Source of the DNA: Bdellovibrionales bacterium Ga0074139
GTDB taxonomy: Bacteria; Bdellovibrionota; Bdellovibrionia; Bdellovibrionales; Bdellovibrionaceae
Length of the DNA stretch: 64,000 nucleotides
Assembly: GCA_001464795.1 (NCBI GenBank)
Contig: LNEB01000008.1
Coordinates: 1-64,000 of the forward strand
Reading direction: 5' to 3'
Below, piece by piece: positions 1 to 64,000 of the stretch. How positions within the stretch are numbered: position 1 is the stretch's first letter; each line of letters starts with the position of its first letter. The notes beneath the pieces are model-generated. The model was not told the DNA's origin, did no database searches, and saw only the letters and a program-made list of their open reading frames with translations. Made by a program: the position numbers and the translations under genes.

Positions 1-1
1 G

Positions 2-70
2 CCCTTGCAGGAAAAAATCAATGAACTTGAACTTCAACTCAGCAAGAAAAAAAAAGAGCTTAAAAATTGA
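2..70 (+). CDS. C-terminal end of a coiled-coil-like protein (partial)
   Basis: An open frame enters from the left edge and stops with TGA at 68-70. The 22 visible residues are rich in Leu, Glu and Lys with heptad-like spacing (LQEKINELELQL then a Lys run), which suggests the tail of a coiled coil. The next gene starts 10 bases downstream, so the two may share an operon. Too little is visible to name a family. Confidence 0.5.
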   Translation, partial: PLQEKINELELQLSKKKKELKN

Positions 71-80
71 GAGAGATCGA

Positions 81-989
81 ATGAACCATGTCGAAGACAC
101 CCTCCCATCCAAAAAGAACATAGAACAGAGTCGAGTTCAATCGGCCACTCATTTGGCTGCCATTGAGATCAGCTTAGGATCTCTTTTACATAGTTTTAAA
201 GTTCCCTTTGGTGGAAGTTTCTTATCACTCAACCAAGGACTTTTTTTTTGTAACTATTTGAATTCCACAGAGCCAACCTCGCGATGGAAAAAAGCCCAAG
301 ATCTATTTGAGATATCCGTTGTCGTTGCCTGTTTAAAAAGTTTAAGTCCCGCCGGCCAAAAACTAGGTCCCATGTTAAGCCTGACAATGCAAGGCGCCCT
401 CTATTCTCTTGGAATACTCCTCTTTGGAACAAAAAAACTCGGACAGTGTTTGGGAATGAGCCTTCTGAGCCTGTGGGCCTTCATTCAGCCGGCCCTTACT
501 TTTATTTTTATTTTTGGATTTGATCTTGATCGAATTTTTAAATTAATTAATCCTGGGGTCGCAAGGAATGTTGTTCTCACCTTGGTGATAGCTAAAATAG
601 TAATGGGCCTTGGTCTTGTCATGTGGGGTGACCCACTCTTAAAAAAGATAAAGCCAATAGCTTTTAAAATAAATTCACCGAATCAATTGCATAAATCTCT
701 TCATTTAAAATTAAAGTCTCCCCTTCTTTTAGCCTTGCAAGATCTGCTTCGACCACTTTTTTTAGTTTCATTTTTTATTGTTCTCGTTTCTTTGTATTTA
801 ACTGAATCTTCCTGGTCGCAAATTTTTTGGAGGAGCTTAAGACCTTTAGGGATCGCCTTTATTCTTTTTTATTTGATACGAAGCCTCTGGTTTACCAATT
901 TGATATTTAAACTGACAGAGCAGTTTGAGTGGACAAAGAAGATGCGTGGGCTCGCTGAAGAATCTATCAAGAAAGAGCCAAAGCCCTAG
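81..989 (+). CDS. Multi-pass inner-membrane protein of unknown function
   Basis: 302 aa. ATG at 81 is preferred over the upstream ATG at 21 because GAGAGA (71-76) sits in front of it and the earlier start would overlap the preceding frame. About five hydrophobic segments can be seen: around LGPMLSLTMQGALYSL, LLSLWAFIQPALTFIF, VVLTLVIAKIVMGLGL, LFLVSFFIVLVSLYL and GIAFILFYLI. The stretch KSLSPAGQKLGPMLS before the first looks like a conserved loop. The C-terminus is basic and polar. I do not recognise the family; a transporter component is possible but unsupported. It lies just outside the proposed left end of the integrated element. Confidence 0.8.
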   Translation: MNHVEDTLPSKKNIEQSRVQSATHLAAIEISLGSLLHSFKVPFGGSFLSLNQGLFFCNYLNSTEPTSRWKKAQDLFEISVVVACLKSLSPAGQKLGPMLSLTMQGALYSLGILLFGTKKLGQCLGMSLLSLWAFIQPALTFIFIFGFDLDRIFKLINPGVARNVVLTLVIAKIVMGLGLVMWGDPLLKKIKPIAFKINSPNQLHKSLHLKLKSPLLLALQDLLRPLFLVSFFIVLVSLYLTESSWSQIFWRSLRPLGIAFILFYLIRSLWFTNLIFKLTEQFEWTKKMRGLAEESIKKEPKP

Positions 990-1089
990 GTTGCTGCTAC
1001 TTGTTTTTAATCAATTTCTGCACGAATATTCGGCAGATCATGTCAATCCAGCTAGGTGCCAAAGTTGGTTCTACAAAAATTGCCCAGCG

Positions 1090-1100
1090 GACGCCAATTT
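1090..1100 (+). repeat. Candidate attL core (GACGCCAATTT)
   Basis: This 11-bp sequence is identical to 13855-13865. It lies in intergenic DNA outside the phased TGGCTA repeats, as an attachment core would. Flanking bases do not match further, so the core is short. No tRNA gene is recognisable at the site. Confidence 0.45.
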
Positions 1101-1189
1101 ACTCGTAGGCTTAAATGCCGTTAAAACGTATCTAACTGAAATCAAAAAACAAAACTCAATGGCTCTCTCTCGATTTAATTTGATCTGAC

Positions 1190-1252
1190 ATCACATCGGA
1201 TCACACCCCATCACAGGGTTTGGCTACAACTTGGCTATAGTTTGGCTATCGA
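1190..1252 (+). promoter_or_regulatory. Two sets of phased direct repeats (candidate integrase arm or regulator sites)
   Basis: ATCACA starts at 1190, 1200 and 1210 (10-bp period). TTGGCTA then starts at 1220, 1231 and 1242 (11-bp period). The spacing near one helical turn suggests a protein array on one DNA face. The TGGCTA core recurs twice at 13796 and 13806, 10 bp apart, right after the integrase gene. Arm-type integrase or excisionase binding is the favoured reading; an OmpR/PhoB-type operator for the nearby Xre gene is the alternative. Confidence 0.55.
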
Positions 1253-1363
1253 TCAAAACATTTTCAGTATTCTCCGCTCGCATTGTCTAGAGACCCTAGC
1301 TCTTGGAATTCTGTAAGGAATTTCTAGAAACTGCAAATCTCTGGGCGATGAAACTGGCTTTCA

Positions 1364-1385
1364 AGTCGAACAATTAAATTCGACT
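1364..1385 (+). promoter_or_regulatory. Inverted repeat in front of the Xre gene
   Basis: AGTCGAA (1364-1370) and TTCGACT (1379-1385) are perfect inverted arms around an 8-base AT-rich centre. Flanking TTCAA and TTGAA extend the symmetry with a small bulge. It ends 9 bases before the GGAGG ribosome site of the Xre gene. It may be an autoregulatory operator or a 5'-UTR hairpin. Confidence 0.45.
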
Positions 1386-1404
1386 GTTTGAACGGAGGAA
1401 ATAT

Positions 1405-1746
1405 ATGAAGCGTAGCCAGAAGAAAATCATAACTATAAAAAGCAAGATCATCAGATTCATGAGAATCTCAAAGAAGATCTCGCAACCTGAAGCAGCTCAC
1501 AAAGCGAGCTGCTCCCCTCAAGCCATCGGCCACTATGAAAATGGTCGAATGGAAATTCCTGATTCTAGGCTCAAATGTCTATTGGAATTTTATGGTTTTA
1601 GCGATTCGGAGTTTCAGGAATACATCAACGGAAAGCAAATTCCGATTGTCAGCATCAAAGATGAATGCATTTTGCTGATCGACCAAATTCCAAATGAAGA
1701 AAAACTAAGAGCGGTCCATACAATTTTAAAAAGTTTCGTATCTTAA
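1405..1746 (+). CDS. Xre-family HTH transcriptional regulator
   Basis: 113 aa. ATG at 1405 follows a strong GGAGG about 6 bases upstream. The basic N-terminus leads into a Cro/C1-type helix-turn-helix at about residues 17-65: RISKKISQPEAAHKASCSPQ followed by AIGHYENGRMEIP, the typical turn and recognition helix. The C-terminal 40 residues look helical and have no recognised domain. It is followed after 17 bases by a 56-aa membrane peptide, probably one transcript. It sits at the left end of the proposed element and may control the element or its own promoter through the inverted repeat at 1364-1385. Confidence 0.8.
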   Translation: MKRSQKKIITIKSKIIRFMRISKKISQPEAAHKASCSPQAIGHYENGRMEIPDSRLKCLLEFYGFSDSEFQEYINGKQIPIVSIKDECILLIDQIPNEEKLRAVHTILKSFVS

Positions 1747-1763
1747 CCAACAAAGGAGGTCCC

Positions 1764-1934
1764 ATGGGACTCGATAAACTTATTCAATCAATTGCGATCG
1801 TTGCGGTCTTGGTGGTCGGAAGTGGTCACTTACCCAAAGCCCTTAAGCTCGTCCGACAGGCGCAACTACAACTCATCCAAGATTCCAAAGCATCCAAGTG
1901 GGGGCAGGCCTATTTGCTGCCTGCATCGAAATAG
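1764..1934 (+). CDS. Small single-span membrane protein (56 aa)
   Basis: ATG at 1764 is preceded by AAAGGAGGT (1752-1760), a near-perfect ribosome site. The peptide begins MGLDKLIQ, has a hydrophobic stretch of about 12-14 residues (SIAIVAVLVVGSG), then a basic amphipathic region (KALKLVRQAQLQL) and a polar tail. It follows the Xre gene by 17 bases and is probably cotranscribed. The function is unknown. A small membrane partner or toxin-like peptide is possible, but nothing in the sequence proves it. Confidence 0.6.
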   Translation: MGLDKLIQSIAIVAVLVVGSGHLPKALKLVRQAQLQLIQDSKASKWGQAYLLPASK

Positions 1935-1964
1935 TGAACATCCAGTGTTGAAAGTAGGTCTACA

Positions 1965-2327
1965 TCATCCTACAAAATCGTGAAGATCTTGGGGAATATC
2001 CATAGGTGTAAACATTCCCACGTTTGAGCCTCCTGTATTACCCTTTGGTGCCAGACCCGTAACAGAGCCAGGTATTGCTAAAATAATTCGAGGAATTTGG
2101 CCTAAAAATTCTAATAATTTTAAATTCACGAGACTGAATCTCATCATGAGTAAGTGAACCCAAAAATGCTTCCATGGATTAAACTGCCCGAGGATATGTG
2201 CACGCTCAAGGTGGTTCCATTCTTTTTTATAATTTTTTTCCAATCTTGCTTGAAGAGCTAATTGGATTTCATACTTAAACTTTTCATGATTGAGTTGAAA
2301 TTTCTTCTGCATTTTATGAAACCTCAT
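1965..2327 (-). CDS. DUF3703 family protein
   Basis: About 120 aa. The family signature is clear: EWNHLERAHILGQF, a His/Trp-rich segment (KHFWVHLLMMRF), then GSVTGLAPKGNTGGSNVG near the C-terminus. DUF3703 genes commonly sit in metal-resistance clusters, which agrees with the upstream P-type ATPase; the biochemical role is unknown. The ATG at 2327 overlaps the ATPase 3' end by 14 bases. A second ATG at 2312, with GAGG ahead of it, would give an abutting start. It is the last gene of the leftward metal-resistance operon. Confidence 0.82.
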   Translation of the reverse strand: MRFHKMQKKFQLNHEKFKYEIQLALQARLEKNYKKEWNHLERAHILGQFNPWKHFWVHLLMMRFSLVNLKLLEFLGQIPRIILAIPGSVTGLAPKGNTGGSNVGMFTPMDIPQDLHDFVG

Positions 2328-4515
2328 CAACAGTAAGAAGTCTCATTGAGTTTGCAATGACAAGTAAAGAAGCCCCCATGTCAGCAGCAACGGCAAGCCA
2401 AAGATTTGAAAGTCCGATAATCCCCAAAACTATAAATACGGCTTTAATCGCCAATGCAAAACCAATGTTAAACCTAATAATACCAAGTGTTTTTCTGCCA
2501 TGGGCAATAGCTTTTGCAAGTTGGCCTAGATCATCTGTCATTAGAGCTATATCGGCTGTTTCGATTGCTGCATCAGTTCCTGCCGCTCCCATTGCAATTC
2601 CAACTGATGCCAAAGCCAGGGCCGGAGCATCATTGATTCCATCTCCGACCATTCCAACAAACTTATGCTTATCAGTCAGCGACTGAATTGCAGACACTTT
2701 ATTTTCTGGAAGTAGATCGCCTTGCGCATGATCAATTCCTACAATTTTAGCAATTGAATCAACTGTTCGCTGATTATCACCACTTAAAATAATGACTTCT
2801 TGAATACCAGCCGTGTGTAGATTTTTGATTGCAAGCTTCACACCTTCACGAGGTTTATCCGCAAGTCCGAAAATTCCTAAAATTTCTCCAGCGCATCCAT
2901 CGTGTGGCATGTGTCCAACGATCATAACAGATTGAGCCTGGGTTTCTAGAGATTGCAAATAGCTTTCCACGTCAGGACTACACACACCCAAGCTATGTGC
3001 GAGCTTATGATTTCCTGCAAAGTAAGAGTGCGAATCAATGAACCCCTGAACTCCTTGACCCTGAATAACTTGAAACTGAAGGACCGCTGATTCTTTTTTA
3101 TTTTTTTTATAGCAATGCTCGACGATTGCTTTTGCAAGTGGATGAGTCGAAGTCTTTTCTAAAGAGAGGGCTATTTTTAGAAACTCATCTTCTGAGCTGC
3201 CTTTCCATGTCTTTTCAGATACGACATGCGGCTTACCTTCAGTAATCGTACCTGTTTTATCAACGGCAATCGCACGTAATTTTCCAAGAGCTTCGAGATA
3301 CACGCCTCCTTTAACAAGAACTCCACCTTTAGCAAGGGCTGTCAGGGCTGAGACAACTGATACAGGTGTTGCAATAACAAGAGCACATGGACATGCAATA
3401 ACCAAAAATACAAGCGACCGGTAAAACCAAATATCCCAACTTTGAGAAAACAAAAGAGGAGGAAGTAAAAAGACAAGTACAGCCACAAGTGTGACAATGG
3501 GAGTATAAATTTTGGCAAATTGATCGACAAAGATTTGAGACGGTGCCTTTTTACTTTGTGCCTCTTCGATCAGTCTGATCACATTGGCGATTTTAGTATC
3601 TTTGTAACCATGAACCACTTTTATATTTAGATTTCCACTTTCATTAATTGTTCCCGCAAATACAGTGTCACCTTCGTTTTTTGAGACCGGTTGTGATTCC
3701 CCGGTTAGTGGCGCTTGATTCACGTAGGAGCTACCAGCTATCACAGTTCCATCAAGTGGAACTCGATCACCTACCCTCACTAGAATTTCTTGACCCACTA
3801 TCACTTCTTCAATGGCAACGGGTTCAAACTGACTTCCTTTAACCAAATTTGCAAACTGAGGAACTACAGACAGGACCTCTCGAATGGCTTTCCTTGCACG
3901 AGCCACACTAAAAGCCTCAAGCATTTCCGCAAGCGAAAAGAGAAAAACGACGGCTGCCGCCTCAGAGTATTCTTTGATAAAAAAGGCTCCAATGGCTGCA
4001 ATCGTCATAAGCACATTCATATCTAAAGAAAGCTGTCTGATAGATCGAAGTGCTTTTGGAAAAATGAGTGTTCCACCAGCAAGTGTCGCTGCTAAAAAAG
4101 TCACAAACAAAATTTCATCTGAAACGTTCAGCATATATTGAAGTAATAATCCAACTGTAACCAATACTCCTGAAGTTGAAACCAAAACAACTCGAGTCTT
4201 ATTTTCAGCTACAAATGAGAGTTGAGCCGTCGTTTCTCGAACTCTCACTCCAGATTTATTGATCAGCTTTATAATTTCGCCTTTTTCAAAAGAAGGATCG
4301 TGATTGACTGTCACTTGCGAGGTCATTAGGTTTGCATAGATTTTTGCAACCTTAGGATGGTTCAGCGACTTTTGAATAGCTGAAATCTCATCGGCACAAT
4401 CCATTCCAGAAACTGAAAAAATAGAGACAATTGTATTCTCAATCTGATTGAGAACTTTTTCATCTGGTGAGTGACCAGGGCTACAACAGTTATCATGATT
4501 AGTCGTCTGATCCAT
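2314..4515 (-). CDS. zntA: Zn2+/Cd2+/Pb2+-type P1B ATPase (ZntA/CadA)
   Basis: 733 aa, usual length. A metal-binding HMA-like domain (about 30-95) has GMDCADE at 38-44 instead of GMxCxxC, preceded by a Cys/His-rich tip (DNCCSPGH). Then come eight membrane segments, the actuator TGES (271-274), the CPC metal site (375-377), the phosphorylated Asp419 in DKTGT, an HP motif in the N domain, and GDGINDAPAL. The last helix carries the DMGAS...NSMRLL pattern typical of Zn/Cd/Pb pumps and not of CopA. It exports cytoplasmic divalent metal to the periplasm, where the CzcCBA genes upstream could take over. A gap of 125 bases separates it from the lipoprotein gene. Confidence 0.93.
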   Translation of the reverse strand: MDQTTNHDNCCSPGHSPDEKVLNQIENTIVSIFSVSGMDCADEISAIQKSLNHPKVAKIYANLMTSQVTVNHDPSFEKGEIIKLINKSGVRVRETTAQLSFVAENKTRVVLVSTSGVLVTVGLLLQYMLNVSDEILFVTFLAATLAGGTLIFPKALRSIRQLSLDMNVLMTIAAIGAFFIKEYSEAAAVVFLFSLAEMLEAFSVARARKAIREVLSVVPQFANLVKGSQFEPVAIEEVIVGQEILVRVGDRVPLDGTVIAGSSYVNQAPLTGESQPVSKNEGDTVFAGTINESGNLNIKVVHGYKDTKIANVIRLIEEAQSKKAPSQIFVDQFAKIYTPIVTLVAVLVFLLPPLLFSQSWDIWFYRSLVFLVIACPCALVIATPVSVVSALTALAKGGVLVKGGVYLEALGKLRAIAVDKTGTITEGKPHVVSEKTWKGSSEDEFLKIALSLEKTSTHPLAKAIVEHCYKKNKKESAVLQFQVIQGQGVQGFIDSHSYFAGNHKLAHSLGVCSPDVESYLQSLETQAQSVMIVGHMPHDGCAGEILGIFGLADKPREGVKLAIKNLHTAGIQEVIILSGDNQRTVDSIAKIVGIDHAQGDLLPENKVSAIQSLTDKHKFVGMVGDGINDAPALALASVGIAMGAAGTDAAIETADIALMTDDLGQLAKAIAHGRKTLGIIRFNIGFALAIKAVFIVLGIIGLSNLWLAVAADMGASLLVIANSMRLLTVDEVS

Positions 4516-4640
4516 AAGTTTCCTTTTTAGATTGTGGAGCTTTCAAAGATAAATCCAGCCTCAAGTTGAGCCCCATTTAATATCTTAACTTCAATAAAAT
4601 GCAGAAGCGAGCCGTAGTTTTTGAAAAATTAGGGCTTTCA

Positions 4641-5000
4641 TTATCTCACAACTTTCACTACGAAACCTGGGCTCAACTGGAATTCATTTATGGGCAGTAT
4701 TGACACGTCGTGAGAACTTATCTTAGACATAATCTTAGCCTCACCTTTCGGGACTAATTCGCACAAAGAGCCAGGTCGCTTGACCCAGCGACCTTGTACA
4801 ACTTGCGATCGACATACTCTTTCAAAAACAGAGACCGTTTGGCCGACTTGGGCATCGACTCCATCCAAACAGACCAAGCTCTCTTTACCTGGGCCCACCC
4901 TTCTCACCTCTCCTATTAAATGTTCGTGTCGAGGTAAGCTAGCACAACCAAAGGAAATACCAACAATTGCAATTAGTAAAATGAACCCAGATTTTTTCAT
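4641..5000 (-). CDS. Small lipoprotein in the metal-resistance cluster
   Basis: 119 aa. A signal peptide ends in a lipobox around FGCAS (Cys19), so the mature protein is probably lipid-anchored. The remainder is beta-rich, with repeated GEVRRVG, GQTVSVFERVC and GEAKI motifs and four further Cys. This looks like a small beta-barrel or OB-like domain, but no named family is recognised. It starts 3 bases after the stop of the His-rich protein gene and is probably translationally coupled. A role in periplasmic metal handling is inferred only from context. Confidence 0.7.
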   Translation of the reverse strand: MKKSGFILLIAIVGISFGCASLPRHEHLIGEVRRVGPGKESLVCLDGVDAQVGQTVSVFERVCRSQVVQGRWVKRPGSLCELVPKGEAKIMSKISSHDVSILPINEFQLSPGFVVKVVR

Positions 5001-5003
5001 AAA

Positions 5004-5249
5004 TTACTTCGTTTCTTTCTTCTCTTGTTTTTTTCCGTCTTTTTTCTCATCGTGAGAGTGGTCATCGTGCTCACCGTGCTTTTCGTCTTTGTGATCACAC
5101 TTGCAATCCTTCTCGGACTTTTTACAAGCCTCACACTTATGCTCCTTGTGTTGATGTTGCTTCTCTTTTTTGTGATCATGACCATCGCTCGCTAAAGCTG
5201 ATCCATTGATGCCAAAAAAGATGGCTGTGATTAAGAGGGCTTGTTTCAT
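5004..5249 (-). CDS. Secreted His/Cys-rich metal-binding peptide
   Basis: 81 aa. A signal peptide of about 20 residues (ending ALAS) is followed by a mature region made almost entirely of His, Lys, Glu, Asp and Cys, with DGHDHKKE, EHKCEACKK and CKCDHKDEKH clusters. This composition suits a periplasmic metal buffer or chaperone. AGGAG precedes the ATG. A small stem (GACGAA/TTCGTC, 5265-5280) lies in the 40-base gap after czcA. Being between the RND pump and the ATPase supports a role in passing or buffering metal. No fold is expected without metal. Confidence 0.75.
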   Translation of the reverse strand: MKQALLITAIFFGINGSALASDGHDHKKEKQHQHKEHKCEACKKSEKDCKCDHKDEKHGEHDDHSHDEKKDGKKQEKKETK

Positions 5250-5289
5250 AAATCTCCTTTTTTTGACGAATAAGTTCGTCTGTTATTTT

Positions 5290-8200
5290 TTAATGAGCCA
5301 CTCGGCCTGTCATTTTTGATTCGAAAATTGAAAATAGAACCGGAAGAACAATAAGCGTCAGCAAAGTCGATGAAATAATTCCTCCGATAACAACTGAAGC
5401 TAGAGGCCTTTGGACTTCAGATCCAACACCTGTCGAAAGCATCATCGGAATAAAACCGAAAACTGCAACTAAAGCTGTCATCAATACAGGTCGCAATCTA
5501 ACAAGTGTTCCTGCAAGGACGAGTTCTTTCCCAGTCTTTCCTTCTGCTTTAAGTTTATTAAAGAAACTCACCAAAACAACGCCATTTAAGACTGCGATTC
5601 CCGAAAGTGCGATGAATCCGACTCCAGCAGAAATACTAAACGGCAGACCATTAATGATCAGCCCCAGAACCCCACCAACGAGAGCCAAAGGCACGCAGCC
5701 GAAAATTAAAAGTGTTTCGCCGATACTGCCAAAAGCGGCATAGACCATCATCAAAACAATAACGAGAGCTAAGGGAGCTAGAATGAGCAGTCTACTTTTT
5801 GCAGCTTGTAGGTTCTTAAAGTTTCCACCCCACTCAAAGTAGTATCCGTCTGGCAATTTCACTTGATCTTGCACAAGCTTTTGAGCTTCTAAGACAAAAG
5901 ATTCAGTATCTCGACCTCGAAGATTCACAAGCACGGCTGTTCTTCGGTTTGAATTTTCTCGGTTCACTGATCCATAGGTTTCTTTAAATGAAACATTGGC
6001 AAGATTTTGCAGCGGCACAGTCAAATTAGCTCCGATTCCTACCGGAAGATTCTGAATAGCAGCCAAATCACTTCGAAGATCGTCTTCAAGCCTGACCACA
6101 ATCGGAAATTTTCTTTCCCCCTCATAGATCATTCCCGCTTCTTGACCGCCCAATGCTATTGAAACTGTATCAAGAACATCTTTAATTGAAGCATTGTAGC
6201 TCGATAATTTGTCATCACGAGGCTCAATTCTTAAAACAGGTGAAGTTCCAGCTAGGTCCACTTCGACGTCACCAGCGCCTTTGACTTTAGAGACAATGAC
6301 TTGAGTCTCTTTAGCAATCTCAACAAGCTTTCCAAGATCGGGTCCAAAAATTTTAATTGCCACATCGGCCCGAGTTCCTTCAAGTAACTCATTAAATCTC
6401 ATTTGAATAGGTTGAGATGCCAGATAAGTTTGACCCGGCAACTCTTTTTCAAGACTCGCAACCATCAATGATGTGAGTTCAACATAAGTTCGCTTGTTGC
6501 CATCAACCTTTGGCCAATCCTCTCTTGGTTTTAGCATAATGTAAGTATCAGACACGTTCACTCCCATCGGATCTGTCGCAACTTCACTTGTTCCGATTCT
6601 AGAAAAAACGTGATCAACCTCTGGAAAAGCCTCAACGACTTTATCTGCCTTTTTTTGAAATTCGACTGATTGAGAAAGTGAAGCATTAACAGGTCTAATC
6701 ATATGAAAAGCAAAAGATCCCTCACTGAGCTGAGGTAAAAACTCTGCTCCACGCGTTTGAAACAAGCCCACACCCAAAACAACGGAAAGGATAGCTACAG
6801 AAATGGTGGCTCTTTTGTATTTAAAAGCTAACTCAAAGAATGGAATATACAGATTTCTAAACAAGACCATCAAGCGAGGTTCTTTGTCTTGAGCCTTTCC
6901 AGAAAGAAAAAGACTCGCCAATGCTGGAGCTGTCGTAAATGAAAAAACGAGAGCTGCGAAAACGGCTAAAATAAATGTGGCTGCCATGGGAGTGAACATT
7001 TTTCCTTCAACACCCGTCAGGGCAAATACAGGCAAAAACACCATGATCACAATCAATTCTCCAAAACCTGCAGCTGTTCTAATTTCAACTGTCGCCTCGT
7101 AGACAGATTGCTTAAGTTCTTCAGCGGTCAGGTTTCGTCCCAATTGTTTGTAGCGCATTTGTATAAAGCGAACACAATTATCTAAAACGATAACTGTTCC
7201 ATCCACAATAATTCCAAAATCCAAAGCTCCTAGACTCATTAAATTTCCTGATAAACCAAGTGGCTTCATCATTAAAAATGTAGCAAGCAAAGATAATGGA
7301 ATTGTGATCGCTGTGATGATCGCAGCTCTAATATTGCCTAAAAATATCAATAAAATAATTGTAACAAGAATAGCACCTAAAATAAGATTGTGCTCCACAG
7401 TGCCCAATGTCTGATTCACTAAATCAGATCGATTGTAAACTGTTTCGAGCTCCACATTTTCAGGAAGGGTTTTTTTAATTTCTTCAATTTTTTCATGGAC
7501 TCGAGTTGAAACAGTTCTTGAATTCTCACCCAAGAGCATCATGACGGTTCCGAGTACAACTTCATTTCCGTCGTATGTCGCGGCTCCTGTTCTGAGCTCT
7601 TTACCTAAAACGACTTTTGCTATGTCACCTATCTTAATTGTTCTAAAGGATTCAAGTTGTTTAACAGGAATTCTTTCAATTTCTTGAGGAGATTTGAGAA
7701 GTCCCACACCTTGAATTAGAAATTGCTCTGCTGTTTGCTCAACGTATCCACCACCCACATTTCGATTTACTTTTTCTAAGGCTTCTTTAATCTCTTCAAA
7801 ATGAATTCCGTAGGCTGCCATTTTTTGCGGATCTGGCTGGACATGGTACTGCTTTTCAAAGCCTCCTGAAGTATTGATTTCTGCAACACCCTCTACGGTT
7901 AAAAGGCGCGGCTTTAAATACCAATCTTGAAGAGCTTTCACCTCCATCAGCTGTTCAGTACGAGCTTGTCCTGATTTTTTTTCTTTAAAGTCCAAAATGT
8001 ACTGGTAGATTTCACCAAGTCCCGTCGAAACAGGACCTAACTGCGGTTTCGCGCCACCAGGTAAATCATTGGCAACGTTTTGCAATCTTTCGGTCACAAG
8101 TTGCCGGGCTCGGTAAATATCCACTGAGTCTTTAAAAACCACCGTCACTTGAGAAAGTCCAAATCGGGTTATAGATCTGACTTGCTCAACTCCAGCAGCC

Positions 8201-8424
8201 CCTCTCATTGCCGATTCCACGGGAAATGTGACTGTCCGTTCAATTTCTTCAGGAGCTAAACCTTCGATGACAGTATTGATCTGAACTTGGTTGTTTGTAA
8301 TATCCGGAACAGCGTCAATGGGAAGATGTTGAAAACTATAAATACCAGCGATGACCAAAAGGCCTGTTAAAAAAAGAACAAGCCCTCGGTTATATACAGA
8401 AAAATGAATAATTCGATTTATCAT
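5290..8424 (-). CDS. czcA: CzcA/CusA-type heavy-metal RND efflux pump
   Basis: 1044 aa, full length for the HME-RND family. Visible features are an N-terminal membrane segment with HLPIDAVPDITNNQVQ, two large periplasmic loops, and two sets of six helices. The proton-relay helix IV contains LDFGIIVDG with Asp402 and Asp408, at the same positions as in CzcA. The third acidic residue, normally Glu415, is Asp415 (VLDNC). The protein would drive divalent metal out of the periplasm with the adaptor and CzcC-like channel encoded just upstream. The gap to the adaptor gene is 15 bases, so it belongs to one operon. Substrate (Zn/Co/Cd rather than Cu/Ag) is inferred from the helix motif and neighbours. 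Confidence 0.95.
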   Translation of the reverse strand: MINRIIHFSVYNRGLVLFLTGLLVIAGIYSFQHLPIDAVPDITNNQVQINTVIEGLAPEEIERTVTFPVESAMRGAAGVEQVRSITRFGLSQVTVVFKDSVDIYRARQLVTERLQNVANDLPGGAKPQLGPVSTGLGEIYQYILDFKEKKSGQARTEQLMEVKALQDWYLKPRLLTVEGVAEINTSGGFEKQYHVQPDPQKMAAYGIHFEEIKEALEKVNRNVGGGYVEQTAEQFLIQGVGLLKSPQEIERIPVKQLESFRTIKIGDIAKVVLGKELRTGAATYDGNEVVLGTVMMLLGENSRTVSTRVHEKIEEIKKTLPENVELETVYNRSDLVNQTLGTVEHNLILGAILVTIILLIFLGNIRAAIITAITIPLSLLATFLMMKPLGLSGNLMSLGALDFGIIVDGTVIVLDNCVRFIQMRYKQLGRNLTAEELKQSVYEATVEIRTAAGFGELIVIMVFLPVFALTGVEGKMFTPMAATFILAVFAALVFSFTTAPALASLFLSGKAQDKEPRLMVLFRNLYIPFFELAFKYKRATISVAILSVVLGVGLFQTRGAEFLPQLSEGSFAFHMIRPVNASLSQSVEFQKKADKVVEAFPEVDHVFSRIGTSEVATDPMGVNVSDTYIMLKPREDWPKVDGNKRTYVELTSLMVASLEKELPGQTYLASQPIQMRFNELLEGTRADVAIKIFGPDLGKLVEIAKETQVIVSKVKGAGDVEVDLAGTSPVLRIEPRDDKLSSYNASIKDVLDTVSIALGGQEAGMIYEGERKFPIVVRLEDDLRSDLAAIQNLPVGIGANLTVPLQNLANVSFKETYGSVNRENSNRRTAVLVNLRGRDTESFVLEAQKLVQDQVKLPDGYYFEWGGNFKNLQAAKSRLLILAPLALVIVLMMVYAAFGSIGETLLIFGCVPLALVGGVLGLIINGLPFSISAGVGFIALSGIAVLNGVVLVSFFNKLKAEGKTGKELVLAGTLVRLRPVLMTALVAVFGFIPMMLSTGVGSEVQRPLASVVIGGIISSTLLTLIVLPVLFSIFESKMTGRVAH

Positions 8425-8439
8425 AAAGACTCCAATTAA

Positions 8440-9021
8440 TTAGTGTGAGTGACCTTCGGGGGCTCCGCCGAAAGCTGCAATTTCTGCAATTCTTAAAAAT
8501 CCCAATCCAGTGACAACGATTTCATCATTGTCTTTGAGGTCCTTGGACTTAACTGTGAGATGAGTCCCTGTTCGTTTTAATATTTCAAAATCAATTCTTT
8601 TATAGAATCCATTTCGAATTCTATACAGATTCACTTCGGTTCCGGCTGTCACAACAGCTGATTTTGGAATGTTGTGAGAGCTACCAGAACCCACTTTTAA
8701 TTTTGTAATTTCAAAATTTTTTTCAGCTTGTGGTGAGAGCTTGATTCCATTCACTTCACTCGCTTCTAAAATTCCTTTTTCAGGCCCTACCTGAGCGTTT
8801 TCCTCTGAGTGCTCGCCTTCTTCTTCTCCGTGGCCGTGTCCTTCTTCATCATGAGCATGACCTTTTTCTTCATGCTTATGCTCATCCTTTTTTTCATCAT
8901 GTTTGTGCTCAGCTTCTGACTCCTGCTCGTCGTGTTCTTTATGGTCATGGTCATCACTTGAAAATGCCAAACTCATAAAGCTGAAGATGAAGAAAATTGT
9001 TAGAATTGATTTTAGTTTCAT
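8440..9021 (-). CDS. Very short CzcB-like RND adaptor with His-rich N-terminus
   Basis: 193 aa, against about 350-500 for usual adaptors. A signal peptide (about 1-21) is followed by some 60 residues of alternating His/Asp/Glu/Lys, for example DDHDHKEHDEQ and HGHGEEEGEHSE. The conserved part (about 85-190) resembles only the beta-barrel and membrane-proximal domains: ILEASEVNGIKLSPQA, IPKSAVVTAGTEVNLYRIR and DEIVVTGLGFLR. It ends in another His motif (GHSH). No lipoyl halves or helical hairpin are seen. The ATG overlaps the CzcC stop by 4 bases and CzcA follows, so it occupies the adaptor position. Confidence 0.8.
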   Translation of the reverse strand: MKLKSILTIFFIFSFMSLAFSSDDHDHKEHDEQESEAEHKHDEKKDEHKHEEKGHAHDEEGHGHGEEEGEHSEENAQVGPEKGILEASEVNGIKLSPQAEKNFEITKLKVGSGSSHNIPKSAVVTAGTEVNLYRIRNGFYKRIDFEILKRTGTHLTVKSKDLKDNDEIVVTGLGFLRIAEIAAFGGAPEGHSH

Positions 9022-10253
9022 AAAATGACCTCTTGAAATTTATTATCGATAATTAGAATTTGTCCCAAAGCTTCAAGAGCTTCTAGCTCAGATAGGTTTC
9101 GTCTTTCTTCGAGGTCGAGCAGCTGTCGATGAGCTTCAATCACAAGCGAACTTGGTACAAGTCCTCTAAAAAATTGCTTTTCGATTTGCTCATGCTTCTC
9201 ATCGATAACTTTAAGACTGATTGTATTTTTTAAAGCGGATACAGTCTGATAATACTGACTCACGAGTTCAGAGCGCAAAGAAAGCTCGAGCCGTTTTGTA
9301 TGTTCAAGACTCATAGCGGCTGCAAGTTTCTTCTGTTCAGCAAAACTTCGAGATCCTCCATTGAGTGTAAAGACCGGAAGTGGCATTGAAAGACTAAAAC
9401 CCACGAAAGAATCAGAAACGCCGTTATCTTTTGTTGAACGAACTGTTGGACCCACTTTCAAGTCAGGCCAAGCTCCAGCATCAGCTTTTTCTTTCAGCCC
9501 CTCTGCAATTTTAAGCTCAGCCAGAGCTTTTCTCTCCTTTGGCGACAAAATTTGATCATCTTTGGCTTTGCTCAGATCTGGCCAAGATTGTTTTTTTAAA
9601 GGAAGATTTTTTTGAATCAAATCTCGTCTGATTCCTGTGGCAGCGGTCAGTGATTGATACAATTTTTCTTCCTGATTTTTTAGACTGGCAAGTCTTAAGC
9701 TATGATCTCCTAAGGCCATTTTAAACACAGCCAGGGAAACGTTTTGTTCTGGATTAAGGGCAGGTCTTTTTTCAAACTGACCCACAATTTTTGAGAATGT
9801 TTCCACAGACTCTTGCTCAATGCTAGTTTCACTTTTTAGCTGAGTCAGCCTGTAAAGGGCTAGCATCAAATCAAGACGTGTTTGCTGGACGATTTGGTCT
9901 CGCTCGGCTTCGGATTTTGCAATCTCTCCAAGAGCTTCTTTGATTCCCGAGCTTCGTTTTCCACCAAGTCGAAAATTAAAAAAGAGTGTGGCTGTAGTTT
10001 CTGATTTTTCAGAACCCTTCGATACAGTTTCTGCATCAATTTCTGGGTTGATCCACTGCCGACTTGCATCTTCGAGATGCCTTGATGCTTTTAAATTTTG
10101 ATCTGCGATTTGAACTGGTAATGCTGTTTTTTCAATGCACTTCACGAGTTCAGAATAATTTGTAATGCTACATTCAGGGTTCTTGCTTTCGGCAAAGCTC
10201 ATGTGGGCTCCCAGAAAGCAAATAACAAGCGCTAGATACGAAAATGAGTTCAT
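9018..10253 (-). CDS. czcC: CzcC-type outer-membrane efflux factor (TolC family)
   Basis: 411 aa, normal for the family. A signal peptide (MSFAES region) is followed by two repeats of long amphipathic helices with heptad character. The recurring GLVPSSLVIEAHRQLLDLEE-type segment near the C-terminus marks the outer-membrane factor fold. It would form the trimeric exit duct for the CzcA pump. The stop overlaps the next start by ATGA, so translation is coupled to the short adaptor. The gene lies 111 bases after the CzcI-like gene. Confidence 0.88.
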   Translation of the reverse strand: MNSFSYLALVICFLGAHMSFAESKNPECSITNYSELVKCIEKTALPVQIADQNLKASRHLEDASRQWINPEIDAETVSKGSEKSETTATLFFNFRLGGKRSSGIKEALGEIAKSEAERDQIVQQTRLDLMLALYRLTQLKSETSIEQESVETFSKIVGQFEKRPALNPEQNVSLAVFKMALGDHSLRLASLKNQEEKLYQSLTAATGIRRDLIQKNLPLKKQSWPDLSKAKDDQILSPKERKALAELKIAEGLKEKADAGAWPDLKVGPTVRSTKDNGVSDSFVGFSLSMPLPVFTLNGGSRSFAEQKKLAAAMSLEHTKRLELSLRSELVSQYYQTVSALKNTISLKVIDEKHEQIEKQFFRGLVPSSLVIEAHRQLLDLEERRNLSELEALEALGQILIIDNKFQEVIL

Positions 10254-10364
10254 GCGTGTGCTCCAAAGATTTTTTAATTTGTTAGAAATTTTCGAAACTG
10301 AAATGACACTTAAAAGTTTAAATTTGAAGAAAAGTGTCGCTTAAGGATCGTGATTGGATGTCTT

Positions 10365-10712
10365 TTAGGAAATCGGTGGGCGAAATAGACTTGTTTGAAA
10401 GTCAAAAATGAAAAGGGCCACATCAAAGATGTGATGAGGCATTTCAAATGAAACTGTGAACACTGATATCTGAGAACTCATAGGAAACGCACAATGCCCT
10501 AAATGACAATTATGACCCACGCAGGAGTGATGACAGTCAGACTCATCATGACTGCAAGGAAAGTCTTGGTGAGCACTCGTCAATGTGACTTCATTAGCTG
10601 ATAACTCAAGAACAGTATTTTGAGACTTTACATCTGCACAAAAAGATTCAGCGCTACTAAAAGAGCCAAACAAAGTCATCGCAGTAAAGATGTAAGCAAA
10701 AAATGAATTCAA
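10365..10712 (-). CDS. CzcI/DUF2946-like secreted Cys/His-rich protein
   Basis: 115 aa. A signal peptide (ending SSAES) is followed by a Cys/His cluster at about residues 53-75 (CSHDESDCHHSCVGH then NCHLGHC). The end is hydrophobic and closes with the FRPPIS motif. An RPP terminus after a Cys/His patch is typical of CzcI- and DUF2946-like proteins encoded first in czc operons, where they may sense or bind metal in the periplasm. The match rests on architecture and position and is moderate. It is the first gene of the leftward cluster, so its promoter should lie in 10713-10750. Confidence 0.65.
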   Translation of the reverse strand: MNSFFAYIFTAMTLFGSFSSAESFCADVKSQNTVLELSANEVTLTSAHQDFPCSHDESDCHHSCVGHNCHLGHCAFPMSSQISVFTVSFEMPHHIFDVALFIFDFQTSLFRPPIS

Positions 10713-10747
10713 GTTATCTCCGTACAGTGAAAGCTAAGTTTTATTAA

Positions 10748-11114
10748 GTCGATGGTCAAGATTGACAAACCCAGGCTACCAAAGTGCCGCATGGCGAAAT
10801 GGTTGAATCTCAATTTGGTGATTCACCTGGCTACGGCGGAAATTTGGGAATTGGTCTTGGATATAACGCTAAAGACAAACGCTTCGGTTCCAGTATCACG
10901 TGGACCTACAAAGATGCAGTAAAAACGAATTCAAATTCTGGCGCCAACAACGACGGATCTATCGAATTCTATGCGACCGGCGTATAGAGTGCGAGTTATA
11001 TGGTTGGTGATGAATGGTCTGGAACATCTTAGTTATTCAGATCAAACCCTTTTCGGCTCGCCAGTGAATACAAGCCTTGGAAGAGTCGTCGCTTTACAGG
11101 TTCAACGCCGCTGA
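10748..11114 (+). pseudogene. Decayed C-terminal part of an outer-membrane beta-barrel gene
   Basis: Frame 1 encodes glycine/aromatic-alternating strands such as GYGGNLGIGLGYNAK and GSSITWTYKDA, typical of barrel strands. It is broken by TGA at 10763-10765 and by TAG at 10985-10987. After that a +1 shift near 11020 restores a barrel-like terminus (LSYSDQTLFGSPVNTSLG) ending at 11112-11114. No start codon with a ribosome site fits and the N-terminal half is absent. It is probably a relic of a transporter or porin left by rearrangement inside the element. Confidence 0.65.
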
Positions 11115-11431
11115 GGGCGATAATATTTATAGAAATTAAAATCTTATCTTTTATTCAGTTTTTCTGAACTTCGAAAAAACTTGTGGTCAGTTCAGGAATT
11201 TTGAATGGACTTCAGATAACCTGAACGTTATCCAATCTTCCGAAAGCTCTCACTAATTTCAACTTGTTGCTAAGAGCATTCAGGATCTCTGAATCATCAG
11301 GCACAACGAATTTTCAACCGATTTTAAAAATTCAAATTAAGTTTCAACAGCTTAAATCAAAAATCACTCTTAGTTGGCATACCTTGCTTTTTAAGAACTT
11401 TGAACGACAACAAACGCCAAAAGGAGGAAAA
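11115..11431. other. Noncoding stretch with clustered TTCAG/CTGAA motifs
   Basis: No gene seen. TTCAG or its complement CTGAA occurs seven times between 11154 and 11293: TTCAG at 11154, 11191, 11211 and 11279; CTGAA at 11164, 11221 and 11289. Several pair as short hairpins, for example ATTCAG/CTGAAT around 11278-11294. GATAAC/GTTATC form another around 11215-11232. This may be a protein-binding or structured-RNA region. Confidence 0.4.
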
Positions 11432-11629
11432 GTGAATTAGTATTTTAGGAAAAAATTTAATTCGCAAAATCATGAGTTAGAGCCGCTTAATTATAGTCAG
11501 GTTAAGTTCGTTTTTGATGCCGAGAATGACGTCAATTCAATCGATGAACAACATCGATACGAGCAAGTTCTTTGGGAACTTGGATTGATGGCCGCGAAAA
11601 AGTCCAGATTCAAAATGCAAAATAAGTGA
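11432..11629 (+). pseudogene. Small ORF with amber codon at position 3
   Basis: AAGGAGG (11421-11427) precedes GTG at 11432, but the third codon is TAG (11438-11440). The same frame then stays open for 62 codons to TGA at 11627-11629 with a plausible protein composition (KFVFDAENDVNSIDEQHRYE and VLWELGLMAAKKS). No other start lies early in the frame. The simplest reading is a nonsense mutation in a small element gene. A two-codon leader peptide is an alternative. The product family is not recognised. Confidence 0.45.
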
Positions 11630-11697
11630 TTCGTTATCGATTCGATGACTCACTTATTTGGGACGTAATTGATTTTAATAAATTGATCAAAGACTGA
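11626..11697 (+). CDS. Possible 23-aa coupled peptide
   Basis: GTG at 11626 overlaps the stop of the preceding broken ORF as GTGA, the arrangement used for translational coupling. The frame runs to TGA at 11695 and encodes VIRYRFDDSLIWDVIDFNK plus LIKD. It could equally be the shifted tail of the broken ORF. No homologue is recognised. Confidence 0.25.
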   Translation: MIRYRFDDSLIWDVIDFNKLIKD

Positions 11698-11714
11698 GAA
11701 CTGCTAACAAAAAC

Positions 11715-11815
11715 ACCCCCGCCGCTCCTGTCGTCGTCCTCGAGCCGTTACTGACCACCCCCACTCTACGATTGAAGGTGGTCAGTAACTAGGACTAGAC
11801 AGTAACGGCGGGGGT
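11715..11815. repeat. Long imperfect inverted repeat (about 101 bp)
   Basis: Outer arms ACCCCCGCCG (11715-11724) and CGGCGGGGGT (11806-11815) are perfect complements. Inner arms GTTACTGACCACC (11747-11759) and GGTGGTCAGTAAC (11777-11789) are also perfect, around a 17-base loop. CTGTC/GACAG and TCCT/AGGA pair between them. CAGTAAC occurs twice on the right side, so a second fold is possible. The repeat ends 26 bases before the ribbon-helix-helix gene. It has no T-run, so it is not an ordinary terminator. An operator, a replication or transfer origin, or a structured leader are possible. Confidence 0.6.
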
Positions 11816-11841
11816 AATATGTAAGAATAGGAATAATAATT

Positions 11842-12288
11842 ATGAATGAATTTAATAAAGAAGAAGAGAGAGAAGAAGGAAAGAAAACAGGAAAACAAGA
11901 AACGAAAGCAAAGAAGCTAAAATCAACTGAAGATGATCAGTATCGAGTTGTGATTCAGAAAGAATCTAATGATGCTCTGGAAGAATTGGTTCGCAGGACT
12001 AATGACGGATTTGATGGTGGCGAAGTGACAAAATCAGATGTTGTTAATTTGCTTATTTCAAATCATGCAAAATCATTTTCAGATTCAGATATCAAAAGCC
12101 TTTGCCTCCTGCACTTCGACGAAAAGAAAGTTCTAAGAGCCCTGCTACGCAAAGCTGGTGAAGACGGAGATTTGCCTAGTGAAATCAAAAAAGTTCTTAG
12201 AGAACATTTGGGCATCTCAGACAATTCCAAACGTCGCATTTCAAAAGGTGCGCCTGACTTATCCACAGAAAAATCTGTGGATAACTGA
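11842..12288 (+). CDS. Ribbon-helix-helix-like DNA-binding protein
   Basis: 148 aa. A highly charged N-terminus (about 1-33, Lys/Glu-rich) precedes a beta-strand YRVVIQKES, a helix NDALEELVRRTNDGF, and a second helix TKSDVVNLLISNHAK, the order of a ribbon-helix-helix domain. The C-terminal half is helical and charged. A large inverted repeat lies immediately upstream and an excisionase and integrase follow, so a role as element regulator or MobC-like accessory protein is plausible. Its last codons lie within a perfect double DnaA-box palindrome. The family assignment is moderate. Confidence 0.6.
   Translation: MNEFNKEEEREEGKKTGKQETKAKKLKSTEDDQYRVVIQKESNDALEELVRRTNDGFDGGEVTKSDVVNLLISNHAKSFSDSDIKSLCLLHFDEKKVLRALLRKAGEDGDLPSEIKKVLREHLGISDNSKRRISKGAPDLSTEKSVDN
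12259..12284. promoter_or_regulatory. Perfect palindrome of two consensus DnaA boxes
   Basis: TTATCCACAGA (12259-12269) and TCTGTGGATAA (12274-12284) are exact inverted copies around AAAA. Each arm contains TTATCCACA, the strict DnaA-box consensus. It spans the last codons of the ribbon-helix-helix gene. It may titrate DnaA, belong to a replication origin of an excised circle, or form a hairpin ahead of the excisionase gene. Confidence 0.55.
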
Positions 12289-12387
12289 CGGCTTGATTCA
12301 AAAAGAATATAGATCAATTGCGCGACTTCCTGACGTCACTCGCCATCTTTCTCAGCCTTGCTGAGAGCAAGATTCAGGAGTACAATC

Positions 12388-12624
12388 ATGTCTGGATCAC
12401 AAATCCAAAGCTCTAACGAGCAAAAGTTCTTTGAAAATTTAGAGTGGATGAATACTGAAGATGCAGCTCGATACCTACGTCGCTCAGTTGGTCAAATTCG
12501 GAATATGGTTTATCGAGGACAGATAACATTTCGAAAATTTAACAGTCGTTTATATTTTCGAAAATCTGATCTTAACAGAGCCATCGAGTTCTCTAACAAT
12601 GGAGGACCGCATGGCAATAAGTGA
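12388..12624 (+). CDS. Excisionase-like MerR-type HTH protein
   Basis: 78 aa from ATG 12388, which has CAGGAG 7 bases ahead. The core reads LEWMNTEDAARYLRRSVGQI, then NMVYRGQITFRKFNSRLYF and KSDLNRAIEF: the helix-turn-helix_17 pattern of excisionases and recombination directionality factors, with a wing strand (RLYFRKSD). Its 3' end overlaps the integrase start by 14 bases, so the two are translationally coupled. It probably bends DNA at the attachment arms and sets the direction of integration. Confidence 0.75.
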   Translation: MSGSQIQSSNEQKFFENLEWMNTEDAARYLRRSVGQIRNMVYRGQITFRKFNSRLYFRKSDLNRAIEFSNNGGPHGNK

Positions 12625-13765
12625 ATATTCTGAAAATAACGAACAACTTTGGTCAGTGTATGTAAATATGAGAAGTAAGCTTAACCCAAAAATTCGAGTT
12701 CAAAAACGGATCAAGGGATTAAAGACTAAATCAGCTGCACTTCACGAAGAGAAAAAAACATTAAGGCTCCTCACTGAGGAAATTTCTAAGCAAGAACAAC
12801 GTGGTCACACCTGGTTAGATCTTGTCGATGCCTGGGAACTTTCTGAAAGAAAAAACCCAGACCGTACTACAAGTGAAACTACATTTATTGATAACTTGTC
12901 ATTGTTACGAAGATGGACTCAGTACTTGTATCCCATGCACGCGCTAGAAATTGGCCGAGCAGAGATCAAGCACATCCTCAGAGAGGCTGAAGCCCAAGGG
13001 AAATCTCGCAGTTTTCAAGTTAACTTGAAGGCTGCAATCAACGGCGTTTATAAATGGGCAATTGATGAGGGACTTCTAAAGGGAATAACAAAGCTCCCTA
13101 CAGAGGAAGTTCAGCTTCAAAAGCGTAATGAAGAAAAGCTACCCGAGATACTGACTCTCGAAGAAGTTAGAAAACTAATTTCCGAAGCTAGGCTTCACCG
13201 TCACCCTTGGTATTCAGTCTGGGCAACAGCACTTTTGACAGGAATGAGATCCGGCGAGCTTCACGCACTTTTATGGACAGATGTTGACCTAGAGAATGGT
13301 AGGATCTTTCTTTCGAAATCCTATAATCCCCGCTTCAAGATCGTAAAAAGTACGAAAGCTAAGTACTGGAGGAACATTCCAATTTCGAAAGAGCTAAAGG
13401 GATTATTTTTAAGCCTTAAAGCCGAAGCTCCAGAAAGACTGCATGTCCTGCCTCGTTTTTGGCAATGGGATCGTGGCGAACAAGCCTCGATACTCAGAAC
13501 CTTCTGCAAAGAAATTAGTCTGAAATCTGTGAAGTTTCACACCCTAAGAGCTTGCTTTGCAACGCAACTTCTTAGCAGTGGTGTTTCCACAGTAACAGTA
13601 CAAAAAATTTGTGGCTGGAAAGATCTCAAAACGATGGAACGATATGTTAGGCTGGCAGGCGTGGATGAAAGAGGTGCAACAGAGTCCTTACGATTCATGC
13701 CTACAGATGCGGATGTCATGGCTCAAGTCGTGAATTTCTGTGACTTTAAAGCAGAAAATCGTTAA
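12611..13765 (+). CDS. Tyrosine recombinase (phage-type integrase)
   Basis: 384 aa from ATG 12611, with GGAGGA at 12601-12606. An N-terminal [14 protein letters not shown] region (about 1-60), a SAM-like core-binding domain (about 65-165) and the catalytic domain (about 175-360) are in order. Catalytic residues visible are Arg213 (TGMRSGE), a beta-hairpin Lys near 247-251, His310 and Arg313 (HTLRACF), Trp336 in place of the second His (ICGWKDL), and the nucleophile Tyr345 (ERYVRLAG). All are intact, so activity is likely. It follows the excisionase gene and is closed by a hairpin with TGGCTA repeats near the proposed right attachment core. Confidence 0.93.
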   Translation: MAISEYSENNEQLWSVYVNMRSKLNPKIRVQKRIKGLKTKSAALHEEKKTLRLLTEEISKQEQRGHTWLDLVDAWELSERKNPDRTTSETTFIDNLSLLRRWTQYLYPMHALEIGRAEIKHILREAEAQGKSRSFQVNLKAAINGVYKWAIDEGLLKGITKLPTEEVQLQKRNEEKLPEILTLEEVRKLISEARLHRHPWYSVWATALLTGMRSGELHALLWTDVDLENGRIFLSKSYNPRFKIVKSTKAKYWRNIPISKELKGLFLSLKAEAPERLHVLPRFWQWDRGEQASILRTFCKEISLKSVKFHTLRACFATQLLSSGVSTVTVQKICGWKDLKTMERYVRLAGVDERGATESLRFMPTDADVMAQVVNFCDFKAENR

Positions 13766-13791
13766 AAAATGTTTTACCCGATGCGTTTCGA

Positions 13792-13822
13792 GGGATGGCT
13801 ATTTGTGGCTATCCCGCCTTTT
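13792..13822 (+). terminator. Terminator-like hairpin that also carries two TGGCTA repeats
   Basis: GGGATGGCTA (13792-13801) pairs with TGGCTATCCC (13806-13815) as a 10-bp stem with two G-U pairs and a UUUG loop, followed by GCC and four T. It can terminate integrase transcription. The same bases give two TGGCTA copies 10 bp apart, matching the phased repeats at 1221-1248, so it may also serve as an arm-type site. Confidence 0.55.
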
Positions 13823-13854
13823 AAGTACTTAATTTTTAAGGAATTTGTATCGAA

Positions 13855-13865
13855 GACGCCAATTT
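13855..13865 (+). repeat. Candidate attR core (GACGCCAATTT)
   Basis: Identical to 1090-1100 in sequence and orientation, 40 bases outside the integrase terminator and its TGGCTA repeats. It lies upstream of a host-like lipoprotein gene. Confidence 0.45.
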
Positions 13866-13905
13866 TTTACGACTCAGATATAAAACAATTCCTGCCGGAG
13901 ATTTT

Positions 13906-14166
13906 ATGAAAAACCAGTTTTGGAGAATATTTTTAATCACATCAAATTTGATTTTATTTGGATGCGCAAGCACAAGTGAAATCATCACCGGCCCAGATGG
14001 TAGTCCCCACCAACTTGTAACATGCGGTAATGTCAAACTCTGCTACGAAAAAGCCACTGAAGTTTGTGGAGGCCCTTATAAAATTGTGAACACCTCTAAC
14101 GAAGTTTCAGGTGATGCCCAAAGTACGTCAAGTACAACTAAGCTACTGGTTAAATGCCAGAAGTAG
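13906..14166 (+). CDS. Small lipoprotein
   Basis: 86 aa. ATG at 13906 has GGAGA about 7 bases ahead. A signal peptide ends in the lipobox LFGCAS (Cys22). The mature part has GPDGSPHQLVTCGNVKLCYE followed by KATEVCGGPYKIVN. This Cys-rich pattern recurs in short bacterial lipoproteins of unknown role, where the YEKA-x-CP/GG-Y segment is conserved. It is the first host-like gene right of the proposed element end, so its promoter may have been changed by the insertion. A small stem at 14221-14237 follows the gene. Confidence 0.75.
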   Translation: MKNQFWRIFLITSNLILFGCASTSEIITGPDGSPHQLVTCGNVKLCYEKATEVCGGPYKIVNTSNEVSGDAQSTSSTTKLLVKCQK

Positions 14167-14220
14167 AGATTTCTAAAAACCTCGTCAACAACACAAGGCC
14201 CTATCTAACTTTTTGATAAG

Positions 14221-14237
14221 GCTGAAAAACTTTCAGC
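14221..14237 (+). terminator. Weak hairpin after the lipoprotein gene
   Basis: GCTGAAA and TTTCAGC form a perfect 7-bp stem around AAC, 55 bases after the lipoprotein stop. No T-run follows, so termination would be weak. Confidence 0.25.
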
Positions 14238-14286
14238 ATGAAAAATTAAAAACAAACATCTTAATTCTGAATGCTAAAATATTCAC

Positions 14287-15471
14287 GTGGCTGTTCAAAT
14301 CATCTTTTTAATACTTGTTTTTCTGTTTCAGCAAACCATGGCGGCGAACATATTGAGGGATCGCTCTACTCGTGCGATAGAGCTATTTGACGTTTCGATT
14401 TTACTTCCCCTGCCTAAAAAGGAATCTGAAATTTCATTACTGTTAGAGGCTGGAGAATCTGGTGCAAAAGGGCGATTAATACCGCAAATAGCTGTTGGTG
14501 CATTACCCCAAGTCGTAGTCAAAAAAACCAATGAGGAAGTCATTGAAAATTTGATGCGAGTGGTTTCAGTAAGAATCGACCCTTGCGCAAAAGATGGTGT
14601 CAACTCACCAATATGCAAAAAACAAATCAGGCTGATTTGGCAACCCGTTGTGTGGAAGGATTCAAAAGTTACGACATTGGATGCATCTTTACACAGTGTT
14701 TATGAATTGAATGATTCTGAGTGGTCCTCTTTTTGGTCCCAGTATCTTCATTTAATAAATAGTTTTTCATTAATTAATCCTGGTGCGGCTTTGGATATAC
14801 ACCCAGAAATTAAAAACCAAGGTCTTCGGGGTGAGTTTTGGAAAAGTTTGAGTCATTTAACCCTCCAACATTGTGGCGAACAGAATTTATCAAAGCTAAC
14901 AGTCATGACCTTGGAAGCTGCTGAGGATCAATGGGTGTTTGTCGGCTTTGATTTTCAAAACGGCAAACTCAATTCTTTTAAAATTCCAGGTCTGTTTTCA
15001 AATGGCCAGTCGTTTATGGCAGCTGAGCTCGATACAAATGAATTTCAAGCCACGATTGCCCCCATCAACTTTCCCGAAGTTGGTCTTTGGTTTTTTGACA
15101 ATTCTAGGTCCGCAAAAAATCGATTCTCAGAAGAAAAATTTAAAGATTGGTCTAAAAATCTATTTGAAGTCGAAAATCCGAACTTTCACAATCCTGGCAC
15201 AACTGACTGTGTCTCTTGTCATGTTTCAACAAATATTCTGAGTTGGAAGAGAAGAAACTTTCCAAATTGGAATTGGTTGAATGATTTTGCAAAAGAAAAA
15301 TATAGCAGCAAGAGAAATCTTCATAACCTCACTTTAGCTAAATCTAAATCAAACCACCTACGGTCTTTCGGATATCAAGGTGATCACCCTCACTTCTCTC
15401 AAAGACTCATTAACGAATCGGCTGAATCGGCTGACTTAATCGAGGCTTGGTTGAAGAGTGATTATCCTTAG
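14287..15471 (+). CDS. Secreted protein with one CxxCH motif
   Basis: 394 aa from GTG 14287, which gives a good signal peptide ending about TMAA. An in-frame ATG at 14338 would remove most of it. Near the C-terminus is GTTDCVSCHVS with Cys308, Cys311 and His312, the c-type haem attachment pattern. A distal Met or His ligand cannot be assigned. The rest has no recognised domain, although WFFDNS and HNPGTTDCVSCH are the sort of segment seen in multi-domain periplasmic cytochrome-like proteins. The 3' end overlaps the convergent dehydrogenase gene by 36 bases. Confidence 0.65.
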   Translation: MAVQIIFLILVFLFQQTMAANILRDRSTRAIELFDVSILLPLPKKESEISLLLEAGESGAKGRLIPQIAVGALPQVVVKKTNEEVIENLMRVVSVRIDPCAKDGVNSPICKKQIRLIWQPVVWKDSKVTTLDASLHSVYELNDSEWSSFWSQYLHLINSFSLINPGAALDIHPEIKNQGLRGEFWKSLSHLTLQHCGEQNLSKLTVMTLEAAEDQWVFVGFDFQNGKLNSFKIPGLFSNGQSFMAAELDTNEFQATIAPINFPEVGLWFFDNSRSAKNRFSEEKFKDWSKNLFEVENPNFHNPGTTDCVSCHVSTNILSWKRRNFPNWNWLNDFAKEKYSSKRNLHNLTLAKSKSNHLRSFGYQGDHPHFSQRLINESAESADLIEAWLKSDYP

Positions 15472-16446
15472 CACAAGGCTACCTAACTTATGTCCTGAGT
15501 CCACTATCTTATGGGCTTCAACGATTTTTTCAAATGGAAGTGTTGTTCCTATCAAAGGCCGAAACTTTTTCTGCTGGCATAAGTTTAATAAAAACTTCAA
15601 ATCACTTTTATTTTCATTGATGGGACCGGCATAAACTTTTTGTGATTGAGTCAGTGATATCCACAAACTTTTTAAAATTGTGGGAAGATCTGCAATGACA
15701 AGTCCCAATCTTCCATTCGCTTTAAGTTTATGTTTCATTTTTTCAAAATCAAGAGTTCCGACCGTATCAAGAATCACATCGTATTGATCAGTCCCCGTTA
15801 GCCAGGATTGCTTTTTATAATCAATGACATCTTGCAAACCTAAATCATGAACAGCCGAAACTTTTTTCGTGCTGCAAACGCCTGTGACCTGTGCCCCCAT
15901 TATTAAACCCAATTGAATGGCAGAGCTACCGACAGCTCCACCCGCCCCAATGACTAATAATCGCTCACCCGCTTTAAGTTTTAATTTATCACGTAAGAAT
16001 TGAAGGGCTGCGACACCACCGAAAACCAAAGCTGTTGCGTGATCATAACTCACTTCATTAGGAATTTGTGCAGTGAGGCTATTTTCATCAAGAATTCGGT
16101 ACTGTGCATGACCACCCAGCTTCATTCCTAAGTTTGAAACAACACGGTCTTTGCTTTGAAATTGCCTGACTCCATCACCAAGAGTCACCACTTCACCAGC
16201 CAGATTCGTTCCTAAGCTTTCATATTTGGGATTTTTAAAACCAAACATAAGACCCATCATGAACCCAAAACCTCTTGGAACATTTTTGCTTCGAAGTCTG
16301 CAATCACCGGTCGAAACCGTGGCCGCATGGATCCGAACTAGCATTTGACCCCTTTTGGGAATTGGAATTGGAGCTTCTTCTACCGAGACAACGTCAGGAG
16401 GGCCAAAGTTTCGATTTCTGGCAATCAACATTTTGGGTGAACTCAT
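15436..16446 (-). CDS. Zinc-independent MDR alcohol dehydrogenase/quinone reductase family
   Basis: 336 aa. The N-terminal GroES-like domain has SGDCRLRSKNVPRG in place of the zinc ligands, so the enzyme resembles quinone oxidoreductases. The Rossmann domain has the NADPH motif VIGAGGAVGSSAIQLG at about 165-180, then GAQVTGVCSTKK and DVILDTVGT. A typical reaction would be NADPH-dependent reduction of a quinone or enone. It is the last gene of a three-gene operon (reductase, TetR, this gene), starting next to the TetR stop, and is probably controlled by that regulator. Confidence 0.88.
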   Translation of the reverse strand: MSSPKMLIARNRNFGPPDVVSVEEAPIPIPKRGQMLVRIHAATVSTGDCRLRSKNVPRGFGFMMGLMFGFKNPKYESLGTNLAGEVVTLGDGVRQFQSKDRVVSNLGMKLGGHAQYRILDENSLTAQIPNEVSYDHATALVFGGVAALQFLRDKLKLKAGERLLVIGAGGAVGSSAIQLGLIMGAQVTGVCSTKKVSAVHDLGLQDVIDYKKQSWLTGTDQYDVILDTVGTLDFEKMKHKLKANGRLGLVIADLPTILKSLWISLTQSQKVYAGPINENKSDLKFLLNLCQQKKFRPLIGTTLPFEKIVEAHKIVDSGHKLGSLVLRIITLQPSLD

Positions 16447-17028
16447 TTATTTTTGTCCTTTAGATGAATTAAAAATACATTCAAGAAGTACCTTTAATTG
16501 TTGTTGGTACTTGATACTTTGAGATTTCAAAATTTTTAAATCTCGTGAAGTTGCAACAGCCATAGCACTTCCATGGGTAAAATCGATAAGAACATCTTGC
16601 CACATCTTTTTTTTGATGGAAGTGATCTTAGCTTCACTTAAAAAATTACTTAAATGAAAATTAATTTGCCTCAACTCTTTAGAAAAGTCTTCATGAGTTG
16701 TAAAAATAAGTAAAGTTAAATTGGGATACTGCACACAGGTTTGATAATATTTAAGCAAAAGATGTTGAGCTTTAGATTGTCCATGACCCGTCAGCTCCCG
16801 GATGCTTCCAACAACCTTTGCATAAATGACATCTGACATTTCACGAATTAAAACAGATCGATCTGGAAAATGATTATAGATCGCCATCGGAGTTACATTT
16901 AATCTTGCGGCAAGACCTCGCATTGATAAACCATTGGGACCCAATTCGCTAAGCATTTCAAAAGCACTTAATAGAATAACTTCATGATTTATTTTTGCCT
17001 CACCCAGAGGGCGTCCCCGCTTTGTCAT
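16447..17028 (-). CDS. TetR-family transcriptional regulator
   Basis: 193 aa. The N-terminal helix-turn-helix reads LSMRGLAARLNVTPMAIYNH followed by FPDRSVLI, the standard TetR recognition region (about 28-60). The C-terminal helical domain (about 70-190) would bind the inducer. Its start overlaps the reductase stop by 4 bases (ATGA) and the dehydrogenase gene follows. A perfect palindrome at 17561-17583 in front of the operon is the likely operator, so autoregulation is expected. The inducer is unknown. Confidence 0.9.
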   Translation of the reverse strand: MTKRGRPLGEAKINHEVILLSAFEMLSELGPNGLSMRGLAARLNVTPMAIYNHFPDRSVLIREMSDVIYAKVVGSIRELTGHGQSKAQHLLLKYYQTCVQYPNLTLLIFTTHEDFSKELRQINFHLSNFLSEAKITSIKKKMWQDVLIDFTHGSAMAVATSRDLKILKSQSIKYQQQLKVLLECIFNSSKGQK

Positions 17029-17549
17029 TTCTTGACCGAATACTTCGATTGCACAAGTCCGGATGGAAAAGCTTTGGTGTTTATATGAGTTAAAGAAATA
17101 TCGTTGTCCATTGAGCCAAATAACGAACGGCCCTCACCAAGCAAGACAGGCACTGTTGTGATGACCATGTCAGAAATCAATTTTTCACGCAAGAAGGATT
17201 GAATGATCAATCCCCCATCAACGTATACTTTTTTGAACCCCTCATTTTCCAAAGTCTTCATCACTTGGGTTGGCGAAGTTTTTAGAATTCGCACATTGTC
17301 TGGCAAATTTTTAGAATCAAATGTTTTCGACATGACGATCACTGGTATTTGAAAGGGCCAGGGATTAAAGGTTAAAGATTTTTTAAAGGTTTCCCGGCCC
17401 ATAATAATCCCATCTTTATCCTTAATAAATTCATCATATCCATGATCTTCGCTGGGCTCATCTCGACTGATGAGCCATTCAATATCACCATCTTTTTTGG
17501 CTATAAATCCATCAAGGCTTGTCGCTATAAAGACATGTCCAGAAATCAT
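17025..17549 (-). CDS. Dihydrofolate reductase-like (RibD C-terminal domain) protein
   Basis: 174 aa. The N-terminal strand HVFIATSLDGFIAKKDGDIE, IIMGRETFKKSL and the C-terminal VYVDGGLIIQSFL, PVLLGEGRSLF pattern define the YyaP/RibD_C group of the DHFR superfamily. It probably uses NADPH to reduce a small substrate, but folate activity is not implied. It is the first gene of the TetR-regulated operon. The palindrome begins 12 bases upstream of the ATG, placing it over the promoter or leader. Confidence 0.88.
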   Translation of the reverse strand: MISGHVFIATSLDGFIAKKDGDIEWLISRDEPSEDHGYDEFIKDKDGIIMGRETFKKSLTFNPWPFQIPVIVMSKTFDSKNLPDNVRILKTSPTQVMKTLENEGFKKVYVDGGLIIQSFLREKLISDMVITTVPVLLGEGRSLFGSMDNDISLTHINTKAFPSGLVQSKYSVKK

Positions 17550-17560
17550 AAGAAAACCCC

Positions 17561-17583
17561 TTATATATACAGTGTATATATAA
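17561..17583. promoter_or_regulatory. Perfect palindromic operator, probably for the TetR protein
   Basis: TTATATATACA (17561-17571) and TGTATATATAA (17573-17583) are exact inverted copies around a single G. The 23-bp palindrome lies between the leftward reductase-TetR operon and the rightward kinase gene. Size and symmetry fit a TetR dimer site and the AT content also fits an overlapping -10 element. Confidence 0.7.
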
Positions 17584-17649
17584 TTGACTCATTCGTCAAT
17601 ATCACATAATTTAATCATATGTGAGGTACGAGCTCACAGAAAGGCTAAA

Positions 17650-18150
17650 ATGAATAATCCATTCGTGTATTTAATTTGTGGGTCCACGGGTTCAGGAAAA
17701 ACCACATACTCCAAAGAATTGGTACAGAAACATAAGGCCATTTATTTCTCAATCGATGAGTATATGAAAGCTCTTTTTTGGATGGATGCACCCAACCCAC
17801 CTGCTTTCGAATGGGTGATTGATAAAGTAACTCGATGTGAAACTCTTATTTGGCAGCAAACTCAGCAGGCTTTCAATTCAGGATTTTCAGTCGTGTTAGA
17901 CCTTGGCTTTTCAGAAACCACTCAAAGAAACAAATTTTATAATCAACTCAAAAGTGCTGCAATTTCTTACGCCCTTCACTTCTTAGACATTCCAAGCGAA
18001 GTCCGCTGGCAGCGAGTATCAAAACGAAATAATGCTTTAACAGAAACCTCAATTTTTGTTTCAAAGGAAACCTTTGATTGGATGGAAAATTATTTTCAAG
18101 CTCCCACAGATGAAGAGCTCAAAAATAATAGCGGAATTCGAGTGTCATGA
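17650..18150 (+). CDS. P-loop NTPase/kinase (AAA_33-like)
   Basis: 166 aa from ATG 17650, which has AAAGG nearby; an upstream in-frame start would add an unlikely tail. Walker A is GSTGSGKTTYS (about 10-20), followed by IYFSIDEYM and VVLDLGF, which resemble the DEY and Walker B-like strands of small zeta-toxin- or polynucleotide-kinase-like P-loop proteins. An Arg-rich lid (VRWQRVSKRNN) is present. The substrate cannot be told: phosphorylation of a small molecule or antibiotic is possible. The stop overlaps the original start of the GNAT gene by ATGA. Confidence 0.78.
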   Translation: MNNPFVYLICGSTGSGKTTYSKELVQKHKAIYFSIDEYMKALFWMDAPNPPAFEWVIDKVTRCETLIWQQTQQAFNSGFSVVLDLGFSETTQRNKFYNQLKSAAISYALHFLDIPSEVRWQRVSKRNNALTETSIFVSKETFDWMENYFQAPTDEELKNNSGIRVS

Positions 18151-18665
18151 ATCAGCTTCAAACAAAACGAACACTATTAAGATGATTTCAGCTATCAGAT
18201 TTAGATAATATGATTCGACTTGAGTCTGACCCGGACATTATGAAATTTACTACATCAAGAATACCACATGCGCCTGAAAAGACTTTAGCTAGGCTTAATT
18301 CACTTATCGAAAAAGAGCCAGACTTGGCACCCTTAGGTGTTTGGGCCGTTGAGCTTAAGGATTCAGCCGAATTCCTAGGCTGGTTTATGCTGATTAAAAC
18401 AGATTATGCATTTCCTGAACTAGGATTTATGATCGTAAAAGATCATTGGGGAAAAGGATTTGCCACCGAGGTGGCCGAGGCATTGATTGAATTTGGCCTT
18501 AAAGATTTGAAATATCCGGGAATCACAGCAGTGACAGATCATGACAATTCGACTTCCATCCATGTTCTTCAAAAGCTCGGCTTTAAGAAAGTAAGCTCAA
18601 AGATGAAAACCGATAAAATTCTAAGCCGTGAAGTTGAAACTTATATCTTCGAGCTTCGAACTTAA
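18147..18665 (+). pseudogene. GNAT acetyltransferase (RimJ/RimL type) with in-frame TGA
   Basis: ATG at 18147 overlaps the kinase stop (ATGA) and opens a frame reading MNQLQTKRTLLR, then TGA at 18183-18185, then FQLSDLDNMIRLESDPDIM and the rest of a GNAT domain. TERLLLR-x-x-x-x-DL is the family's N-terminal strand, so the true gene begins at 18147 and codon 13 is probably a mutated TGG. The remainder (restart ATG 18210, 151 aa) keeps GWFMLIKTDYAFPELGFMI and the acetyl-CoA loop DHWGKGFATEVAEA, but lacks the first strand. It may be inactive, a weak restart product, or a sequencing error. Confidence 0.75.
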
Positions 18666-18672
18666 AACACAC

Positions 18673-19749
18673 TTACCCAATAAGTTTACTTGCAAGCAAA
18701 ACACTACGTTCAACTAAATGAAACGATTCTTCGTGAAGATGTTCAGACTTTTTTACATAATCCATGTTTTTTTCCATATCTTCTGAAGACCACCCTAAGG
18801 AGTGTGCGACAAAGGGAAAGGCAGGAGTCGAAAAACCGAGCTCACCAAAAAATGTAAGCATTTGACCCGCAACTGATTGGATATTGTCTTGTCCACCCGT
18901 GATAATCAAACTGACGACTTTATTTTGAATTAAAACTTTATTCTTCATCGTGATCTGATTTTGTACACTGTTCAATCTTTCTGCCATTTTATAATAAAGC
19001 GAACTTGCACCGCCCCAGCGAATGGGACTTGAGACAACCACAACGTCAGCCCAATGAACTAAATTTTCATAAACAACAGTCATTTCATCTGTAGGATCTA
19101 TTTTTGTAATCGAGCAAGGCCAAGTGCAGGCTTTTTCTGATTTAGAATAAAATCCTTCGCAGTTTCGAATCTTAAGACTTGATAGAGATAGAAATTTTGT
19201 TTCGACCTGAAGCTTTGAAGATGCTTGATCAAGAGCTGATTTCAAAAGCTCTTCAGAAGTCGAATAACGTGGATTGTCTTGATCCATAGCCGTCGTTGAT
19301 AAACCAAGAACCCGAATGGGACCTGGCTCTCGCTTGGGCTCCCTTCCCAAATTCCCTTTCATATTATAAACAGCTGGCACCCGCTTGGACTGCTGAGACA
19401 AATTAATAAATAAAGAATCTCCTTCTGTTTTCAATGGAAAATGAGGAACACTTCCAGCTGTCGAAGTAAAATGCTTAGAGGCCTCGACGGTCAGGGATTC
19501 CCCTGTAGCATGATTAAATTGCCAGTAGTGCCAGGGACAAACCACACAGCCATTTTTAAGTTTCCCCTTCGATAGTGGGCCACCCATATGGTTACACTTA
19601 TTATTAAGCGCTCCCCATTTATTTTCAAAATAAGAGAGCACAATTTTTTTATCCTCAAAAGTGATTTCTTTTAAACCACCATTTGATTCCAGCTCTTTAA
19701 TTAATTCTTGAGTCTTGCCTACTAACGTCCAAATATTGTTTTCATCCAT
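18673..19749 (-). CDS. Fusion of Rieske [2Fe-2S] ferredoxin and NADPH-dependent FMN reductase domains
   Basis: 358 aa. The Rieske domain (about 5-115) has the cluster ligands Cys52-x-His54 and Cys71-x2-His74 (KCNHMGG, VCPWHYWQF). After a linker comes a flavodoxin-like domain (about 140-350) starting IRVLGLSTTAMDQDNP, with WADVVVVSSPIRWGGASSLY as the flavin-binding segment and VSLIITGGQDNIQS. One protein would thus pass electrons between FMN and a [2Fe-2S] centre. Partner and substrate are unknown. The gene is 13 bases from the next leftward gene upstream and likely shares its transcript. Confidence 0.85.
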   Translation of the reverse strand: MDENNIWTLVGKTQELIKELESNGGLKEITFEDKKIVLSYFENKWGALNNKCNHMGGPLSKGKLKNGCVVCPWHYWQFNHATGESLTVEASKHFTSTAGSVPHFPLKTEGDSLFINLSQQSKRVPAVYNMKGNLGREPKREPGPIRVLGLSTTAMDQDNPRYSTSEELLKSALDQASSKLQVETKFLSLSSLKIRNCEGFYSKSEKACTWPCSITKIDPTDEMTVVYENLVHWADVVVVSSPIRWGGASSLYYKMAERLNSVQNQITMKNKVLIQNKVVSLIITGGQDNIQSVAGQMLTFFGELGFSTPAFPFVAHSLGWSSEDMEKNMDYVKKSEHLHEESFHLVERSVLLASKLIG

Positions 19750-19761
19750 GGATTTTAAATA

Positions 19762-21129
19762 CTACAGAACGTCCACCGGGCAAAGATATTTGTAACCTTC
19801 TTTGCTTATAACTTGGCTTCCTTGCATTGTGCCCACCACAGAGTCTGAATTGACCTGGAGCTCTTTGCCACGGACCTGAATTTTTTCTTCAGGCACCATA
19901 GCGTAGCTATAAGCATTTCTGCAAGCTGCATTGAAGTCATCAATAATCACAGCGCCTTTATGAATTTTTAAATTTGTTTTGTAATCAGGTGATAGAAAAA
20001 GATGATCAACCGATAAAGGGAATAATTCTTTATTCAGCTCTGCTGAAAATGCAAAAAACTGAGGACGTAAATTGGACTGCAAATATTGAGAAATAAAAGG
20101 AACACGAATCATTTTTTTATCTTTCCATGCCTTGATGGCAGGATCTAGTGCGCTTGCGTACTTTTGATTAGTCTTTACGCCGGTCGCTTGAAACTGACTC
20201 ACGAGCTTTTCAGGTGGAGGTGTGGATTCAACCGACTGAACTCCTTCAAACAAAATTTCCAAAGGTGATTTCCCATCCTCGATTTGGGCATTCCAGTCTG
20301 CTAATTTGATATCACTAAACCGCAAAATTAAGGAGGCAAGCCCTCCAACTGGATAGCCTTCACTATCAAGAGAAAAATAATCTCCATCAAGAGCGTAAGC
20401 AAAACCATCATCAGCCATTAGATTTTTCATGACTTGAGCTTTTAAAATCTGGTCATCGGCCTGACAGCCTAATTGACTGACAGCCAATGCAACGCTTTCC
20501 GCATAGGTCGCACTACCTTCAAAGCGATCTGTGGCCATCTGTGTTTCCAATACATGCTCACGGCTCCATTTTTCAAACCAGAATTTAGCGCTCTGCAAGT
20601 CTTCAAGTTTGTTTTCTATGAAAAAATTCTTCAGATGATCAAACATCATTCTTCGATAAAGTCTTGGTTGCCAAGAAACGGGATACACTGTCCCACGCCC
20701 TGAGCTTCCGCGGTTTTTCCAGCCGCCTTGACCCGCGTAATGAAAAAATTCATGGGCTCCAAATTTAAAAAGCTGGTCGTCGTTTTTTAGGTCTTCATCA
20801 CTCATATCTAAAGACATGGCTTTCTTGCCGTCGAACATAAAAAAATTGTAGGTACTACCTAGAGTCCCTGAATCCAATGTACTGTTTTTGACTGACTTGA
20901 GTTCATCTTTCGAGACATCCCACACCCAAGAGTCTTCGCTTTGAGGGTAGATGAGAACAACAACTAACGATTTCCAATCAAAACCACTCCAAATTTTTTC
21001 TGGGCAGTCGACTGTGGGAATTTTGAACTGGGAAACAAGTTCTGTCACTTCACGAGGGGCTGCTGGATTAGCCACAGCACCACTGATTATAAAAAAATAC
21101 ATGGTAATAAAAAATGAGATTTTAAACAT
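19762..21129 (-). CDS. Secreted HExxH metallopeptidase-like protein
   Basis: 455 aa from ATG 21129, chosen because it begins a clean signal peptide (MFKISFFITMYFFIISGAVA) after AGGT. HEFFHYAGQ with His126, Glu127 and His130 is the zinc-peptidase signature. A third ligand may be a Glu in the ALETQMATDRFEGSATYAES-like segment further on, where GSATYAESVA looks like a gluzincin helix. No catalogued family is recognised. The protein is likely exported to the periplasm or outside. It is followed after 12 bases by the Rieske-flavodoxin gene. Confidence 0.65.
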   Translation of the reverse strand: MFKISFFITMYFFIISGAVANPAAPREVTELVSQFKIPTVDCPEKIWSGFDWKSLVVVLIYPQSEDSWVWDVSKDELKSVKNSTLDSGTLGSTYNFFMFDGKKAMSLDMSDEDLKNDDQLFKFGAHEFFHYAGQGGWKNRGSSGRGTVYPVSWQPRLYRRMMFDHLKNFFIENKLEDLQSAKFWFEKWSREHVLETQMATDRFEGSATYAESVALAVSQLGCQADDQILKAQVMKNLMADDGFAYALDGDYFSLDSEGYPVGGLASLILRFSDIKLADWNAQIEDGKSPLEILFEGVQSVESTPPPEKLVSQFQATGVKTNQKYASALDPAIKAWKDKKMIRVPFISQYLQSNLRPQFFAFSAELNKELFPLSVDHLFLSPDYKTNLKIHKGAVIIDDFNAACRNAYSYAMVPEEKIQVRGKELQVNSDSVVGTMQGSQVISKEGYKYLCPVDVL

Positions 21130-21240
21130 GAATTTACCTACTTTTTTGAATTTGCAGTTTACCAAATGTATTGATTCATGGGGCTAAATGAATACTCAAT
21201 AAAATGATTTTACTGTTGTAGATAAGTTTGACATCTTAAA

Positions 21241-21270
21241 CTCGCACCAACGGATGGGGTGCGAGTTTTT
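21241..21270. terminator. Hairpin terminator between two leftward genes
   Basis: CTCGCACC (21241-21248) pairs with GGTGCGAG (21258-21265), followed on the plus strand by five T. Read leftwards it lies directly after the M56-transglycosylase stop and is followed by TTT. It therefore closes the BlaI operon, with the stronger T-run on the opposite strand. Confidence 0.65.
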
Positions 21271-21281
21271 CGTTCTTGTCG

Positions 21282-22892
21282 CTATTGAACGGATTCAGGA
21301 TTCTTCATTATTAAAATAGCTGCCATTAGCTTAGGTAAATAATCTTTATCGCCCTCATAGCCATTACGAATGAGCTTCCATGCATCCCGTGTTTCTAGAG
21401 AGTCCATTCCTTTTTGGACCGCATTTTCACCCATATTGTAGGCGAGTGCTGAAAGATGCCAATCTTTGAATCTCAGGTGATTGGATTGTAAATACCTCAT
21501 GGCCGCATCTGTTAACAAAATGATATCTAGCCGCTCATCTTTGTATTTATCCACACGAAGACCAAAATTTCTTGCTGTTTGGGGAATGAATTGCCAAATT
21601 CCTGCCGCTTTTGAAGACCTATTACTTTGCTGTGAAAGGTTTTGATAACCTGATTCGATAATGGGCACTGCCAATAATTCTAAAGGAAGTCCATATTTTT
21701 TTATATGCTCTTGAATGATGGCTTTATGAGTTTCCATTCGGTCTAAAGAACTTCTTATAAACATTCGGCCCTCAGGTGTACCAATGAATCGATTGAGTTG
21801 CTTCAATACCAGATCATTCATCACAATTGGAAACTCAGTGCTCAGCTGAGCCTGTTCTGCCATGACGTTGGCTTGAGCGAGACTGACTCTTCGGTCCTGA
21901 ACAATTCCGCTTGTTGCAAAAGCACCTATCGACATGAGCGAGATGATAATAAGACTTATGATATTAACAATCGGCTTTCTAATTTTGACTTTTGGTTTTG
22001 AAAACATTTTTTCTATCCTTCTGTAAAGTAGATTGCGATCAATTAAAAACATAAGACCTGTGGCGCGGACAGGTAAATGTTTTTGATGAATCGCGGTTTG
22101 GGCCACCTCGACGAGGCAGCGTGCATAAGCCTGAGACTCAACTTTATTACGGTCGACCAATGTCTCGTCACAGGCAAATTCTTGAATTTCTGCAATCCAG
22201 CGATTCCATAAATAAATCGCAGGATTAATAATACATACCAATTTCAATATCCACATTAAGTAAACCCAACGAGTGTCACCATTTCGATGATGCTGAATTT
22301 CATGAGCAATGGCCATTCTGTAGTTTTCATTATGGCCAATAAAACTTGCAGGCAGCACGATATTGGACTGTCCAGGTAGCCAATAGGAAAAAGGCACGTG
22401 AATGTTATCGTTTAAAAGGATGTGGACTTGGCCAATGGATTTAATAAGAAATGAATTTCTCTTTAGTTTTAACAGTCTTCTAAAATCACGGAAGGTAAAC
22501 CAAAATCCCAAGATAAGAATAAAAGATCCAATTGCCGACCATGCCGAAGAGATGTCATGAGCTTGAACAGCTGTAACTCCTCTTGCATTCGACATTATTA
22601 AAAACCCGCTGTTTTTGGAGGACTGATACTCCTTAGCAAAATTTTGAGTCGAAACAGAAGACCATATCTTTGCAGTTGGTTCGAAAACCTTATTTTGCGG
22701 AAAAAGTGGTTGAATCAAAGCTAAACATAAAGTGAATATGATTAAGCCGTAATGAAGTTGGAGTTCCTGTTTTGACTCTATTTGAGTATTTAATTTTTTT
22801 AAAAAAAATGAAAAAATACTAAGACCAAAAAAGGCGATTATGATCAAAACGTTCAAATTCACATAAGCTGAAAGTACCTGGGCCAGGTTCAT
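21282..22892 (-). CDS. BlaR1/MecR1-like M56 metallopeptidase fused to a lytic transglycosylase domain
   Basis: 536 aa. Membrane segments occur near 12-32, 45-62, 115-132, 205-228 and 305-325. The cytoplasmic zinc-protease site HEIQHH has His197, Glu198 and His201, with Glu near 238 in EIQEFACDE. After the last membrane segment, a periplasmic SLT domain (about 390-530) carries the catalytic Glu413 in IIESGY, then AGIWQFIPQTARNFGL and ALAYNMGENAV, as in MltD-type enzymes. In BlaR1 this outer position holds a penicillin-binding sensor. The start overlaps the BlaI stop by 4 bases. Sensing of peptidoglycan state followed by BlaI cleavage is inferred. Confidence 0.9.
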   Translation of the reverse strand: MNLAQVLSAYVNLNVLIIIAFFGLSIFSFFLKKLNTQIESKQELQLHYGLIIFTLCLALIQPLFPQNKVFEPTAKIWSSVSTQNFAKEYQSSKNSGFLIMSNARGVTAVQAHDISSAWSAIGSFILILGFWFTFRDFRRLLKLKRNSFLIKSIGQVHILLNDNIHVPFSYWLPGQSNIVLPASFIGHNENYRMAIAHEIQHHRNGDTRWVYLMWILKLVCIINPAIYLWNRWIAEIQEFACDETLVDRNKVESQAYARCLVEVAQTAIHQKHLPVRATGLMFLIDRNLLYRRIEKMFSKPKVKIRKPIVNIISLIIISLMSIGAFATSGIVQDRRVSLAQANVMAEQAQLSTEFPIVMNDLVLKQLNRFIGTPEGRMFIRSSLDRMETHKAIIQEHIKKYGLPLELLAVPIIESGYQNLSQQSNRSSKAAGIWQFIPQTARNFGLRVDKYKDERLDIILLTDAAMRYLQSNHLRFKDWHLSALAYNMGENAVQKGMDSLETRDAWKLIRNGYEGDKDYLPKLMAAILIMKNPESVQ

Positions 22893-23290
22893 TTTCTCAC
22901 TCCTGCTTTACTTATTAGTTTTTTAAGCTCCTTGATGTCATCTTCATTAAGTTGTGTTGTATCAAGAAGCTGCCTAACAAGGGCCATGGGAGTTCCATCG
23001 AAAACACGCTCTACGACATGTTTGACAGTTTTAATTTCGTAATCAGACTTTTTGATTTGCGGTGTATAAACATGTCCGCGGCCTTCTTTGCGGGTTTTTA
23101 AAATCCCTTTTTGCTCTAAAATGCGCAAGATAGTGGAAACCGATGTGTAAGCGAGTTCTCGCTCTTTGGGTAGCTGCTGAAGCACATCTGATACAGTTCC
23201 TTCACCCAGCTTCCATAACAAAGTCATTAATTCGAGCTCAGTTTCGGTGAGTAGCTTATTGTCATTTTCTTTGAGACTTAATTTTTTCAT
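22889..23290 (-). CDS. BlaI/MecI/CopY-family repressor
   Basis: 133 aa, the normal size. The winged helix has TETELELMTLLWKLGEGTVS, then LAYTSVSTILRILEQKGIL and the wing RKEGRGHVYTP. The C-terminal dimerisation region (RQLLDTTQLNEDDIKELKKL) is typical. In the Bla system the partner M56 protease cleaves the repressor; here that partner is encoded next, with a 4-base overlap. A 38-bp inverted repeat directly upstream of the start is the expected operator, so the pair should be autoregulated. Confidence 0.93.
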   Translation of the reverse strand: MKKLSLKENDNKLLTETELELMTLLWKLGEGTVSDVLQQLPKERELAYTSVSTILRILEQKGILKTRKEGRGHVYTPQIKKSDYEIKTVKHVVERVFDGTPMALVRQLLDTTQLNEDDIKELKKLISKAGVRK

Positions 23291-23301
23291 TTCTAAAATG
23301 T

Positions 23302-23339
23302 AACTAAGAATTTAGTAGTTAACAACTAAATTCTTAGTT
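23302..23339. promoter_or_regulatory. Inverted-repeat operator of the BlaI-type repressor
   Basis: AACTAAGAATTTAGT (23302-23316) and ACTAAATTCTTAGTT (23325-23339) are perfect 15-base inverted arms around AGTTAACA. The repeat starts 12 bases upstream of the repressor ATG. The ACTA/TAGT cores resemble known BlaI half-sites (TACTA). Confidence 0.75.
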
Positions 23340-23421
23340 GGCAGGACCTATTGCTTATTTCTTCTAAATTTCGATAAGTTAGCACTAGTCTTCATGTCGC
23401 CATATCGGTATCTTAGTACCC

Positions 23422-25050
23422 ATGAAATTAAAAATTATAGCGTTATTCTTCCTACCCTTACTCACGTGGGCTGATCATTTTGCAACAGAGAGAAAAACCT
23501 CTATTCAACTGTTTGATGCCTATATTAACGAAATCAACCGCTTGGACGGAGATGGGCTGCTGCCAAGGCACAATAGAAAGTTAAGCTGGCAGCAAATCAC
23601 AAAAAAACTTAGAAATGATTTAGAAGATTCACAAAACTCTTTGGAATTGGGCCGAGTCTTTTCAAGACTAGATGCAGCCTACCCTAATTTACACGCTCAT
23701 ATTAAACTGGGTTCTAATTATGATTTTAATAGTGAAGGCAAAGCCATGCTGGCCGTTGGCTTTAAGCCCGAAGTTGTCTCTGAAGATGGTATTGTTTCAA
23801 AATATTTGATTTCCAGTGTTAAAAGCCAATATTTCATTCATCTTGATCCAAAAGACAGGCCGCAAACCGGTGATGAGCTGATTGCAATTAATGGCGTTGA
23901 TATAAAAAAATGGGCAGATGAAAATTTTGAATACTGCAAGTTTCCGCTTAGAAGCCAATGTGAGCTTGAGTTTTGGGATAATCTAAGAAAAGGAAATCTT
24001 TCTTGGTTCAGGCGGCAGCCGCTGAAGTTTTCACTTAGGCGTGATGAAAAAAAAATAAATGTGATAATTCCTGTCTTTGCAAATATCGAAAAATCTGAGG
24101 CTAAAAATTTAAAGCCCTGCGGCAATGAACCCGCCAGGTATCCAGAATTTAAAATGGTCTATCAGGGCTTTCATGCCTGTGTTTATGAAAATAAAAATCT
24201 ACCAGGCACTTCACTTTTAAGGATTAGAAGTTTTCGTTATGACCGAGGTGTGACCGTAAATGGCATTGATGGGGTTTCAAAAGAAGTTCAGCAATTTGCG
24301 ACTCAGTATTGGAATAAGAAGGCCAAACAAACAAAACACCTGATCATTGATGTGGTGGATAATTGGGGCGGTGATGTGGTGACTCAATGGTCAGCTCAGT
24401 TCCTCGATCAAGACTTTCAAGATCAATGGGTGCAATTTAAAAAAACAAAAGAACTTGAAGATCCCGATTGGAGAAATCAAGCCTTTTACCAAGATAAAGG
24501 CAAACTCAAGATCTATGAAAACCTAAGGGCTTCAGAAAAATGGAATAACATTCGAGAGGGTGAGTATATCCCAACAATGCCGCAATTTTGCCCTTCTCAA
24601 AATGATGATTGCTTAACTGAAAAGTTTTCCTCGATTAAGAAAGCTTACAAGGGAAGAGTTTCTTTTTTAACAGATCCTTGGTGCATCTCCTCTTGTGTTG
24701 GTTTTGTTTGGACACTCAAATATTATTTAAAAGAACGTGCTCAATTTGTTGGCCTCCCTGATTCTGGAGACTCGACTTATTCTAGATCCTATTTAGAAGC
24801 TACTTTCATTAATCAAGGCCAAGATTTCAAAATATCCGTTCACCCAAGGCCTGCACAATCAAAAGCTGAGGTATCAAAAGAAAGTTTCTTCAGATCTGCA
24901 ATTTCCACCTCCAGATCCACTGATGAACTTGGTCAGGTGATCTCAGGAACTCCAATGAAAATGAATCATTATGTGTCAATTAAGTGGAATGAATCCCAAG
25001 ACGAGTGGGTGGCAAGACTCATTCAAAAAGCTAGCGATCCTGCTTTTTAA
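23422..25050 (+). CDS. Secreted S41-family (tail-specific protease-like) peptidase
   Basis: 542 aa. A signal peptide (about 1-17, ending TWADH) leads to a helical N-terminal region, a PDZ-like segment (GDELIAINGVDIKKWADE, about 150-170), and the S41 core with KHLIIDVVDNWGGD and FLTDPWCISSCVGFV, where a Ser after CI is the probable nucleophile. The Cys pairs suggest disulphides in an exported protein. The catalytic Lys is not assigned with certainty. The gene stands alone downstream of the BlaI promoter region in the opposite direction. It overlaps the convergent zinc-ribbon gene by 20 bases. Confidence 0.75.
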   Translation: MKLKIIALFFLPLLTWADHFATERKTSIQLFDAYINEINRLDGDGLLPRHNRKLSWQQITKKLRNDLEDSQNSLELGRVFSRLDAAYPNLHAHIKLGSNYDFNSEGKAMLAVGFKPEVVSEDGIVSKYLISSVKSQYFIHLDPKDRPQTGDELIAINGVDIKKWADENFEYCKFPLRSQCELEFWDNLRKGNLSWFRRQPLKFSLRRDEKKINVIIPVFANIEKSEAKNLKPCGNEPARYPEFKMVYQGFHACVYENKNLPGTSLLRIRSFRYDRGVTVNGIDGVSKEVQQFATQYWNKKAKQTKHLIIDVVDNWGGDVVTQWSAQFLDQDFQDQWVQFKKTKELEDPDWRNQAFYQDKGKLKIYENLRASEKWNNIREGEYIPTMPQFCPSQNDDCLTEKFSSIKKAYKGRVSFLTDPWCISSCVGFVWTLKYYLKERAQFVGLPDSGDSTYSRSYLEATFINQGQDFKISVHPRPAQSKAEVSKESFFRSAISTSRSTDELGQVISGTPMKMNHYVSIKWNESQDEWVARLIQKASDPAF

Positions 25051-25216
25051 CGCTCTTCCAGGTTCCCCCGTACTGGTAACCTGGTAAAGTCTGAGATTTT
25101 CGACAACACTCTGTGCAAACAAATACCCAATCCTTAGCTGTTCCTAGACGAATACGAAAAGCGACTTCCATCGTTTTTTGACATTGAGCACAGGTTTTTG
25201 ATCTCGCAGGATTCAT
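25031..25216 (-). CDS. Small zinc-ribbon protein (61 aa)
   Basis: 61 aa with two Cys pairs, KTCAQCQKTME near residue 9 and VCTECCRKS near residue 34, spaced as in a four-Cys zinc ribbon. The tail is basic (GTWKSVKKQDR) and could bind nucleic acid. It is a short stand-alone gene whose 3' end overlaps the S41 gene. It faces a rightward zinc-finger gene across 79 bases, so the two have divergent promoters. The function is unknown. Confidence 0.6.
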   Translation of the reverse strand: MNPARSKTCAQCQKTMEVAFRIRLGTAKDWVFVCTECCRKSQTLPGYQYGGTWKSVKKQDR

Positions 25217-25295
25217 TGCTGGATTATATTCAATTTTAAATACAAAAAGTATTAAATTTATGGCAATTTATTTTAACAAAAACCCGGAGGTCTCA

Positions 25296-25574
25296 ATGTT
25301 TTGCCCCGCTTGTAAAGATACAGTACTATCAATGACGGAACGTCAAGGTGTTGAAATCGATTACTGCCCCAAATGCCGAGGTGTTTGGTTGGACCGTGGT
25401 GAACTTGATAAAATAATCGAAAAGTCAGCTGCAGCGAACGAAGTGGCCGCACCTACTGCTCAACCACAGCAACAGCCTCAGCCCTCTTACAAACCAGACT
25501 ATGAATACAAAAAGGATTACGAATACAAAGGCTACAAGCGAAAGAAATCTTTCTTAGAAGAAATTTTTGATTAA
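25296..25574 (+). CDS. zf-TFIIB domain protein
   Basis: 92 aa from ATG 25296, which has GGAGG 7 bases upstream. The zinc finger has FCPACKD at 2-8 and DYCPKCRGVWLDRGELDKI at about 22-40, the zf-TFIIB signature (CPxC...CPxCxGxWLDxGEL). The rest is low-complexity Pro/Gln/Tyr/Lys (PQQQPQPSYKPDYEYKKDY) ending acidic. Such proteins are common in proteobacteria without an assigned role. The stop overlaps the next start (TAATG), so it is coupled to the DUF2461 gene. Confidence 0.85.
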   Translation: MFCPACKDTVLSMTERQGVEIDYCPKCRGVWLDRGELDKIIEKSAAANEVAAPTAQPQQQPQPSYKPDYEYKKDYEYKGYKRKKSFLEEIFD

Positions 25575-26281
25575 TGAAAAAAATAAAATTCTCAAAGCAA
25601 ACTCTGGATTTTTTAAAAAAAGCGGGAAAGCAAAAACAAGCAGACTGGCTTGATAAAAACACCAAAGAATACGATGAGGTTCTAAGAAAGCCATTTATCG
25701 ATTTAGCTGAAAAAGTAAAAGCGGCTGTAAGGCCGCTGGCCCCTGATTATCATTTTCCAAGTAAAGGCTTAGGACGTATCAAGCGGCCTGATTTTAAAGT
25801 CGCTGGAGGCTTGCCACGCTATAAAGATTGGATCTCGATGATTGCCTCAAGGCCTTCCGCTTCACGCTTTGAAAGCAACCCTCATTTGTTTTTTGGTTTA
25901 TTCCCCAATGAAGAAGACTCTATTCTTATCGCTGGTGGCCTTTGGCAACCCAGCTCTCAACAAACAAGACTGATTCGAGAAGCCATTAATAAGGATTCTG
26001 AACCTTTCAAAGAACTATTTAGTGATTCTAAATTCAAGAAAAGTTTTAAAGGCGCATTTTATATGCAAGATCAATCAACTCGAGTGCCCAGGGGCTTTGC
26101 CGTGGATCACCCTGATGTGGAGTGGTTAAAATTAAAGAAGTTTGTCGTCTACAAGAAAATTTCTATGAAGGAATTCACATCACCTCATTTTAGTGCCCAT
26201 GTGATTCAAGATTTCACACAGGCACTACGACTTAATAAATTACTTGATCAGGCCATTAAACTAAACTGGCCACCCAGATAG
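25574..26281 (+). CDS. DUF2461 (TIGR02453-like) protein
   Basis: 235 aa. The family pattern is visible: FLKKAGKQKQADWLDKNTKE near the N-terminus, ADWLDKNTKEYDEVL, GRIKRPDFKVAGGLPRYKDW, HLFFGLFPNEEDSILIAGGL, then QQTRLIREAI and VPRGFAVDHPDVEWLKLKKF. The enzymatic role is unknown. The start shares a base with the stop of the zf-TFIIB gene, so they are translated together. The 3' end is separated from a convergent gene by one base. Confidence 0.85.
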   Translation: MKKIKFSKQTLDFLKKAGKQKQADWLDKNTKEYDEVLRKPFIDLAEKVKAAVRPLAPDYHFPSKGLGRIKRPDFKVAGGLPRYKDWISMIASRPSASRFESNPHLFFGLFPNEEDSILIAGGLWQPSSQQTRLIREAINKDSEPFKELFSDSKFKKSFKGAFYMQDQSTRVPRGFAVDHPDVEWLKLKKFVVYKKISMKEFTSPHFSAHVIQDFTQALRLNKLLDQAIKLNWPPR

Positions 26282-26282
26282 A

Positions 26283-26564
26283 TTACTTTTTGTCAGTGTC
26301 CACGTTGTTTTTGATTTCAGTGGCTTTGTCTTTGACAACATCAGCACCTTCAGTGACTCGGTTCTTAGCTTGTTTAGCTAAACATTCCACTTTACTGTCG
26401 CCAGTTAATTTTCCGCAAATAGCTTCATTAGCACGGTTTGCACCTTTTTTGACCATACGTGCACCCGAATTAGTAGTGGATTGAACTTTTTCGCCCATGG
26501 TTTCTTCTGCTTGGGAAAAACCTAAAAAGCCGAATAGTACAAGTGTTGCTGTTAATAATTTCAT
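26283..26564 (-). CDS. Small exported helical protein
   Basis: 93 aa from ATG 26564, which has AAGGAG 8 bases ahead. A signal peptide (ending FSQAEE) is followed by an Ala/Lys/Glu-rich helical region with two Cys (ANEAICGKLTGDSKVECLAK), which may form a disulphide. The repeated KVQSTTNSGA and RVTEGADVVKDKATEI segments recall YtxH/LEA-like stress proteins. No family is named with confidence. Confidence 0.65.
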   Translation of the reverse strand: MKLLTATLVLFGFLGFSQAEETMGEKVQSTTNSGARMVKKGANRANEAICGKLTGDSKVECLAKQAKNRVTEGADVVKDKATEIKNNVDTDKK

Positions 26565-26631
26565 TTCTATCTCCTTGTTGTAAGTCACACCATTCATGCG
26601 CTTACAATCTAGAGACAGCAAGGTATTAAAA

Positions 26632-27027
26632 TTACTGGATCCTGTCACGGCACGGCAATAGATCTACTTTTTTACCATATCCGTTCATTATCAATAGCTT
26701 ATACTGACCGGGAATAGTTCTATTGAAATGATAAGTCAAAAACCCAGCTCTGATTTCATAAAGTCGACCATTATCGAACCCAGATAAATTTCTTTGCTTG
26801 TCAGCGTGAACTAGCATCCCTTTTGAAAGAAAAAACAGTTGAGGATCACTGTAATTAACTGTGCCTAAAACATACCAATTTTTCACGTTTGATTCAGGTG
26901 CATCACAGGCCATAATCACATTTACGTCGCTGATATTGTAACGAAGACTTGTATCACGGTCCTCAATAATGATTGCAAACGACTGAGCAGAAAAAAATAA
27001 TGCCATAAAAAGCGTGATCATTTTCAT
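26632..27027 (-). CDS. Small secreted protein of unknown function
   Basis: 131 aa from ATG 27027, preceded by AGGAG. The signal peptide ends around SFA. The mature part is beta-rich with two Cys (VIMACDAPES near 40 and LPCRDR near the end) likely to be disulphide-bonded. No domain is recognised. Gene order suggests an independent unit ahead of the exported helical protein. Confidence 0.65.
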   Translation of the reverse strand: MKMITLFMALFFSAQSFAIIIEDRDTSLRYNISDVNVIMACDAPESNVKNWYVLGTVNYSDPQLFFLSKGMLVHADKQRNLSGFDNGRLYEIRAGFLTYHFNRTIPGQYKLLIMNGYGKKVDLLPCRDRIQ

Positions 27028-27114
27028 ATAAAACTCCTGTGGATAATTAAACAAATTGGAGTCTATACTAATAATCCTAATATGAACAGACGACTAACAA
27101 TTTTACAAAATTGT

Positions 27115-28956
27115 CTATAAGTTAGACTTTAAGGCATCAACCCAAACACCCTGCAGTTCAGCGCTGGAATTATTTAAAACCACATAACTTTGCCCCCCAT
27201 AACGAGACCATCGTTGAAGCCAACGAGCCAGTGGTAAATTCGGGTTTAAATTCATTACAACAACAGTTGAATTTTTAATCCGAAGGGTAAGAAAAACAGC
27301 CTGAACACTAAGATCAAATTTTCTATTTTCTATTTGAACTTCATTTGCAGTTATTTTAATGCCTTTTTCAGCCATCAACTTTTTAATTTCTGAATTTTTT
27401 TCGGCACTGATCAGATCAACCAAATAGACCGAAGCTTTATCAAAGTCCAAGTCAGACTTTACATTCATCCACTGTTTATCAGTGAACTGATTTTTAAAAG
27501 CCTGCACCCAGTCGGATTGATTAATTTGGTATTCAACTTTTTTTGCACCGAAAAACTCGGAAAAGTTAATGGGCTTTTCAAATAGATTAAGATCCCTGAA
27601 TAAATAAAAATCAGGATCAATGGAATAAGTTAAATAATTTTCTTGGATTGCAAATTGACTTTGTACCAAGTTTTTTCCGCTAGGTAAAACGTCTAACACT
27701 AATTTTTTATTCCCACTTTGTGAAAACAACTGTGTTTGGATTTGAAAGCCCGCAAGTTTTGCTAGCTCAGAAGGTTTTGCACTGGCTTGAATTTCTTGAT
27801 TGGTTTTTTTTAATTTTAAAAAATCTTTTGCAACAAATCCAGGTTGCTGCACCCAGAATTTTTTAAAACTCTGTAAATCTTGACCGCTGACCTCAGATTG
27901 GATGGCAAAAAAATCATCCCATGAAGCTCTTTTAAATTTAAAATTTTTATAGAATTTTTTTAAAGCGGCTGCAAAGTTCTGTGGACCCACAAGTTGTTCG
28001 AGCATCACAAAAACCATCACTGACTTGTCATATCCTAAGGCTTGAAGTGATCGATCTTCACCTCGAGAGGTGAACTGAGAAAGAGAAAGCTCTTGGGATT
28101 GGTTGACATAATTCAGATAACTTGTGAGGGCTTTAATTCTATAAAGCTTTTTTTCTTCCTGATTGAGTAATCCGTAGTCAGCACCAAAAGATGTCAAACC
28201 CTCGCACCAGTTGCCTTTCTCATAATCAACAAAAACGCTAGCCCCCCACCAAGAATGCAACAGTTCATGAGGTAATGAAGTTTTCAAAATAAATGGAAAT
28301 CTTAAAAGTTGCGATCCGATCCAAGTCATTTTTGGAAATGCATAGCCTATTTCACTTGGAGCTTCGACGACTTGAAAAACATCATAGGGATAAGTACCAA
28401 TCGAATTTTCGTAATGATCAAGATACTTTTTTAAATTTTGCAATAATGTTTCTGCCAGAGCTGGCTCATCCTGAGATAAGTAAACAAGCAACCTTTTATC
28501 AACGCTTTGGTATTTTTTAAATTTACCAAAAACGTAGGCTAAATCACCTTGCGGAAAACCAGTGGCCGAGTGAATCAATTCAAACTCAGGATTAAGTTTG
28601 GTTTGAAATTGAAATTTGTCACCCTCTGGAAATTGAGGATTCACCGGATGCCACACCCGAAGACCCGATAAGAAATAGGGCTTTGATAAATCAAGACTTA
28701 TTGTGTAATGCAAAAAACCCTTTTGGCCTTTAGTAAGCTGAATTTGATGCAAACCTTTTGCATTTTTCGAGAGTTTTAGATTGCCCCATTGAGTGATCTG
28801 GGCTTCAGAAGTCAGCTGAAGTGTGTCAGAGGTTTCAGTACTAAAGCTAACTTTAAATTGAAGTTGAGAATTTTTTTGTTCAATTTCAATTTCCGTCAAT
28901 AAAGAAGCTAAACTAGGTGCAGTAAATAACAAAACTAGCAAAAATAAGTTTTTCAT
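27115..28956 (-). CDS. Secreted M1/M61-like zinc metallopeptidase
   Basis: 613 aa with a signal peptide (ending SLAS). An N-terminal beta domain (about 20-150) precedes the catalytic domain. HELLH has His230, Glu231 and His234, and Glu252 in GNWCEGLTSF is the probable third ligand. That puts 17 residues between the second His and Glu, one fewer than in classical M1 enzymes. YDKSVMVFVMLEQLVG is the conserved downstream helix of aminopeptidase folds. The C-terminal 200 residues are less clear. It probably cleaves peptides in the periplasm. Confidence 0.78.
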   Translation of the reverse strand: MKNLFLLVLLFTAPSLASLLTEIEIEQKNSQLQFKVSFSTETSDTLQLTSEAQITQWGNLKLSKNAKGLHQIQLTKGQKGFLHYTISLDLSKPYFLSGLRVWHPVNPQFPEGDKFQFQTKLNPEFELIHSATGFPQGDLAYVFGKFKKYQSVDKRLLVYLSQDEPALAETLLQNLKKYLDHYENSIGTYPYDVFQVVEAPSEIGYAFPKMTWIGSQLLRFPFILKTSLPHELLHSWWGASVFVDYEKGNWCEGLTSFGADYGLLNQEEKKLYRIKALTSYLNYVNQSQELSLSQFTSRGEDRSLQALGYDKSVMVFVMLEQLVGPQNFAAALKKFYKNFKFKRASWDDFFAIQSEVSGQDLQSFKKFWVQQPGFVAKDFLKLKKTNQEIQASAKPSELAKLAGFQIQTQLFSQSGNKKLVLDVLPSGKNLVQSQFAIQENYLTYSIDPDFYLFRDLNLFEKPINFSEFFGAKKVEYQINQSDWVQAFKNQFTDKQWMNVKSDLDFDKASVYLVDLISAEKNSEIKKLMAEKGIKITANEVQIENRKFDLSVQAVFLTLRIKNSTVVVMNLNPNLPLARWLQRWSRYGGQSYVVLNNSSAELQGVWVDALKSNL

Positions 28957-28985
28957 ATTGGCTAGATTAAACTATATTTGTGTTT

Positions 28986-29408
28986 ATGAAACCAGAATTA
29001 TATTTCGCTAAAGTTTTGCTGGATGTCGTTCCCCCATTGGTGAGGCTCATCCGATCGGAACTCAAACTGGCAGCTCCCAAGCATCTAACAGTTCCACAAT
29101 TTCGTGTACTCGCACAAATTCATCACGGCATCAACACCGTCAGTGAAATTGCCGAAATGCATGTTGTCAGCCAACCGGCCATGACAAAAATGGTCGGCAC
29201 CCTGGTTAAGCGAGGCTATGTTCATAAAAAGGTAAACCCAAAAAATACAAGGCAAACTCATTTAAGTCTGACCACAAAGGGCCAACTGCTTCACAACTCA
29301 ACTTGGCAGTCAGCACAGAAAAGAATGTCAAAAAGATTCAAGAACGTTCCTGAATATGAAAGAGAACTCATGATTAACTCTTTGCTTAAACTACAGTCCT
29401 ATATTTAA
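28986..29408 (+). CDS. MarR-family transcriptional regulator
   Basis: 140 aa from ATG 28986. The winged helix contains LTVPQFRVLAQIHHGINTVS, then MHVVSQPAMTKMVGTLVKRG and the wing NTRQTHLSLTTKGQ, standard for MarR. It is followed after 8 bases by a BLUF photoreceptor gene on the same strand, so the two are almost certainly cotranscribed. Light-dependent control of this repressor, or of its targets, is the natural hypothesis. It is divergent from the metallopeptidase gene (29 bases). Confidence 0.9.
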   Translation: MKPELYFAKVLLDVVPPLVRLIRSELKLAAPKHLTVPQFRVLAQIHHGINTVSEIAEMHVVSQPAMTKMVGTLVKRGYVHKKVNPKNTRQTHLSLTTKGQLLHNSTWQSAQKRMSKRFKNVPEYERELMINSLLKLQSYI

Positions 29409-29416
29409 AATATTTT

Positions 29417-29845
29417 ATGGATCAAGTTTTTACTCTCGTCTACACAAGCCAAGCTTCAGTGGAGTTTAAAGATGGCTCATTGGAAGAAATTTACGCTATT
29501 TCCAGAAGAAATAATTTAAATAGTCAAATCACAGGTTTTTTAACTTACAGACAAGGTTATTTTTTGCAATTTTTAGAAGGCCCTAAGGAAGAAGTACTCA
29601 ACTGCTTTAAAAGAATTCAAAAAGACTCAAGACACACTTCTATAATTAAACATGGTGAGGCATTAAGTAATAAGCGCTTATTTCCTGACTGGGCCATGGG
29701 AGAAGTCACCAACTTAAATGGGCTGACATCGTCAGATAACTTGATTGATTTATTCGAACTGGCCAAAAATGGAACGCCCTATCAGGATGTTCAGTCACTC
29801 ATGTCAATATTCAATTTATTTTCTAAGGAAGTTAAAGTTATTTAA
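29417..29845 (+). CDS. BLUF-domain blue-light photoreceptor (FAD)
   Basis: 142 aa, a stand-alone BLUF domain with a short tail. All light-switch residues fit AppA numbering exactly: Tyr9 (LVYTSQ), Asn33, Gln51 (FLQFLEGP), Trp92 and Met94 (PDWAMGE). ITGFLTYRQGYFLQFLEG is the family core. It binds FAD and switches its hydrogen-bond network on blue light. There is no fused output domain, so it must act on a partner protein. The MarR regulator encoded 8 bases upstream is the obvious candidate. Its 3' end overlaps a convergent photolyase/cryptochrome gene by 4 bases. Confidence 0.94.
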   Translation: MDQVFTLVYTSQASVEFKDGSLEEIYAISRRNNLNSQITGFLTYRQGYFLQFLEGPKEEVLNCFKRIQKDSRHTSIIKHGEALSNKRLFPDWAMGEVTNLNGLTSSDNLIDLFELAKNGTPYQDVQSLMSIFNLFSKEVKVI

Positions 29846-31377
29846 ATCGGCCTTTTTTGTGTTGGAAAATGCCTGGCTTTACGACTTCCATGCTTAAGCA
29901 AAACTTTTTTAGCTTCGGCCTGAACCGAAGCTTTCTTGTGCCATAAAAAAATTTTTTCTTTAGCCTGATGATAGGACAACTCAGGATCCACTATGGGTTC
30001 TGGATAATCACGACCAATCTTAAAGTCTAAGGAAGCGGCTACAAATGGAGGGGTTAAATGCGGTGCTATCAAGTCGCAGGTGTCTAATTTTGCAAGCTCT
30101 GGGCAGTATTTCCTAACAAATTCTCCGTTGGGGTCACGGTCTAAGGTTTGCTTTTGTGGAGAGTAGATCCTGATGGCATTAATCCCAGTCACTCCTGACT
30201 GCATTTGCGCCTGACTAAAATGAATTCCGGGTTCGAAATCTAAAAAATGCTTAGCTAAAAAACGAGCTGTGGGTCTCCAGTCCAGCCATAATTGGTAGGA
30301 CGCAAAACTCATTAGCATGGCTCGCATTCTAAAATTAATCCAACCATGCTGTTTCAAAGCTCTCATACAGGCATCAATGATCGGAAATCCAGTTTGCCCA
30401 TCACACCAGGCTTGAAATTTTTTTTGCTCAAATTCAGACTCTCTTAAGCCATCAAACATTCGGTTCACATTTTCAAACTCAATTTCAGGTTCTGATTCCA
30501 ATTTTTGAATGAAGTGACAATGCCACCACAACCGGCTTTCAAATTGGGATAGGTTCTGTGTCCATTTTTTTTCCCTTGCTGTGCCGATCACAGATTGTCT
30601 TTTATTTTCAAGCTCACTTAAGACCTCTGTGATGGATAAATTACCCCAAGAAAGATAGGGGCTAATTCGTGAACAACCATCAAAGGCTGTCACCGGTGAA
30701 GACAAAGAAGAAAAATAATTCTGTCCCCTAGAATCAAAAAATGAATGTAATGTTTTAACAGCTTCCGTGCGCCCCCCTTTTAATGCAAAAATTTTTTCAG
30801 AGGGTGGAAGACCTAGATCTTGAAGACTTGGAAGATGCCCTAATTCTAATTTTTTAATTAAAGTCCAAGCAGGCTGTCCTGAATCCCAAACCTGATTGAT
30901 TTCTGGATGAAGGGCTCGATTTAATATGCGGTTACGATGCTTTAACCAATGATCTCTGTTTTTCAGCCCCCGTTTCACTCCAAATTGTGGATATTCAGTG
31001 AACTGAACGGATTGAGATTGAAACCATGATTTCATCATCAAGTCCCGCTTAAAAGTCCAATCCACTCCGGTCTCTTCGTGACTGAAGACAAAGGAAAATG
31101 GCCATTTTTTAATGAGCTCTGAAAATACAGTGATAGCAGAACCATAGCGAATAATGAGGGGGATACCTAATTTTCTTAAATCATTTTTAAGATCAATGAG
31201 TGACTTTTCTAGAAACAAAAATTGACCTGATTCGAACTCGAAACTTTTAATCCACTCGGGTTCAAGAATATAAACAGCCGCTGTCTGCCCGATTTGACAA
31301 GCTTCCAACAAGGGTCTGTGATCACAAACCCTTAAATCTTTTTTAAACCAAACTAACGATAGGGGTCTAGTCGACAA
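29842..31377 (-). CDS. Cryptochrome/DNA photolyase family protein
   Basis: 511 aa. The N-terminal antenna domain begins LSLVWFKKDLRVCDHRPL and the C-terminal FAD domain has GCSRISPYLSWGNLSITEV, LWWHCHFIQKLE, QTGFPIIDACMRALKQHGWI and NFRMRAMLMSFA, which hold the flavin. It is likely to repair UV-damaged DNA or act as a light sensor; the sequence does not separate the two. It faces the BLUF gene, giving two flavin blue-light proteins side by side. Its start overlaps the upstream hydrolase stop by 11 bases, so both are in one leftward unit. Confidence 0.92.
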   Translation of the reverse strand: MSTRPLSLVWFKKDLRVCDHRPLLEACQIGQTAAVYILEPEWIKSFEFESGQFLFLEKSLIDLKNDLRKLGIPLIIRYGSAITVFSELIKKWPFSFVFSHEETGVDWTFKRDLMMKSWFQSQSVQFTEYPQFGVKRGLKNRDHWLKHRNRILNRALHPEINQVWDSGQPAWTLIKKLELGHLPSLQDLGLPPSEKIFALKGGRTEAVKTLHSFFDSRGQNYFSSLSSPVTAFDGCSRISPYLSWGNLSITEVLSELENKRQSVIGTAREKKWTQNLSQFESRLWWHCHFIQKLESEPEIEFENVNRMFDGLRESEFEQKKFQAWCDGQTGFPIIDACMRALKQHGWINFRMRAMLMSFASYQLWLDWRPTARFLAKHFLDFEPGIHFSQAQMQSGVTGINAIRIYSPQKQTLDRDPNGEFVRKYCPELAKLDTCDLIAPHLTPPFVAASLDFKIGRDYPEPIVDPELSYHQAKEKIFLWHKKASVQAEAKKVLLKHGSRKARHFPTQKRPI

Positions 31378-32293
31378 CCGAAAACTCTAGGATTGCATTT
31401 GCCACTTCCTGAGGCTTTTCTCTTTGAACAGAGGAACCTGCCATGGAAATTTCAAGATATTCGAAGTCTGGGCGAATATCTTTAAACATAGCAGCTGTTG
31501 ACAGTTCATTATCCGCGAAACTTTCGTACTCTTTTCCAAAAATACTTAATACAGGCACAAAAACATTTTGTGCTGATGCTGAAAAGGATCGATAAAGCTG
31601 CCCACCCACAAAACTAAGAGTCAAATATTTTTGACTCACATTGTCTCTTAGAACTCGAAAGTCATTTAGCAAGTCTTCATTCACTAATTCGTCATTGTAA
31701 AATCCAAATTTTAAAAAATACTGTAAAGAATTATCAACCAACAAATTTCTGTAAAACTGATCACTTGCCACTTCATCGTTAAAAAGCCTGTCATACAATG
31801 CTTGTTCACGACTAGAGGGTGGTTCGTTTAATGAATTCACACCAGTTGGGCTTAATAAAATCAGTCGACGAATAAGATCTGGCCTGGTTGAACTGACTTT
31901 TAGTGCGGAAGCTGTCAATAGGGATTCAGCCACAACAGTTGTTCGTTTTTGAATCACAACTTCAATAAATTTTTCCAAAAACAAATCAAAGTCTTCAATC
32001 CTGTAAGCACGCTTGGGTTTATCACTTTCACCAACGCCCGGTAAGTCTAAAATATAAACGGCTGCCCCCGCTTGATCTAATAATGGTAATAAATTTTTAT
32101 AAGTTCTATGACTGGCACCACCGTAAACCCCATGAACTAGAAGCAATGGAAAACGACTGGTGGATTGACCAATGGGGGCCCGGAAACGAATATTTCCAAA
32201 TCCTTCGATTGAAACAGATTGATCCAGTAGGCTATTTGACTGACCCCAAACATTAAAAGCGAAAAGCATTGCAAATAAAAAGGCTAATTTCAT
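31367..32293 (-). CDS. Alpha/beta-hydrolase, exported
   Basis: 308 aa with a signal peptide (ending NVWG) and AAGGAG ahead of the ATG. The core has LLLVHGVYGGASHRTYKNLL (oxyanion region), YILDLPGVGESDKP, and VVAESLLTASAL with Ser in the AES-x-x-T nucleophile elbow. This differs from the usual GxSxG because Ala and Thr replace the glycines. An acid (VLSIFGKEYESFADNE) follows, but no clear final His is seen near the C-terminus. Activity is therefore uncertain. It is cotranscribed with the photolyase gene. Confidence 0.75.
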   Translation of the reverse strand: MKLAFLFAMLFAFNVWGQSNSLLDQSVSIEGFGNIRFRAPIGQSTSRFPLLLVHGVYGGASHRTYKNLLPLLDQAGAAVYILDLPGVGESDKPKRAYRIEDFDLFLEKFIEVVIQKRTTVVAESLLTASALKVSSTRPDLIRRLILLSPTGVNSLNEPPSSREQALYDRLFNDEVASDQFYRNLLVDNSLQYFLKFGFYNDELVNEDLLNDFRVLRDNVSQKYLTLSFVGGQLYRSFSASAQNVFVPVLSIFGKEYESFADNELSTAAMFKDIRPDFEYLEISMAGSSVQREKPQEVANAILEFSVVD

Positions 32294-32382
32294 AAAAACT
32301 CCTTATTTTGAATTCTTATAGCAAATCCATCTGTTTTTATGAAAGCTAAAATAGAGCCCATGTATTTTCACATGCTAAAGCT

Positions 32383-33774
32383 TTAATCTAAGATAAACTC
32401 TGTCCCTTCACGGGCAATGTCCGTGGAAATTTGTAAATCATAATTCAGTAAATATTGCAAAGAAGCAGAAGCATTGGCTTCACCGTGATTGAGAATTATT
32501 TTTTTAGGCTTTTTTGTCATTGTTGAAACAAAATGAACCAGGTCTTCACAATCAGCATGTGCTGATAACGAATCTATCACAAAAATTTCAGCCTCGACGG
32601 CCACTTTTTGATGGTGAATGCGAATATCTTTAAGGCCATTTTTAAGCAAAAGCCCTTTTGTGCCTGAGGCTTGAAAACCCACAAACAAAACAGCTGAATT
32701 TTCATCAGGAAGCTTGGCTTTCAAATGGTGCATCACTCGTCCACCTGTCAACATCCCCGAAGCCGAGATCACAATCTTGGGCTGCGTGCTCATACACAAA
32801 AGCATAGAATCATCAGCCGAATGCACTTCTTTAAAGTTAGCCGTGCTTAATCTTGATTTCAGTTGGACTCCGTGCAGATTTTTTTTAAGTTCATTGGGAA
32901 AGTTCAAGTAAATATCAGTCGCAGAATTGGCCATGGGACTATCCAGATAAACAGGAACTTTAGGAATTCGTCCTTCGGTTTCTAATTGATTCACTAAATA
33001 CAAAAGCTCTTGGGTTCTTCCCACCGCAAAAGCAGGAATCACCAAAGTTCCTTTACGCCTGATCACTTGATTGATGATAGGTTCCAGTTCATCAAGCGGG
33101 CTATTTCTAGACTGTCTTCGATCACCGTAAGTGGATTCCATAATGAGGTAGTCGGTCTCTAGAATTTTTTCTGGATCCTCGATAATGCAAGAGCGCCCAT
33201 TGCCTAAATCCCCTGTCATCGTCAGTATTTTAGACTGATCATTTATTTTAAATGAAAACTGAGTGACCGCTGAACCCAAGATATGACCAGCCCGTGAGAA
33301 GCGAAAACTGAGACCTGTATCAAGCTCATGCCAATGATGAAAGTCTACTTCGCGAAATTGACTGAGGGCTTTTTTAACATCCACTTTATCAAAAAGTGGC
33401 AAAGCAGGCTGATGGTGAGAATAACCAGAAGTATTTGCATATTTTGCGTCTTCTTCTTGCAAATAAGCAGCGTCCATCAACAACAACTGGCAAAGTTGGG
33501 CCGTTGCAGGAGTTGAATAAATGGGACCACTGAAACCATCTTTTACTAGCTTAGGTAAAAACCCAGAATGATCAATGTGAGCATGGGATAAAATAACTGC
33601 ATGAATAGAATTCAGATCTTGAAAAGATCCCCAATTTCTTTGCCGGAGCTCTTTGGGGCCTTGAAACAGGCCACAATCAAATAAGTATTTTTTTTGATTA
33701 TAAGTGATCAATGTTTTTGACCCTGTCACTGTCCCTGCAGCACCTAAAAATTCAATTTTCAGCTTTTGTGACAT
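32383..33774 (-). CDS. Metallo-beta-lactamase/beta-CASP RNA nuclease
   Basis: 463 aa, family-typical. The zinc site shows SHAHIDHSGFLPKL (HxHxDH), AGHILGSAVTQF, MTGDLGN and a late His in HADCEDL and ILNHGEA. The beta-CASP insert follows with LIMESTYGDR, FAVGRTQELL, VYLDSPMA and ISASGMLTGGRVMHH. Homologues of this Ysh1/CPSF73-like group act on RNA. The gene is alone between a hydrolase and a DCC-type gene. Its function in RNA decay or processing is inferred from family. Confidence 0.93.
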   Translation of the reverse strand: MSQKLKIEFLGAAGTVTGSKTLITYNQKKYLFDCGLFQGPKELRQRNWGSFQDLNSIHAVILSHAHIDHSGFLPKLVKDGFSGPIYSTPATAQLCQLLLMDAAYLQEEDAKYANTSGYSHHQPALPLFDKVDVKKALSQFREVDFHHWHELDTGLSFRFSRAGHILGSAVTQFSFKINDQSKILTMTGDLGNGRSCIIEDPEKILETDYLIMESTYGDRRQSRNSPLDELEPIINQVIRRKGTLVIPAFAVGRTQELLYLVNQLETEGRIPKVPVYLDSPMANSATDIYLNFPNELKKNLHGVQLKSRLSTANFKEVHSADDSMLLCMSTQPKIVISASGMLTGGRVMHHLKAKLPDENSAVLFVGFQASGTKGLLLKNGLKDIRIHHQKVAVEAEIFVIDSLSAHADCEDLVHFVSTMTKKPKKIILNHGEANASASLQYLLNYDLQISTDIAREGTEFILD

Positions 33775-33791
33775 TTTTTAAGTCCTTCGAT

Positions 33792-34190
33792 TCAAGTGAT
33801 AAAGCGAGATCGTTCTTGGGGAGTGGGAATTCGGCAGGTGTCTTTTTTACCAAATATTTGATACCTGGATTTTGCGATTTGATCATAAACAAAATTTCTG
33901 AGTGCCAACGGCAGAATCTGAAAAATTTTAAAGATTTTAAAAGCTCCACCCAATTCATTAATAAGTACAAAAACAGCCTCTGATTTTGTGAAAATCAAAT
34001 CTCCCTTTTTGACCACTAATGTGGATAATTGCTGGGTCAAGTTTTGTGGCAACTGCTGGCTTGCAAATTCAGATTGCAAAGTAACAAAAAGAATCTTTTG
34101 TTTTGAATCAAATTTTAATAAAAAATCTACGACTCCATTACAGAGCCCGCAAACGCCATCAAAGAAAAGGTAGGTCTGATCCTGTTTCAC
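33792..34190 (-). CDS. DCC-motif (DUF393) thiol-disulphide oxidoreductase-like protein
   Basis: 132 aa if it starts at GTG 34190; upstream starts up to 34289 would add a non-conserved tail. The signature is YLFFDGVCGLCNGVVDFLL, a D-G-x-C-x-x-C motif, with QSEFASQQLP, SEAVFVLINELGG and the terminal YDQIAKSRYQIFGKK typical of DUF393. Such proteins resemble thioredoxin-fold oxidoreductases. The start codon is the uncertain part. Separated from the 1197-aa gene by a divergent promoter region. Confidence 0.78.
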   Translation of the reverse strand: MKQDQTYLFFDGVCGLCNGVVDFLLKFDSKQKILFVTLQSEFASQQLPQNLTQQLSTLVVKKGDLIFTKSEAVFVLINELGGAFKIFKIFQILPLALRNFVYDQIAKSRYQIFGKKDTCRIPTPQERSRFIT

Positions 34191-34327
34191 AACCCAGATA
34201 ATGAACCTAAAAGCCAAAACTGTCAGCGAAAATTGTCGCTTGTTCATATTGAAACATGCCAAACCCATTAGAATTCTACCCAGCGGCATAAAACTTGTAA
34301 CTACCTGGAATATAACAAGGGGTTCAA

Positions 34328-37300
34328 ATGCGTATCGCTTTGAGACATTGGATCATTAGCTTCATTTTTGTTTTAGCCTCACTAGGTCAAGGCCAAGGCA
34401 TGGGCTCAGATAATCGCATAAATCCTGAATCTGCAAAAAAAGATTCTAAAAATGAAATCATTGAAATGAAATTGTCAGATTCAAAAGGTGAAGAATTCAC
34501 GGCCGTGTTTGAATCTGATAAAAATGAAAGAATGCTGCCCTCTGTATTAAGGCAGTATTTAAATGATCAAGAACTGCAAATGAAGCAAATGGCCGAATTC
34601 ATCAGAGCCTATTTAAGTTTACCTGAGAATTTTTACCGTGAAAACTTAGGTGGCCAGGTTGAATTGCACTACCTCATTCGTGAACTGGCTGATGATTATT
34701 TTGTCATCGATTATTTTCATAGACTACAACCTGATTTAAAAAACAAAATTATGAAGGCCTACTTTGTTAAATACCCTGACACCCAGGTAGAATTCTTTAG
34801 ACGCTTTATGAATCATCCCGTAGGTACATCGTCAGAAAAAATTCGTGCTGACTTTTCTCGATTACCGAAAACTTACCAAGAAGAAATCAACCGTCTTTAC
34901 CAGTGGGACCAAAAAAACTGGCGCGGCCGGTTTAAAGAAAGCTTTGCTAGACCTTTAAGCGGTGGCATGCACGGATTTCCCGCCCAATCGGCTCTGTTTG
35001 GCGTGGCCATTGGCGCTGTTATGGTGACAAAAATGATGACGGATTATTCTGAAAATCCAGCGGCTTTTTTACAGTACATCGAAAGCCTGGATGATCCCAT
35101 GACTCATATCTCTTTCTACTCTTTTATGGCCGCCAGTGGATTCACCCAAGATTATTTAAAAACAAAGTTTGGTGGCATGAATGGTTCTAAATCTATCCGC
35201 ACCATGAGAGCTGCCATTCCTTACATTGGTTTGAGCGCAGGACTTATTGTTTCTAATTTAACCCATGAAATTTCAAGCCTTCTAGCCGCTTGCAGTGATT
35301 CGTTACTAAAACCCAACAAGCCTGTTCAGCCTGGAAAAGTAGATCCTTGTGATGAAGCTCAAAATGAATTTTTTAATTTTGAAAATAAAGTGGAGATGTA
35401 CATCCCCATGATTCTGTCGATGACATTATCAACTGTAGGATCCACTTACGCACAAAAGGGCTTAATGGCTGGAGCAGGAGCTTCCTACAATTACGCTAAA
35501 AATTTATCAGAGCAAATGGCAGGCATTCACAAAGCGTCAGGTTTACCACATGTAGAAATCGTTCAAGACCGCATTGGCTTTAATGGCCAAAAAACCCAAT
35601 GGTATAAAACAGTACAAGCCAAAGACATGGTCAAAATAGCTAAAAATATTCCTGGAACATCAAAACGCTTTCTTGGTATTGCCATGAACATCGCACTGAC
35701 TGGAAGAGGCTGGAGCTTAGGTCCCGTCACAGTCGCCACCACATTAACAGCCATGCTTGCACAAAATTATTTCTTCATACTGGGTGATACTTATATAATG
35801 CCAGCGATTAGTAAAGTGATGGCTCAAGTTCTTAGAGCCAGTTTTCTGAATTCCACTGATAAACAAATGAAAGAGTCTTTAGTTTACCATCAAACTGTTG
35901 GTTGGAAGGAACTTGCAAAAAAATGTGAAGTTTCAAAAAGGTCCAGGGGCTCATCCACATTAGCTAAGTCTGATTGTGAATATAATATGGTGGAAGACAT
36001 CAAGAAGTTTCAAAAGCATATGAATATATGGCGAACACAAAACCATGCTAAGTTCTTTAATGGTGTACAAATTTGGGGACAAATCACGAACACACTTTTA
36101 TCAGAAATCTATGAAGCTCAAAAATTCTACCAGTTCTATGTGAATGAAGTTTTCCAGGGTTTTAAATTTCAAAATAAATTGAATGAAAATAAAGAAATTA
36201 AAAAAGTAGAAGAGCCTTTTAATACCCAGCTTTCCAACCGAATGAATCCTTTGTTTGGCATTAAACCCTTAGGCCACCCCGAGTGCGAACAAGGCAGCAC
36301 AGGTCAAGTGTGTGTTACTGAGCTACAACTTTATATGAACTTCCCCGTTCAGATGGAAGGTTTCCAAAAAAACCGCGTGCAATATGTAGTTAATACTTTT
36401 GCTAAACGCTTTGGTCTTCAAGAAAAAGCTCCATCTTACCAACCTAAGGCTAAAAAAACAGGAATCGCTGTCTTGGATGAAGACGAAGAAGCCAGCTTGA
36501 ATCTTCCCATGAAGGAAACAAGTCCTGCTGTGGATGAAATTTTAAAGCTTTCGTTGCAAGAAAAAAGTTCTAAATTAATCCAAGCTTTATTGACTCATCT
36601 TGCCACTTTGGACACAGACAAAATCAGCCAAGCCATTATTAGACTTAACAAAGAGTTAGCCAATGACGTGGACCCTGACTTTAACAAGCAAAAGGTTTTA
36701 GGAAAAATTCGTGAATTACTGGGTCAACCAAATCCCTTACTTGCTCGTGGAGCTTTACTCCCATTTATTTACCATGAGTCCAGAAAAAATGCGGCCAGTT
36801 ACTCGCAAGTGTCTAGAAAAGCTTACGGCTATTATTTCAAACGCCACACCGAGTATCTATTATTTCAAATGGTCTGCGGTCCTGACTTAGCTACTCATAG
36901 CATAGTTGAAGAGTGGAATGTAAATTTATTTGGCCGAGAAACGAACCTTCGTCCCCCTCAGTTCAATGCACCAAGAATTGTAAACTTAAATAAGATTGAA
37001 GTTCGCTGGCCTGATCACATTGTGGTCAACGGGCCTAAAAGAACCAACTTTTGCGTCCCAGTCGTGGGTGAACCTATTGCCTTTGATTCCATCTACTACG
37101 CTCAGTTTTTTGTTAATGGTTCAGAAAAGTCCTACTCATTTTTTGAAATGCTGAATCGTTATATTAAGCCAGAAATCTTAGGCCCTTGGAATTCACAAAG
37201 ATTGGATAGCAAAACTAATGTCAGCAAGTGGTGGGATCAAAATATCGAATCCACAATGATGAAAATTTTTGAGCGTCTTGATTACAATTTCCAGTATTTG

Positions 37301-37921
37301 CTTGTGGATCTTGTGGAAGGACTTCAGCCTGATGGAAAAAATCTTGTTAAAACCACTAAAGCTTCAAGAAGTTTACTGGATTCAAGCCTTGAAGAGATCA
37401 ATGTTTATTTGATGATTTTATCAGAAATAGAAAAATCAACAAAAGGTTACACTTGGGTGAAAGAGTTAAATTTAAAACATTCAAGATCTTTAGTGGAAAG
37501 TCTTAAATTCAACCCCGAAGCCCGAGTCCCTTCGCAAACAGCCATTGTCCAAGTGATTAATCAACTGTCCTCTGAGTTAAGAAAAATTGACATTCAAATG
37601 ACTGGCGATCACCCCCGTCTCAATTTGGGAATTGATGCTAAGAAATTGCCTGATATGAAGAAAAACATCGATGAAAGTCTAAAGAACTATCAGAGCCATT
37701 TAAAGGAATCTGGAACTTTAGATCAGTATTCTGCTGACGTTCAAAAAGCCTCTTTTGATGCCCTGGAAATGTCTGTGAATAGTTTGATGATGTACTTACA
37801 AAACACTCAGATGGCTAAATACGATGCTACAGAGGCCGTAGAAAGCCGTTCCAGTGAGGCCAACAAAAAAGGGCAAAATAAGGCCACTGTCAAAAGTTCA
37901 AGCATCCCAATGGGTCAATAA
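34328..37921 (+). CDS. Large exported protein of unknown function (1197 aa)
   Basis: A signal peptide (about 1-24, ending GQGQG) is followed by a long mostly helical protein. Hydrophobic stretches occur near 218-235 (SALFGVAIGAVMVTKM), 300-320 (GLSAGLIVSN), 360-380 (MYIPMILSMTLSTVG) and 468-495 (GPVTVATTLTAMLAQNY), so membrane insertion in the N-terminal half is possible. The second half is charged and helical. No catalytic motif or named family is recognised. The ribosome site is weak (AAGGGG). It is followed by a 191-aa exported protein gene. Confidence 0.75.
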   Translation: MRIALRHWIISFIFVLASLGQGQGMGSDNRINPESAKKDSKNEIIEMKLSDSKGEEFTAVFESDKNERMLPSVLRQYLNDQELQMKQMAEFIRAYLSLPENFYRENLGGQVELHYLIRELADDYFVIDYFHRLQPDLKNKIMKAYFVKYPDTQVEFFRRFMNHPVGTSSEKIRADFSRLPKTYQEEINRLYQWDQKNWRGRFKESFARPLSGGMHGFPAQSALFGVAIGAVMVTKMMTDYSENPAAFLQYIESLDDPMTHISFYSFMAASGFTQDYLKTKFGGMNGSKSIRTMRAAIPYIGLSAGLIVSNLTHEISSLLAACSDSLLKPNKPVQPGKVDPCDEAQNEFFNFENKVEMYIPMILSMTLSTVGSTYAQKGLMAGAGASYNYAKNLSEQMAGIHKASGLPHVEIVQDRIGFNGQKTQWYKTVQAKDMVKIAKNIPGTSKRFLGIAMNIALTGRGWSLGPVTVATTLTAMLAQNYFFILGDTYIMPAISKVMAQVLRASFLNSTDKQMKESLVYHQTVGWKELAKKCEVSKRSRGSSTLAKSDCEYNMVEDIKKFQKHMNIWRTQNHAKFFNGVQIWGQITNTLLSEIYEAQKFYQFYVNEVFQGFKFQNKLNENKEIKKVEEPFNTQLSNRMNPLFGIKPLGHPECEQGSTGQVCVTELQLYMNFPVQMEGFQKNRVQYVVNTFAKRFGLQEKAPSYQPKAKKTGIAVLDEDEEASLNLPMKETSPAVDEILKLSLQEKSSKLIQALLTHLATLDTDKISQAIIRLNKELANDVDPDFNKQKVLGKIRELLGQPNPLLARGALLPFIYHESRKNAASYSQVSRKAYGYYFKRHTEYLLFQMVCGPDLATHSIVEEWNVNLFGRETNLRPPQFNAPRIVNLNKIEVRWPDHIVVNGPKRTNFCVPVVGEPIAFDSIYYAQFFVNGSEKSYSFFEMLNRYIKPEILGPWNSQRLDSKTNVSKWWDQNIESTMMKIFERLDYNFQYLLVDLVEGLQPDGKNLVKTTKASRSLLDSSLEEINVYLMILSEIEKSTKGYTWVKELNLKHSRSLVESLKFNPEARVPSQTAIVQVINQLSSELRKIDIQMTGDHPRLNLGIDAKKLPDMKKNIDESLKNYQSHLKESGTLDQYSADVQKASFDALEMSVNSLMMYLQNTQMAKYDATEAVESRSSEANKKGQNKATVKSSSIPMGQ

Positions 37922-38001
37922 GGGCCCCCGGGATGGCATAGTTAGTGAAGTTATTGTTTACGTTAGAGTTTAACAAAATGTACTTAAATAAGGAGAAACA
38001 C

Positions 38002-38577
38002 ATGAACAAATTATTAGTCCTCGCCCTGATTACGATGGTGGCCCAGAACTCAATGGCTTTTAAGGCCCCGACAACCACTAAAGAATTGATGACAAAGCCT
38101 GGAAAATCTTCAGTGGCAAGACCACTTGAGACATTGGCTCTTTCTGAAACAATCATCAAGATTGAAAAGGCTGGAGTTAAAAACGCTGGCCTTCGTACGA
38201 TGGTTGAAAAAGGCGAGATCTCTGCAGAAAATTTAAAAGCCTATGCTGACGCTTTGAACAGATCTGATATATCAGCTGAGTCAAAAACTTCGATCATCAA
38301 TATTTTAGAAGCTCGCGGCAGTGAGATCGATTTACTAACAACTTCTGTTAAAAAGAAAGAGGCCGTTCAAGCCTACACCAGATTTGTTAACGAAGTGGCC
38401 CCAGCATTACTTAAAGAAGGTAATACTGACGTAGTCGACCTTTTAACGACAGCAGGTAAAGTTGTTGTTAAAGAAGGTGGTTCTGTTGCAATTTACCGCG
38501 CTATGGGAACTAAGTTCAAAATCGATGGCCAAAAAGCTTTAGACAAAGTGAACGAACTGGTTACTTGTAAGATTTAA
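38002..38577 (+). CDS. Exported helical protein (191 aa)
   Basis: ATG at 38002 follows AAGGAG (37990-37995). A signal peptide (ending NSMAF) is followed by an all-helical mature protein without Cys except one near the end (VTCKI). Helices such as LETLALSETIIKIEKAG and KKKEAVQAYTRFVNEVAP are visible. No family is recognised. A strong terminator follows at 38603. Its placement after the 1197-aa gene suggests that the two exported proteins work together, though the 80-base gap could hold its own promoter. Confidence 0.72.
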   Translation: MNKLLVLALITMVAQNSMAFKAPTTTKELMTKPGKSSVARPLETLALSETIIKIEKAGVKNAGLRTMVEKGEISAENLKAYADALNRSDISAESKTSIINILEARGSEIDLLTTSVKKKEAVQAYTRFVNEVAPALLKEGNTDVVDLLTTAGKVVVKEGGSVAIYRAMGTKFKIDGQKALDKVNELVTCKI

Positions 38578-38602
38578 TTTCTAAAATTAAATAAAAAACA
38601 CC

Positions 38603-38640
38603 AAAAACCCCACTTGGCTACAATCAAGTGGGGTTTTTTT
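38603..38640 (+). terminator. Rho-independent terminator
   Basis: AACCCCACTTG (38606-38616) pairs with CAAGTGGGGTT (38625-38635) around GCTACAAT, followed by a run of T. It closes the unit ending with the 191-aa exported protein. This is the clearest terminator in the window. Confidence 0.9.
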
Positions 38641-38688
38641 ATCCACTTTTGAGACACCCCTGACTGGACCTTTACCGCATAAGGTTCT

Positions 38689-39822
38689 GTGACAAAAAAT
38701 CCGATAATATTAAATATGAAATCAAAGTCTTGGGTAAAAAAAATTGCTGACCAATTCGATCTTGGAATGGATAGTAAAAAAGAAACTGCATCAGACCAAT
38801 CTCCAGAGCTTAATGATGATCAAGCCACCCTGCTGTTCATTCTTGATATTCTTAGTAAAAACTTAATTGAACTTGATCATCACCCAGTTAGAAAAACCCG
38901 TGAAACTCTTGACGAATTCTCTAAAAGTTTGATTCAAGGCCAAGACTCAGAAAAACTGCTATTTAAAATCCGGCAATTTTATTCCACTTACCGTGTGGAG
39001 GAGTACTCCTATATTCAAAGATCCATGGATGAGTTTAAAAATATCATCTGGGATTTTGCTGACCAATTAGGTGAAGATTTAACGGAAGAAAAATCTCAAG
39101 AGATTCAGCTTAAGGGACAACTGGATGATTTACGTGAAGCTGTTGAAAGTAATGCCATTGATTCTTTGAAGAAAAAATCAAGAGCCTTTATTGACACTTA
39201 TATGGAGTATCAAACAAAAAAGAATGATCGCAGAAGTAAGCGCTTGGGCACAATGACCAAATCATTAGGAACTTTAAAGAAGCAATTGGGTCAAGCCCAG
39301 AAAGATCTTAAGACCGATCACATGACTCAAGCCTACAACCGCAAAAGCTTTGATGAACAACTTAAAAAATACCAGCAGCTTTATTCCTTATCAAAAGGTA
39401 ATATTTCACTGCTTATTTGTGATATCGATCATTTCAAAAAAGTGAACGATTCCTACGGTCATGATATCGGTGATCACGTGATTAAAGAATGTGTCAGGTT
39501 TTTACAAGAAAGCTTTAACCGAGAAAATGATTTTGTAGCAAGGCTTGGCGGAGAAGAATTCGCTGTCATCATGCCTGACTACAACATCGAAGTGGCCAGT
39601 CTCAAAATAGAACAGTGCCTGAATCGAATCCGTAAAGAAAAACTGGTACAAGGCAAATTGGAAATTCAATTCACAATTTCTGTGGGACTCGCACAATTGG
39701 AATCATCAGAAAATTCAAGCGAATGGTTGAAGCGTGCGGACTTGGCTCTTTATGCAAGTAAAAATTCAGGACGTAACAAAATGACTGTCGCTTCTTCACA
39801 ACTGAAGGTTTCCGCCGCCTAA
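38689..39822 (+). CDS. GGDEF-domain diguanylate cyclase
   Basis: 377 aa from GTG 38689 (AAGG 7 bases ahead); ATG 38716 is an alternative without a ribosome site. The N-terminal 200 residues are helical and charged with no known sensory domain. The C-terminal GGDEF domain starts at DLKTDHMTQAYNRKSFDEQL. The active site is GGEEF (287-291) and the inhibitory I-site Arg278-x-x-Asp281 lies five residues earlier, so the enzyme should be active and product-inhibited. It makes cyclic di-GMP in the cytoplasm. A PilZ protein is encoded at 49915-50700. Confidence 0.93.
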   Translation: MTKNPIILNMKSKSWVKKIADQFDLGMDSKKETASDQSPELNDDQATLLFILDILSKNLIELDHHPVRKTRETLDEFSKSLIQGQDSEKLLFKIRQFYSTYRVEEYSYIQRSMDEFKNIIWDFADQLGEDLTEEKSQEIQLKGQLDDLREAVESNAIDSLKKKSRAFIDTYMEYQTKKNDRRSKRLGTMTKSLGTLKKQLGQAQKDLKTDHMTQAYNRKSFDEQLKKYQQLYSLSKGNISLLICDIDHFKKVNDSYGHDIGDHVIKECVRFLQESFNRENDFVARLGGEEFAVIMPDYNIEVASLKIEQCLNRIRKEKLVQGKLEIQFTISVGLAQLESSENSSEWLKRADLALYASKNSGRNKMTVASSQLKVSAA

Positions 39823-39923
39823 CATCTCTGTTAGGGTTCTTGACAGTTGCTAACAAGATAACATCCAGCTATCCACCAGTTCGATCTGAAGTGGCATCTT
39901 TAGTGCTTTGGTAGTCCATCACT

Positions 39924-40775
39924 ATGATGAACTTTAAGACAACATTAATAATTATATGCCTTTTATCCTCACAACATTCAACTGCTGCCATCGCAGTTAA
40001 TATGAAAAACGGCAGTCTGATTTTACAGGACTCAGAGTTTCTATTAATACCAAACAGCGACTTCAAATGGGAAATTAACAGAACGTACCGAAGTCGCTCC
40101 TTATTTAAAGGTGTTTTTGGTCAGGGCTGGTGCACGGCCTTGGATGCAAAAATTAATTTTAAACAAAAAGAGGAAATCGAGCTGACTGATTGCTCTTCCC
40201 CGCTGCCCATTGTTTTTAAATTGGACCCAACGGCCACTCGCTACACCAACATAAAAGATTCGGGTGATTGGATCCAATCGGGGTTTGGTCAATACACACG
40301 CTACAAGGCTAAGAAAAAAATAAGTCGCTTTGATTATAAAGGTCAGTTGAAATCTATTTTTCATAATCAAAATGAAATTGAATACCAAAGAAATTCCAGG
40401 GGATTGTTTGAACAAGCCCTTCTAGAAAAGAAGGTGTTAGCAAAATTCAAATGGCATCCTTTGCTACCATTAATTGAAAAAATTGAGTCCCCAACCTCAA
40501 CTGTTCTTTATAAATACTCTGGATTTCAACTGATCAAAGTTTTTCCGAGTTCTTTTTTAGAGCAAAAAAATTATGACTATGACGATCTTGATAATTTAAC
40601 AGAGAGAACGAATAAAAAAGAAAAGTTAGTGATCGAGTACGATAAACAAGAGGACCGAGTTTTAAAAATTAAGTCAGGCTGTATAGATCAGTTTCAATAT
40701 TCACTTAACAAGGGCCGAGTGATTTCTTCAAAAATGACAACACAATGTCCTGTCGCATCTCGAGGAGGCTTATGA
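39924..40775 (+). CDS. Secreted YD/RHS N-terminal-type protein (truncated form)
   Basis: 283 aa. A signal peptide (ending STAA) leads to FKWEINRTYRSRSLFKGVFG with QGWCTALD, the DUF6531-like start of RHS/YD-repeat proteins. YD-like turns follow (FDYKGQLKSIFHNQNEIEYQ, YDYDDLDNLTERTNKKEK). Full RHS proteins are several times longer; this one lacks the core barrel repeats and toxin tip. The stop overlaps the subtilisin start by ATGA, so the two are translationally coupled. Confidence 0.75.
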   Translation: MMNFKTTLIIICLLSSQHSTAAIAVNMKNGSLILQDSEFLLIPNSDFKWEINRTYRSRSLFKGVFGQGWCTALDAKINFKQKEEIELTDCSSPLPIVFKLDPTATRYTNIKDSGDWIQSGFGQYTRYKAKKKISRFDYKGQLKSIFHNQNEIEYQRNSRGLFEQALLEKKVLAKFKWHPLLPLIEKIESPTSTVLYKYSGFQLIKVFPSSFLEQKNYDYDDLDNLTERTNKKEKLVIEYDKQEDRVLKIKSGCIDQFQYSLNKGRVISSKMTTQCPVASRGGL

Positions 40776-41803
40776 TTACATCCCTACTTTTTCTTTCACT
40801 CTCAGGTCAAGCCAGCCTCTGGCACAAAGATCAAATACAAGCAACAAATGATCTCAAATTAAAAACAGGAAAGACAATTGTGGCTGTTATCGATACAGGA
40901 ATTGATATTCATCACCCGGCTTTAAAAAACAGCCTATGGATTAATGTGGGTGAAACCGGATTAGATAAAAATAAAAAAGATAAATCCAAAAATGGGATTG
41001 ATGATGACGGGAATGGATTTATCGATGATGTGCAAGGATGGAACTTTGCAGGGAACAATTCTGATATCAAGGATGATCATGGTCATGGAACGCATATTTC
41101 TGGACTGATCTCGGCTGATTCAATCGAATACTCAGGAATTTCACCTAGAACTCAACTTATGACATTAAAATATTATGATCCTCAGGCCCCCATCAGTGGT
41201 AATTTGATGAACTCTGTTCGCGCCATCAAATATGCCATAAAGATGGGGGCCCATATAATTAACTACTCTGGAGGAGGGCTTGATCCCTTCGAGCCTGAAA
41301 AACAAGCTCTTTTGGAAGCGGAAAGAAAAGGAATTATTGTCGTTGCCGCCGCAGGAAACGAGCAAACAAACTCTGATTTGATTGGTTTTTATCCTGCAAG
41401 CTACGGATTAAAAAATGTAATATCTGTGACTGCCATTGATCCAAAAGGTCAACGGGTTCCGTCAAGTAATTGGGGACCTCAAGGTGTTCATCTCTCGGCC
41501 CCTGGAGAGCAAATTTTATCCACTTACCCTGATGGCAAATTAGCAAAAATGACAGGAACTTCGCAAGCGACTGCCATTGTCACAGGAGTATTATGTCAAT
41601 TGAGGGAATCAAGAGGTTCATTAACTTCAATGTCACAGCTGATTGAGAACTTGAAATCCACGGCCCAATTTAACAATCACTTAGTGGGTAAAATTCAAAA
41701 TCCAGTGCAAGTTTCACTTAAGCGAGCGATTTATATGAAAGAAGCTGATACCGATGACGAGTCAGAAATATCCAATCCGAAAGAAAAACTAAGATTCCCC
41801 TGA
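40772..41803 (+). CDS. Secreted S8 subtilisin-like serine protease
   Basis: 343 aa from ATG 40772, which has GAGGAGG 6 bases ahead. A short signal peptide (ending SGQAS) is followed directly by the catalytic domain: Asp41 (AVIDTGID), His105 (DDHGHGTHISG), Asn164 (INYSGGG) and Ser264 (TGTSQATAIVTG). Between Asp and His an acidic DDDGNGFIDD loop may bind calcium. There is no long propeptide, so the RHS-like partner translated just before it could act as chaperone or substrate. The 3' end overlaps the convergent thioredoxin gene by 15 bases. Confidence 0.93.
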   Translation: MITSLLFLSLSGQASLWHKDQIQATNDLKLKTGKTIVAVIDTGIDIHHPALKNSLWINVGETGLDKNKKDKSKNGIDDDGNGFIDDVQGWNFAGNNSDIKDDHGHGTHISGLISADSIEYSGISPRTQLMTLKYYDPQAPISGNLMNSVRAIKYAIKMGAHIINYSGGGLDPFEPEKQALLEAERKGIIVVAAAGNEQTNSDLIGFYPASYGLKNVISVTAIDPKGQRVPSSNWGPQGVHLSAPGEQILSTYPDGKLAKMTGTSQATAIVTGVLCQLRESRGSLTSMSQLIENLKSTAQFNNHLVGKIQNPVQVSLKRAIYMKEADTDDESEISNPKEKLRFP

Positions 41804-42160
41804 TTCGCGTTTTTTGATTTCTTCGCGAATTTTAGCCATATCCAAAGATTTGACTTGTCCTAGAATTTGCTCAAGAGCTTCTTCAGGAAGTGATCCTGCT
41901 TCATGAAAAATCAGAGTTTGCTCTTTAAAGATGGCCACAGTGGGAATGGATTTAATTTCAAAGCTAGCGGCAATTTCCTGCTCTGTATCAGTGTTGACTT
42001 TGGCATGAATCACATCTGTGTTCTTCTTGGAACTGTCTTCAAATATTGGGGCAAATTGTTTACAGGGACCGCACCATGGAGCCCAAAAATCGATAATGAC
42101 AATATTATTATTGTTGATAGTGGCTTCGATGTTTTCAGATGTAATTTCAATGACAGCCAT
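41789..42160 (-). CDS. Thioredoxin
   Basis: 123 aa. The active site is WAPWCGPCKQF, with IIDFWAPWC and the cis-Pro motif KSIPTVAIFKEQ in the right places. The C-terminus has an additional charged helix (KIREEIKKRE). It reduces protein disulphides in the cytoplasm; no signal peptide is seen. It is a single gene with a promoter in the 83-base gap shared with the rightward methyltransferase gene. Confidence 0.95.
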   Translation of the reverse strand: MAVIEITSENIEATINNNNIVIIDFWAPWCGPCKQFAPIFEDSSKKNTDVIHAKVNTDTEQEIAASFEIKSIPTVAIFKEQTLIFHEAGSLPEEALEQILGQVKSLDMAKIREEIKKRESGES

Positions 42161-42243
42161 AAACTCCCCTTAGTATTTGACTTATCAGAAACCTTTTTCT
42201 GTCACTTGTCAAAGGGGTCTTGGTCGACTAATCCTGGTGTCGC

Positions 42244-42924
42244 TTGAAAAAAGAAAAAATAGACTTCATTCCATTTGATCCCATGAATCCCTACCCTGTT
42301 TTTGAGGTTGATCAAGTGACTTATCAAGCGGCACAGAACCACTCAAAACAAGTGGATGAATGGTTAGGTTTTAATTATATTGATCTTGAAAAACAGCTCA
42401 GACTTTCTGAGATTTCAAAAATCCACCAAACTTGGAGTGAGCTTTCGCCGCAGTCTTTTCAAACCCCTTATTGTGAATTAAGAAGTTTGCTTGTTGAACT
42501 GGGACTCAAAAAAAATGATCACATCATTGATTTAGGATCGGCCTATTCAAGGCTTGCGTTTGTCATAGGTCGTCACCACCCAGAGCTCAAATTCACGGGC
42601 TTTGAGGTTTCAAACATGCGGGTCATAGAAACTTTGAAAAGACTTAAGAATTGGCAGTATAAAAATGTCCAAGTCTTTCACCAGGACTTATTAGATGAAG
42701 ACTTCCAGCTGCCTGAAGCGCAGGCTTATTTTATTTATGATTTTGGCCACAACCAAGGCATTCAAAAAATTCTTCAAAACTTAAAACACATCGCAAAAAA
42801 ACAACCTCTGCAAGTGATTGCACGTGGACGTGCTTCAAGGCACTTTATCTTTAATGAAAATCCGTGGCTCACCATTCATCCGCCAAGTAACTTTGAGCAC
42901 TACACTATATTTAAATCCACTTGA
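42244..42924 (+). CDS. Class I SAM-dependent methyltransferase-like protein
   Basis: 226 aa from TTG 42244, with ATG 42283 as an alternative; neither has a strong ribosome site. The SAM motif I is DHIIDLGSAYSRLAFVIG, followed by KFTGFEVSNMRV (motif II) and QVFHQDLLDEDFQLP. The substrate is unknown. The overall pattern recalls histone-methyltransferase-DOT1-like bacterial proteins but the match is weak. It precedes a hotdog thioesterase gene by 31 bases, probably one transcript. Confidence 0.75.
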   Translation: MKKEKIDFIPFDPMNPYPVFEVDQVTYQAAQNHSKQVDEWLGFNYIDLEKQLRLSEISKIHQTWSELSPQSFQTPYCELRSLLVELGLKKNDHIIDLGSAYSRLAFVIGRHHPELKFTGFEVSNMRVIETLKRLKNWQYKNVQVFHQDLLDEDFQLPEAQAYFIYDFGHNQGIQKILQNLKHIAKKQPLQVIARGRASRHFIFNENPWLTIHPPSNFEHYTIFKST

Positions 42925-42955
42925 CCCGCCTTTAACCAGCCATCAACCTAAAACC

Positions 42956-43384
42956 ATGACAAGTCTTTGGAAAAAAAAGAGCCACATCGATGAGCTCAAT
43001 GAAATGTGTAAAAAAACGGCTATTGAATACCTTGGTATTCAATTTGTAGAAATGGGTCCTGATTATATCAAAGCCTCCATGCCAGTGGATCACAGAACAA
43101 TTCAACCAGCAGGTCTTCTGCATGGAGGAGCTCTGGTTCTATTAGCAGAAAGCTTGGGTGGACTGGCTTCAAGTTTATGTTTAGAAAACAGCCAAGATTT
43201 ACCGGTTGGAATAGAAATTAATGCCAACCATTTGAAATCTTCTCGCTCTGGATTTGTTTATGGAACAGTTAAAGCCATTCACATTGGATCCAGGCTGCAT
43301 GTTTGGGAAATTCGTATTGAAAACGAAAAAAATCAGCTTTGCTCGATCGCAAGATTGACCAATCAAATCGTTTCAAAAACGTAA
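42956..43384 (+). CDS. PaaI/YdiI-type hotdog thioesterase
   Basis: 142 aa from ATG 42956. The hotdog fold signature is ASMPVDHRTIQPAGLLHGGA with LVLLAESLGGLAS, where the acidic residue in the following helix (AES) is the usual catalytic Glu. IEINANHLKSSRSGFVYGTV is the central strand. It probably hydrolyses an acyl- or aryl-CoA thioester in the cytoplasm. The 3' end overlaps the metallophosphoesterase gene by 22 bases. Confidence 0.92.
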   Translation: MTSLWKKKSHIDELNEMCKKTAIEYLGIQFVEMGPDYIKASMPVDHRTIQPAGLLHGGALVLLAESLGGLASSLCLENSQDLPVGIEINANHLKSSRSGFVYGTVKAIHIGSRLHVWEIRIENEKNQLCSIARLTNQIVSKT

Positions 43385-44475
43385 ATTAAATTTCTTGTTC
43401 CAAGTCTCATGGGGGGACCCCATAGACCAGTTCCTGGATGGGCAAACACAGGAATACCATTGATAGTTTTCCACCCACTGACAACTGGCTGGACAAGTCG
43501 AACAATAAAACCAAAGGGAAATATCTGGCCCCCGTGAGTATGCCCTGAAAGTATCATATCAGGCTTTTCCTTATGCAAATCAAAAACACTGCTGGGTTCG
43601 TGGGCCAGTAAAATTTTAAAATCAACTACTTGTTGTGATTTTAGTGCCAAGTCCGGATCTGAAAAGTACTTGGAATCAAAACGTCTGATCATTTTATCCG
43701 GAACACCAGCCACTAGAAGCTTTAAATTTTGTAATTCAAAAATTTGATTCTGATTATGCAAAACAGTCCACCCTGATTCTTTCAGGAATTTTTCCCAGGC
43801 CAGACCACCATGAATCATCTCATGATTTCCAGAGATATAAATTTTAGCCACTTTAGCTTTGGCTATTTTTAATGATTCCAGCATGGGTTTCACTTGCGAG
43901 GGTGAGCCTTCAACCAAATCACCAGTTAAAAATAGAAAATCAGGATCTTGCTGATTACATTGTTCAATGACTTGATCAAACCATTTTTTATTATGTTGAA
44001 GCAGCCCCACGTGAAGATCTGTAATTTGCACAATTTTGAGACCCTTCACAGGCATTTTTAATTTCTCAAAAACAATTTGGGGTTTTCTTAAACCCCAAAA
44101 AACTGAATAGAGGGCTACTAAAATTAAACACAGAAACCATTGTTGTTTAAAATTATGAAGCTCAGGGAAAAAGTAGCTTAATAAAACATAGGGTGTTGTG
44201 AAAAAAGCAAATAGAAAGAAAAAGCCTAACCAAATATATCCCACCCAAACTAAAAAATATAATTTTTTAAAATTTTGAGAATGGGAAATAAAAAAAGCAG
44301 CAGGTATGGATAAAAAACCAAAGCTAAATAAACTGATCCACAGCGAAGAGTGGTTCTGAAATCCATCTGAAAAAAAATGTGCGAAAAGAATATGAAAAGA
44401 TAAGGAAACTAAAATTAAAAATATAAAAATGAACAGAAACAACTGACTTTTTAGTTTTCCCAATGTTTTTTCCAA
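43363..44475 (-). CDS. Membrane-anchored metallophosphoesterase (YkuE/YaeI-like)
   Basis: 370 aa. Four hydrophobic segments fill the first 125 residues, then the calcineurin-like domain has IVQITDLHVG (Asp, His), LFLTGDLVEG, KIYISGNHEM, ILLAHEPSSVFD and ILSGHTHGGQIFP, the complete two-metal site. In this family a UDP-diacylglucosamine or similar phosphoester is a likely substrate, but this is not proven. It is the last of four overlapping genes after rlmE, pseudouridine synthase and LOG-family protein. Confidence 0.9.
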   Translation of the reverse strand: MEKTLGKLKSQLFLFIFIFLILVSLSFHILFAHFFSDGFQNHSSLWISLFSFGFLSIPAAFFISHSQNFKKLYFLVWVGYIWLGFFFLFAFFTTPYVLLSYFFPELHNFKQQWFLCLILVALYSVFWGLRKPQIVFEKLKMPVKGLKIVQITDLHVGLLQHNKKWFDQVIEQCNQQDPDFLFLTGDLVEGSPSQVKPMLESLKIAKAKVAKIYISGNHEMIHGGLAWEKFLKESGWTVLHNQNQIFELQNLKLLVAGVPDKMIRRFDSKYFSDPDLALKSQQVVDFKILLAHEPSSVFDLHKEKPDMILSGHTHGGQIFPFGFIVRLVQPVVSGWKTINGIPVFAHPGTGLWGPPMRLGTRNLIYVFETI

Positions 44476-44999
44476 TTTTGTAAATCATTAAAAGATTGAA
44501 TTCGGCTGACATCTTCATCCGATATAAATTGTGCTGATTTCATGTGCTGAATAAATTCAAAAAGCGGAGTGAAATAATCTTTATGATTAAGAAAGTAAAT
44601 GGGCTTATTATGAAAACCCAACTGCTTCCAAGTGATAACTTCAAAAACTTCTTCTAAAGTTCCAAAACCACCTGGTAAAGTTAAAAAAGCCTCTCCCCTA
44701 AGGTTCATTTGTGCTTTTCTTTCGTGCATGGTGGAAACAACAATTAACTCTTGAGCCTTTTTAAACTCAAGCTCTCTTGCTTTTAAGGCTTCAGGGATAA
44801 TTCCAATGACGTAGCCACCATTTTCAAAGCATCCCCTGGCAAGAGCCCCCATAAGCCCTGTGGATCCACCACCGTAAACAAGTTGAATTTGATTTTTGGC
44901 TAACCAGTTTCCTAAGTCGTAGGCTAAGGATTCATACTCGGAATTGTTTCCCGATCTAGCTGCACAAAACACTGTTAGGGATTGAATTTTTCTTTCCAT
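44451..44999 (-). CDS. LOG-family (TIGR00730) nucleotide phosphoribohydrolase-like protein
   Basis: 182 aa. The Rossmann-type fold has VYGGGSTGLMGALARG, the conserved PGGFGTLEEVFEVITWKQLG and NLRGEAFLTLP. This is the LOG family, whose members cleave nucleoside 5'-monophosphates to base and ribose phosphate. The start overlaps the pseudouridine synthase stop by 25 bases and the end overlaps the next gene by the same amount, indicating a compact operon. Confidence 0.92.
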   Translation of the reverse strand: MERKIQSLTVFCAARSGNNSEYESLAYDLGNWLAKNQIQLVYGGGSTGLMGALARGCFENGGYVIGIIPEALKARELEFKKAQELIVVSTMHERKAQMNLRGEAFLTLPGGFGTLEEVFEVITWKQLGFHNKPIYFLNHKDYFTPLFEFIQHMKSAQFISDEDVSRIQSFNDLQNWKKHWEN

Positions 45000-45658
45000 T
45001 CAAGCCAATTCCACCCCATTTCAAAGCTATCTGGCAATTGAAGATTGAGTTTATTGTGAAATTGAATTTTATAGGCCACCAAAGCGATCTCATCTTTGTG
45101 ATCTGGCTTTTTAAGTCCACCATACAAAGTATCACCAATAATAGGAAATCCATGTCTGGACATCTCAAGGCGCAATTGATGTCTTCGCCCTGTGATGGGT
45201 TGTAGGTCCCACACACCATCCTGATGGTAGTGATAATAAGTAAGGCTTGGTTTTCCATAATCAGCTATAAAGGATCTTTTTTTCCCCTGAGCGATCAAAC
45301 TTTCCCACGTTCCCGAGACTTCTTTTACAGACCATGCCCTTTCGGCCCCTGAAATATTAGCCGGCCAGTGGTCAAAACTTTGTCCAACGGAAAGGGCTTT
45401 ATAAGTTTTTTTCACACCATCTTCAGATTCCCAAATTTTATGGAGAATCGTTTGGGCTTTTTCATTTTTAGCAAAAATTAATAATCCTGCCACTTCATAG
45501 TCCAAACGGTGAACAGGAAACAAAGGACCCACTTGATTTTGTGCTAAAATTCCAGCAACAGGCCTTGAATCTTTTTTCCCCAGACTTGAGGGCACACTTA
45601 GGTATCCTGCGGGCTTTTCAACGACAACAACATCTTCAGATTCGAAATGAATCTTCAC
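44975..45658 (-). CDS. RluA-family pseudouridine synthase
   Basis: 227 aa. Catalytic loop PVHRLDYEVAGLLIFAKN contains the conserved HRLD Asp, and GRRHQLRLEMSRHGFPIIGD with TLYGG is the RNA-binding motif. There is no N-terminal S4 domain, so it resembles the short RluA/TruC-type enzymes that act on rRNA or tRNA. The start overlaps the rlmE stop by 4 bases, consistent with a shared RNA-modification operon. Confidence 0.92.
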   Translation of the reverse strand: MKIHFESEDVVVVEKPAGYLSVPSSLGKKDSRPVAGILAQNQVGPLFPVHRLDYEVAGLLIFAKNEKAQTILHKIWESEDGVKKTYKALSVGQSFDHWPANISGAERAWSVKEVSGTWESLIAQGKKRSFIADYGKPSLTYYHYHQDGVWDLQPITGRRHQLRLEMSRHGFPIIGDTLYGGLKKPDHKDEIALVAYKIQFHNKLNLQLPDSFEMGWNWLEWKEKFNP

Positions 45659-46245
45659 TTTTTTCGAATCCCCACCAGAAAAATTTCTTTACTAATGGCA
45701 CGGGTGGCTTCAGGTTTGATGGCTTCAAATTTTTCATATTTAGAAAGAATCATTTTTTTTAAACTTTGAAAATCATCAGAATGAAATAATTTACAAACAA
45801 AGCTGCCTTTTTTATTTAAAAAACGATCGGCCGTTGTCAAAGCAAGTTCACACAGTTCCGTGCTTCGCGCCTGATCGGTGACACGAATACCTGTGGTTTT
45901 AGGTGCCATATCAGAAATCACCGAATGAAATCCGGATTCAAAACCATGGGATTTTAAAACCTCATCCAAGTTAAGATCATAAAGGTCAGCTTGAATAAAC
46001 TTGGCATTTTCTAATTTCACTTCCACAGGTTTCAGATCAATGCCAAGGACTTGACCCTTCGTTCCCACTTGCGCTGACACATATTGGCTCCAAGAGCCAG
46101 GGCTGGCCCCTAAATCTAATACGATATCACCGGGCTTGAAAATTCGAAGTTTTTTATTAATTTCTTCAAGTTTATAGACAGAGCGAGCCGCAAAATTATC
46201 AAGCTTAGCTTTTTTAAAAAAATGATCCCGTGGGTTGTATGTCAT
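45655..46245 (-). CDS. rlmE: 23S rRNA 2'-O-ribose U2552 methyltransferase (RlmE/FtsJ)
   Basis: 196 aa, normal length. Conserved segments are FAARSVYKLEEINKK, the SAM motif VLDLGASPGSWSQYVSAQ, ISDMAPKTTG and FVCKLFHSDDF, holding the K-D-K-E catalytic residues of FtsJ. It methylates the 50S subunit at a late assembly step. It heads the leftward four-gene operon. The promoter is shared with a small membrane protein gene on the other strand. Confidence 0.95.
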   Translation of the reverse strand: MTYNPRDHFFKKAKLDNFAARSVYKLEEINKKLRIFKPGDIVLDLGASPGSWSQYVSAQVGTKGQVLGIDLKPVEVKLENAKFIQADLYDLNLDEVLKSHGFESGFHSVISDMAPKTTGIRVTDQARSTELCELALTTADRFLNKKGSFVCKLFHSDDFQSLKKMILSKYEKFEAIKPEATRAISKEIFLVGIRKK

Positions 46246-46295
46246 GACTATCTAAAAGACTTAATCTAAATTAGAGTTTCACTCAAAGGAATTAT

Positions 46296-46451
46296 ATGGA
46301 ACTCACTTGGATTTTGATCTTCCTATTTGCATTTTGTACAATGATCTTCATCGCTTTGGCTTTTTTTCTGCCAGAATGGGTGGGAATTAGTAAGCCTTCT
46401 GATCAGAAGAAGGACCAGGCCCCTTCAGAAGAAAAAACGCCCCCACAATAA
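46296..46451 (+). CDS. Small membrane protein (51 aa)
   Basis: ATG at 46296 follows AAAGGA. One hydrophobic helix (WILIFLFAFCTMIFIALAFF) is followed by LPEWVGISKPSDQ and an acidic/Pro-rich tail. It lies between rlmE and a transporter gene and overlaps the 3' end of the transporter gene by 65 bases on the opposite strand. No family is recognised. The start, ribosome site and clean helix support expression. Confidence 0.55.
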   Translation: MELTWILIFLFAFCTMIFIALAFFLPEWVGISKPSDQKKDQAPSEEKTPPQ

Positions 46452-47637
46452 ATAGTAACACGATGGAACTGAGTCCAAGTCTTGCGCTGCCAGAAAAGTA
46501 AGTCACAGCACCGACTAAAAATGGGCCGATCACTGATGCCGAGCGACCCACGACATTAAAAAATCCAAAATACTCGGCTGATTTTCCCTGTGGTATTAAA
46601 TGCGTAAAATAACTTCGGCTTAAGGCCTGGATGCCACCTTGAACCAGCCCCACAAGACCAGCTAAAATCATGAAATCAAAGCCCGTTTGCATCTGTGTGG
46701 CAAACAAAAGCACAAGTGAATAAACAAAAAGACAACTGAGCAACAGTTTATACACAGAAAATTTTTGTGATAAATAACCAAAACCCAATGCACTTGGAAA
46801 TCCCACCAGTTGAGTGACTATCAGGGCTTTCATTAAATCCGTATCTTGAAGTCCAATGGATAATCCATAATCAACGGCCATTGTGAAAACAGTGTAAACC
46901 CCATCAATGTAGAACCAATAGGCGAGCAAAAAATAGAAAATCTTTTTTTGCTGCATAAGATTTTTAAAGGTTTGAATCACGTCTTTGTAAATGGCTAATA
47001 ATTTCTTTTTTTCTACAGAGCTTTCTGTTGCTGATTCTAGAACACCTCGATACAAAACTATGGCTGCCACGGCCCAAAAAAAAGCCACTGTAAAAAAAGA
47101 AACCTGAATGGCTTGCACTTTTCCTCTGAGTCCAAAAGCACTGGGATTGAGAACCATCAGGACATTCAGAATAAATAATAAGCCTCCGCCCAGGTAACCA
47201 AAGGCGTATCCTTGGGAGGAAACTTTGTTGTAATTTTTGGCTTCTGTTACCAGCGGCAACAAGGAGTCATAAAAAATCAGGCTCGCTTCAAAGCCAATGT
47301 AAGCTGCACAGTAAAAAAAGATAGCCATTGCCCAGTGACCTTCAGGAACAAAACCCAGCACAGCTGTGGCTGAAATTCCTAATGCCGCGAAAGACATCAG
47401 CCACGATTTTCTTTGATTGGAAAGATCACTTTTCCGGCCCCAGAATGGAGCAAGAATCGCCATGATAAGCCCCGCAATACCAAGTGCTATACCTAGCCTG
47501 GCTGTGGAAACTTCTGCCGAAACTCCTGCACTCCAAAACTGTTTAAAAAAAACAGGAAAAAAGCCTGCTATCACTGTCGTGGCGAAGGCCGAGTTTCCAA
47601 AATCATAAAAAATCCAACTGTTTTTTTTACTAAGCAT
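46387..47637 (-). CDS. MFS transporter, UMF1/Atg22-like
   Basis: 416 aa with about 12 hydrophobic segments. The N-terminus IFYDFGNSAFATTVIAGFFP and the loop FWGRKSDLSNQRKSWL are the UMF1 signature. GKSAEYFGFFNVVGRSASVIG in the later half is also family-typical. It probably exports a small molecule, perhaps amino acids as in yeast Atg22. It is a single gene whose 3' end overlaps the small membrane protein. Confidence 0.9.
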   Translation of the reverse strand: MLSKKNSWIFYDFGNSAFATTVIAGFFPVFFKQFWSAGVSAEVSTARLGIALGIAGLIMAILAPFWGRKSDLSNQRKSWLMSFAALGISATAVLGFVPEGHWAMAIFFYCAAYIGFEASLIFYDSLLPLVTEAKNYNKVSSQGYAFGYLGGGLLFILNVLMVLNPSAFGLRGKVQAIQVSFFTVAFFWAVAAIVLYRGVLESATESSVEKKKLLAIYKDVIQTFKNLMQQKKIFYFLLAYWFYIDGVYTVFTMAVDYGLSIGLQDTDLMKALIVTQLVGFPSALGFGYLSQKFSVYKLLLSCLFVYSLVLLFATQMQTGFDFMILAGLVGLVQGGIQALSRSYFTHLIPQGKSAEYFGFFNVVGRSASVIGPFLVGAVTYFSGSARLGLSSIVLLFIVGAFFLLKGPGPSSDQKAY

Positions 47638-47743
47638 AGGTTTGTAATATCAAGCTTTGCACACTTTATAGACCAATGGCTACTTGAGATTCTACTCTAT
47701 TTTCCCGAGTGGAATAGAGGCCAATCAGAGGGTAAAAAATATT

Positions 47744-48439
47744 ATGTTTCAATTGCTTGTTTTATGTCTCTCGTTTCTTTTCATCTCTTGTGGTGAAAAA
47801 GAAAAAATAATCTCTCACAGCATATCCAATGTTCAACTCGATTCGTCTTTAGAGGAAAATCAAAAATATATAATTCTAACAGCCGATGTGGGTGCGCCCG
47901 GCCTTGTTTTCAATGGTGATCTACTGGGTGTCTATGACCCTTTATCCAATTTTCAACTGGGATCTTTGTTAGTTTTGAACGGAGACGGAGCTAAAAATAA
48001 AATTTTACTTAAAATAAAAATTGAGGATCTTAAAGTCGCAAACAGTCTCGAGGAAAATGCACTTCCAAATTTAAGTGCATTTCCAGTTCAAGACTATGAC
48101 TCTATCATTGTGCTACCGGCCGGGCAAAATTCTAGATTGTATTTAATGAAAAAAAATGATTCCTACACTTTGGGTTTAGCTATTGTGATCCCTGAATTTG
48201 ATCAATTGATTCATCAAATCACACCCTCACAAATTATCTTCAATCTTGAGGGTCAGTCCGGTGTGGGTGGTTTTTTTACAGCTAAAGAAAAGAATAAAAG
48301 TGGGATGCTTATTTTTAAACCCTTGGATTCAAACAGAAGAAAATGGATCACAAAAAGTTTAAATGATAAAAAGTTAGAAGTTCTATTTCGACAGGTTCAG
48401 CAATGGCAAAAAAAGAAAACAAAATTTAGGGTTAAATAG
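47744..48439 (+). CDS. Lipoprotein of unknown function
   Basis: 231 aa from ATG 47744 (AGAGGG ahead). A lipobox ends at LFISCG (Cys16), so it is lipid-anchored. The mature part is beta-rich with many hydrophobic strands (YIILTADVGAPGLVF, SNFQLGSLLVLNGDG, DSIIVLPAGQNSRLYLM). No domain is recognised. It overlaps the convergent sugar dehydrogenase gene by 8 bases. Confidence 0.7.
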   Translation: MFQLLVLCLSFLFISCGEKEKIISHSISNVQLDSSLEENQKYIILTADVGAPGLVFNGDLLGVYDPLSNFQLGSLLVLNGDGAKNKILLKIKIEDLKVANSLEENALPNLSAFPVQDYDSIIVLPAGQNSRLYLMKKNDSYTLGLAIVIPEFDQLIHQITPSQIIFNLEGQSGVGGFFTAKEKNKSGMLIFKPLDSNRRKWITKSLNDKKLEVLFRQVQQWQKKKTKFRVK

Positions 48440-49508
48440 AAGAAACTCGGTAAAACAATCCAGAGTCAGTTGTGAAATAGATGAATCCATCAGGCCCTGT
48501 TTCCACATCACGAATTCTAAGTTCTTCTTTTTCAAAAAATCGATTTTCTTTTAAAAATTTTCCATCCTGAAGTTTCACTTGATTCAGATGGGTCAGCTTC
48601 AAAGCTCCAATTAAAAACGAATCTTTCAATTGAGGGATTTTATCGGAGCTGTAATAGGTCAACCCGCAGGGTGCGATGGAGGGCACATAAATATGCACTG
48701 ATTTTTGAATCCCTGACTTTTCTTTACCCTCACCGATGCTAGGTCCCCAGTACTCTCGGCCATGAGACACAACAGGCCACCCATAATTTGCACCCTTGGT
48801 AATAAGGTTCAATTCATCACCACCCCTTGGACCATGCTCATGGGCCCAAAGTTCGCCGGTTTTTTCAATCAGCACAAGTCCTTGGGGATTTCGGTGCCCG
48901 TAGGACCAAATTTCTGGCTTAGCACCCTTTTGATTAATAAAGGGATTACTTGGATGGGCCTTTCCATTTTTATCAAGTTTTAAAACTTTACCCATGTGTG
49001 CGTTGAGATCTTGAGCCAGATCCCTTTGATTTCGGTCCCCCACAGTCATCCAGATCTCTGAGGCCGTCACAACAATACGTGAGCCAAAATGAATACTGGC
49101 ATCCACGGCAGGCTGGGCAAAGAAAAGATCATTGATGTTTTTTAACTCATAGGACGAATCAGGATTCTGAATCAGTTCGGCTGATGCTAGAACTGTTGTT
49201 TGATCATCTTTAATTTCTTTTGCATAGGTGAAATAAATTTTATTATTTTTCTTGAAGTCCGTATCCAAGGCCACATCCAGCAGTCCCCCTTGTCCAGAGG
49301 TGAACACAGAAATTTTATTTTTCACTGGAAAAGTCTTTTTGGTTTTAACATTGACCACTTTAAAAATGCCTGTTTTTTCAGTGATAAGTGCTCGTTCAGA
49401 ATCAATAAATGCAATGCCCCAAGGGATCACAAGATTTTCTGCAATTAATTCCAGTTTCAAAGGACTGGCGAGTGCTACTAAACTAAACAAGAAAACGATT
49501 AAAGACAT
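48432..49508 (-). CDS. PQQ-dependent aldose sugar dehydrogenase (YliI/Asd-like)
   Basis: 358 aa with a signal peptide (ending VALAS). The six-bladed propeller signature is visible: LVIPWGIAFIDSERALIT, GQGGLLDVALD, SYGHRNPQGLVLIEK, ELWAHEHGPRGGDELNLI and KGANYGWPVVSHG. The enzyme oxidises sugars in the periplasm with PQQ. Its start overlaps the stop of the Rrf2 gene by one base. No PQQ biosynthesis genes are visible in the window, so the cofactor may be imported. Confidence 0.92.
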   Translation of the reverse strand: MSLIVFLFSLVALASPLKLELIAENLVIPWGIAFIDSERALITEKTGIFKVVNVKTKKTFPVKNKISVFTSGQGGLLDVALDTDFKKNNKIYFTYAKEIKDDQTTVLASAELIQNPDSSYELKNINDLFFAQPAVDASIHFGSRIVVTASEIWMTVGDRNQRDLAQDLNAHMGKVLKLDKNGKAHPSNPFINQKGAKPEIWSYGHRNPQGLVLIEKTGELWAHEHGPRGGDELNLITKGANYGWPVVSHGREYWGPSIGEGKEKSGIQKSVHIYVPSIAPCGLTYYSSDKIPQLKDSFLIGALKLTHLNQVKLQDGKFLKENRFFEKEELRIRDVETGPDGFIYFTTDSGLFYRVSSI

Positions 49509-49918
49509 TATTTTACCCCTTGAATAAGATCTGACAACTTAAGCCTGGATAAACTTTTTTGAATATCAGTTTCAACATGCTGAGATACTTTTTGAATAAT
49601 TTTTTTCATGGCACAACTGATGGGGCAGGTTTTTGTTTGGGGACGATCAAAATCAGATATCATTTCAGGCGTATCGATGGCTCTATAAATATCAGCCAAG
49701 GAAACTTTTTTGGGGTCCACAGCTAACCAAACTCCGCCATCACGACCTTTACGAGAAGCAATAAGACCGGACTCTGAAAGTTGAAGCATGAGTCTACGAA
49801 TAACGACAGGATGGGTTTTTAAACCTTCTGCAATTTGTCTAGAACTGAGCTTCTTATCTTTATTGTAAGAAAGGGCCATTAAAATATACAAGGCAGAGGA
49901 AAACTGCTCATTCTTCAT
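49508..49918 (-). CDS. Rrf2-family transcriptional regulator
   Basis: 136 aa. Winged helix: SSRQIAEGLKTHPVVIRRLM followed by LQLSESGLIASRKGRDGGVWL. The C-terminal part has CPISCAM with two Cys, the position where IscR-like proteins hold an Fe-S cluster, though the usual three-Cys set is not complete. It could sense iron-sulphur or redox state. It is coupled to both neighbours (PilZ upstream, sugar dehydrogenase downstream) by very short overlaps. Confidence 0.9.
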   Translation of the reverse strand: MKNEQFSSALYILMALSYNKDKKLSSRQIAEGLKTHPVVIRRLMLQLSESGLIASRKGRDGGVWLAVDPKKVSLADIYRAIDTPEMISDFDRPQTKTCPISCAMKKIIQKVSQHVETDIQKSLSRLKLSDLIQGVK

Positions 49919-50700
49919 GAGTTGGATTTTATCTTAAATATCGACTTCAGCCAACCCACAAAGGTATCTTCGGGGCCTGGCATCCTACTATTTATTAAAG
50001 ATCCCTCTGTTTCAAGCTTGCGAATTAAAGTTTTTAGCCGTGGTTCACGACTCGAGGTTTTATCAAATTTAAATCCATAGCCCATGGGCTTAGCGTTTCG
50101 ACAGTACACCACTTCACCGTTTAAAGCCATTACACCGGTAGAATCTTTAAAATACAATTTTAACAGATCACCTTCGTTAAACTCTTGAGCTGCCTCTAAA
50201 AAAGCACCACCTTCGGAGATGTTCTTGATTTCAACCCAATATTGTTTATCTTTAAGTTCCACTTGGCATTGAAAGTCAGCTTTGTACCGAGGCTTTGTTT
50301 CCCACCAGCGTAGCCTGGGGTCGAAATACAGTCTTCGAACCGCTGGTTTTAAAAAATAACCTACGACTAAAAAGTTAATGAAGAAGAAAAAGGCTAAGCC
50401 AAAAGCCATCACAGGAGTTGCATTTTTTGAGTACTCAAGAAGGCTATACGCCACAGGTATAATCATCAGTGTCACGTAAGCGATTAAACTCCACTTTCGG
50501 CACATAAAAATAAAAAAAGCCCCTAAAATGGGAACCAGCGTAAAAACAACTAACGTGATGCGGTTTTGCGGAAGCAGCAGGGCCTGAAAGTAAATGGCAA
50601 TGGGAATTTTTGTAAGATAGGAATTAAAAAGAATATTTCCTAGCGGTGCAAATACGTGAAAAAACGAGAGAATTACTATCGGCCAAGGTCTTTGCTTCAT
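49915..50700 (-). CDS. Membrane protein with C-terminal PilZ (cyclic di-GMP binding) domain
   Basis: 261 aa. Four to five hydrophobic segments fill the first 130 residues. The PilZ domain (about 145-245) has RYKADFQCQVELKDKQYWVE then IKNISEGGAFLEAA, where N-x-S-x-x-G is the conserved half. The preceding basic motif is RWWETKPRYK; a full RxxxR is seen there. It likely couples cyclic di-GMP to a membrane process. First gene of the PilZ-Rrf2-dehydrogenase operon. Confidence 0.82.
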   Translation of the reverse strand: MKQRPWPIVILSFFHVFAPLGNILFNSYLTKIPIAIYFQALLLPQNRITLVVFTLVPILGAFFIFMCRKWSLIAYVTLMIIPVAYSLLEYSKNATPVMAFGLAFFFFINFLVVGYFLKPAVRRLYFDPRLRWWETKPRYKADFQCQVELKDKQYWVEIKNISEGGAFLEAAQEFNEGDLLKLYFKDSTGVMALNGEVVYCRNAKPMGYGFKFDKTSSREPRLKTLIRKLETEGSLINSRMPGPEDTFVGWLKSIFKIKSNS

Positions 50701-50776
50701 GTGTTAATTATCAACAGAACTGGATTTAAAAAACAAGCTTTTAATAGAATCGAAAACTGGACTTGTCAGTTTTCAA

Positions 50777-50798
50777 ATTTACATATAATTTACATATA
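50777..50798 (+). promoter_or_regulatory. Perfect 11-bp tandem repeat, PhoB/PhoP-like box
   Basis: ATTTACATATA occurs twice in tandem (50777-50787 and 50788-50798). Each unit contains TTTACA, so TTTACA repeats at an 11-bp period, the layout used by OmpR/PhoB-type response regulators (TT-x-ACA-N5). It lies upstream of the 28-aa peptide gene and in front of the PilZ operon. Confidence 0.4.
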
Positions 50799-50831
50799 CA
50801 GCCAAACACCTGCATAAAGGAGCTTTCAACT

Positions 50832-50918
50832 ATGTCACCAGAAAATTCATTGCTAACATTAGCCAACCTCACAATCCTTCTTCACCTCAGTATTGTGATC
50901 ATCTTGACCCTGGTTTAA
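50832..50918 (+). CDS. Possible 28-aa membrane peptide
   Basis: ATG at 50832 with AAAGGAG 10-12 bases upstream encodes a 28-residue peptide, nearly all a single hydrophobic helix (TLANLTILLHLSIVIILTL). It ends just where the convergent muramidase gene ends. It has the form of a small regulatory membrane peptide. The ribosome site is good but the spacing is slightly long. Confidence 0.4.
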   Translation: MSPENSLLTLANLTILLHLSIVIILTLV

Positions 50919-52114
50919 CCATTATAAAGCAAAAATCTTTTCCTCTCTTTTTGCCAATTCTTTTCATCCACCACTAATTTTTTCTCTAAATCTCCTACCC
51001 GAGCTTCAGAATCATCCACCCACTCCCTGAGCTCGGGTCCGCCGTTGATGACATCAATGGCTAATTTCCCAGAAGTATACTCGTACTCAAAATCTCTCCA
51101 TAAGGGATAATCAGGATGCATTTTTCGAATGGCTTTTAACATCAAAGCCGTCAGGCGAAAGGGTTTAAATAGCTTTGGTTTATAACCTAGAAAGTCCGTA
51201 TGAATTTGAAAACCATGACAAAGTTTTTTTTCATGCTTATGAAAAGTAGGCTCGAAAAAACACTCTCTGATCATTGCCCCCTTCATCCACTGCGGAGCCA
51301 TTTTTCGCATTTCTTTTAATACGTTCGCAAAATTAAGATCACTGGCCCCCATCAATTCAAGGGCCCGAGTGGTTCCACGGCCCTCACTTAAGGTGGTCCC
51401 TTCAATAAGAACTGTACCGGGGTAACATCTGGCCATATTCAAAGTCGGTGCGTTCGGCGATGGATTGACCCACACGCGGTCCTTAGGCCATCCCCACTCG
51501 TTTGCTTTTTGTGGCTGATAATTTTTCATGGGAACAATAAGAAGATTCAAATTTAAACGAAATTTTTCTTTGAAATACAAAGCCATTTCACCCACTGTCA
51601 TTCCATGGCGCATGGGAAACTCGGAGGCCCCAACAAAGGATTCATAACCAGGGCGCAAACTAAAACCTTCCACATCACGTCCCGCAGGATTGGGTCGATC
51701 CACCACAATTAACGACTTTTCCTGGCTCTGGCAGGCTTGCATGACATACAAAAGTGTCGTGATAAAAGTATAAATTCGGCAGCCTAAATCTTGCAAATCG
51801 AAAACCACAACATCACAGGACTGAAGCATTTCATCGGTTGGTTTTCTGACCTTCCCGTAAAGACTATAAATGGGAATTTTATACTGAGGATGAAGCCAGT
51901 CATCACTTTCGATCATGTTGTCTTGTTTCTCACCTTTGATTCCATGTTGAGGTCCGAACGCGGAGGCAAGGCCCGTTTGCTTGTAAAGCAAATCCAAAGA
52001 GTGCTCGAGCTTGGCATTCACGCTAGCAGGATGACCCACCAAAGCCACTTGCTTCTTTTTTAAAAACTGCACCAGTTTCTTTTTTTCGAGCAGAACTTCA
52101 ATTCCAAGTTTCAT
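50915..52114 (-). CDS. DUF1343/NamZ-like exo-beta-N-acetylmuramidase
   Basis: 399 aa. The family signature is present: VALVGHPASVNAKLEHSLDL, LASAFGPQHGIKGEKQDNM, DVVVFDLQDLGCRIYTFITT, VVDRPNPAGR and GWPKDRVWVNPSPNAPTLNM, then EGTTLSEGRGTTRALELMGA. Bacillus NamZ of this family removes terminal MurNAc from peptidoglycan fragments. No obvious signal peptide is seen, so a cytoplasmic recycling role is possible. The DOMON-like gene 15 bases upstream is a usual neighbour. Confidence 0.88.
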   Translation of the reverse strand: MKLGIEVLLEKKKLVQFLKKKQVALVGHPASVNAKLEHSLDLLYKQTGLASAFGPQHGIKGEKQDNMIESDDWLHPQYKIPIYSLYGKVRKPTDEMLQSCDVVVFDLQDLGCRIYTFITTLLYVMQACQSQEKSLIVVDRPNPAGRDVEGFSLRPGYESFVGASEFPMRHGMTVGEMALYFKEKFRLNLNLLIVPMKNYQPQKANEWGWPKDRVWVNPSPNAPTLNMARCYPGTVLIEGTTLSEGRGTTRALELMGASDLNFANVLKEMRKMAPQWMKGAMIRECFFEPTFHKHEKKLCHGFQIHTDFLGYKPKLFKPFRLTALMLKAIRKMHPDYPLWRDFEYEYTSGKLAIDVINGGPELREWVDDSEARVGDLEKKLVVDEKNWQKERKRFLLYNG

Positions 52115-52129
52115 ACTAAAGACCTCTTG

Positions 52130-52660
52130 TTAAATTTTAAATTGAAAATTATCAGCATGATGAAAATCAGGCTTTCCATCTGGATGCTTTAATGACATGT
52201 AAAATAAATCTCCTGACCTTGCCTGTAGCACTGCCGTCAAGGCCACTTCCATTTCAAACCAATCCGTTTGATTAAGAATCTGAGCTTGAAATTCTTTGTT
52301 GCGCCATTTTATATTTTGCAATCGAAAGTCATCAGACCTGATCGGAGGCTGAGGCTTTCGGTAATCCTTGAAGCTATACAAATTCCATTCTTTTTCCGTT
52401 GAAAAATTAAATTCATAATAGGCCCCAGTCTGTGGGTTCTTTAAGAAAATTTCAAAACAAGTTTTTTTCCAAAGCAGATCTTTCCGGCTGTCAGCCTGCG
52501 GCTGCTGGTCGAAATGAGTGGATCCCATGGACAATTGTTCGGTGGGATCTTCAAGAATAAATTTAAATTGCATTTGAGGCCCAAGGCGAACCAATTGAGC
52601 CTCGCAGGACACAGGAAATGGAAGAGGTGAAAAGGGAACAAGTTTCTTCAAAAAAACCAT
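52130..52660 (-). CDS. DOMON-like (type 9) domain protein
   Basis: 176 aa. LLWKKTCFEIFLKNPQTGAY with YYEFNFSTEKEWNLYSFKDY, and the C-terminal SLKHPDGKPDFHHADNFQF, are the family signature of DOMON-like type 9 proteins. They have a carbohydrate-binding-module-like beta sandwich and may bind a sugar. No signal peptide is visible. The gene is followed after 15 bases by the NamZ-like gene, suggesting one transcript and a role in cell-wall sugar handling. Confidence 0.85.
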   Translation of the reverse strand: MVFLKKLVPFSPLPFPVSCEAQLVRLGPQMQFKFILEDPTEQLSMGSTHFDQQPQADSRKDLLWKKTCFEIFLKNPQTGAYYEFNFSTEKEWNLYSFKDYRKPQPPIRSDDFRLQNIKWRNKEFQAQILNQTDWFEMEVALTAVLQARSGDLFYMSLKHPDGKPDFHHADNFQFKI

Positions 52661-52699
52661 CCTCGACTTAATGCCAGGTTTCAGTTACAATTATTCACT

Positions 52700-54325
52700 A
52701 TGATTCATGTTAATTCTATCTCGAAACAATACGGTACAAAAATCCTCTATAAAAATGCAAGTTTTCAAATCAATGCAGGGGAAAAAATTGGTCTAGTGGG
52801 CCCCAATGGAAACGGAAAAACCACAGTTTTTCGAATCATCATGGGTGAAGAAGGCTTCGACGGCGGATCAATATCGAAGTCTGATCGCTTGGTGGTTGGC
52901 TATTTTTCTCAAGACATTGAAGACATGCGTGGCCGAACTGTGCTTGAAGAAGTTAAAACAGCGATACCTTCTTTATCCAAACTTCAAACAGAAATGCAAA
53001 AACTGGAAGCACAACTTTCAGAACCTCTCAGTGATGATGAAATGTCATCAGTGCTTGAACGTTACGGTGAAGTTCAGGCCCAATTTGAACAAATGGGTGG
53101 CTATGATGTGGAAACAAGGGCCGCTGAAGTTTTAACAGGTCTAGGAATTCCACCGGAAGATCACAACCGTGACACTTCTACTTTTTCTGGTGGCTGGAAA
53201 ATGCGGATCGCTTTATCGAAAATTCTTGTGCTGAATCCGGAAGTCCTGTTGATGGACGAGCCCACGAATCATTTGGATCTTGAAAGCATCTTGTGGCTTG
53301 AAGAATGGTTAAAAAATTACAAGGGCGCGATTTTAATGACAAGCCATGACCGTGAATTCATGAATCGACTCGTTAATAAAATTGTTGAAGTGGCCCATCA
53401 AACCATCACCACTTACACCGGCAACTATGATTTCTACGAAAAAGAAAAAAAGATTCGCATGGTGCAATTGGAAGCTGCAGCTCGCAGACAAGAAGAAATG
53501 CTTGCGAAAGAAGAAGAATTTATTGCGCGCTTTGCAGCCCGTGCTTCCCATGCCGCCCAAGTCCAAAGCCGGGTGAAAAAAATTGAAAAAATTGACCGCA
53601 TTGAAGTCATCAAAGAAGAAGACTCCATTGGCTTTGTTTGGCCCACGATTCCTAGGGGCGGTGATGAAGTCGTCAAATTTGAAAATTTAGGCAAAGTTTG
53701 GGGTGAACAAAAACTTGTCTTCAAAGGCGCATCGGCCCTTGTTAAACGTCATGACCGAGTCGCTGTGGTCGGTGTCAACGGGGCTGGTAAATCCACATTG
53801 CTAAAAATCATTTCAGGACTGGCCGCTCCCACCGAAGGCCTTTGCCAACTAGGACCCAGCATTCAATTGGGTTATTTCAGTCAAAACTCTATGGATCTTT
53901 TAAACCCAGAAATGACCGTCATGGAAGAAGTTCACTCGGCTGTGCCTACACAAAGTATCGGCTATGTTAGAAATTTGCTGGGTTGTATGAAGTTTTCTGG
54001 TGATCAGGTGGATAAAAAAATTAAAATTTTATCGGGCGGTGAAAAATCAAGAGTGGTACTTGCCACCATTTTAGCAAAGCCTTTGAACTTATTAATTCTC
54101 GACGAGCCCACCAACCATCTTGATATCGGAACTCGCATGGTTTTATTGCAAGCCATTAAAGACTTTGATGGAACTGTCATGATTGTCAGCCACGATCGAC
54201 ATTTTTTGCGGGAAATCACGACCAAAGTATTTGAACTCGATAAAAATAGGCTTGTTGTGACAGACGGTAGTTTAGATTACTATTTAGAAAAACGCAGAAA
54301 GTTACTCAGCCAGAATCTGCAATAA
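52700..54325 (+). CDS. ABC-F family ATPase
   Basis: 541 aa with two ABC domains and no membrane segments. Walker A motifs are GPNGNGKTT (about 33-41) and GVNGAGKST, signatures SGGWKMR and SGGEKSR, and two LLxDEPTNHLD Walker B sites. The charged linker between domains (RRQEEMLAKEEEFIARFAAR) is the helical P-site tRNA-interaction motif. ABC-F proteins act on the ribosome (EttA, Uup, YbiT) and do not transport. Length is closest to YbiT. A four-gene rightward operon starts here. Confidence 0.93.
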   Translation: MIHVNSISKQYGTKILYKNASFQINAGEKIGLVGPNGNGKTTVFRIIMGEEGFDGGSISKSDRLVVGYFSQDIEDMRGRTVLEEVKTAIPSLSKLQTEMQKLEAQLSEPLSDDEMSSVLERYGEVQAQFEQMGGYDVETRAAEVLTGLGIPPEDHNRDTSTFSGGWKMRIALSKILVLNPEVLLMDEPTNHLDLESILWLEEWLKNYKGAILMTSHDREFMNRLVNKIVEVAHQTITTYTGNYDFYEKEKKIRMVQLEAAARRQEEMLAKEEEFIARFAARASHAAQVQSRVKKIEKIDRIEVIKEEDSIGFVWPTIPRGGDEVVKFENLGKVWGEQKLVFKGASALVKRHDRVAVVGVNGAGKSTLLKIISGLAAPTEGLCQLGPSIQLGYFSQNSMDLLNPEMTVMEEVHSAVPTQSIGYVRNLLGCMKFSGDQVDKKIKILSGGEKSRVVLATILAKPLNLLILDEPTNHLDIGTRMVLLQAIKDFDGTVMIVSHDRHFLREITTKVFELDKNRLVVTDGSLDYYLEKRRKLLSQNLQ

Positions 54326-54340
54326 ACCATAGGGGTTAAA

Positions 54341-54733
54341 ATGCTAAAATGGATTTTTCTTATTTTTTTCTTTCAACTTTGCTTTGCTGATCAAGCTACG
54401 CAGGATGCCATCAAACAAACACAAGACGATATGATGGATCCTCAAAAACGCTCAGGCATGATTAATTCTTCAGATGCTCAAAGGGCCAATTCACAAGTTC
54501 AAAAATTAACTGGTGGAAATAAAGAAACAGAGCAAGAAATCTGGGCCTTGGCGGCAGAGCTTGTGCCAATTATGGCCGCTAAAGGGGAAAATGATCCCAA
54601 AAAAATGCTTCAGTATTTAGATGAAATGAAAAAAAATCCCGAGCAATTTGCGGCTCAATTTCCACCTGAGCAAAGAGAAAAGCTAAAACAAATAGCTAAC
54701 AAACTGAAAAGTAAAGGTTTAGCAAAACCTTGA
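54341..54733 (+). CDS. Small secreted protein of unknown function
   Basis: 130 aa. Signal peptide ends around CFAD. The mature part is polar and helical (QTQDDMMDPQKRSG, DAQRANSQVQKLTG, KKMLQYLDEMKKNPEQFAAQ). GGGG-like ribosome site at 54330. It is 15 bases after the ABC-F gene and its stop overlaps the start of the next lipoprotein gene by 4 bases. No family is recognised. Confidence 0.72.
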   Translation: MLKWIFLIFFFQLCFADQATQDAIKQTQDDMMDPQKRSGMINSSDAQRANSQVQKLTGGNKETEQEIWALAAELVPIMAAKGENDPKKMLQYLDEMKKNPEQFAAQFPPEQREKLKQIANKLKSKGLAKP

Positions 54734-55566
54734 TTATCAAACTCATTGGCCTTGTTGCTTTCCTTTTTTTAGCAAGCTGCAGTCGTACGGATTTGGCACT
54801 TGAATACGCTGATACCTTTTTAGCTTACGAATTAAAAAGTCAGTTTGACTTTGAAGGCTCACAAAAAAAGGACATTGAAAATTTAAGTGCCTCATTTATT
54901 CAAGATTTAAAAAAAGAACTGCTACCCGAAGTGGTTCTTGAAATGCAAGAAATTGAAAAAGAATTTCTTGCTTTATCTGCTGCTTCAACAGAACAAGCTG
55001 AATGGCAAAAATGGGTGTTGCAAAGAAATCAGAAGTTTAAAAAATTGGGTCAAAAATCTTTCTTGCTACTTGATCGACAAAGGGACGCCTTTGTTAATAC
55101 CATGCAAGAAAGAAACTGGGTTGAATTCAAAAATGAATTCTCTGAACAAAATAAAAAAATTCTAAAAGAAAAAAATGAAAGTCGCATGCAATCCACCTTA
55201 GAAAGATTTGTAGGCGATTTGAATAAAGAACAAGAATCATTAGTGAAACAATACGCCTCAAAGAATCTTTACAGCCCCGAGGACCGCGTTGAAAATCGAA
55301 AACAAACTCTTATGCAGATCGACCAAAAGGTGCAGCCTTTCAGTTCTGAAAAATTAAATTCTGCTTTACAGAATTTTTTTAAAAATAATCAAGATTTCGG
55401 ATCACCAGAGGTTAAAACCAAAATAGAACTGCTGGCCACAGCACGAGCGGAAGTGATCAGTGGAATCCTAAAAACTTTAAGCAAAAAACAAAGCGAAAAT
55501 TTATTAAAAAACTGGCGAAATCTGCAAAAAGACTTGCAAGAAGTCATAAAAAAGGCTCAAAAGTAA
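54730..55566 (+). CDS. DUF6279-like lipoprotein
   Basis: 278 aa from TTG 54730, coupled to the preceding stop (TTGA). The lipobox is FLASCS (Cys17). The mature protein is a charged helical repeat (FDFEGSQKKDIENLSASFIQ, LKKELLPEVVLEMQEIEKEF) like the DUF6279 family of helical lipoproteins. It has no catalytic motif. It may be an outer-membrane or periplasmic structural component. The TTG start is inferred from coupling. Confidence 0.72.
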   Translation: MIIKLIGLVAFLFLASCSRTDLALEYADTFLAYELKSQFDFEGSQKKDIENLSASFIQDLKKELLPEVVLEMQEIEKEFLALSAASTEQAEWQKWVLQRNQKFKKLGQKSFLLLDRQRDAFVNTMQERNWVEFKNEFSEQNKKILKEKNESRMQSTLERFVGDLNKEQESLVKQYASKNLYSPEDRVENRKQTLMQIDQKVQPFSSEKLNSALQNFFKNNQDFGSPEVKTKIELLATARAEVISGILKTLSKKQSENLLKNWRNLQKDLQEVIKKAQK

Positions 55567-55570
55567 AACA

Positions 55571-56005
55571 ATGAAAGTTATTTTATTTTTTGCTTTAGAA
55601 ATCTTTCTATTTTCTTACTTTGCTGAAATTTATGGTTTTTTAAATACTCTACTTTGCTACTGGTCGCCCACTTTAATTGCTCTTTATTTACTACCCAGGT
55701 TGAATCAAAAATTACAAATGTCCGTGCACCAGAATGCTCCGGAAGCTTTGCATGCTATACTGATCAACTTAGGCTTGCTTTCCATCATACTGCCTTTTTT
55801 CACTTTACGAATCTTAGGCTTACTTCTTGTGATCCCTGGACCCCGACATCTTTTGATTTGGAAACTGGGACGCTTTGTTAAAGCCCAAGTCAGTCGCTAT
55901 CAAACATCCACTTGGTCCACAACTTACGGGCCCAGTGTCATGAAGGATGTGACTCCCAATCGGTCCAACGGCGATGTAATCGAAATTTCAAAAAAAGAAA
56001 TTTAG
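55571..56005 (+). CDS. FxsA-like membrane protein
   Basis: 144 aa with hydrophobic segments near 3-20, 28-45 and 65-90. LLLVIPGPRHLLIWKLGRF is the typical FxsA PG-x-R motif, and EIFLFSYFAEIYGFLNTLL the first helix. FxsA is a cytoplasmic-membrane protein that suppresses phage exclusion in E. coli when overexpressed; its normal role is unknown. The similarity is moderate. It is the last gene of the ABC-F operon and overlaps the convergent gene by 4 bases. Confidence 0.65.
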   Translation: MKVILFFALEIFLFSYFAEIYGFLNTLLCYWSPTLIALYLLPRLNQKLQMSVHQNAPEALHAILINLGLLSIILPFFTLRILGLLLVIPGPRHLLIWKLGRFVKAQVSRYQTSTWSTTYGPSVMKDVTPNRSNGDVIEISKKEI

Positions 56006-56829
56006 ATATTAAACTTTCTTTCAATGGACTGGCTTAATTCGGCCCGGTTCAAAACCGTTAAAAAATCCAAGCAATCAAAATCCCGATCAAATGCAGGTTC
56101 AGCTAAAATTTTAGAACCCAATTTCAAGTAAGACTTGAGTAAAGGGGGAATAAAATTTTCTGCTTCTTGATTTTGTTCTACAGTTAATGGGTTTTTAAAT
56201 TCCTTCAGCCAATTTTGCAAATCAGGAAATGTAAAATCAGAGGTGGGCTGACAGTTGGATTTTACAACTAGACCTTTGTCTTCCAAATGTCGGTAAACCA
56301 GAGCCGCATCCTTTGAAGAGTTGATCTTCAGACTTGAGCATCCAAATAAAGTCTGTACACCGCTCATTTTCATGTACTCTGCAATTCCACGCCACAAAAG
56401 AGTGATCACGGCCCCTCGTCTGTGCTCACGAGCGATGCATGCCCGGCCAAGCTCTAGATAGGGACCCTGATACCGATGCAGTCCCTCTAAAGTGAACTCA
56501 AGGCCCGTGTAGGAATCAGAACTCAGTTGAGATTGATTGACCCGGTAAGTACCAACTACTTTTTTACTATCACCATGATAGATCAGTAGGTGATCAAAAA
56601 AACTATCATATCGATCAAAATCTAAAGACCCTGATTTTAAGCCTCTGAATTCAAGATTAAAGACTTCATGGCGCAATTTAAAGCTTTCAATTAATTCATC
56701 AGAATTTTCAGCTGTTTTAAGCCTGTACGGACCAAAGTTGATTTCAAAGGGAAATTGAGGCTGAAATTGAAAGATGCCTTTTCTTCTGAGTTGAAAATTC
56801 TCTTTCATATTTTGCAAGACTGCCATCAT
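56002..56829 (-). CDS. GNAT-family N-acyltransferase, OlsB-like
   Basis: 275 aa, with AAGGAGG ahead of the ATG. The central pattern is LIESFKLRHEVFNLEFRG, FDRYDSFFDHLLIYHGDSK with VVGTYRVNQ, and YLELGRACIAREHRRGAVIT with LLWRGIAEYM, typical of the acyl-ACP-dependent group including OlsB ornithine-lipid synthases and hemolysin-like acyltransferases. The substrate could be an amino acid or peptide. The gene stands alone and converges with the FxsA-like gene. Confidence 0.82.
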   Translation of the reverse strand: MMAVLQNMKENFQLRRKGIFQFQPQFPFEINFGPYRLKTAENSDELIESFKLRHEVFNLEFRGLKSGSLDFDRYDSFFDHLLIYHGDSKKVVGTYRVNQSQLSSDSYTGLEFTLEGLHRYQGPYLELGRACIAREHRRGAVITLLWRGIAEYMKMSGVQTLFGCSSLKINSSKDAALVYRHLEDKGLVVKSNCQPTSDFTFPDLQNWLKEFKNPLTVEQNQEAENFIPPLLKSYLKLGSKILAEPAFDRDFDCLDFLTVLNRAELSQSIERKFNI

Positions 56830-56903
56830 AGAGATTCCTCCTTGTTATGCTTTTATTAGAGTCTAAAAACCTAACAACTGACGAGTTATGATTGGGTCAG
56901 GAT

Positions 56904-57659
56904 TTATTTGGTTTTCTGTTTGAGCAACCAAGCCTTCTTATATTTCAAAAAAACAGCATAGGCTGAAAATAAAGATATTTTAAATCCTGCAATGCCATCC
57001 AGAAAGCCTCGCTTGATAATAAAATGTCTAAAAAATCGAAAAATAGGATTGATAATCATAGCCACTGGTAGAAACCGGCGTTGACGACTGGCCAGTTGCT
57101 GGGCTGCCAAGCTTGAATAGGACTGAATTTTTTTTAAGTGCTCGTCCTGGCTTGCAATCGAGTAATGATAAACAACACCTTTAAGATTTTGTACCGGTAA
57201 GTTGGTGTTGAATTCCAGTTTCTCATGCACCAAATGTTCAGACCACCCGGCTTGATTTTTAGGAAATAATCTTTCATGAAGATCAGGAAACCAGCCCGAG
57301 TGCCTGATCCACTGACCACAGTAATGAGTCAGTCGATTAATTCTATAAATTCCTTTTAATTCTGGCTTCAGCAGTAAAATTTCATCCTGAATTTCTTCAG
57401 ATAAAACTTCATCGGCATCCAGCGATAAAATGTAATCACCGCTGGCCAGTTCATTGGCTTTATTTTTTGTTTTTGAAAAACCCAACCATTGGGTTTGATG
57501 GAATTTGACATTGGCAAAACTTTTACAAATTTGCGGAGTTTGATCATCACTGAATGAATCAAGAATTATGATTTCGTCAGCAATTTTCTTAATCGAGTTA
57601 AGGCAACGAAGAATATTTCTTTCTTCGTTTTTTGTACAAATAACAACACTTAACTTCAT
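56904..57659 (-). CDS. Family 2 glycosyltransferase (WaaE-like)
   Basis: 251 aa. GT-A motifs: LSVVICTKNEERNILRCLNS, IILDSFSDDQTPQICKSFAN, YILSLDADEVLSEEIQDEI (DxD-like) and HYCGQWIRHSGWFPDLHERL with FPKNQAGWSEH, the WaaE/KdtX group that adds glucose to lipopolysaccharide core. A C-terminal membrane segment is near FLDGIAGFKISLFSAYAVFL. It is 3 bases from the upstream chemoreceptor gene, but a shared function is not implied. Confidence 0.9.
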   Translation of the reverse strand: MKLSVVICTKNEERNILRCLNSIKKIADEIIILDSFSDDQTPQICKSFANVKFHQTQWLGFSKTKNKANELASGDYILSLDADEVLSEEIQDEILLLKPELKGIYRINRLTHYCGQWIRHSGWFPDLHERLFPKNQAGWSEHLVHEKLEFNTNLPVQNLKGVVYHYSIASQDEHLKKIQSYSSLAAQQLASRQRRFLPVAMIINPIFRFFRHFIIKRGFLDGIAGFKISLFSAYAVFLKYKKAWLLKQKTK

Positions 57660-57662
57660 AAC

Positions 57663-59252
57663 TTAGAAGGATGACTTGTCGATTGAAAATCTTGAGTCAT
57701 CTTCAGCTTTTTTCGGAGGTACATCAGCCATAAAATCTTGACTCATACCCTTAGAGTTTTTAGCCAATGTCTGAGTTTGACCTGGGTCTGTCGTTGTAGC
57801 TTTGCCTTCTCCAGTAACAAAAGAAATCAAAGACTGAACTTGTAGATCTAGTTGATTGGATTCGTTAGCCAAATTCTGAGAAAATTCTGATGTTTGATTG
57901 GCAGCTACAGAATTACTTTGCGTAGCTTTATCGATTTGATTCATCGCCTGAGAAATTTGATTAATCCCATGGGATTGTTCTTGGCTGGCGGCTGAAATTT
58001 CCTGATTCAATTGCTTCACTTCCTGAACAGAACTTACGATCTTTTTCAGTGCATCTCTTCCGTTATCAGCTAAACCTGTTCCTACTTTTACTTTTTCAGA
58101 ACTTTCTTTAATCAGGCCATTAATATCTTTTGCTGCATTAGCACTTCTTTGTGCAAGTGACCTAACGGCTTCCGCAACAACTGCAAAGCCTTTTCCTTGC
58201 TCACCAGCTCGGGCGGCTTCAACAGCTGCGTTTAACGCCAGTAAGTTTGTTTGGAAGGCAATATCATCAATGACATTAATGATCTCTTCCATTTTGTTAG
58301 CACTGGTTGCAATTTCTCCCATACCTTTTACTAAATTTTCAATGTGCTTTTCACCCACAACCGCCACTTCAGCGGCTTTGTTTGCAAGCTCTCCGGCATT
58401 TTTTGCATTATTTGCATTTTGCTTCACCATGCTTGATAGCTCCTCTAAAGATGCCACTGTTTCTTCCAGTGAAGCTGCGGCTTCTGAGGCACCAGATGAA
58501 AGCTCAAGACTAGAATCAGACAGTTGACCACTGGCGGCTTGAACATGAGTTGTGGAAGCTCCAATGCCATCAGAGATTTCACTTAATTTTTTTGCCATCA
58601 CAGAAGCCATACGAGTACCAAATAAAATAAGCAGCAAACAGGCAAGGACAGAACCTATTTTAGCATACAGACTTAGTTTGTGACTGGAAGACACGCTTTC
58701 TTCTAACATCTCTTTAGTTTGTTGTGTCGAATCGGCAAGCAACAAGTTTAATGTTTTTTCTAATTCACTAAATTCGGGCATCACTTTTGTATTAATATTT
58801 TGGATCGCATTTTGAGTAGCCTCGGGTGTATCTTGGCCTAAAATTTCCACACTGGCTTCAATGGCTTTTTTGGTCTTGGGCCACTGCACATCACTGATAT
58901 CAGTGACATGCTTTTTAATTTTTTCATCCATGTGGGGGCTGGTTTTCAAACTCTCTAATAATTTTTCGGCTTCAACACCTGATTCCAAAACGTACTGCGA
59001 TAAAACTTTTCGCATATCTACATTGGCAATGGATGTTGCACGCCAAAGTCTTTGGTTTGTTGTTAAAAAAGTTCGGTTTAAATCATTGATCATTTGAATC
59101 CTGGGAGCCGAAACATTTTTCTGCTCTTCGATAATCCCGATCACATTATTCAGCGCTAGATTCAAAACAAATCCGACAAGGCCTAAGAATAAAATTGCCA
59201 TTCCCACAAGTGTGAGAAGTTTTTTTCGTAATCCTTTAAACCACTTTGTCAT
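57663..59252 (-). CDS. Methyl-accepting chemotaxis protein
   Basis: 529 aa. An N-terminal membrane helix (about 14-32), a periplasmic four-helix ligand domain (to about 190), a second membrane helix near [20 protein letters not shown], and a long cytoplasmic signalling domain follow. The signalling tip is [20 protein letters not shown] then [20 protein letters not shown], invariant for MCPs. There is no HAMP that I can define. The C-terminus lacks a CheR-binding pentapeptide. It lies downstream of a porin and a binding-protein gene, which suggests that it senses the same solute. Confidence 0.92.
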
Positions 59253-59275
59253 AAAATCTCCTTGGCTTGAAACGA

Positions 59276-59311
59276 CAAGAGAGCCTCTTATCTATATAAG
59301 AGACTCTCTTG
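59276..59311. promoter_or_regulatory. Strong hairpin between binding-protein and chemoreceptor genes
   Basis: CAAGAGAGCCTCTTAT (59276-59291) pairs with ATAAGAGACTCTCTTG (59296-59311), a 16-bp stem with one mismatch and a 4-base loop. A T-run follows on the plus strand only. For leftward transcription it can act as an attenuator or mRNA-stabilising stem and reduce read-through into the chemoreceptor gene. Confidence 0.6.
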
Positions 59312-59332
59312 TTTTACTCTCGTGTTCAATTA

Positions 59333-59749
59333 TTAATTAACTGACAGTACCTTTGCTCCGCCCGAAACTTTACCTTCATCACCTTTAGAGATGATTCCGA
59401 TAGCGCCAGGAGTAGAGCCCACAGTAGCAATCACCTCTGCAGATGAACCCTTCTTAGACGGGGGATTGGCCTGACCTGATAAAGCTTTTTCAAGCCAAAT
59501 ACGGTCAAATTCCGCAGCACTTAGACCAATGCTAGTAAAAAAAGAAGCGGCCACAGGATCAGTTCCTGGTAGCATCACAACTTGGATCTTAGCACCACCA
59601 AAGTTACCCATCTGGGCTGTGAAAACACTTTTCAAATCACCCTTCGAAATGGAACCAGCAGAAACCGAGCTGTTTGCAATCACTGCAAAATCAGCATAAG
59701 CAAACGCTGCCGATAAAAAACAAATTAGAAAACCTGTTAATTTTTTCAT
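59333..59749 (-). CDS. Small periplasmic PstS/PBP-like binding protein
   Basis: 138 aa from ATG 59749. A signal peptide (ending AAFAYADF) precedes VIANSSVSAGSISKGDLKSV then FTAQMGNFGG, and GSSAEVIATVGSTPGAIGII. These are the phosphate/oxyanion binding protein motifs (S-x-x-D...G...S/T-x-GAIGY). It is half the size of PstS and no ABC permease is nearby, so it probably binds an anion for sensing instead of transport. Its start abuts the stop of the porin gene. Confidence 0.8.
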   Translation of the reverse strand: MKKLTGFLICFLSAAFAYADFAVIANSSVSAGSISKGDLKSVFTAQMGNFGGAKIQVVMLPGTDPVAASFFTSIGLSAAEFDRIWLEKALSGQANPPSKKGSSAEVIATVGSTPGAIGIISKGDEGKVSGGAKVLSVN

Positions 59750-60957
59750 TATAAACTCCAAAAGTATGAGAATGAAAAGCGTACTTCACCGTAGTTAGCT
59801 TGTTTACCAAACACTTTTTGAATATGTTCACTGTAGTCAGCCTTAAGTGCAACGTTGAAATCAGGGCGATAAACAACACCCAACGTTGCTTTATCAAATT
59901 TTCCGTTGTCAGCTAAGCCAGCTTCGTTGTCTCCACCGTACTCCTCTTGCCAAATCGTTTCAGGATTTTCGTAGATATCGTACTGTGCGTAAGGAGTGAT
60001 AGAGCCTTCAGTTAATGGAATGATGTAGCCTACGCGAGCATAAGATGTGCTTGATGTGTAATCACCGTCTAAATTAATTGGTCCACCGCAATTAAATCGT
60101 GCTCTTTGTCTGTCATTCAAGGTTGCACCAGTAGTTAGGTTACAAATGTCTCCAACTATCGCTGCATCACGAGTTGCATCGTGATTCGAAGTCGTGGTCT
60201 CTGCTTGTACAATCCACTTTGCATCTGTGTACTGAACATATACGCCAGTCACATCATAAGTATCATGAAGCATCCAATTCAAAACTCCACCTGCACCAGG
60301 ATCAGCTTGTCCAGCATTGCTTGAGGCATCACCGTAGTTTACTGATTGAGCACGGCCACCTGAGTTGTAGTAGCTTGCTCCAATTTTCCAGTTCGTGCCA
60401 ATAGTGTAATTCACATCTAAACCGATGGATTGAGCATCAAATTTACGCTCATCGTTTCCAGTTGTTAATGCATAATTAATTTGTCCATCAGAACCTACAT
60501 TTGTTTTTCCATGGAACATAGCATTTGTCGTTCGAGTTAACATTAAATGATCTGTATCAAACATTTCAGGGGGCTCGATTCCGATGTAAGTGGGAACTGC
60601 ATCGAGGATCTCATTGTAAAGACCAAATTTACGGTACAACTTACCGATTCTGAAAGTGAGCTTTTCACCTAATAGTTCTTTTTCTACCCAAGCATTACGA
60701 ACATCCAATTGTTCACCGCCGCTACCACTGATGTTTAAAAAGGTCTTATAGGAATCTTTTGAACTCATGATTAAAGCATGGATATTCGGAGTATCGAATT
60801 CACCTGCATTTTTTTCTTTTTCATTTGTACCGACTTGTGGAACATCTGCTGATCTTTCATAGTATCCGTCGATGTATCCGTAAACCTTAGTGTTCATCTG
60901 AGCATTGGCGTAAAAACCTGACAAAAGTAGGCTTGCACCCATTAATGACTTTAACAC
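59749..60957 (-). CDS. Outer-membrane beta-barrel porin
   Basis: 402 aa from GTG 60957 with AAGGAGG ahead. A signal peptide (ending YANAQ) leads to alternating strands: TKVYGYIDGYYERSADVP, GKLYRKFGLYNEILDAVP, YIGIEPPEMFDTDHLMLTRT, and the C-terminal VRFSFSYFWSL with a terminal aromatic-Leu pattern. The Asn/Gly-rich loops are typical. It may admit the anion bound by the adjacent PstS-like protein. A promoter should lie in the 238-base gap upstream. Confidence 0.82.
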   Translation of the reverse strand: MLKSLMGASLLLSGFYANAQMNTKVYGYIDGYYERSADVPQVGTNEKEKNAGEFDTPNIHALIMSSKDSYKTFLNISGSGGEQLDVRNAWVEKELLGEKLTFRIGKLYRKFGLYNEILDAVPTYIGIEPPEMFDTDHLMLTRTTNAMFHGKTNVGSDGQINYALTTGNDERKFDAQSIGLDVNYTIGTNWKIGASYYNSGGRAQSVNYGDASSNAGQADPGAGGVLNWMLHDTYDVTGVYVQYTDAKWIVQAETTTSNHDATRDAAIVGDICNLTTGATLNDRQRARFNCGGPINLDGDYTSSTSYARVGYIIPLTEGSITPYAQYDIYENPETIWQEEYGGDNEAGLADNGKFDKATLGVVYRPDFNVALKADYSEHIQKVFGKQANYGEVRFSFSYFWSL

Positions 60958-61195
60958 TTTTCCTCCTTGTAATTAAGTTGTTAAACATCTTCTGATCTAA
61001 AAAAGTATGCGTGAAAAATATTTAAAGGCCTAATTAATTTATTTTTAACACCACTAGCCCGATATTAAAGTAAACTAATATAAACAAACTTGAGTTTTTT
61101 AATGCTTACCTCAATGAAAAAAATATGAATCAACTTCAATCATGCTTATTAACTATGCAACTGGTCCAGTGTGTATAAAAAACAACGATGAAGGA

Positions 61196-61777
61196 TCAAA
61201 ACCCAAGAACTTCTTTAATCTGATCATCTGGCTTAAGATCGCCAGATCTAAACTTCATTACCTTTTGCCTTGTTTCATTAAAAAAATAACTTAAGTGAAC
61301 CAATGTTCCAAAACGATCAGAAACTTCAATAGCTGTGATTACAAATCCAGCTTTTAGCTTCGGAATTATTATTGAATTATTTGTGGTCACATGACGAGAG
61401 AGAATCATTTGATATCCCCATGCTTTAACTTGCTCGATCACTTCATTCATAAGAGCTGTGTAAAGTCCCTGTCTGCGGTGGGCTGGAAGAATCGCACTAT
61501 TTCGCATATAAAAGGTTTCATGGTTATATTGACTCCCAGTAAACCAACCACAAAATTCTTCACCTTTAAAAACACATAAATTTAACTCATGCATTTTATC
61601 CATATTAGACCGTAAAGATTTCAGTTGTGCTTTTTCCATTTCAGATAATACCAATTGCATATTCATACTGGTATCGTGACTGCTAAATACTTGGGGACCC
61701 CATATTTGCCAGAGATTTTGAAATTCTTGATCTGGAAGCTGCATGATTCTGTATCCTTCTGGAAGTTTTGCTTTCAT
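61196..61777 (-). CDS. GNAT acetyltransferase
   Basis: 193 aa. The acetyl-CoA loop is SAILPAHRRQGLYTALMNEV (R-R-x-G-L), after strand LNLCVFKGEEFCGWFTGSQY and before GYQMILSRHV with KLKAGFVITAIE. These are GNAT motifs A and B. The substrate is unknown. It is the last gene of a leftward operon (RNase D-like, DTW, 60-aa protein, this gene). Confidence 0.85.
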   Translation of the reverse strand: MKAKLPEGYRIMQLPDQEFQNLWQIWGPQVFSSHDTSMNMQLVLSEMEKAQLKSLRSNMDKMHELNLCVFKGEEFCGWFTGSQYNHETFYMRNSAILPAHRRQGLYTALMNEVIEQVKAWGYQMILSRHVTTNNSIIIPKLKAGFVITAIEVSDRFGTLVHLSYFFNETRQKVMKFRSGDLKPDDQIKEVLGF

Positions 61778-61783
61778 CCTACC

Positions 61784-61966
61784 CTACTCCTCGCTGATCA
61801 TCTTCAGCACAAGCTGAATGGTTTCGTGATCCACATTGGCTAATTTCATAAGAGATTTTGCACGGCCTAAATTATCTTCATCAATGGCTTGAAAAAAATC
61901 ATCCACTTTACTTATTTCAGCTAATTTTTCTAAAACTAAAGTTCCTTCAAAATCTTTTTCATCCAT
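61784..61966 (-). CDS. Small acidic helical protein (60 aa)
   Basis: 60 aa, rich in Asp/Glu with no Cys, no hydrophobic span and no known motif. Helices around LEKLAEISKVDDFFQAI and LVLKMISEE are likely. Its start shares one base with the stop of the DTW gene and it ends 6 bases before the GNAT gene, so it is certainly inside the operon. A protein-protein adaptor role is possible but not shown. Confidence 0.6.
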   Translation of the reverse strand: MDEKDFEGTLVLEKLAEISKVDDFFQAIDEDNLGRAKSLMKLANVDHETIQLVLKMISEE

Positions 61967-62556
61967 TACTGTTTAATCCCCCGCCCAATCATAGTCGCAC
62001 TGAGCTTTGCTTGATACAACTGAAGCAACTGATCCTTCACCGCTTGACCTTCTAGATGACCATAGGCCAAGGCAATGGCCTGAAGGGTTGAGAAACCATG
62101 ACTTGTATGTTCTTTACGCAAATGTTGAGTCCCTTGGTTTATTTCATTAATACAAACTCTTGGCAAATTTTTGAGCTCAGGTTGCCTGCGGTGCAACTTC
62201 CCCGCTTGTCGCCAATTTCCATCGGACACGATCAGTTGTACAGGTTTTGAGGGCTTAAGGCTTTCGATATCTTGAGCATCCTCTGACGGAAAAAATACAT
62301 AGGTTTCATAGTCATCAGACAAAATTTTGGATAAATCCAGAATATTATTCTCCTGGCCTCTAATGAAAATTTCAGAATTTACCAAAGCATGAACAGCCAG
62401 TGTTCCTGTATTGGTTGTTCGCTTTAACTCTCGGTGGTGAATCACTAAGCTCAGTTTAGTACTCGTGATTATTTTTGGAATCAAATGACAGATGCAGCGA
62501 TCTTGATGCAGCAAACAGGTCACACAGGGATTTTTTGTTTTTCTTTTTCGTATCAT
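61966..62556 (-). CDS. DTW-domain protein (TapT-like tRNA aminocarboxypropyltransferase)
   Basis: 196 aa. The N-terminal zinc-ribbon is NPCVTCLLHQDRCICHLI. The DTW-like motif reads VSDGNWRQAGKLHRRQPELK, with Asn where the family has Thr in DGTW. HTSHGFSTLQAIALAYGHLE is the conserved C-terminal helix. TapT/Tuaa2 enzymes transfer the 3-amino-3-carboxypropyl group of SAM to a tRNA uridine (acp3U). Activity is likely by family; the D-G-N-W variation is noted. Confidence 0.88.
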   Translation of the reverse strand: MIRKRKTKNPCVTCLLHQDRCICHLIPKIITSTKLSLVIHHRELKRTTNTGTLAVHALVNSEIFIRGQENNILDLSKILSDDYETYVFFPSEDAQDIESLKPSKPVQLIVSDGNWRQAGKLHRRQPELKNLPRVCINEINQGTQHLRKEHTSHGFSTLQAIALAYGHLEGQAVKDQLLQLYQAKLSATMIGRGIKQ

Positions 62557-63095
62557 GTGGGTTCACTTAGTTTTTGATAAATCATAAGCCCCACCCACGC
62601 ATCGGTGGCCGCATAGTTCAGCTGCCTTTGATCCAGATGACTCAGTTCCCAATTGGTGGTTTTAGGTCCTTTAGATATGGGCTGACCTAAAACTTCTTCA
62701 CTCATTCCTTTAAGGCCTCTGTTTTGTAGACCTTTGATTTTTGCTAAACTTTGAAGCTCGACAAAACTTTCTGGCTTAAAAGGAAAAAGCTTTTGCAAAA
62801 GATTAAGATCGTCACGAATGGCAACCCCTACTTTGGTAATATCAGGATTTTCCAAAATGGCTTTCAACCCGTCAAACCGAGTCACATAGTGAAGTCTTAT
62901 AATGTAAGCTTCTTCTTCCGTGGACAGTTGCAAAAGTGCCACTTTGTGAACCACACCCTTCTTGAAACTGGGCCTTGTTTCAGTGTCAAAGCCAAGCACC
63001 TTGGCACGAGACAAAGCTTCAGTGGCCTGATCAAGCACCGCATCGGTTGTGATTAAGTGGATTTTTCCAGGAAACGATAGGAACGTAGACATCAT
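62553..63095 (-). CDS. RNase D/WRN-type 3'-5' exonuclease
   Basis: 180 aa, exonuclease domain only. DEDD residues appear in VLGFDTETRPSFKKG (Asp-x-Glu), VGVAIRDDLNLLQKL (Asp) and LNYAATDAWVGLMIYQKL (Asp, with Tyr four residues before it as in DEDDy). It degrades RNA or trims tRNA ends, as RNase D does. It heads the operon with the DTW gene, whose start overlaps its stop by 4 bases. No HRDC domain is present. Confidence 0.9.
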   Translation of the reverse strand: MMSTFLSFPGKIHLITTDAVLDQATEALSRAKVLGFDTETRPSFKKGVVHKVALLQLSTEEEAYIIRLHYVTRFDGLKAILENPDITKVGVAIRDDLNLLQKLFPFKPESFVELQSLAKIKGLQNRGLKGMSEEVLGQPISKGPKTTNWELSHLDQRQLNYAATDAWVGLMIYQKLSEPT

Positions 63096-63143
63096 CTAGG
63101 AATTACACTAGAACAGGGCCTGAACTACGACAAGGAGCTCTGC

Positions 63144-63488
63144 ATGCTGAATTTAACAAAAGAACAAATGACTGAAATGGCCGAACTGATTAAACAGGAA
63201 AACGGGGCTAACCTGGAAGAGGTTTCGCAAATCATGAAGCGAATGATGACAGTCGGCGATCTTAAAAAAGTGATCGCTGGTATGGACGATTCATTACCCA
63301 TCGAGCTTGAGGTTGTTCTTGAAATCACTGAAGACGGCGATTGCTCGACTCAGCCAGGACTTGCCATTCATCACTACCAAGTGCAAAAAGGTGACGATGG
63401 CTATGCACGCCTCACTTTAGTGGGTGCCCAACCACAAAACGCAGAAGCCTATGCCACTGCCTTTGAAATTGATGTTTTGAAACAATAG
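63144..63488 (+). CDS. Conserved-looking hypothetical protein (114 aa)
   Basis: ATG at 63144 with GGAGC ahead. The N-terminal half is helical (LNLTKEQMTEMAELIKQENG, KRMMTVGDLKKVIAGMDDSL) and the second half is beta-rich (PIELEVVLEITEDGDCSTQP, GYARLTLVGAQPQN). A helix then beta layout suggests a small alpha-beta fold. No family is recognised. It lies between a leftward operon and a leftward reductase gene. Confidence 0.65.
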   Translation: MLNLTKEQMTEMAELIKQENGANLEEVSQIMKRMMTVGDLKKVIAGMDDSLPIELEVVLEITEDGDCSTQPGLAIHHYQVQKGDDGYARLTLVGAQPQNAEAYATAFEIDVLKQ

Positions 63489-63495
63489 AAATTAG

Positions 63496-64000
63496 CTAGG
63501 ACCTGGGGTAATCGATATAGCCTTCAGGTCCACTGGAATAAAAAGTATTCGTATTAAATTCTGCCAGTGGAATGTCTTTTTGAATTCTTTTAGCTAAATC
63601 AGGATTAGAAATATAATACTTCCCCCAAGCCACTGCGTCTGCTGTTCCACTTGTGATCAACTGGCTGGCCACGGCAGGTGTCAATCCTTGATTGGCAATC
63701 ACGACACCACCAAATTCTTTTTTAATACTTTTTGTAATATAATTTTCACTTTGACCTTCACGAGTGAAAATAAAAGCTAGTTTTCTTTTGCCTAGTTCAC
63801 GAGCCACATAACTAAAAGTTTCTTGGGGGTTCACGTCCCCCATGTCATGGGAATCGCACGCAGGAGCCAAATGAACACCAATTCTGCCCGGTGACCAAAC
63901 AGATTTCACTGCATCTACTATTTCAAGTAAAAATCGGGCCCGGTTTTCTGTAGACCCACCGTAAATATCAGTTCTTAAATTAGATTTTGTTTGTAAAAAT
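63496..64000 (-). CDS. Old Yellow Enzyme-family NADH:flavin oxidoreductase (partial, C-terminal)
   Basis: The frame enters from the right edge and stops at 63496, giving about 168 residues of a usual 350-370. DIYGGSTENRARFLLEIVDA is the OYE motif, followed by RIGVHLAPACDSHDMGD, FGGVVIANQGLTPAVA with SGTADAVAWGKYYISNPDLA, which bind FMN phosphate. The end has NTNTFYSSGPEGYIDYP, as in NemA-type reductases. It reduces activated alkenes with NADPH. The N-terminal half lies outside the window. Confidence 0.92.
   Translation of the reverse strand, partial: FLQTKSNLRTDIYGGSTENRARFLLEIVDAVKSVWSPGRIGVHLAPACDSHDMGDVNPQETFSYVARELGKRKLAFIFTREGQSENYITKSIKKEFGGVVIANQGLTPAVASQLITSGTADAVAWGKYYISNPDLAKRIQKDIPLAEFNTNTFYSSGPEGYIDYPRS

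Follow-up and report, generated by a model that had tools for sequence, protein, structure and literature searches.

BlaR1 and MecR1 are familiar as proteins that detect antibiotics. In the BlaR1-BlaI and MecR1-MecI systems of staphylococci and Bacillus licheniformis, an M56 protease carrying a penicillin-binding (SxxK) sensor is accompanied by an adjacent BlaI-type gene and an autoregulated operator, with a beta-lactamase or PBP2a as the target. In BlaR1, the extracellular loop EL1 fills the active site of the sensor until a beta-lactam displaces the loop, and signal peptidase cuts the linker that follows transmembrane segment TM4 (PMC9834060).

We analyzed a stretch of 64,000 nucleotides from Bdellovibrionales bacterium Ga0074139 (here, the window), in which a blaI-type gene is followed by a gene encoding an M56 protease. 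The pair shares with BlaR1-BlaI and MecR1-MecI the full M56 active-site set, the adjacent BlaI-type gene, and a probably autoregulated operator, as well as a predicted TM4-tethered extracytoplasmic domain, a predicted EL1 loop, and a signal-peptidase-like site after TM4. In contrast to BlaR1 and MecR1, an intact lytic transglycosylase (SLT) domain replaces the penicillin-binding sensor, no beta-lactamase or PBP2a target is present, and tandem ACTAA-N4-TTAGT dyads form one self-directed site. The fusion is not a BlaR1, having neither a penicillin-binding domain nor a resistance gene under its operator, but judging from its sequence it would work like one.

An M56-M23 architecture, which like the present fusion joins M56 to a peptidoglycan hydrolase, is listed in a review of M23 hydrolases, where the section concerned discusses no SLT domain, repressor, or regulation (PMC9662197). 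We found no description of M56-SLT proteins or of their operator family in the open-access literature; subscription papers lay mostly outside this search, and priority is not established.

The blaI-M56-SLT operon and its distribution

The fusion gene (P0001; positions 21282 to 22892 of the window, minus strand) is an unbroken open reading frame (ORF) of 536 amino acids with no internal stop. Pfam finds Peptidase_M56 at residues 52 to 280 (positions 22053 to 22739, minus strand; 1.8e-19) and SLT at residues 392 to 506 (positions 21375 to 21719, minus strand; 3.3e-20), both above the curated cutoffs, and homologous fusions exist at 49 loci. The HEIQH site, Glu413, and the AGIWQF motif of the original prediction are all present as claimed, with HEIQH at residues 197 to 201, Glu413 within ESGYQN, and AGIWQF at residues 430 to 435. 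A missed stop separating off the SLT part, or an assembly artifact, is ruled out as the source of the fusion because both Pfam families lie in one ORF in 44 of 44 aligned homologs. A single copy from a metagenome-assembled genome (L045) is split at a run of N.

The repressor gene (P0002; positions 22889 to 23290, minus strand; 133 amino acids) lies upstream of the fusion ORF and overlaps it by 4 bp, in agreement with the overlap first proposed. In the window genome (2.9 Mb, 97% complete), no Penicillinase_R gene other than blaI occurs, and a single gene exceeds the M56 family cutoff. On the 3' side of the operon, a hairpin at positions 21238 to 21268 (minus strand; 11-bp stem, -18 kcal/mol, z score of -3.6) is a possible terminator, its T tail being short on the operon strand. 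Farther downstream are a 467-aa ORF with no Pfam match (19762 to 21165, minus strand) and a single ORF in which a Rieske [2Fe-2S] domain is fused with one resembling NADPH-dependent FMN reductase (18673 to 19749, minus strand). On the other side, a divergent S41-type peptidase gene (23422 to 25050, plus strand) starts 83 bp from the BlaI operator and could be affected by it in the window genome; this neighbor is not conserved at the other fusion loci compared.

A domain search for further M56-SLT fusions and their link to BlaI, run with a profile of 12 homologs, bore out the association. Of 369 genomes of the phylum, 49 contained fusions, patchily distributed over 15 families, and blaI lies directly upstream in all 46 SLT-type loci with readable upstream DNA; the remaining 3 of the 49 begin or end at the gene. 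The same 4-bp overlap recurs in 40 gene pairs (SLT-type and transpeptidase-type fusions taken together; see below), and no neighbor other than blaI is conserved among the loci compared. Homologs come mostly from draft assemblies, and because of the kinship among relatives, conservation in this set is not phylogenetically independent. The system is dispensable, since about 87% of the genomes of the phylum, including both congeners searched, lack the fusion. Its closest copies, at 60% identity, occur in other families, and horizontal movement of the operon inside the phylum is therefore likely.

Beyond the phylum, the full operon turned up in a single genome, one of 395 searched from the phylum that contains L006 (Desulfobacteraceae). 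This copy (L129; G622:C218), a complete blaI-M56SLT operon with a tandem operator, is 52% identical to the Bdellovibrionota copies and possibly reflects transfer or, alternatively, misbinning or contamination. None of 395 genomes from the phylum to which L005 (Bacteroidetes) belongs had the operon, and no plasmid record covered 80% of the fusion protein.

The BlaI repressor and its operator

The window BlaI matches PF03965 (Penicillinase_R) at 5.4e-33 over profile positions 1 to 114 of 115 and aligns end to end with MecI (PDB 1sd6; 2.9e-12; MecI alignment 7 to 122). Its full length is accounted for by a winged helix and a dimerization domain, as in repressors of the BlaI/MecI family. In the alignment, the MecI cleavage site N101-F102 stands opposite Q107-L108 of the window protein.

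Upstream of blaI, the anticipated 38-bp operator was found at positions 23302 to 23339 as a 19+19 inverted repeat that is 95% complementary. It contains tandem dyads, ACTAA-N4-TTAGT, at positions 23325 to 23338 and 23303 to 23316, 22 bp apart from center to center, and is predicted to bind BlaI. A 38-bp pattern made from the repeat matched nothing when the window was shuffled 100 times. Such a tandem dyad precedes 44 of the 46 SLT-type blaI genes with readable upstream DNA, usually with 8 bp between the dyads and 22 bp between their centers; of the two exceptions, one is cut by a contig end and the other has its dyads further apart.

The second dyad sits between the boxes of a predicted sigma-70-like promoter (positions 23297 to 23325, minus strand), whose -35 box TTGTTA (23320 to 23325) is separated by 17 nt from the -10 box TACATT (23297 to 23302). 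This prediction rests on conservation across loci, the blaI promoter being absent from the output of a generic promoter scan. At most SLT-type loci, the final T of the upstream dyad forms a conserved TTGnnA together with the spacer, and TAnnnT follows 17 nt on, just past the second dyad. A position between the promoter boxes is a classical place for repression. By sequence, a dyad operator therefore lies within the repressor's own promoter, as is characteristic of BlaI and MecI.

A strict pattern with up to three mismatches allowed finds a single tandem site, the one before blaI-M56, in the window genome and likewise in 10 of the 14 relatives searched; in the other four relatives, the operator departs from the search pattern. 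Single dyads with one mismatch show no excess in the window genome (22, versus 54 for a reversed control). A BlaI regulon elsewhere in this genome was rejected on these two grounds, the absence of a further tandem site at three or fewer mismatches and the lack of a single-dyad excess. As far as an operator search can tell, the operon evidently controls only itself, and BlaI may bind weaker sites that escape a consensus search. Neither a beta-lactamase nor a low-affinity penicillin-binding protein appears as a target: the genome lacks a second operator, and no neighbor is conserved. Because the operator stands solely before blaI-M56, the only evident output is the SLT domain of the fusion itself.

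Active sites of the two halves and their possible coupling

The HEIQH zinc motif (positions 22290 to 22304, minus strand) contributes H197, E198, and H201, which are invariant in 44 sequences. The profile of the fusion family, over residues 16 to 323, matches residues 7 to 325 of the BlaR1 cryo-EM chain 8exp at 1.7e-15. In this alignment, H197, E198, H201, D206, E238, D242, Y256, and R292 correspond to BlaR1 H201, E202, H205, D210, E242, D246, Y261, and R294, which are zinc ligands or active-site residues according to the cryo-EM paper (PMC9834060). All eight are invariant in the 44 aligned homologs, whose identity to the window protein ranges from 27 to 60%, and the claim of a complete M56 zinc site is thereby confirmed. 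The NCBIfam BlaR1/MecR1 models score the fusion far below their cutoff (27 of 400 bits). By hydropathy, five hydrophobic segments follow the order expected for an N-out, C-out topology with a cytoplasmic protease. The AF2 model, built on five sequences, is unreliable for the M56 half (pLDDT under 50) and good for much of the SLT domain only, where pLDDT is mostly 74 to 91 and lower at residues 411 to 430.

The SLT domain has the fold, the catalytic Glu, and the conserved motifs of MltD-like lytic transglycosylases. Glu413 (codon at positions 21654 to 21656, minus strand), G431, W433, and F435 of the AGIWQF motif (positions 21588 to 21605, minus strand), and Y485 are all invariant in the 44 homologs. 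The NCBIfam MltD model matches at 8.7e-26, yet below that model's cutoff, and the nearest solved structure is MltD both by sequence (PDB 8rhe) and by fold (8rhf). The fused domain resembles the catalytic domain of this family 1 enzyme in its Glu, AGxWxF, and Y-N-x-G motifs; unlike MltD, it is tethered to a protease and matched no LysM repeats. Since the active-site residues of both halves are intact and invariant, both look catalytically competent, and the fact that Glu413 never varies speaks for an active enzyme rather than a domain that only binds.

In a quick tree search with long branches, the fused SLTs branch apart from the sampled stand-alone SLTs of the phylum, 14 of which form one clade with 100% support, and a chance duplication of a housekeeping SLT was rejected on this basis. 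Small SLT proteins that are close relatives of the fused type but stand alone are encoded at L103 (4784 to 5476, minus strand) and L117 (785 to 1432, minus strand), in genomes G204 and G086; both have N-terminal signal peptides, and neither locus has BlaI or M56. The G204 protein has a signal peptide ending in EAAAS and an ESGYQN motif that keeps the catalytic Glu, and this type of SLT domain can therefore apparently serve as a plain secreted enzyme.

Two further features of the fusion recall BlaR1. (i) The predicted loop EL1 (about residues 65 to 116; positions 22545 to 22700, minus strand), between hydrophobic segments 46 to 64 and 114 to 132, contains FEPTAKIWSS at residues 70 to 79. A P-x-[AV]-K-x-W-S-like motif is present in this loop in 37 of 47 SLT-type proteins but in 0 of 12 transpeptidase-type proteins, against 1.9 expected in shuffled loops; the motif was derived from the same sequences in which it was counted, and their relatedness inflates the count. 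Its restriction to one domain type suggests coupling between loop and SLT. (ii) TM4 (residues 308 to 326; positions 21915 to 21971, minus strand) ends in AFA/TS, a signal-peptidase-I-like site with its predicted cut point at A326/T327. A strict AxA stands at the end of TM4 in 36 of 54 proteins, compared with 8 of 194 other TM ends.

The SLT-type-specific motif in EL1 helps to make it plausible that the SLT domain senses peptidoglycan. In a sensor-only version of the first proposal, it would do nothing else: the domain would bind muropeptides or strands, catalysis would be incidental, and the important genes would lie elsewhere. The EL1 motif fits such a role, as does the position of the domain, which is equivalent to that of the BlaR1 sensor. 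However, if the domain did nothing but bind, Glu413 should have disappeared from some of the 44 divergent homologs, and it is lost in none; moreover, the window genome has no second operator through which other genes could be reached. We regard a pure sensor as rather improbable.

Sister fusions and a candidate wall-sensing circuit

Twelve loci have BlaI and M56 joined to a non-SLT C-terminal region, two of them cut by contig ends, and a PF00905 transpeptidase domain was found in all seven sister fusions scanned. These fusions of M56 to a class-B-PBP-like transpeptidase, with tandem operators, are located at L049 (3770 to 5854, minus strand) and L106 to L116. They share gene order with the SLT type, have a related M56, BlaI, and tandem operator, and differ from it in the PF00905 domain, in the operator flank, and in the absence of the EL1 motif. 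A quick tree with long branches groups the M56 halves of the ten full-length sisters in a single clade (support, 98) that excludes all 45 M56 halves of the SLT type. The flank reads T-dyad-A in 11 of 11 sister loci, versus A-dyad-T in 41 of 42 SLT-type loci. Because six genomes contain both types, the change of flank probably insulates the two circuits from each other. At L113, a third ACTA...TAGT dyad follows the tandem pair before the transpeptidase-type blaI. A further gene behind blaI, at L048 (5640 to 7559, minus strand), encodes an M56-SLT-M23 protein, in which a BlaR1-type protease is combined with a lytic transglycosylase and an M23 endopeptidase domain. Judged by these architectures, one protease-repressor chassis is paired with different peptidoglycan enzymes (SLT, SLT-M23, and transpeptidase).

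The sister family, with its kindred BlaI and operators and its presence beside the SLT type in six genomes, would also fit a response to antibiotics, in which the circuit reacts to wall damage, the transglycosylase clears faulty peptidoglycan, and the transpeptidase sister senses beta-lactams directly. Yet the operator was not seen to control any beta-lactamase or resistance gene, the neighbors are not conserved, and the window genome, with its single M56 gene over the cutoff, is without a sister system. A beta-lactam response thus seems very unlikely.

A stronger competitor, though still an unlikely one in our estimate, holds that the SLT domain is only an induced wall enzyme carried on a membrane protease and that the signal comes in by another route, such as a cytoplasmic peptidoglycan fragment bound to BlaI or membrane strain. 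Direct binding of a peptidoglycan dipeptide to BlaI is described for B. licheniformis, where it destabilizes the BlaI-DNA complex (PMC3305447). The operon's being its own sole operator site, the invariant catalytic Glu, the signal-peptidase-like site, and the free-standing SLT relatives with signal peptides all agree with a pure effector. Against it, EL1 differs by type of C-terminal domain and the M56 halves split cleanly along the same line, which suggests that the two halves communicate.

We place about even confidence in a BlaR1-like circuit that regulates itself and has the transglycosylase as its sensor of the wall and also as the enzyme it induces. BlaI dimers on the two adjacent dyads over the blaI-M56SLT promoter would keep expression low. 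The fusion would span the inner membrane, with its zinc protease towards the cytoplasm and its MltD-like transglycosylase in the periplasm. Glycan strands engaging the SLT groove, or displacement of the EL1 loop, would unlock the M56 protease, which would then cleave BlaI. Derepression of the operon would raise the amount of transglycosylase, and signal peptidase might release part of it. Both active sites, the linkage to blaI, the operator, its overlap with the promoter, its single occurrence, the AxA site, and the loop motif are seen in the sequences; from them we infer BlaI cleavage, the peptidoglycan signal, SLT catalysis, and shedding. The original prediction of a signaling circuit accordingly keeps its core, a BlaR1-like protease-repressor circuit with a lytic transglycosylase in place of the penicillin-binding domain, which is well supported. 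It changes in one respect: with the operator only before its own operon, SLT is also the evident output.

A broader proposal, to which we give somewhat less than even credence, is a closed-loop cell-wall homeostat. A single protein would at once act as a receptor for peptidoglycan, as the protease directed against the repressor, and as an enzyme that cuts peptidoglycan and can be released, and its chassis would have been reused with SLT, SLT-M23, and transpeptidase domains, the SLT and transpeptidase versions having distinct, insulated operators.

The existence of a large family that has the same protease and repressor but intact wall enzymes in the sensor position suggests a wider design for wall sensing, with the sensing of beta-lactams as one of its branches. 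Bulgecin is bound in the MltD structures. The fusion family gives a direct way to test how a cytoplasmic M56 protease is gated by an extracytoplasmic enzyme domain. For the organisms themselves, the circuit would be a new means of dosing an autolysin that is dangerous to the cell; among the members of the phylum are predators living by peptidoglycan cutting.
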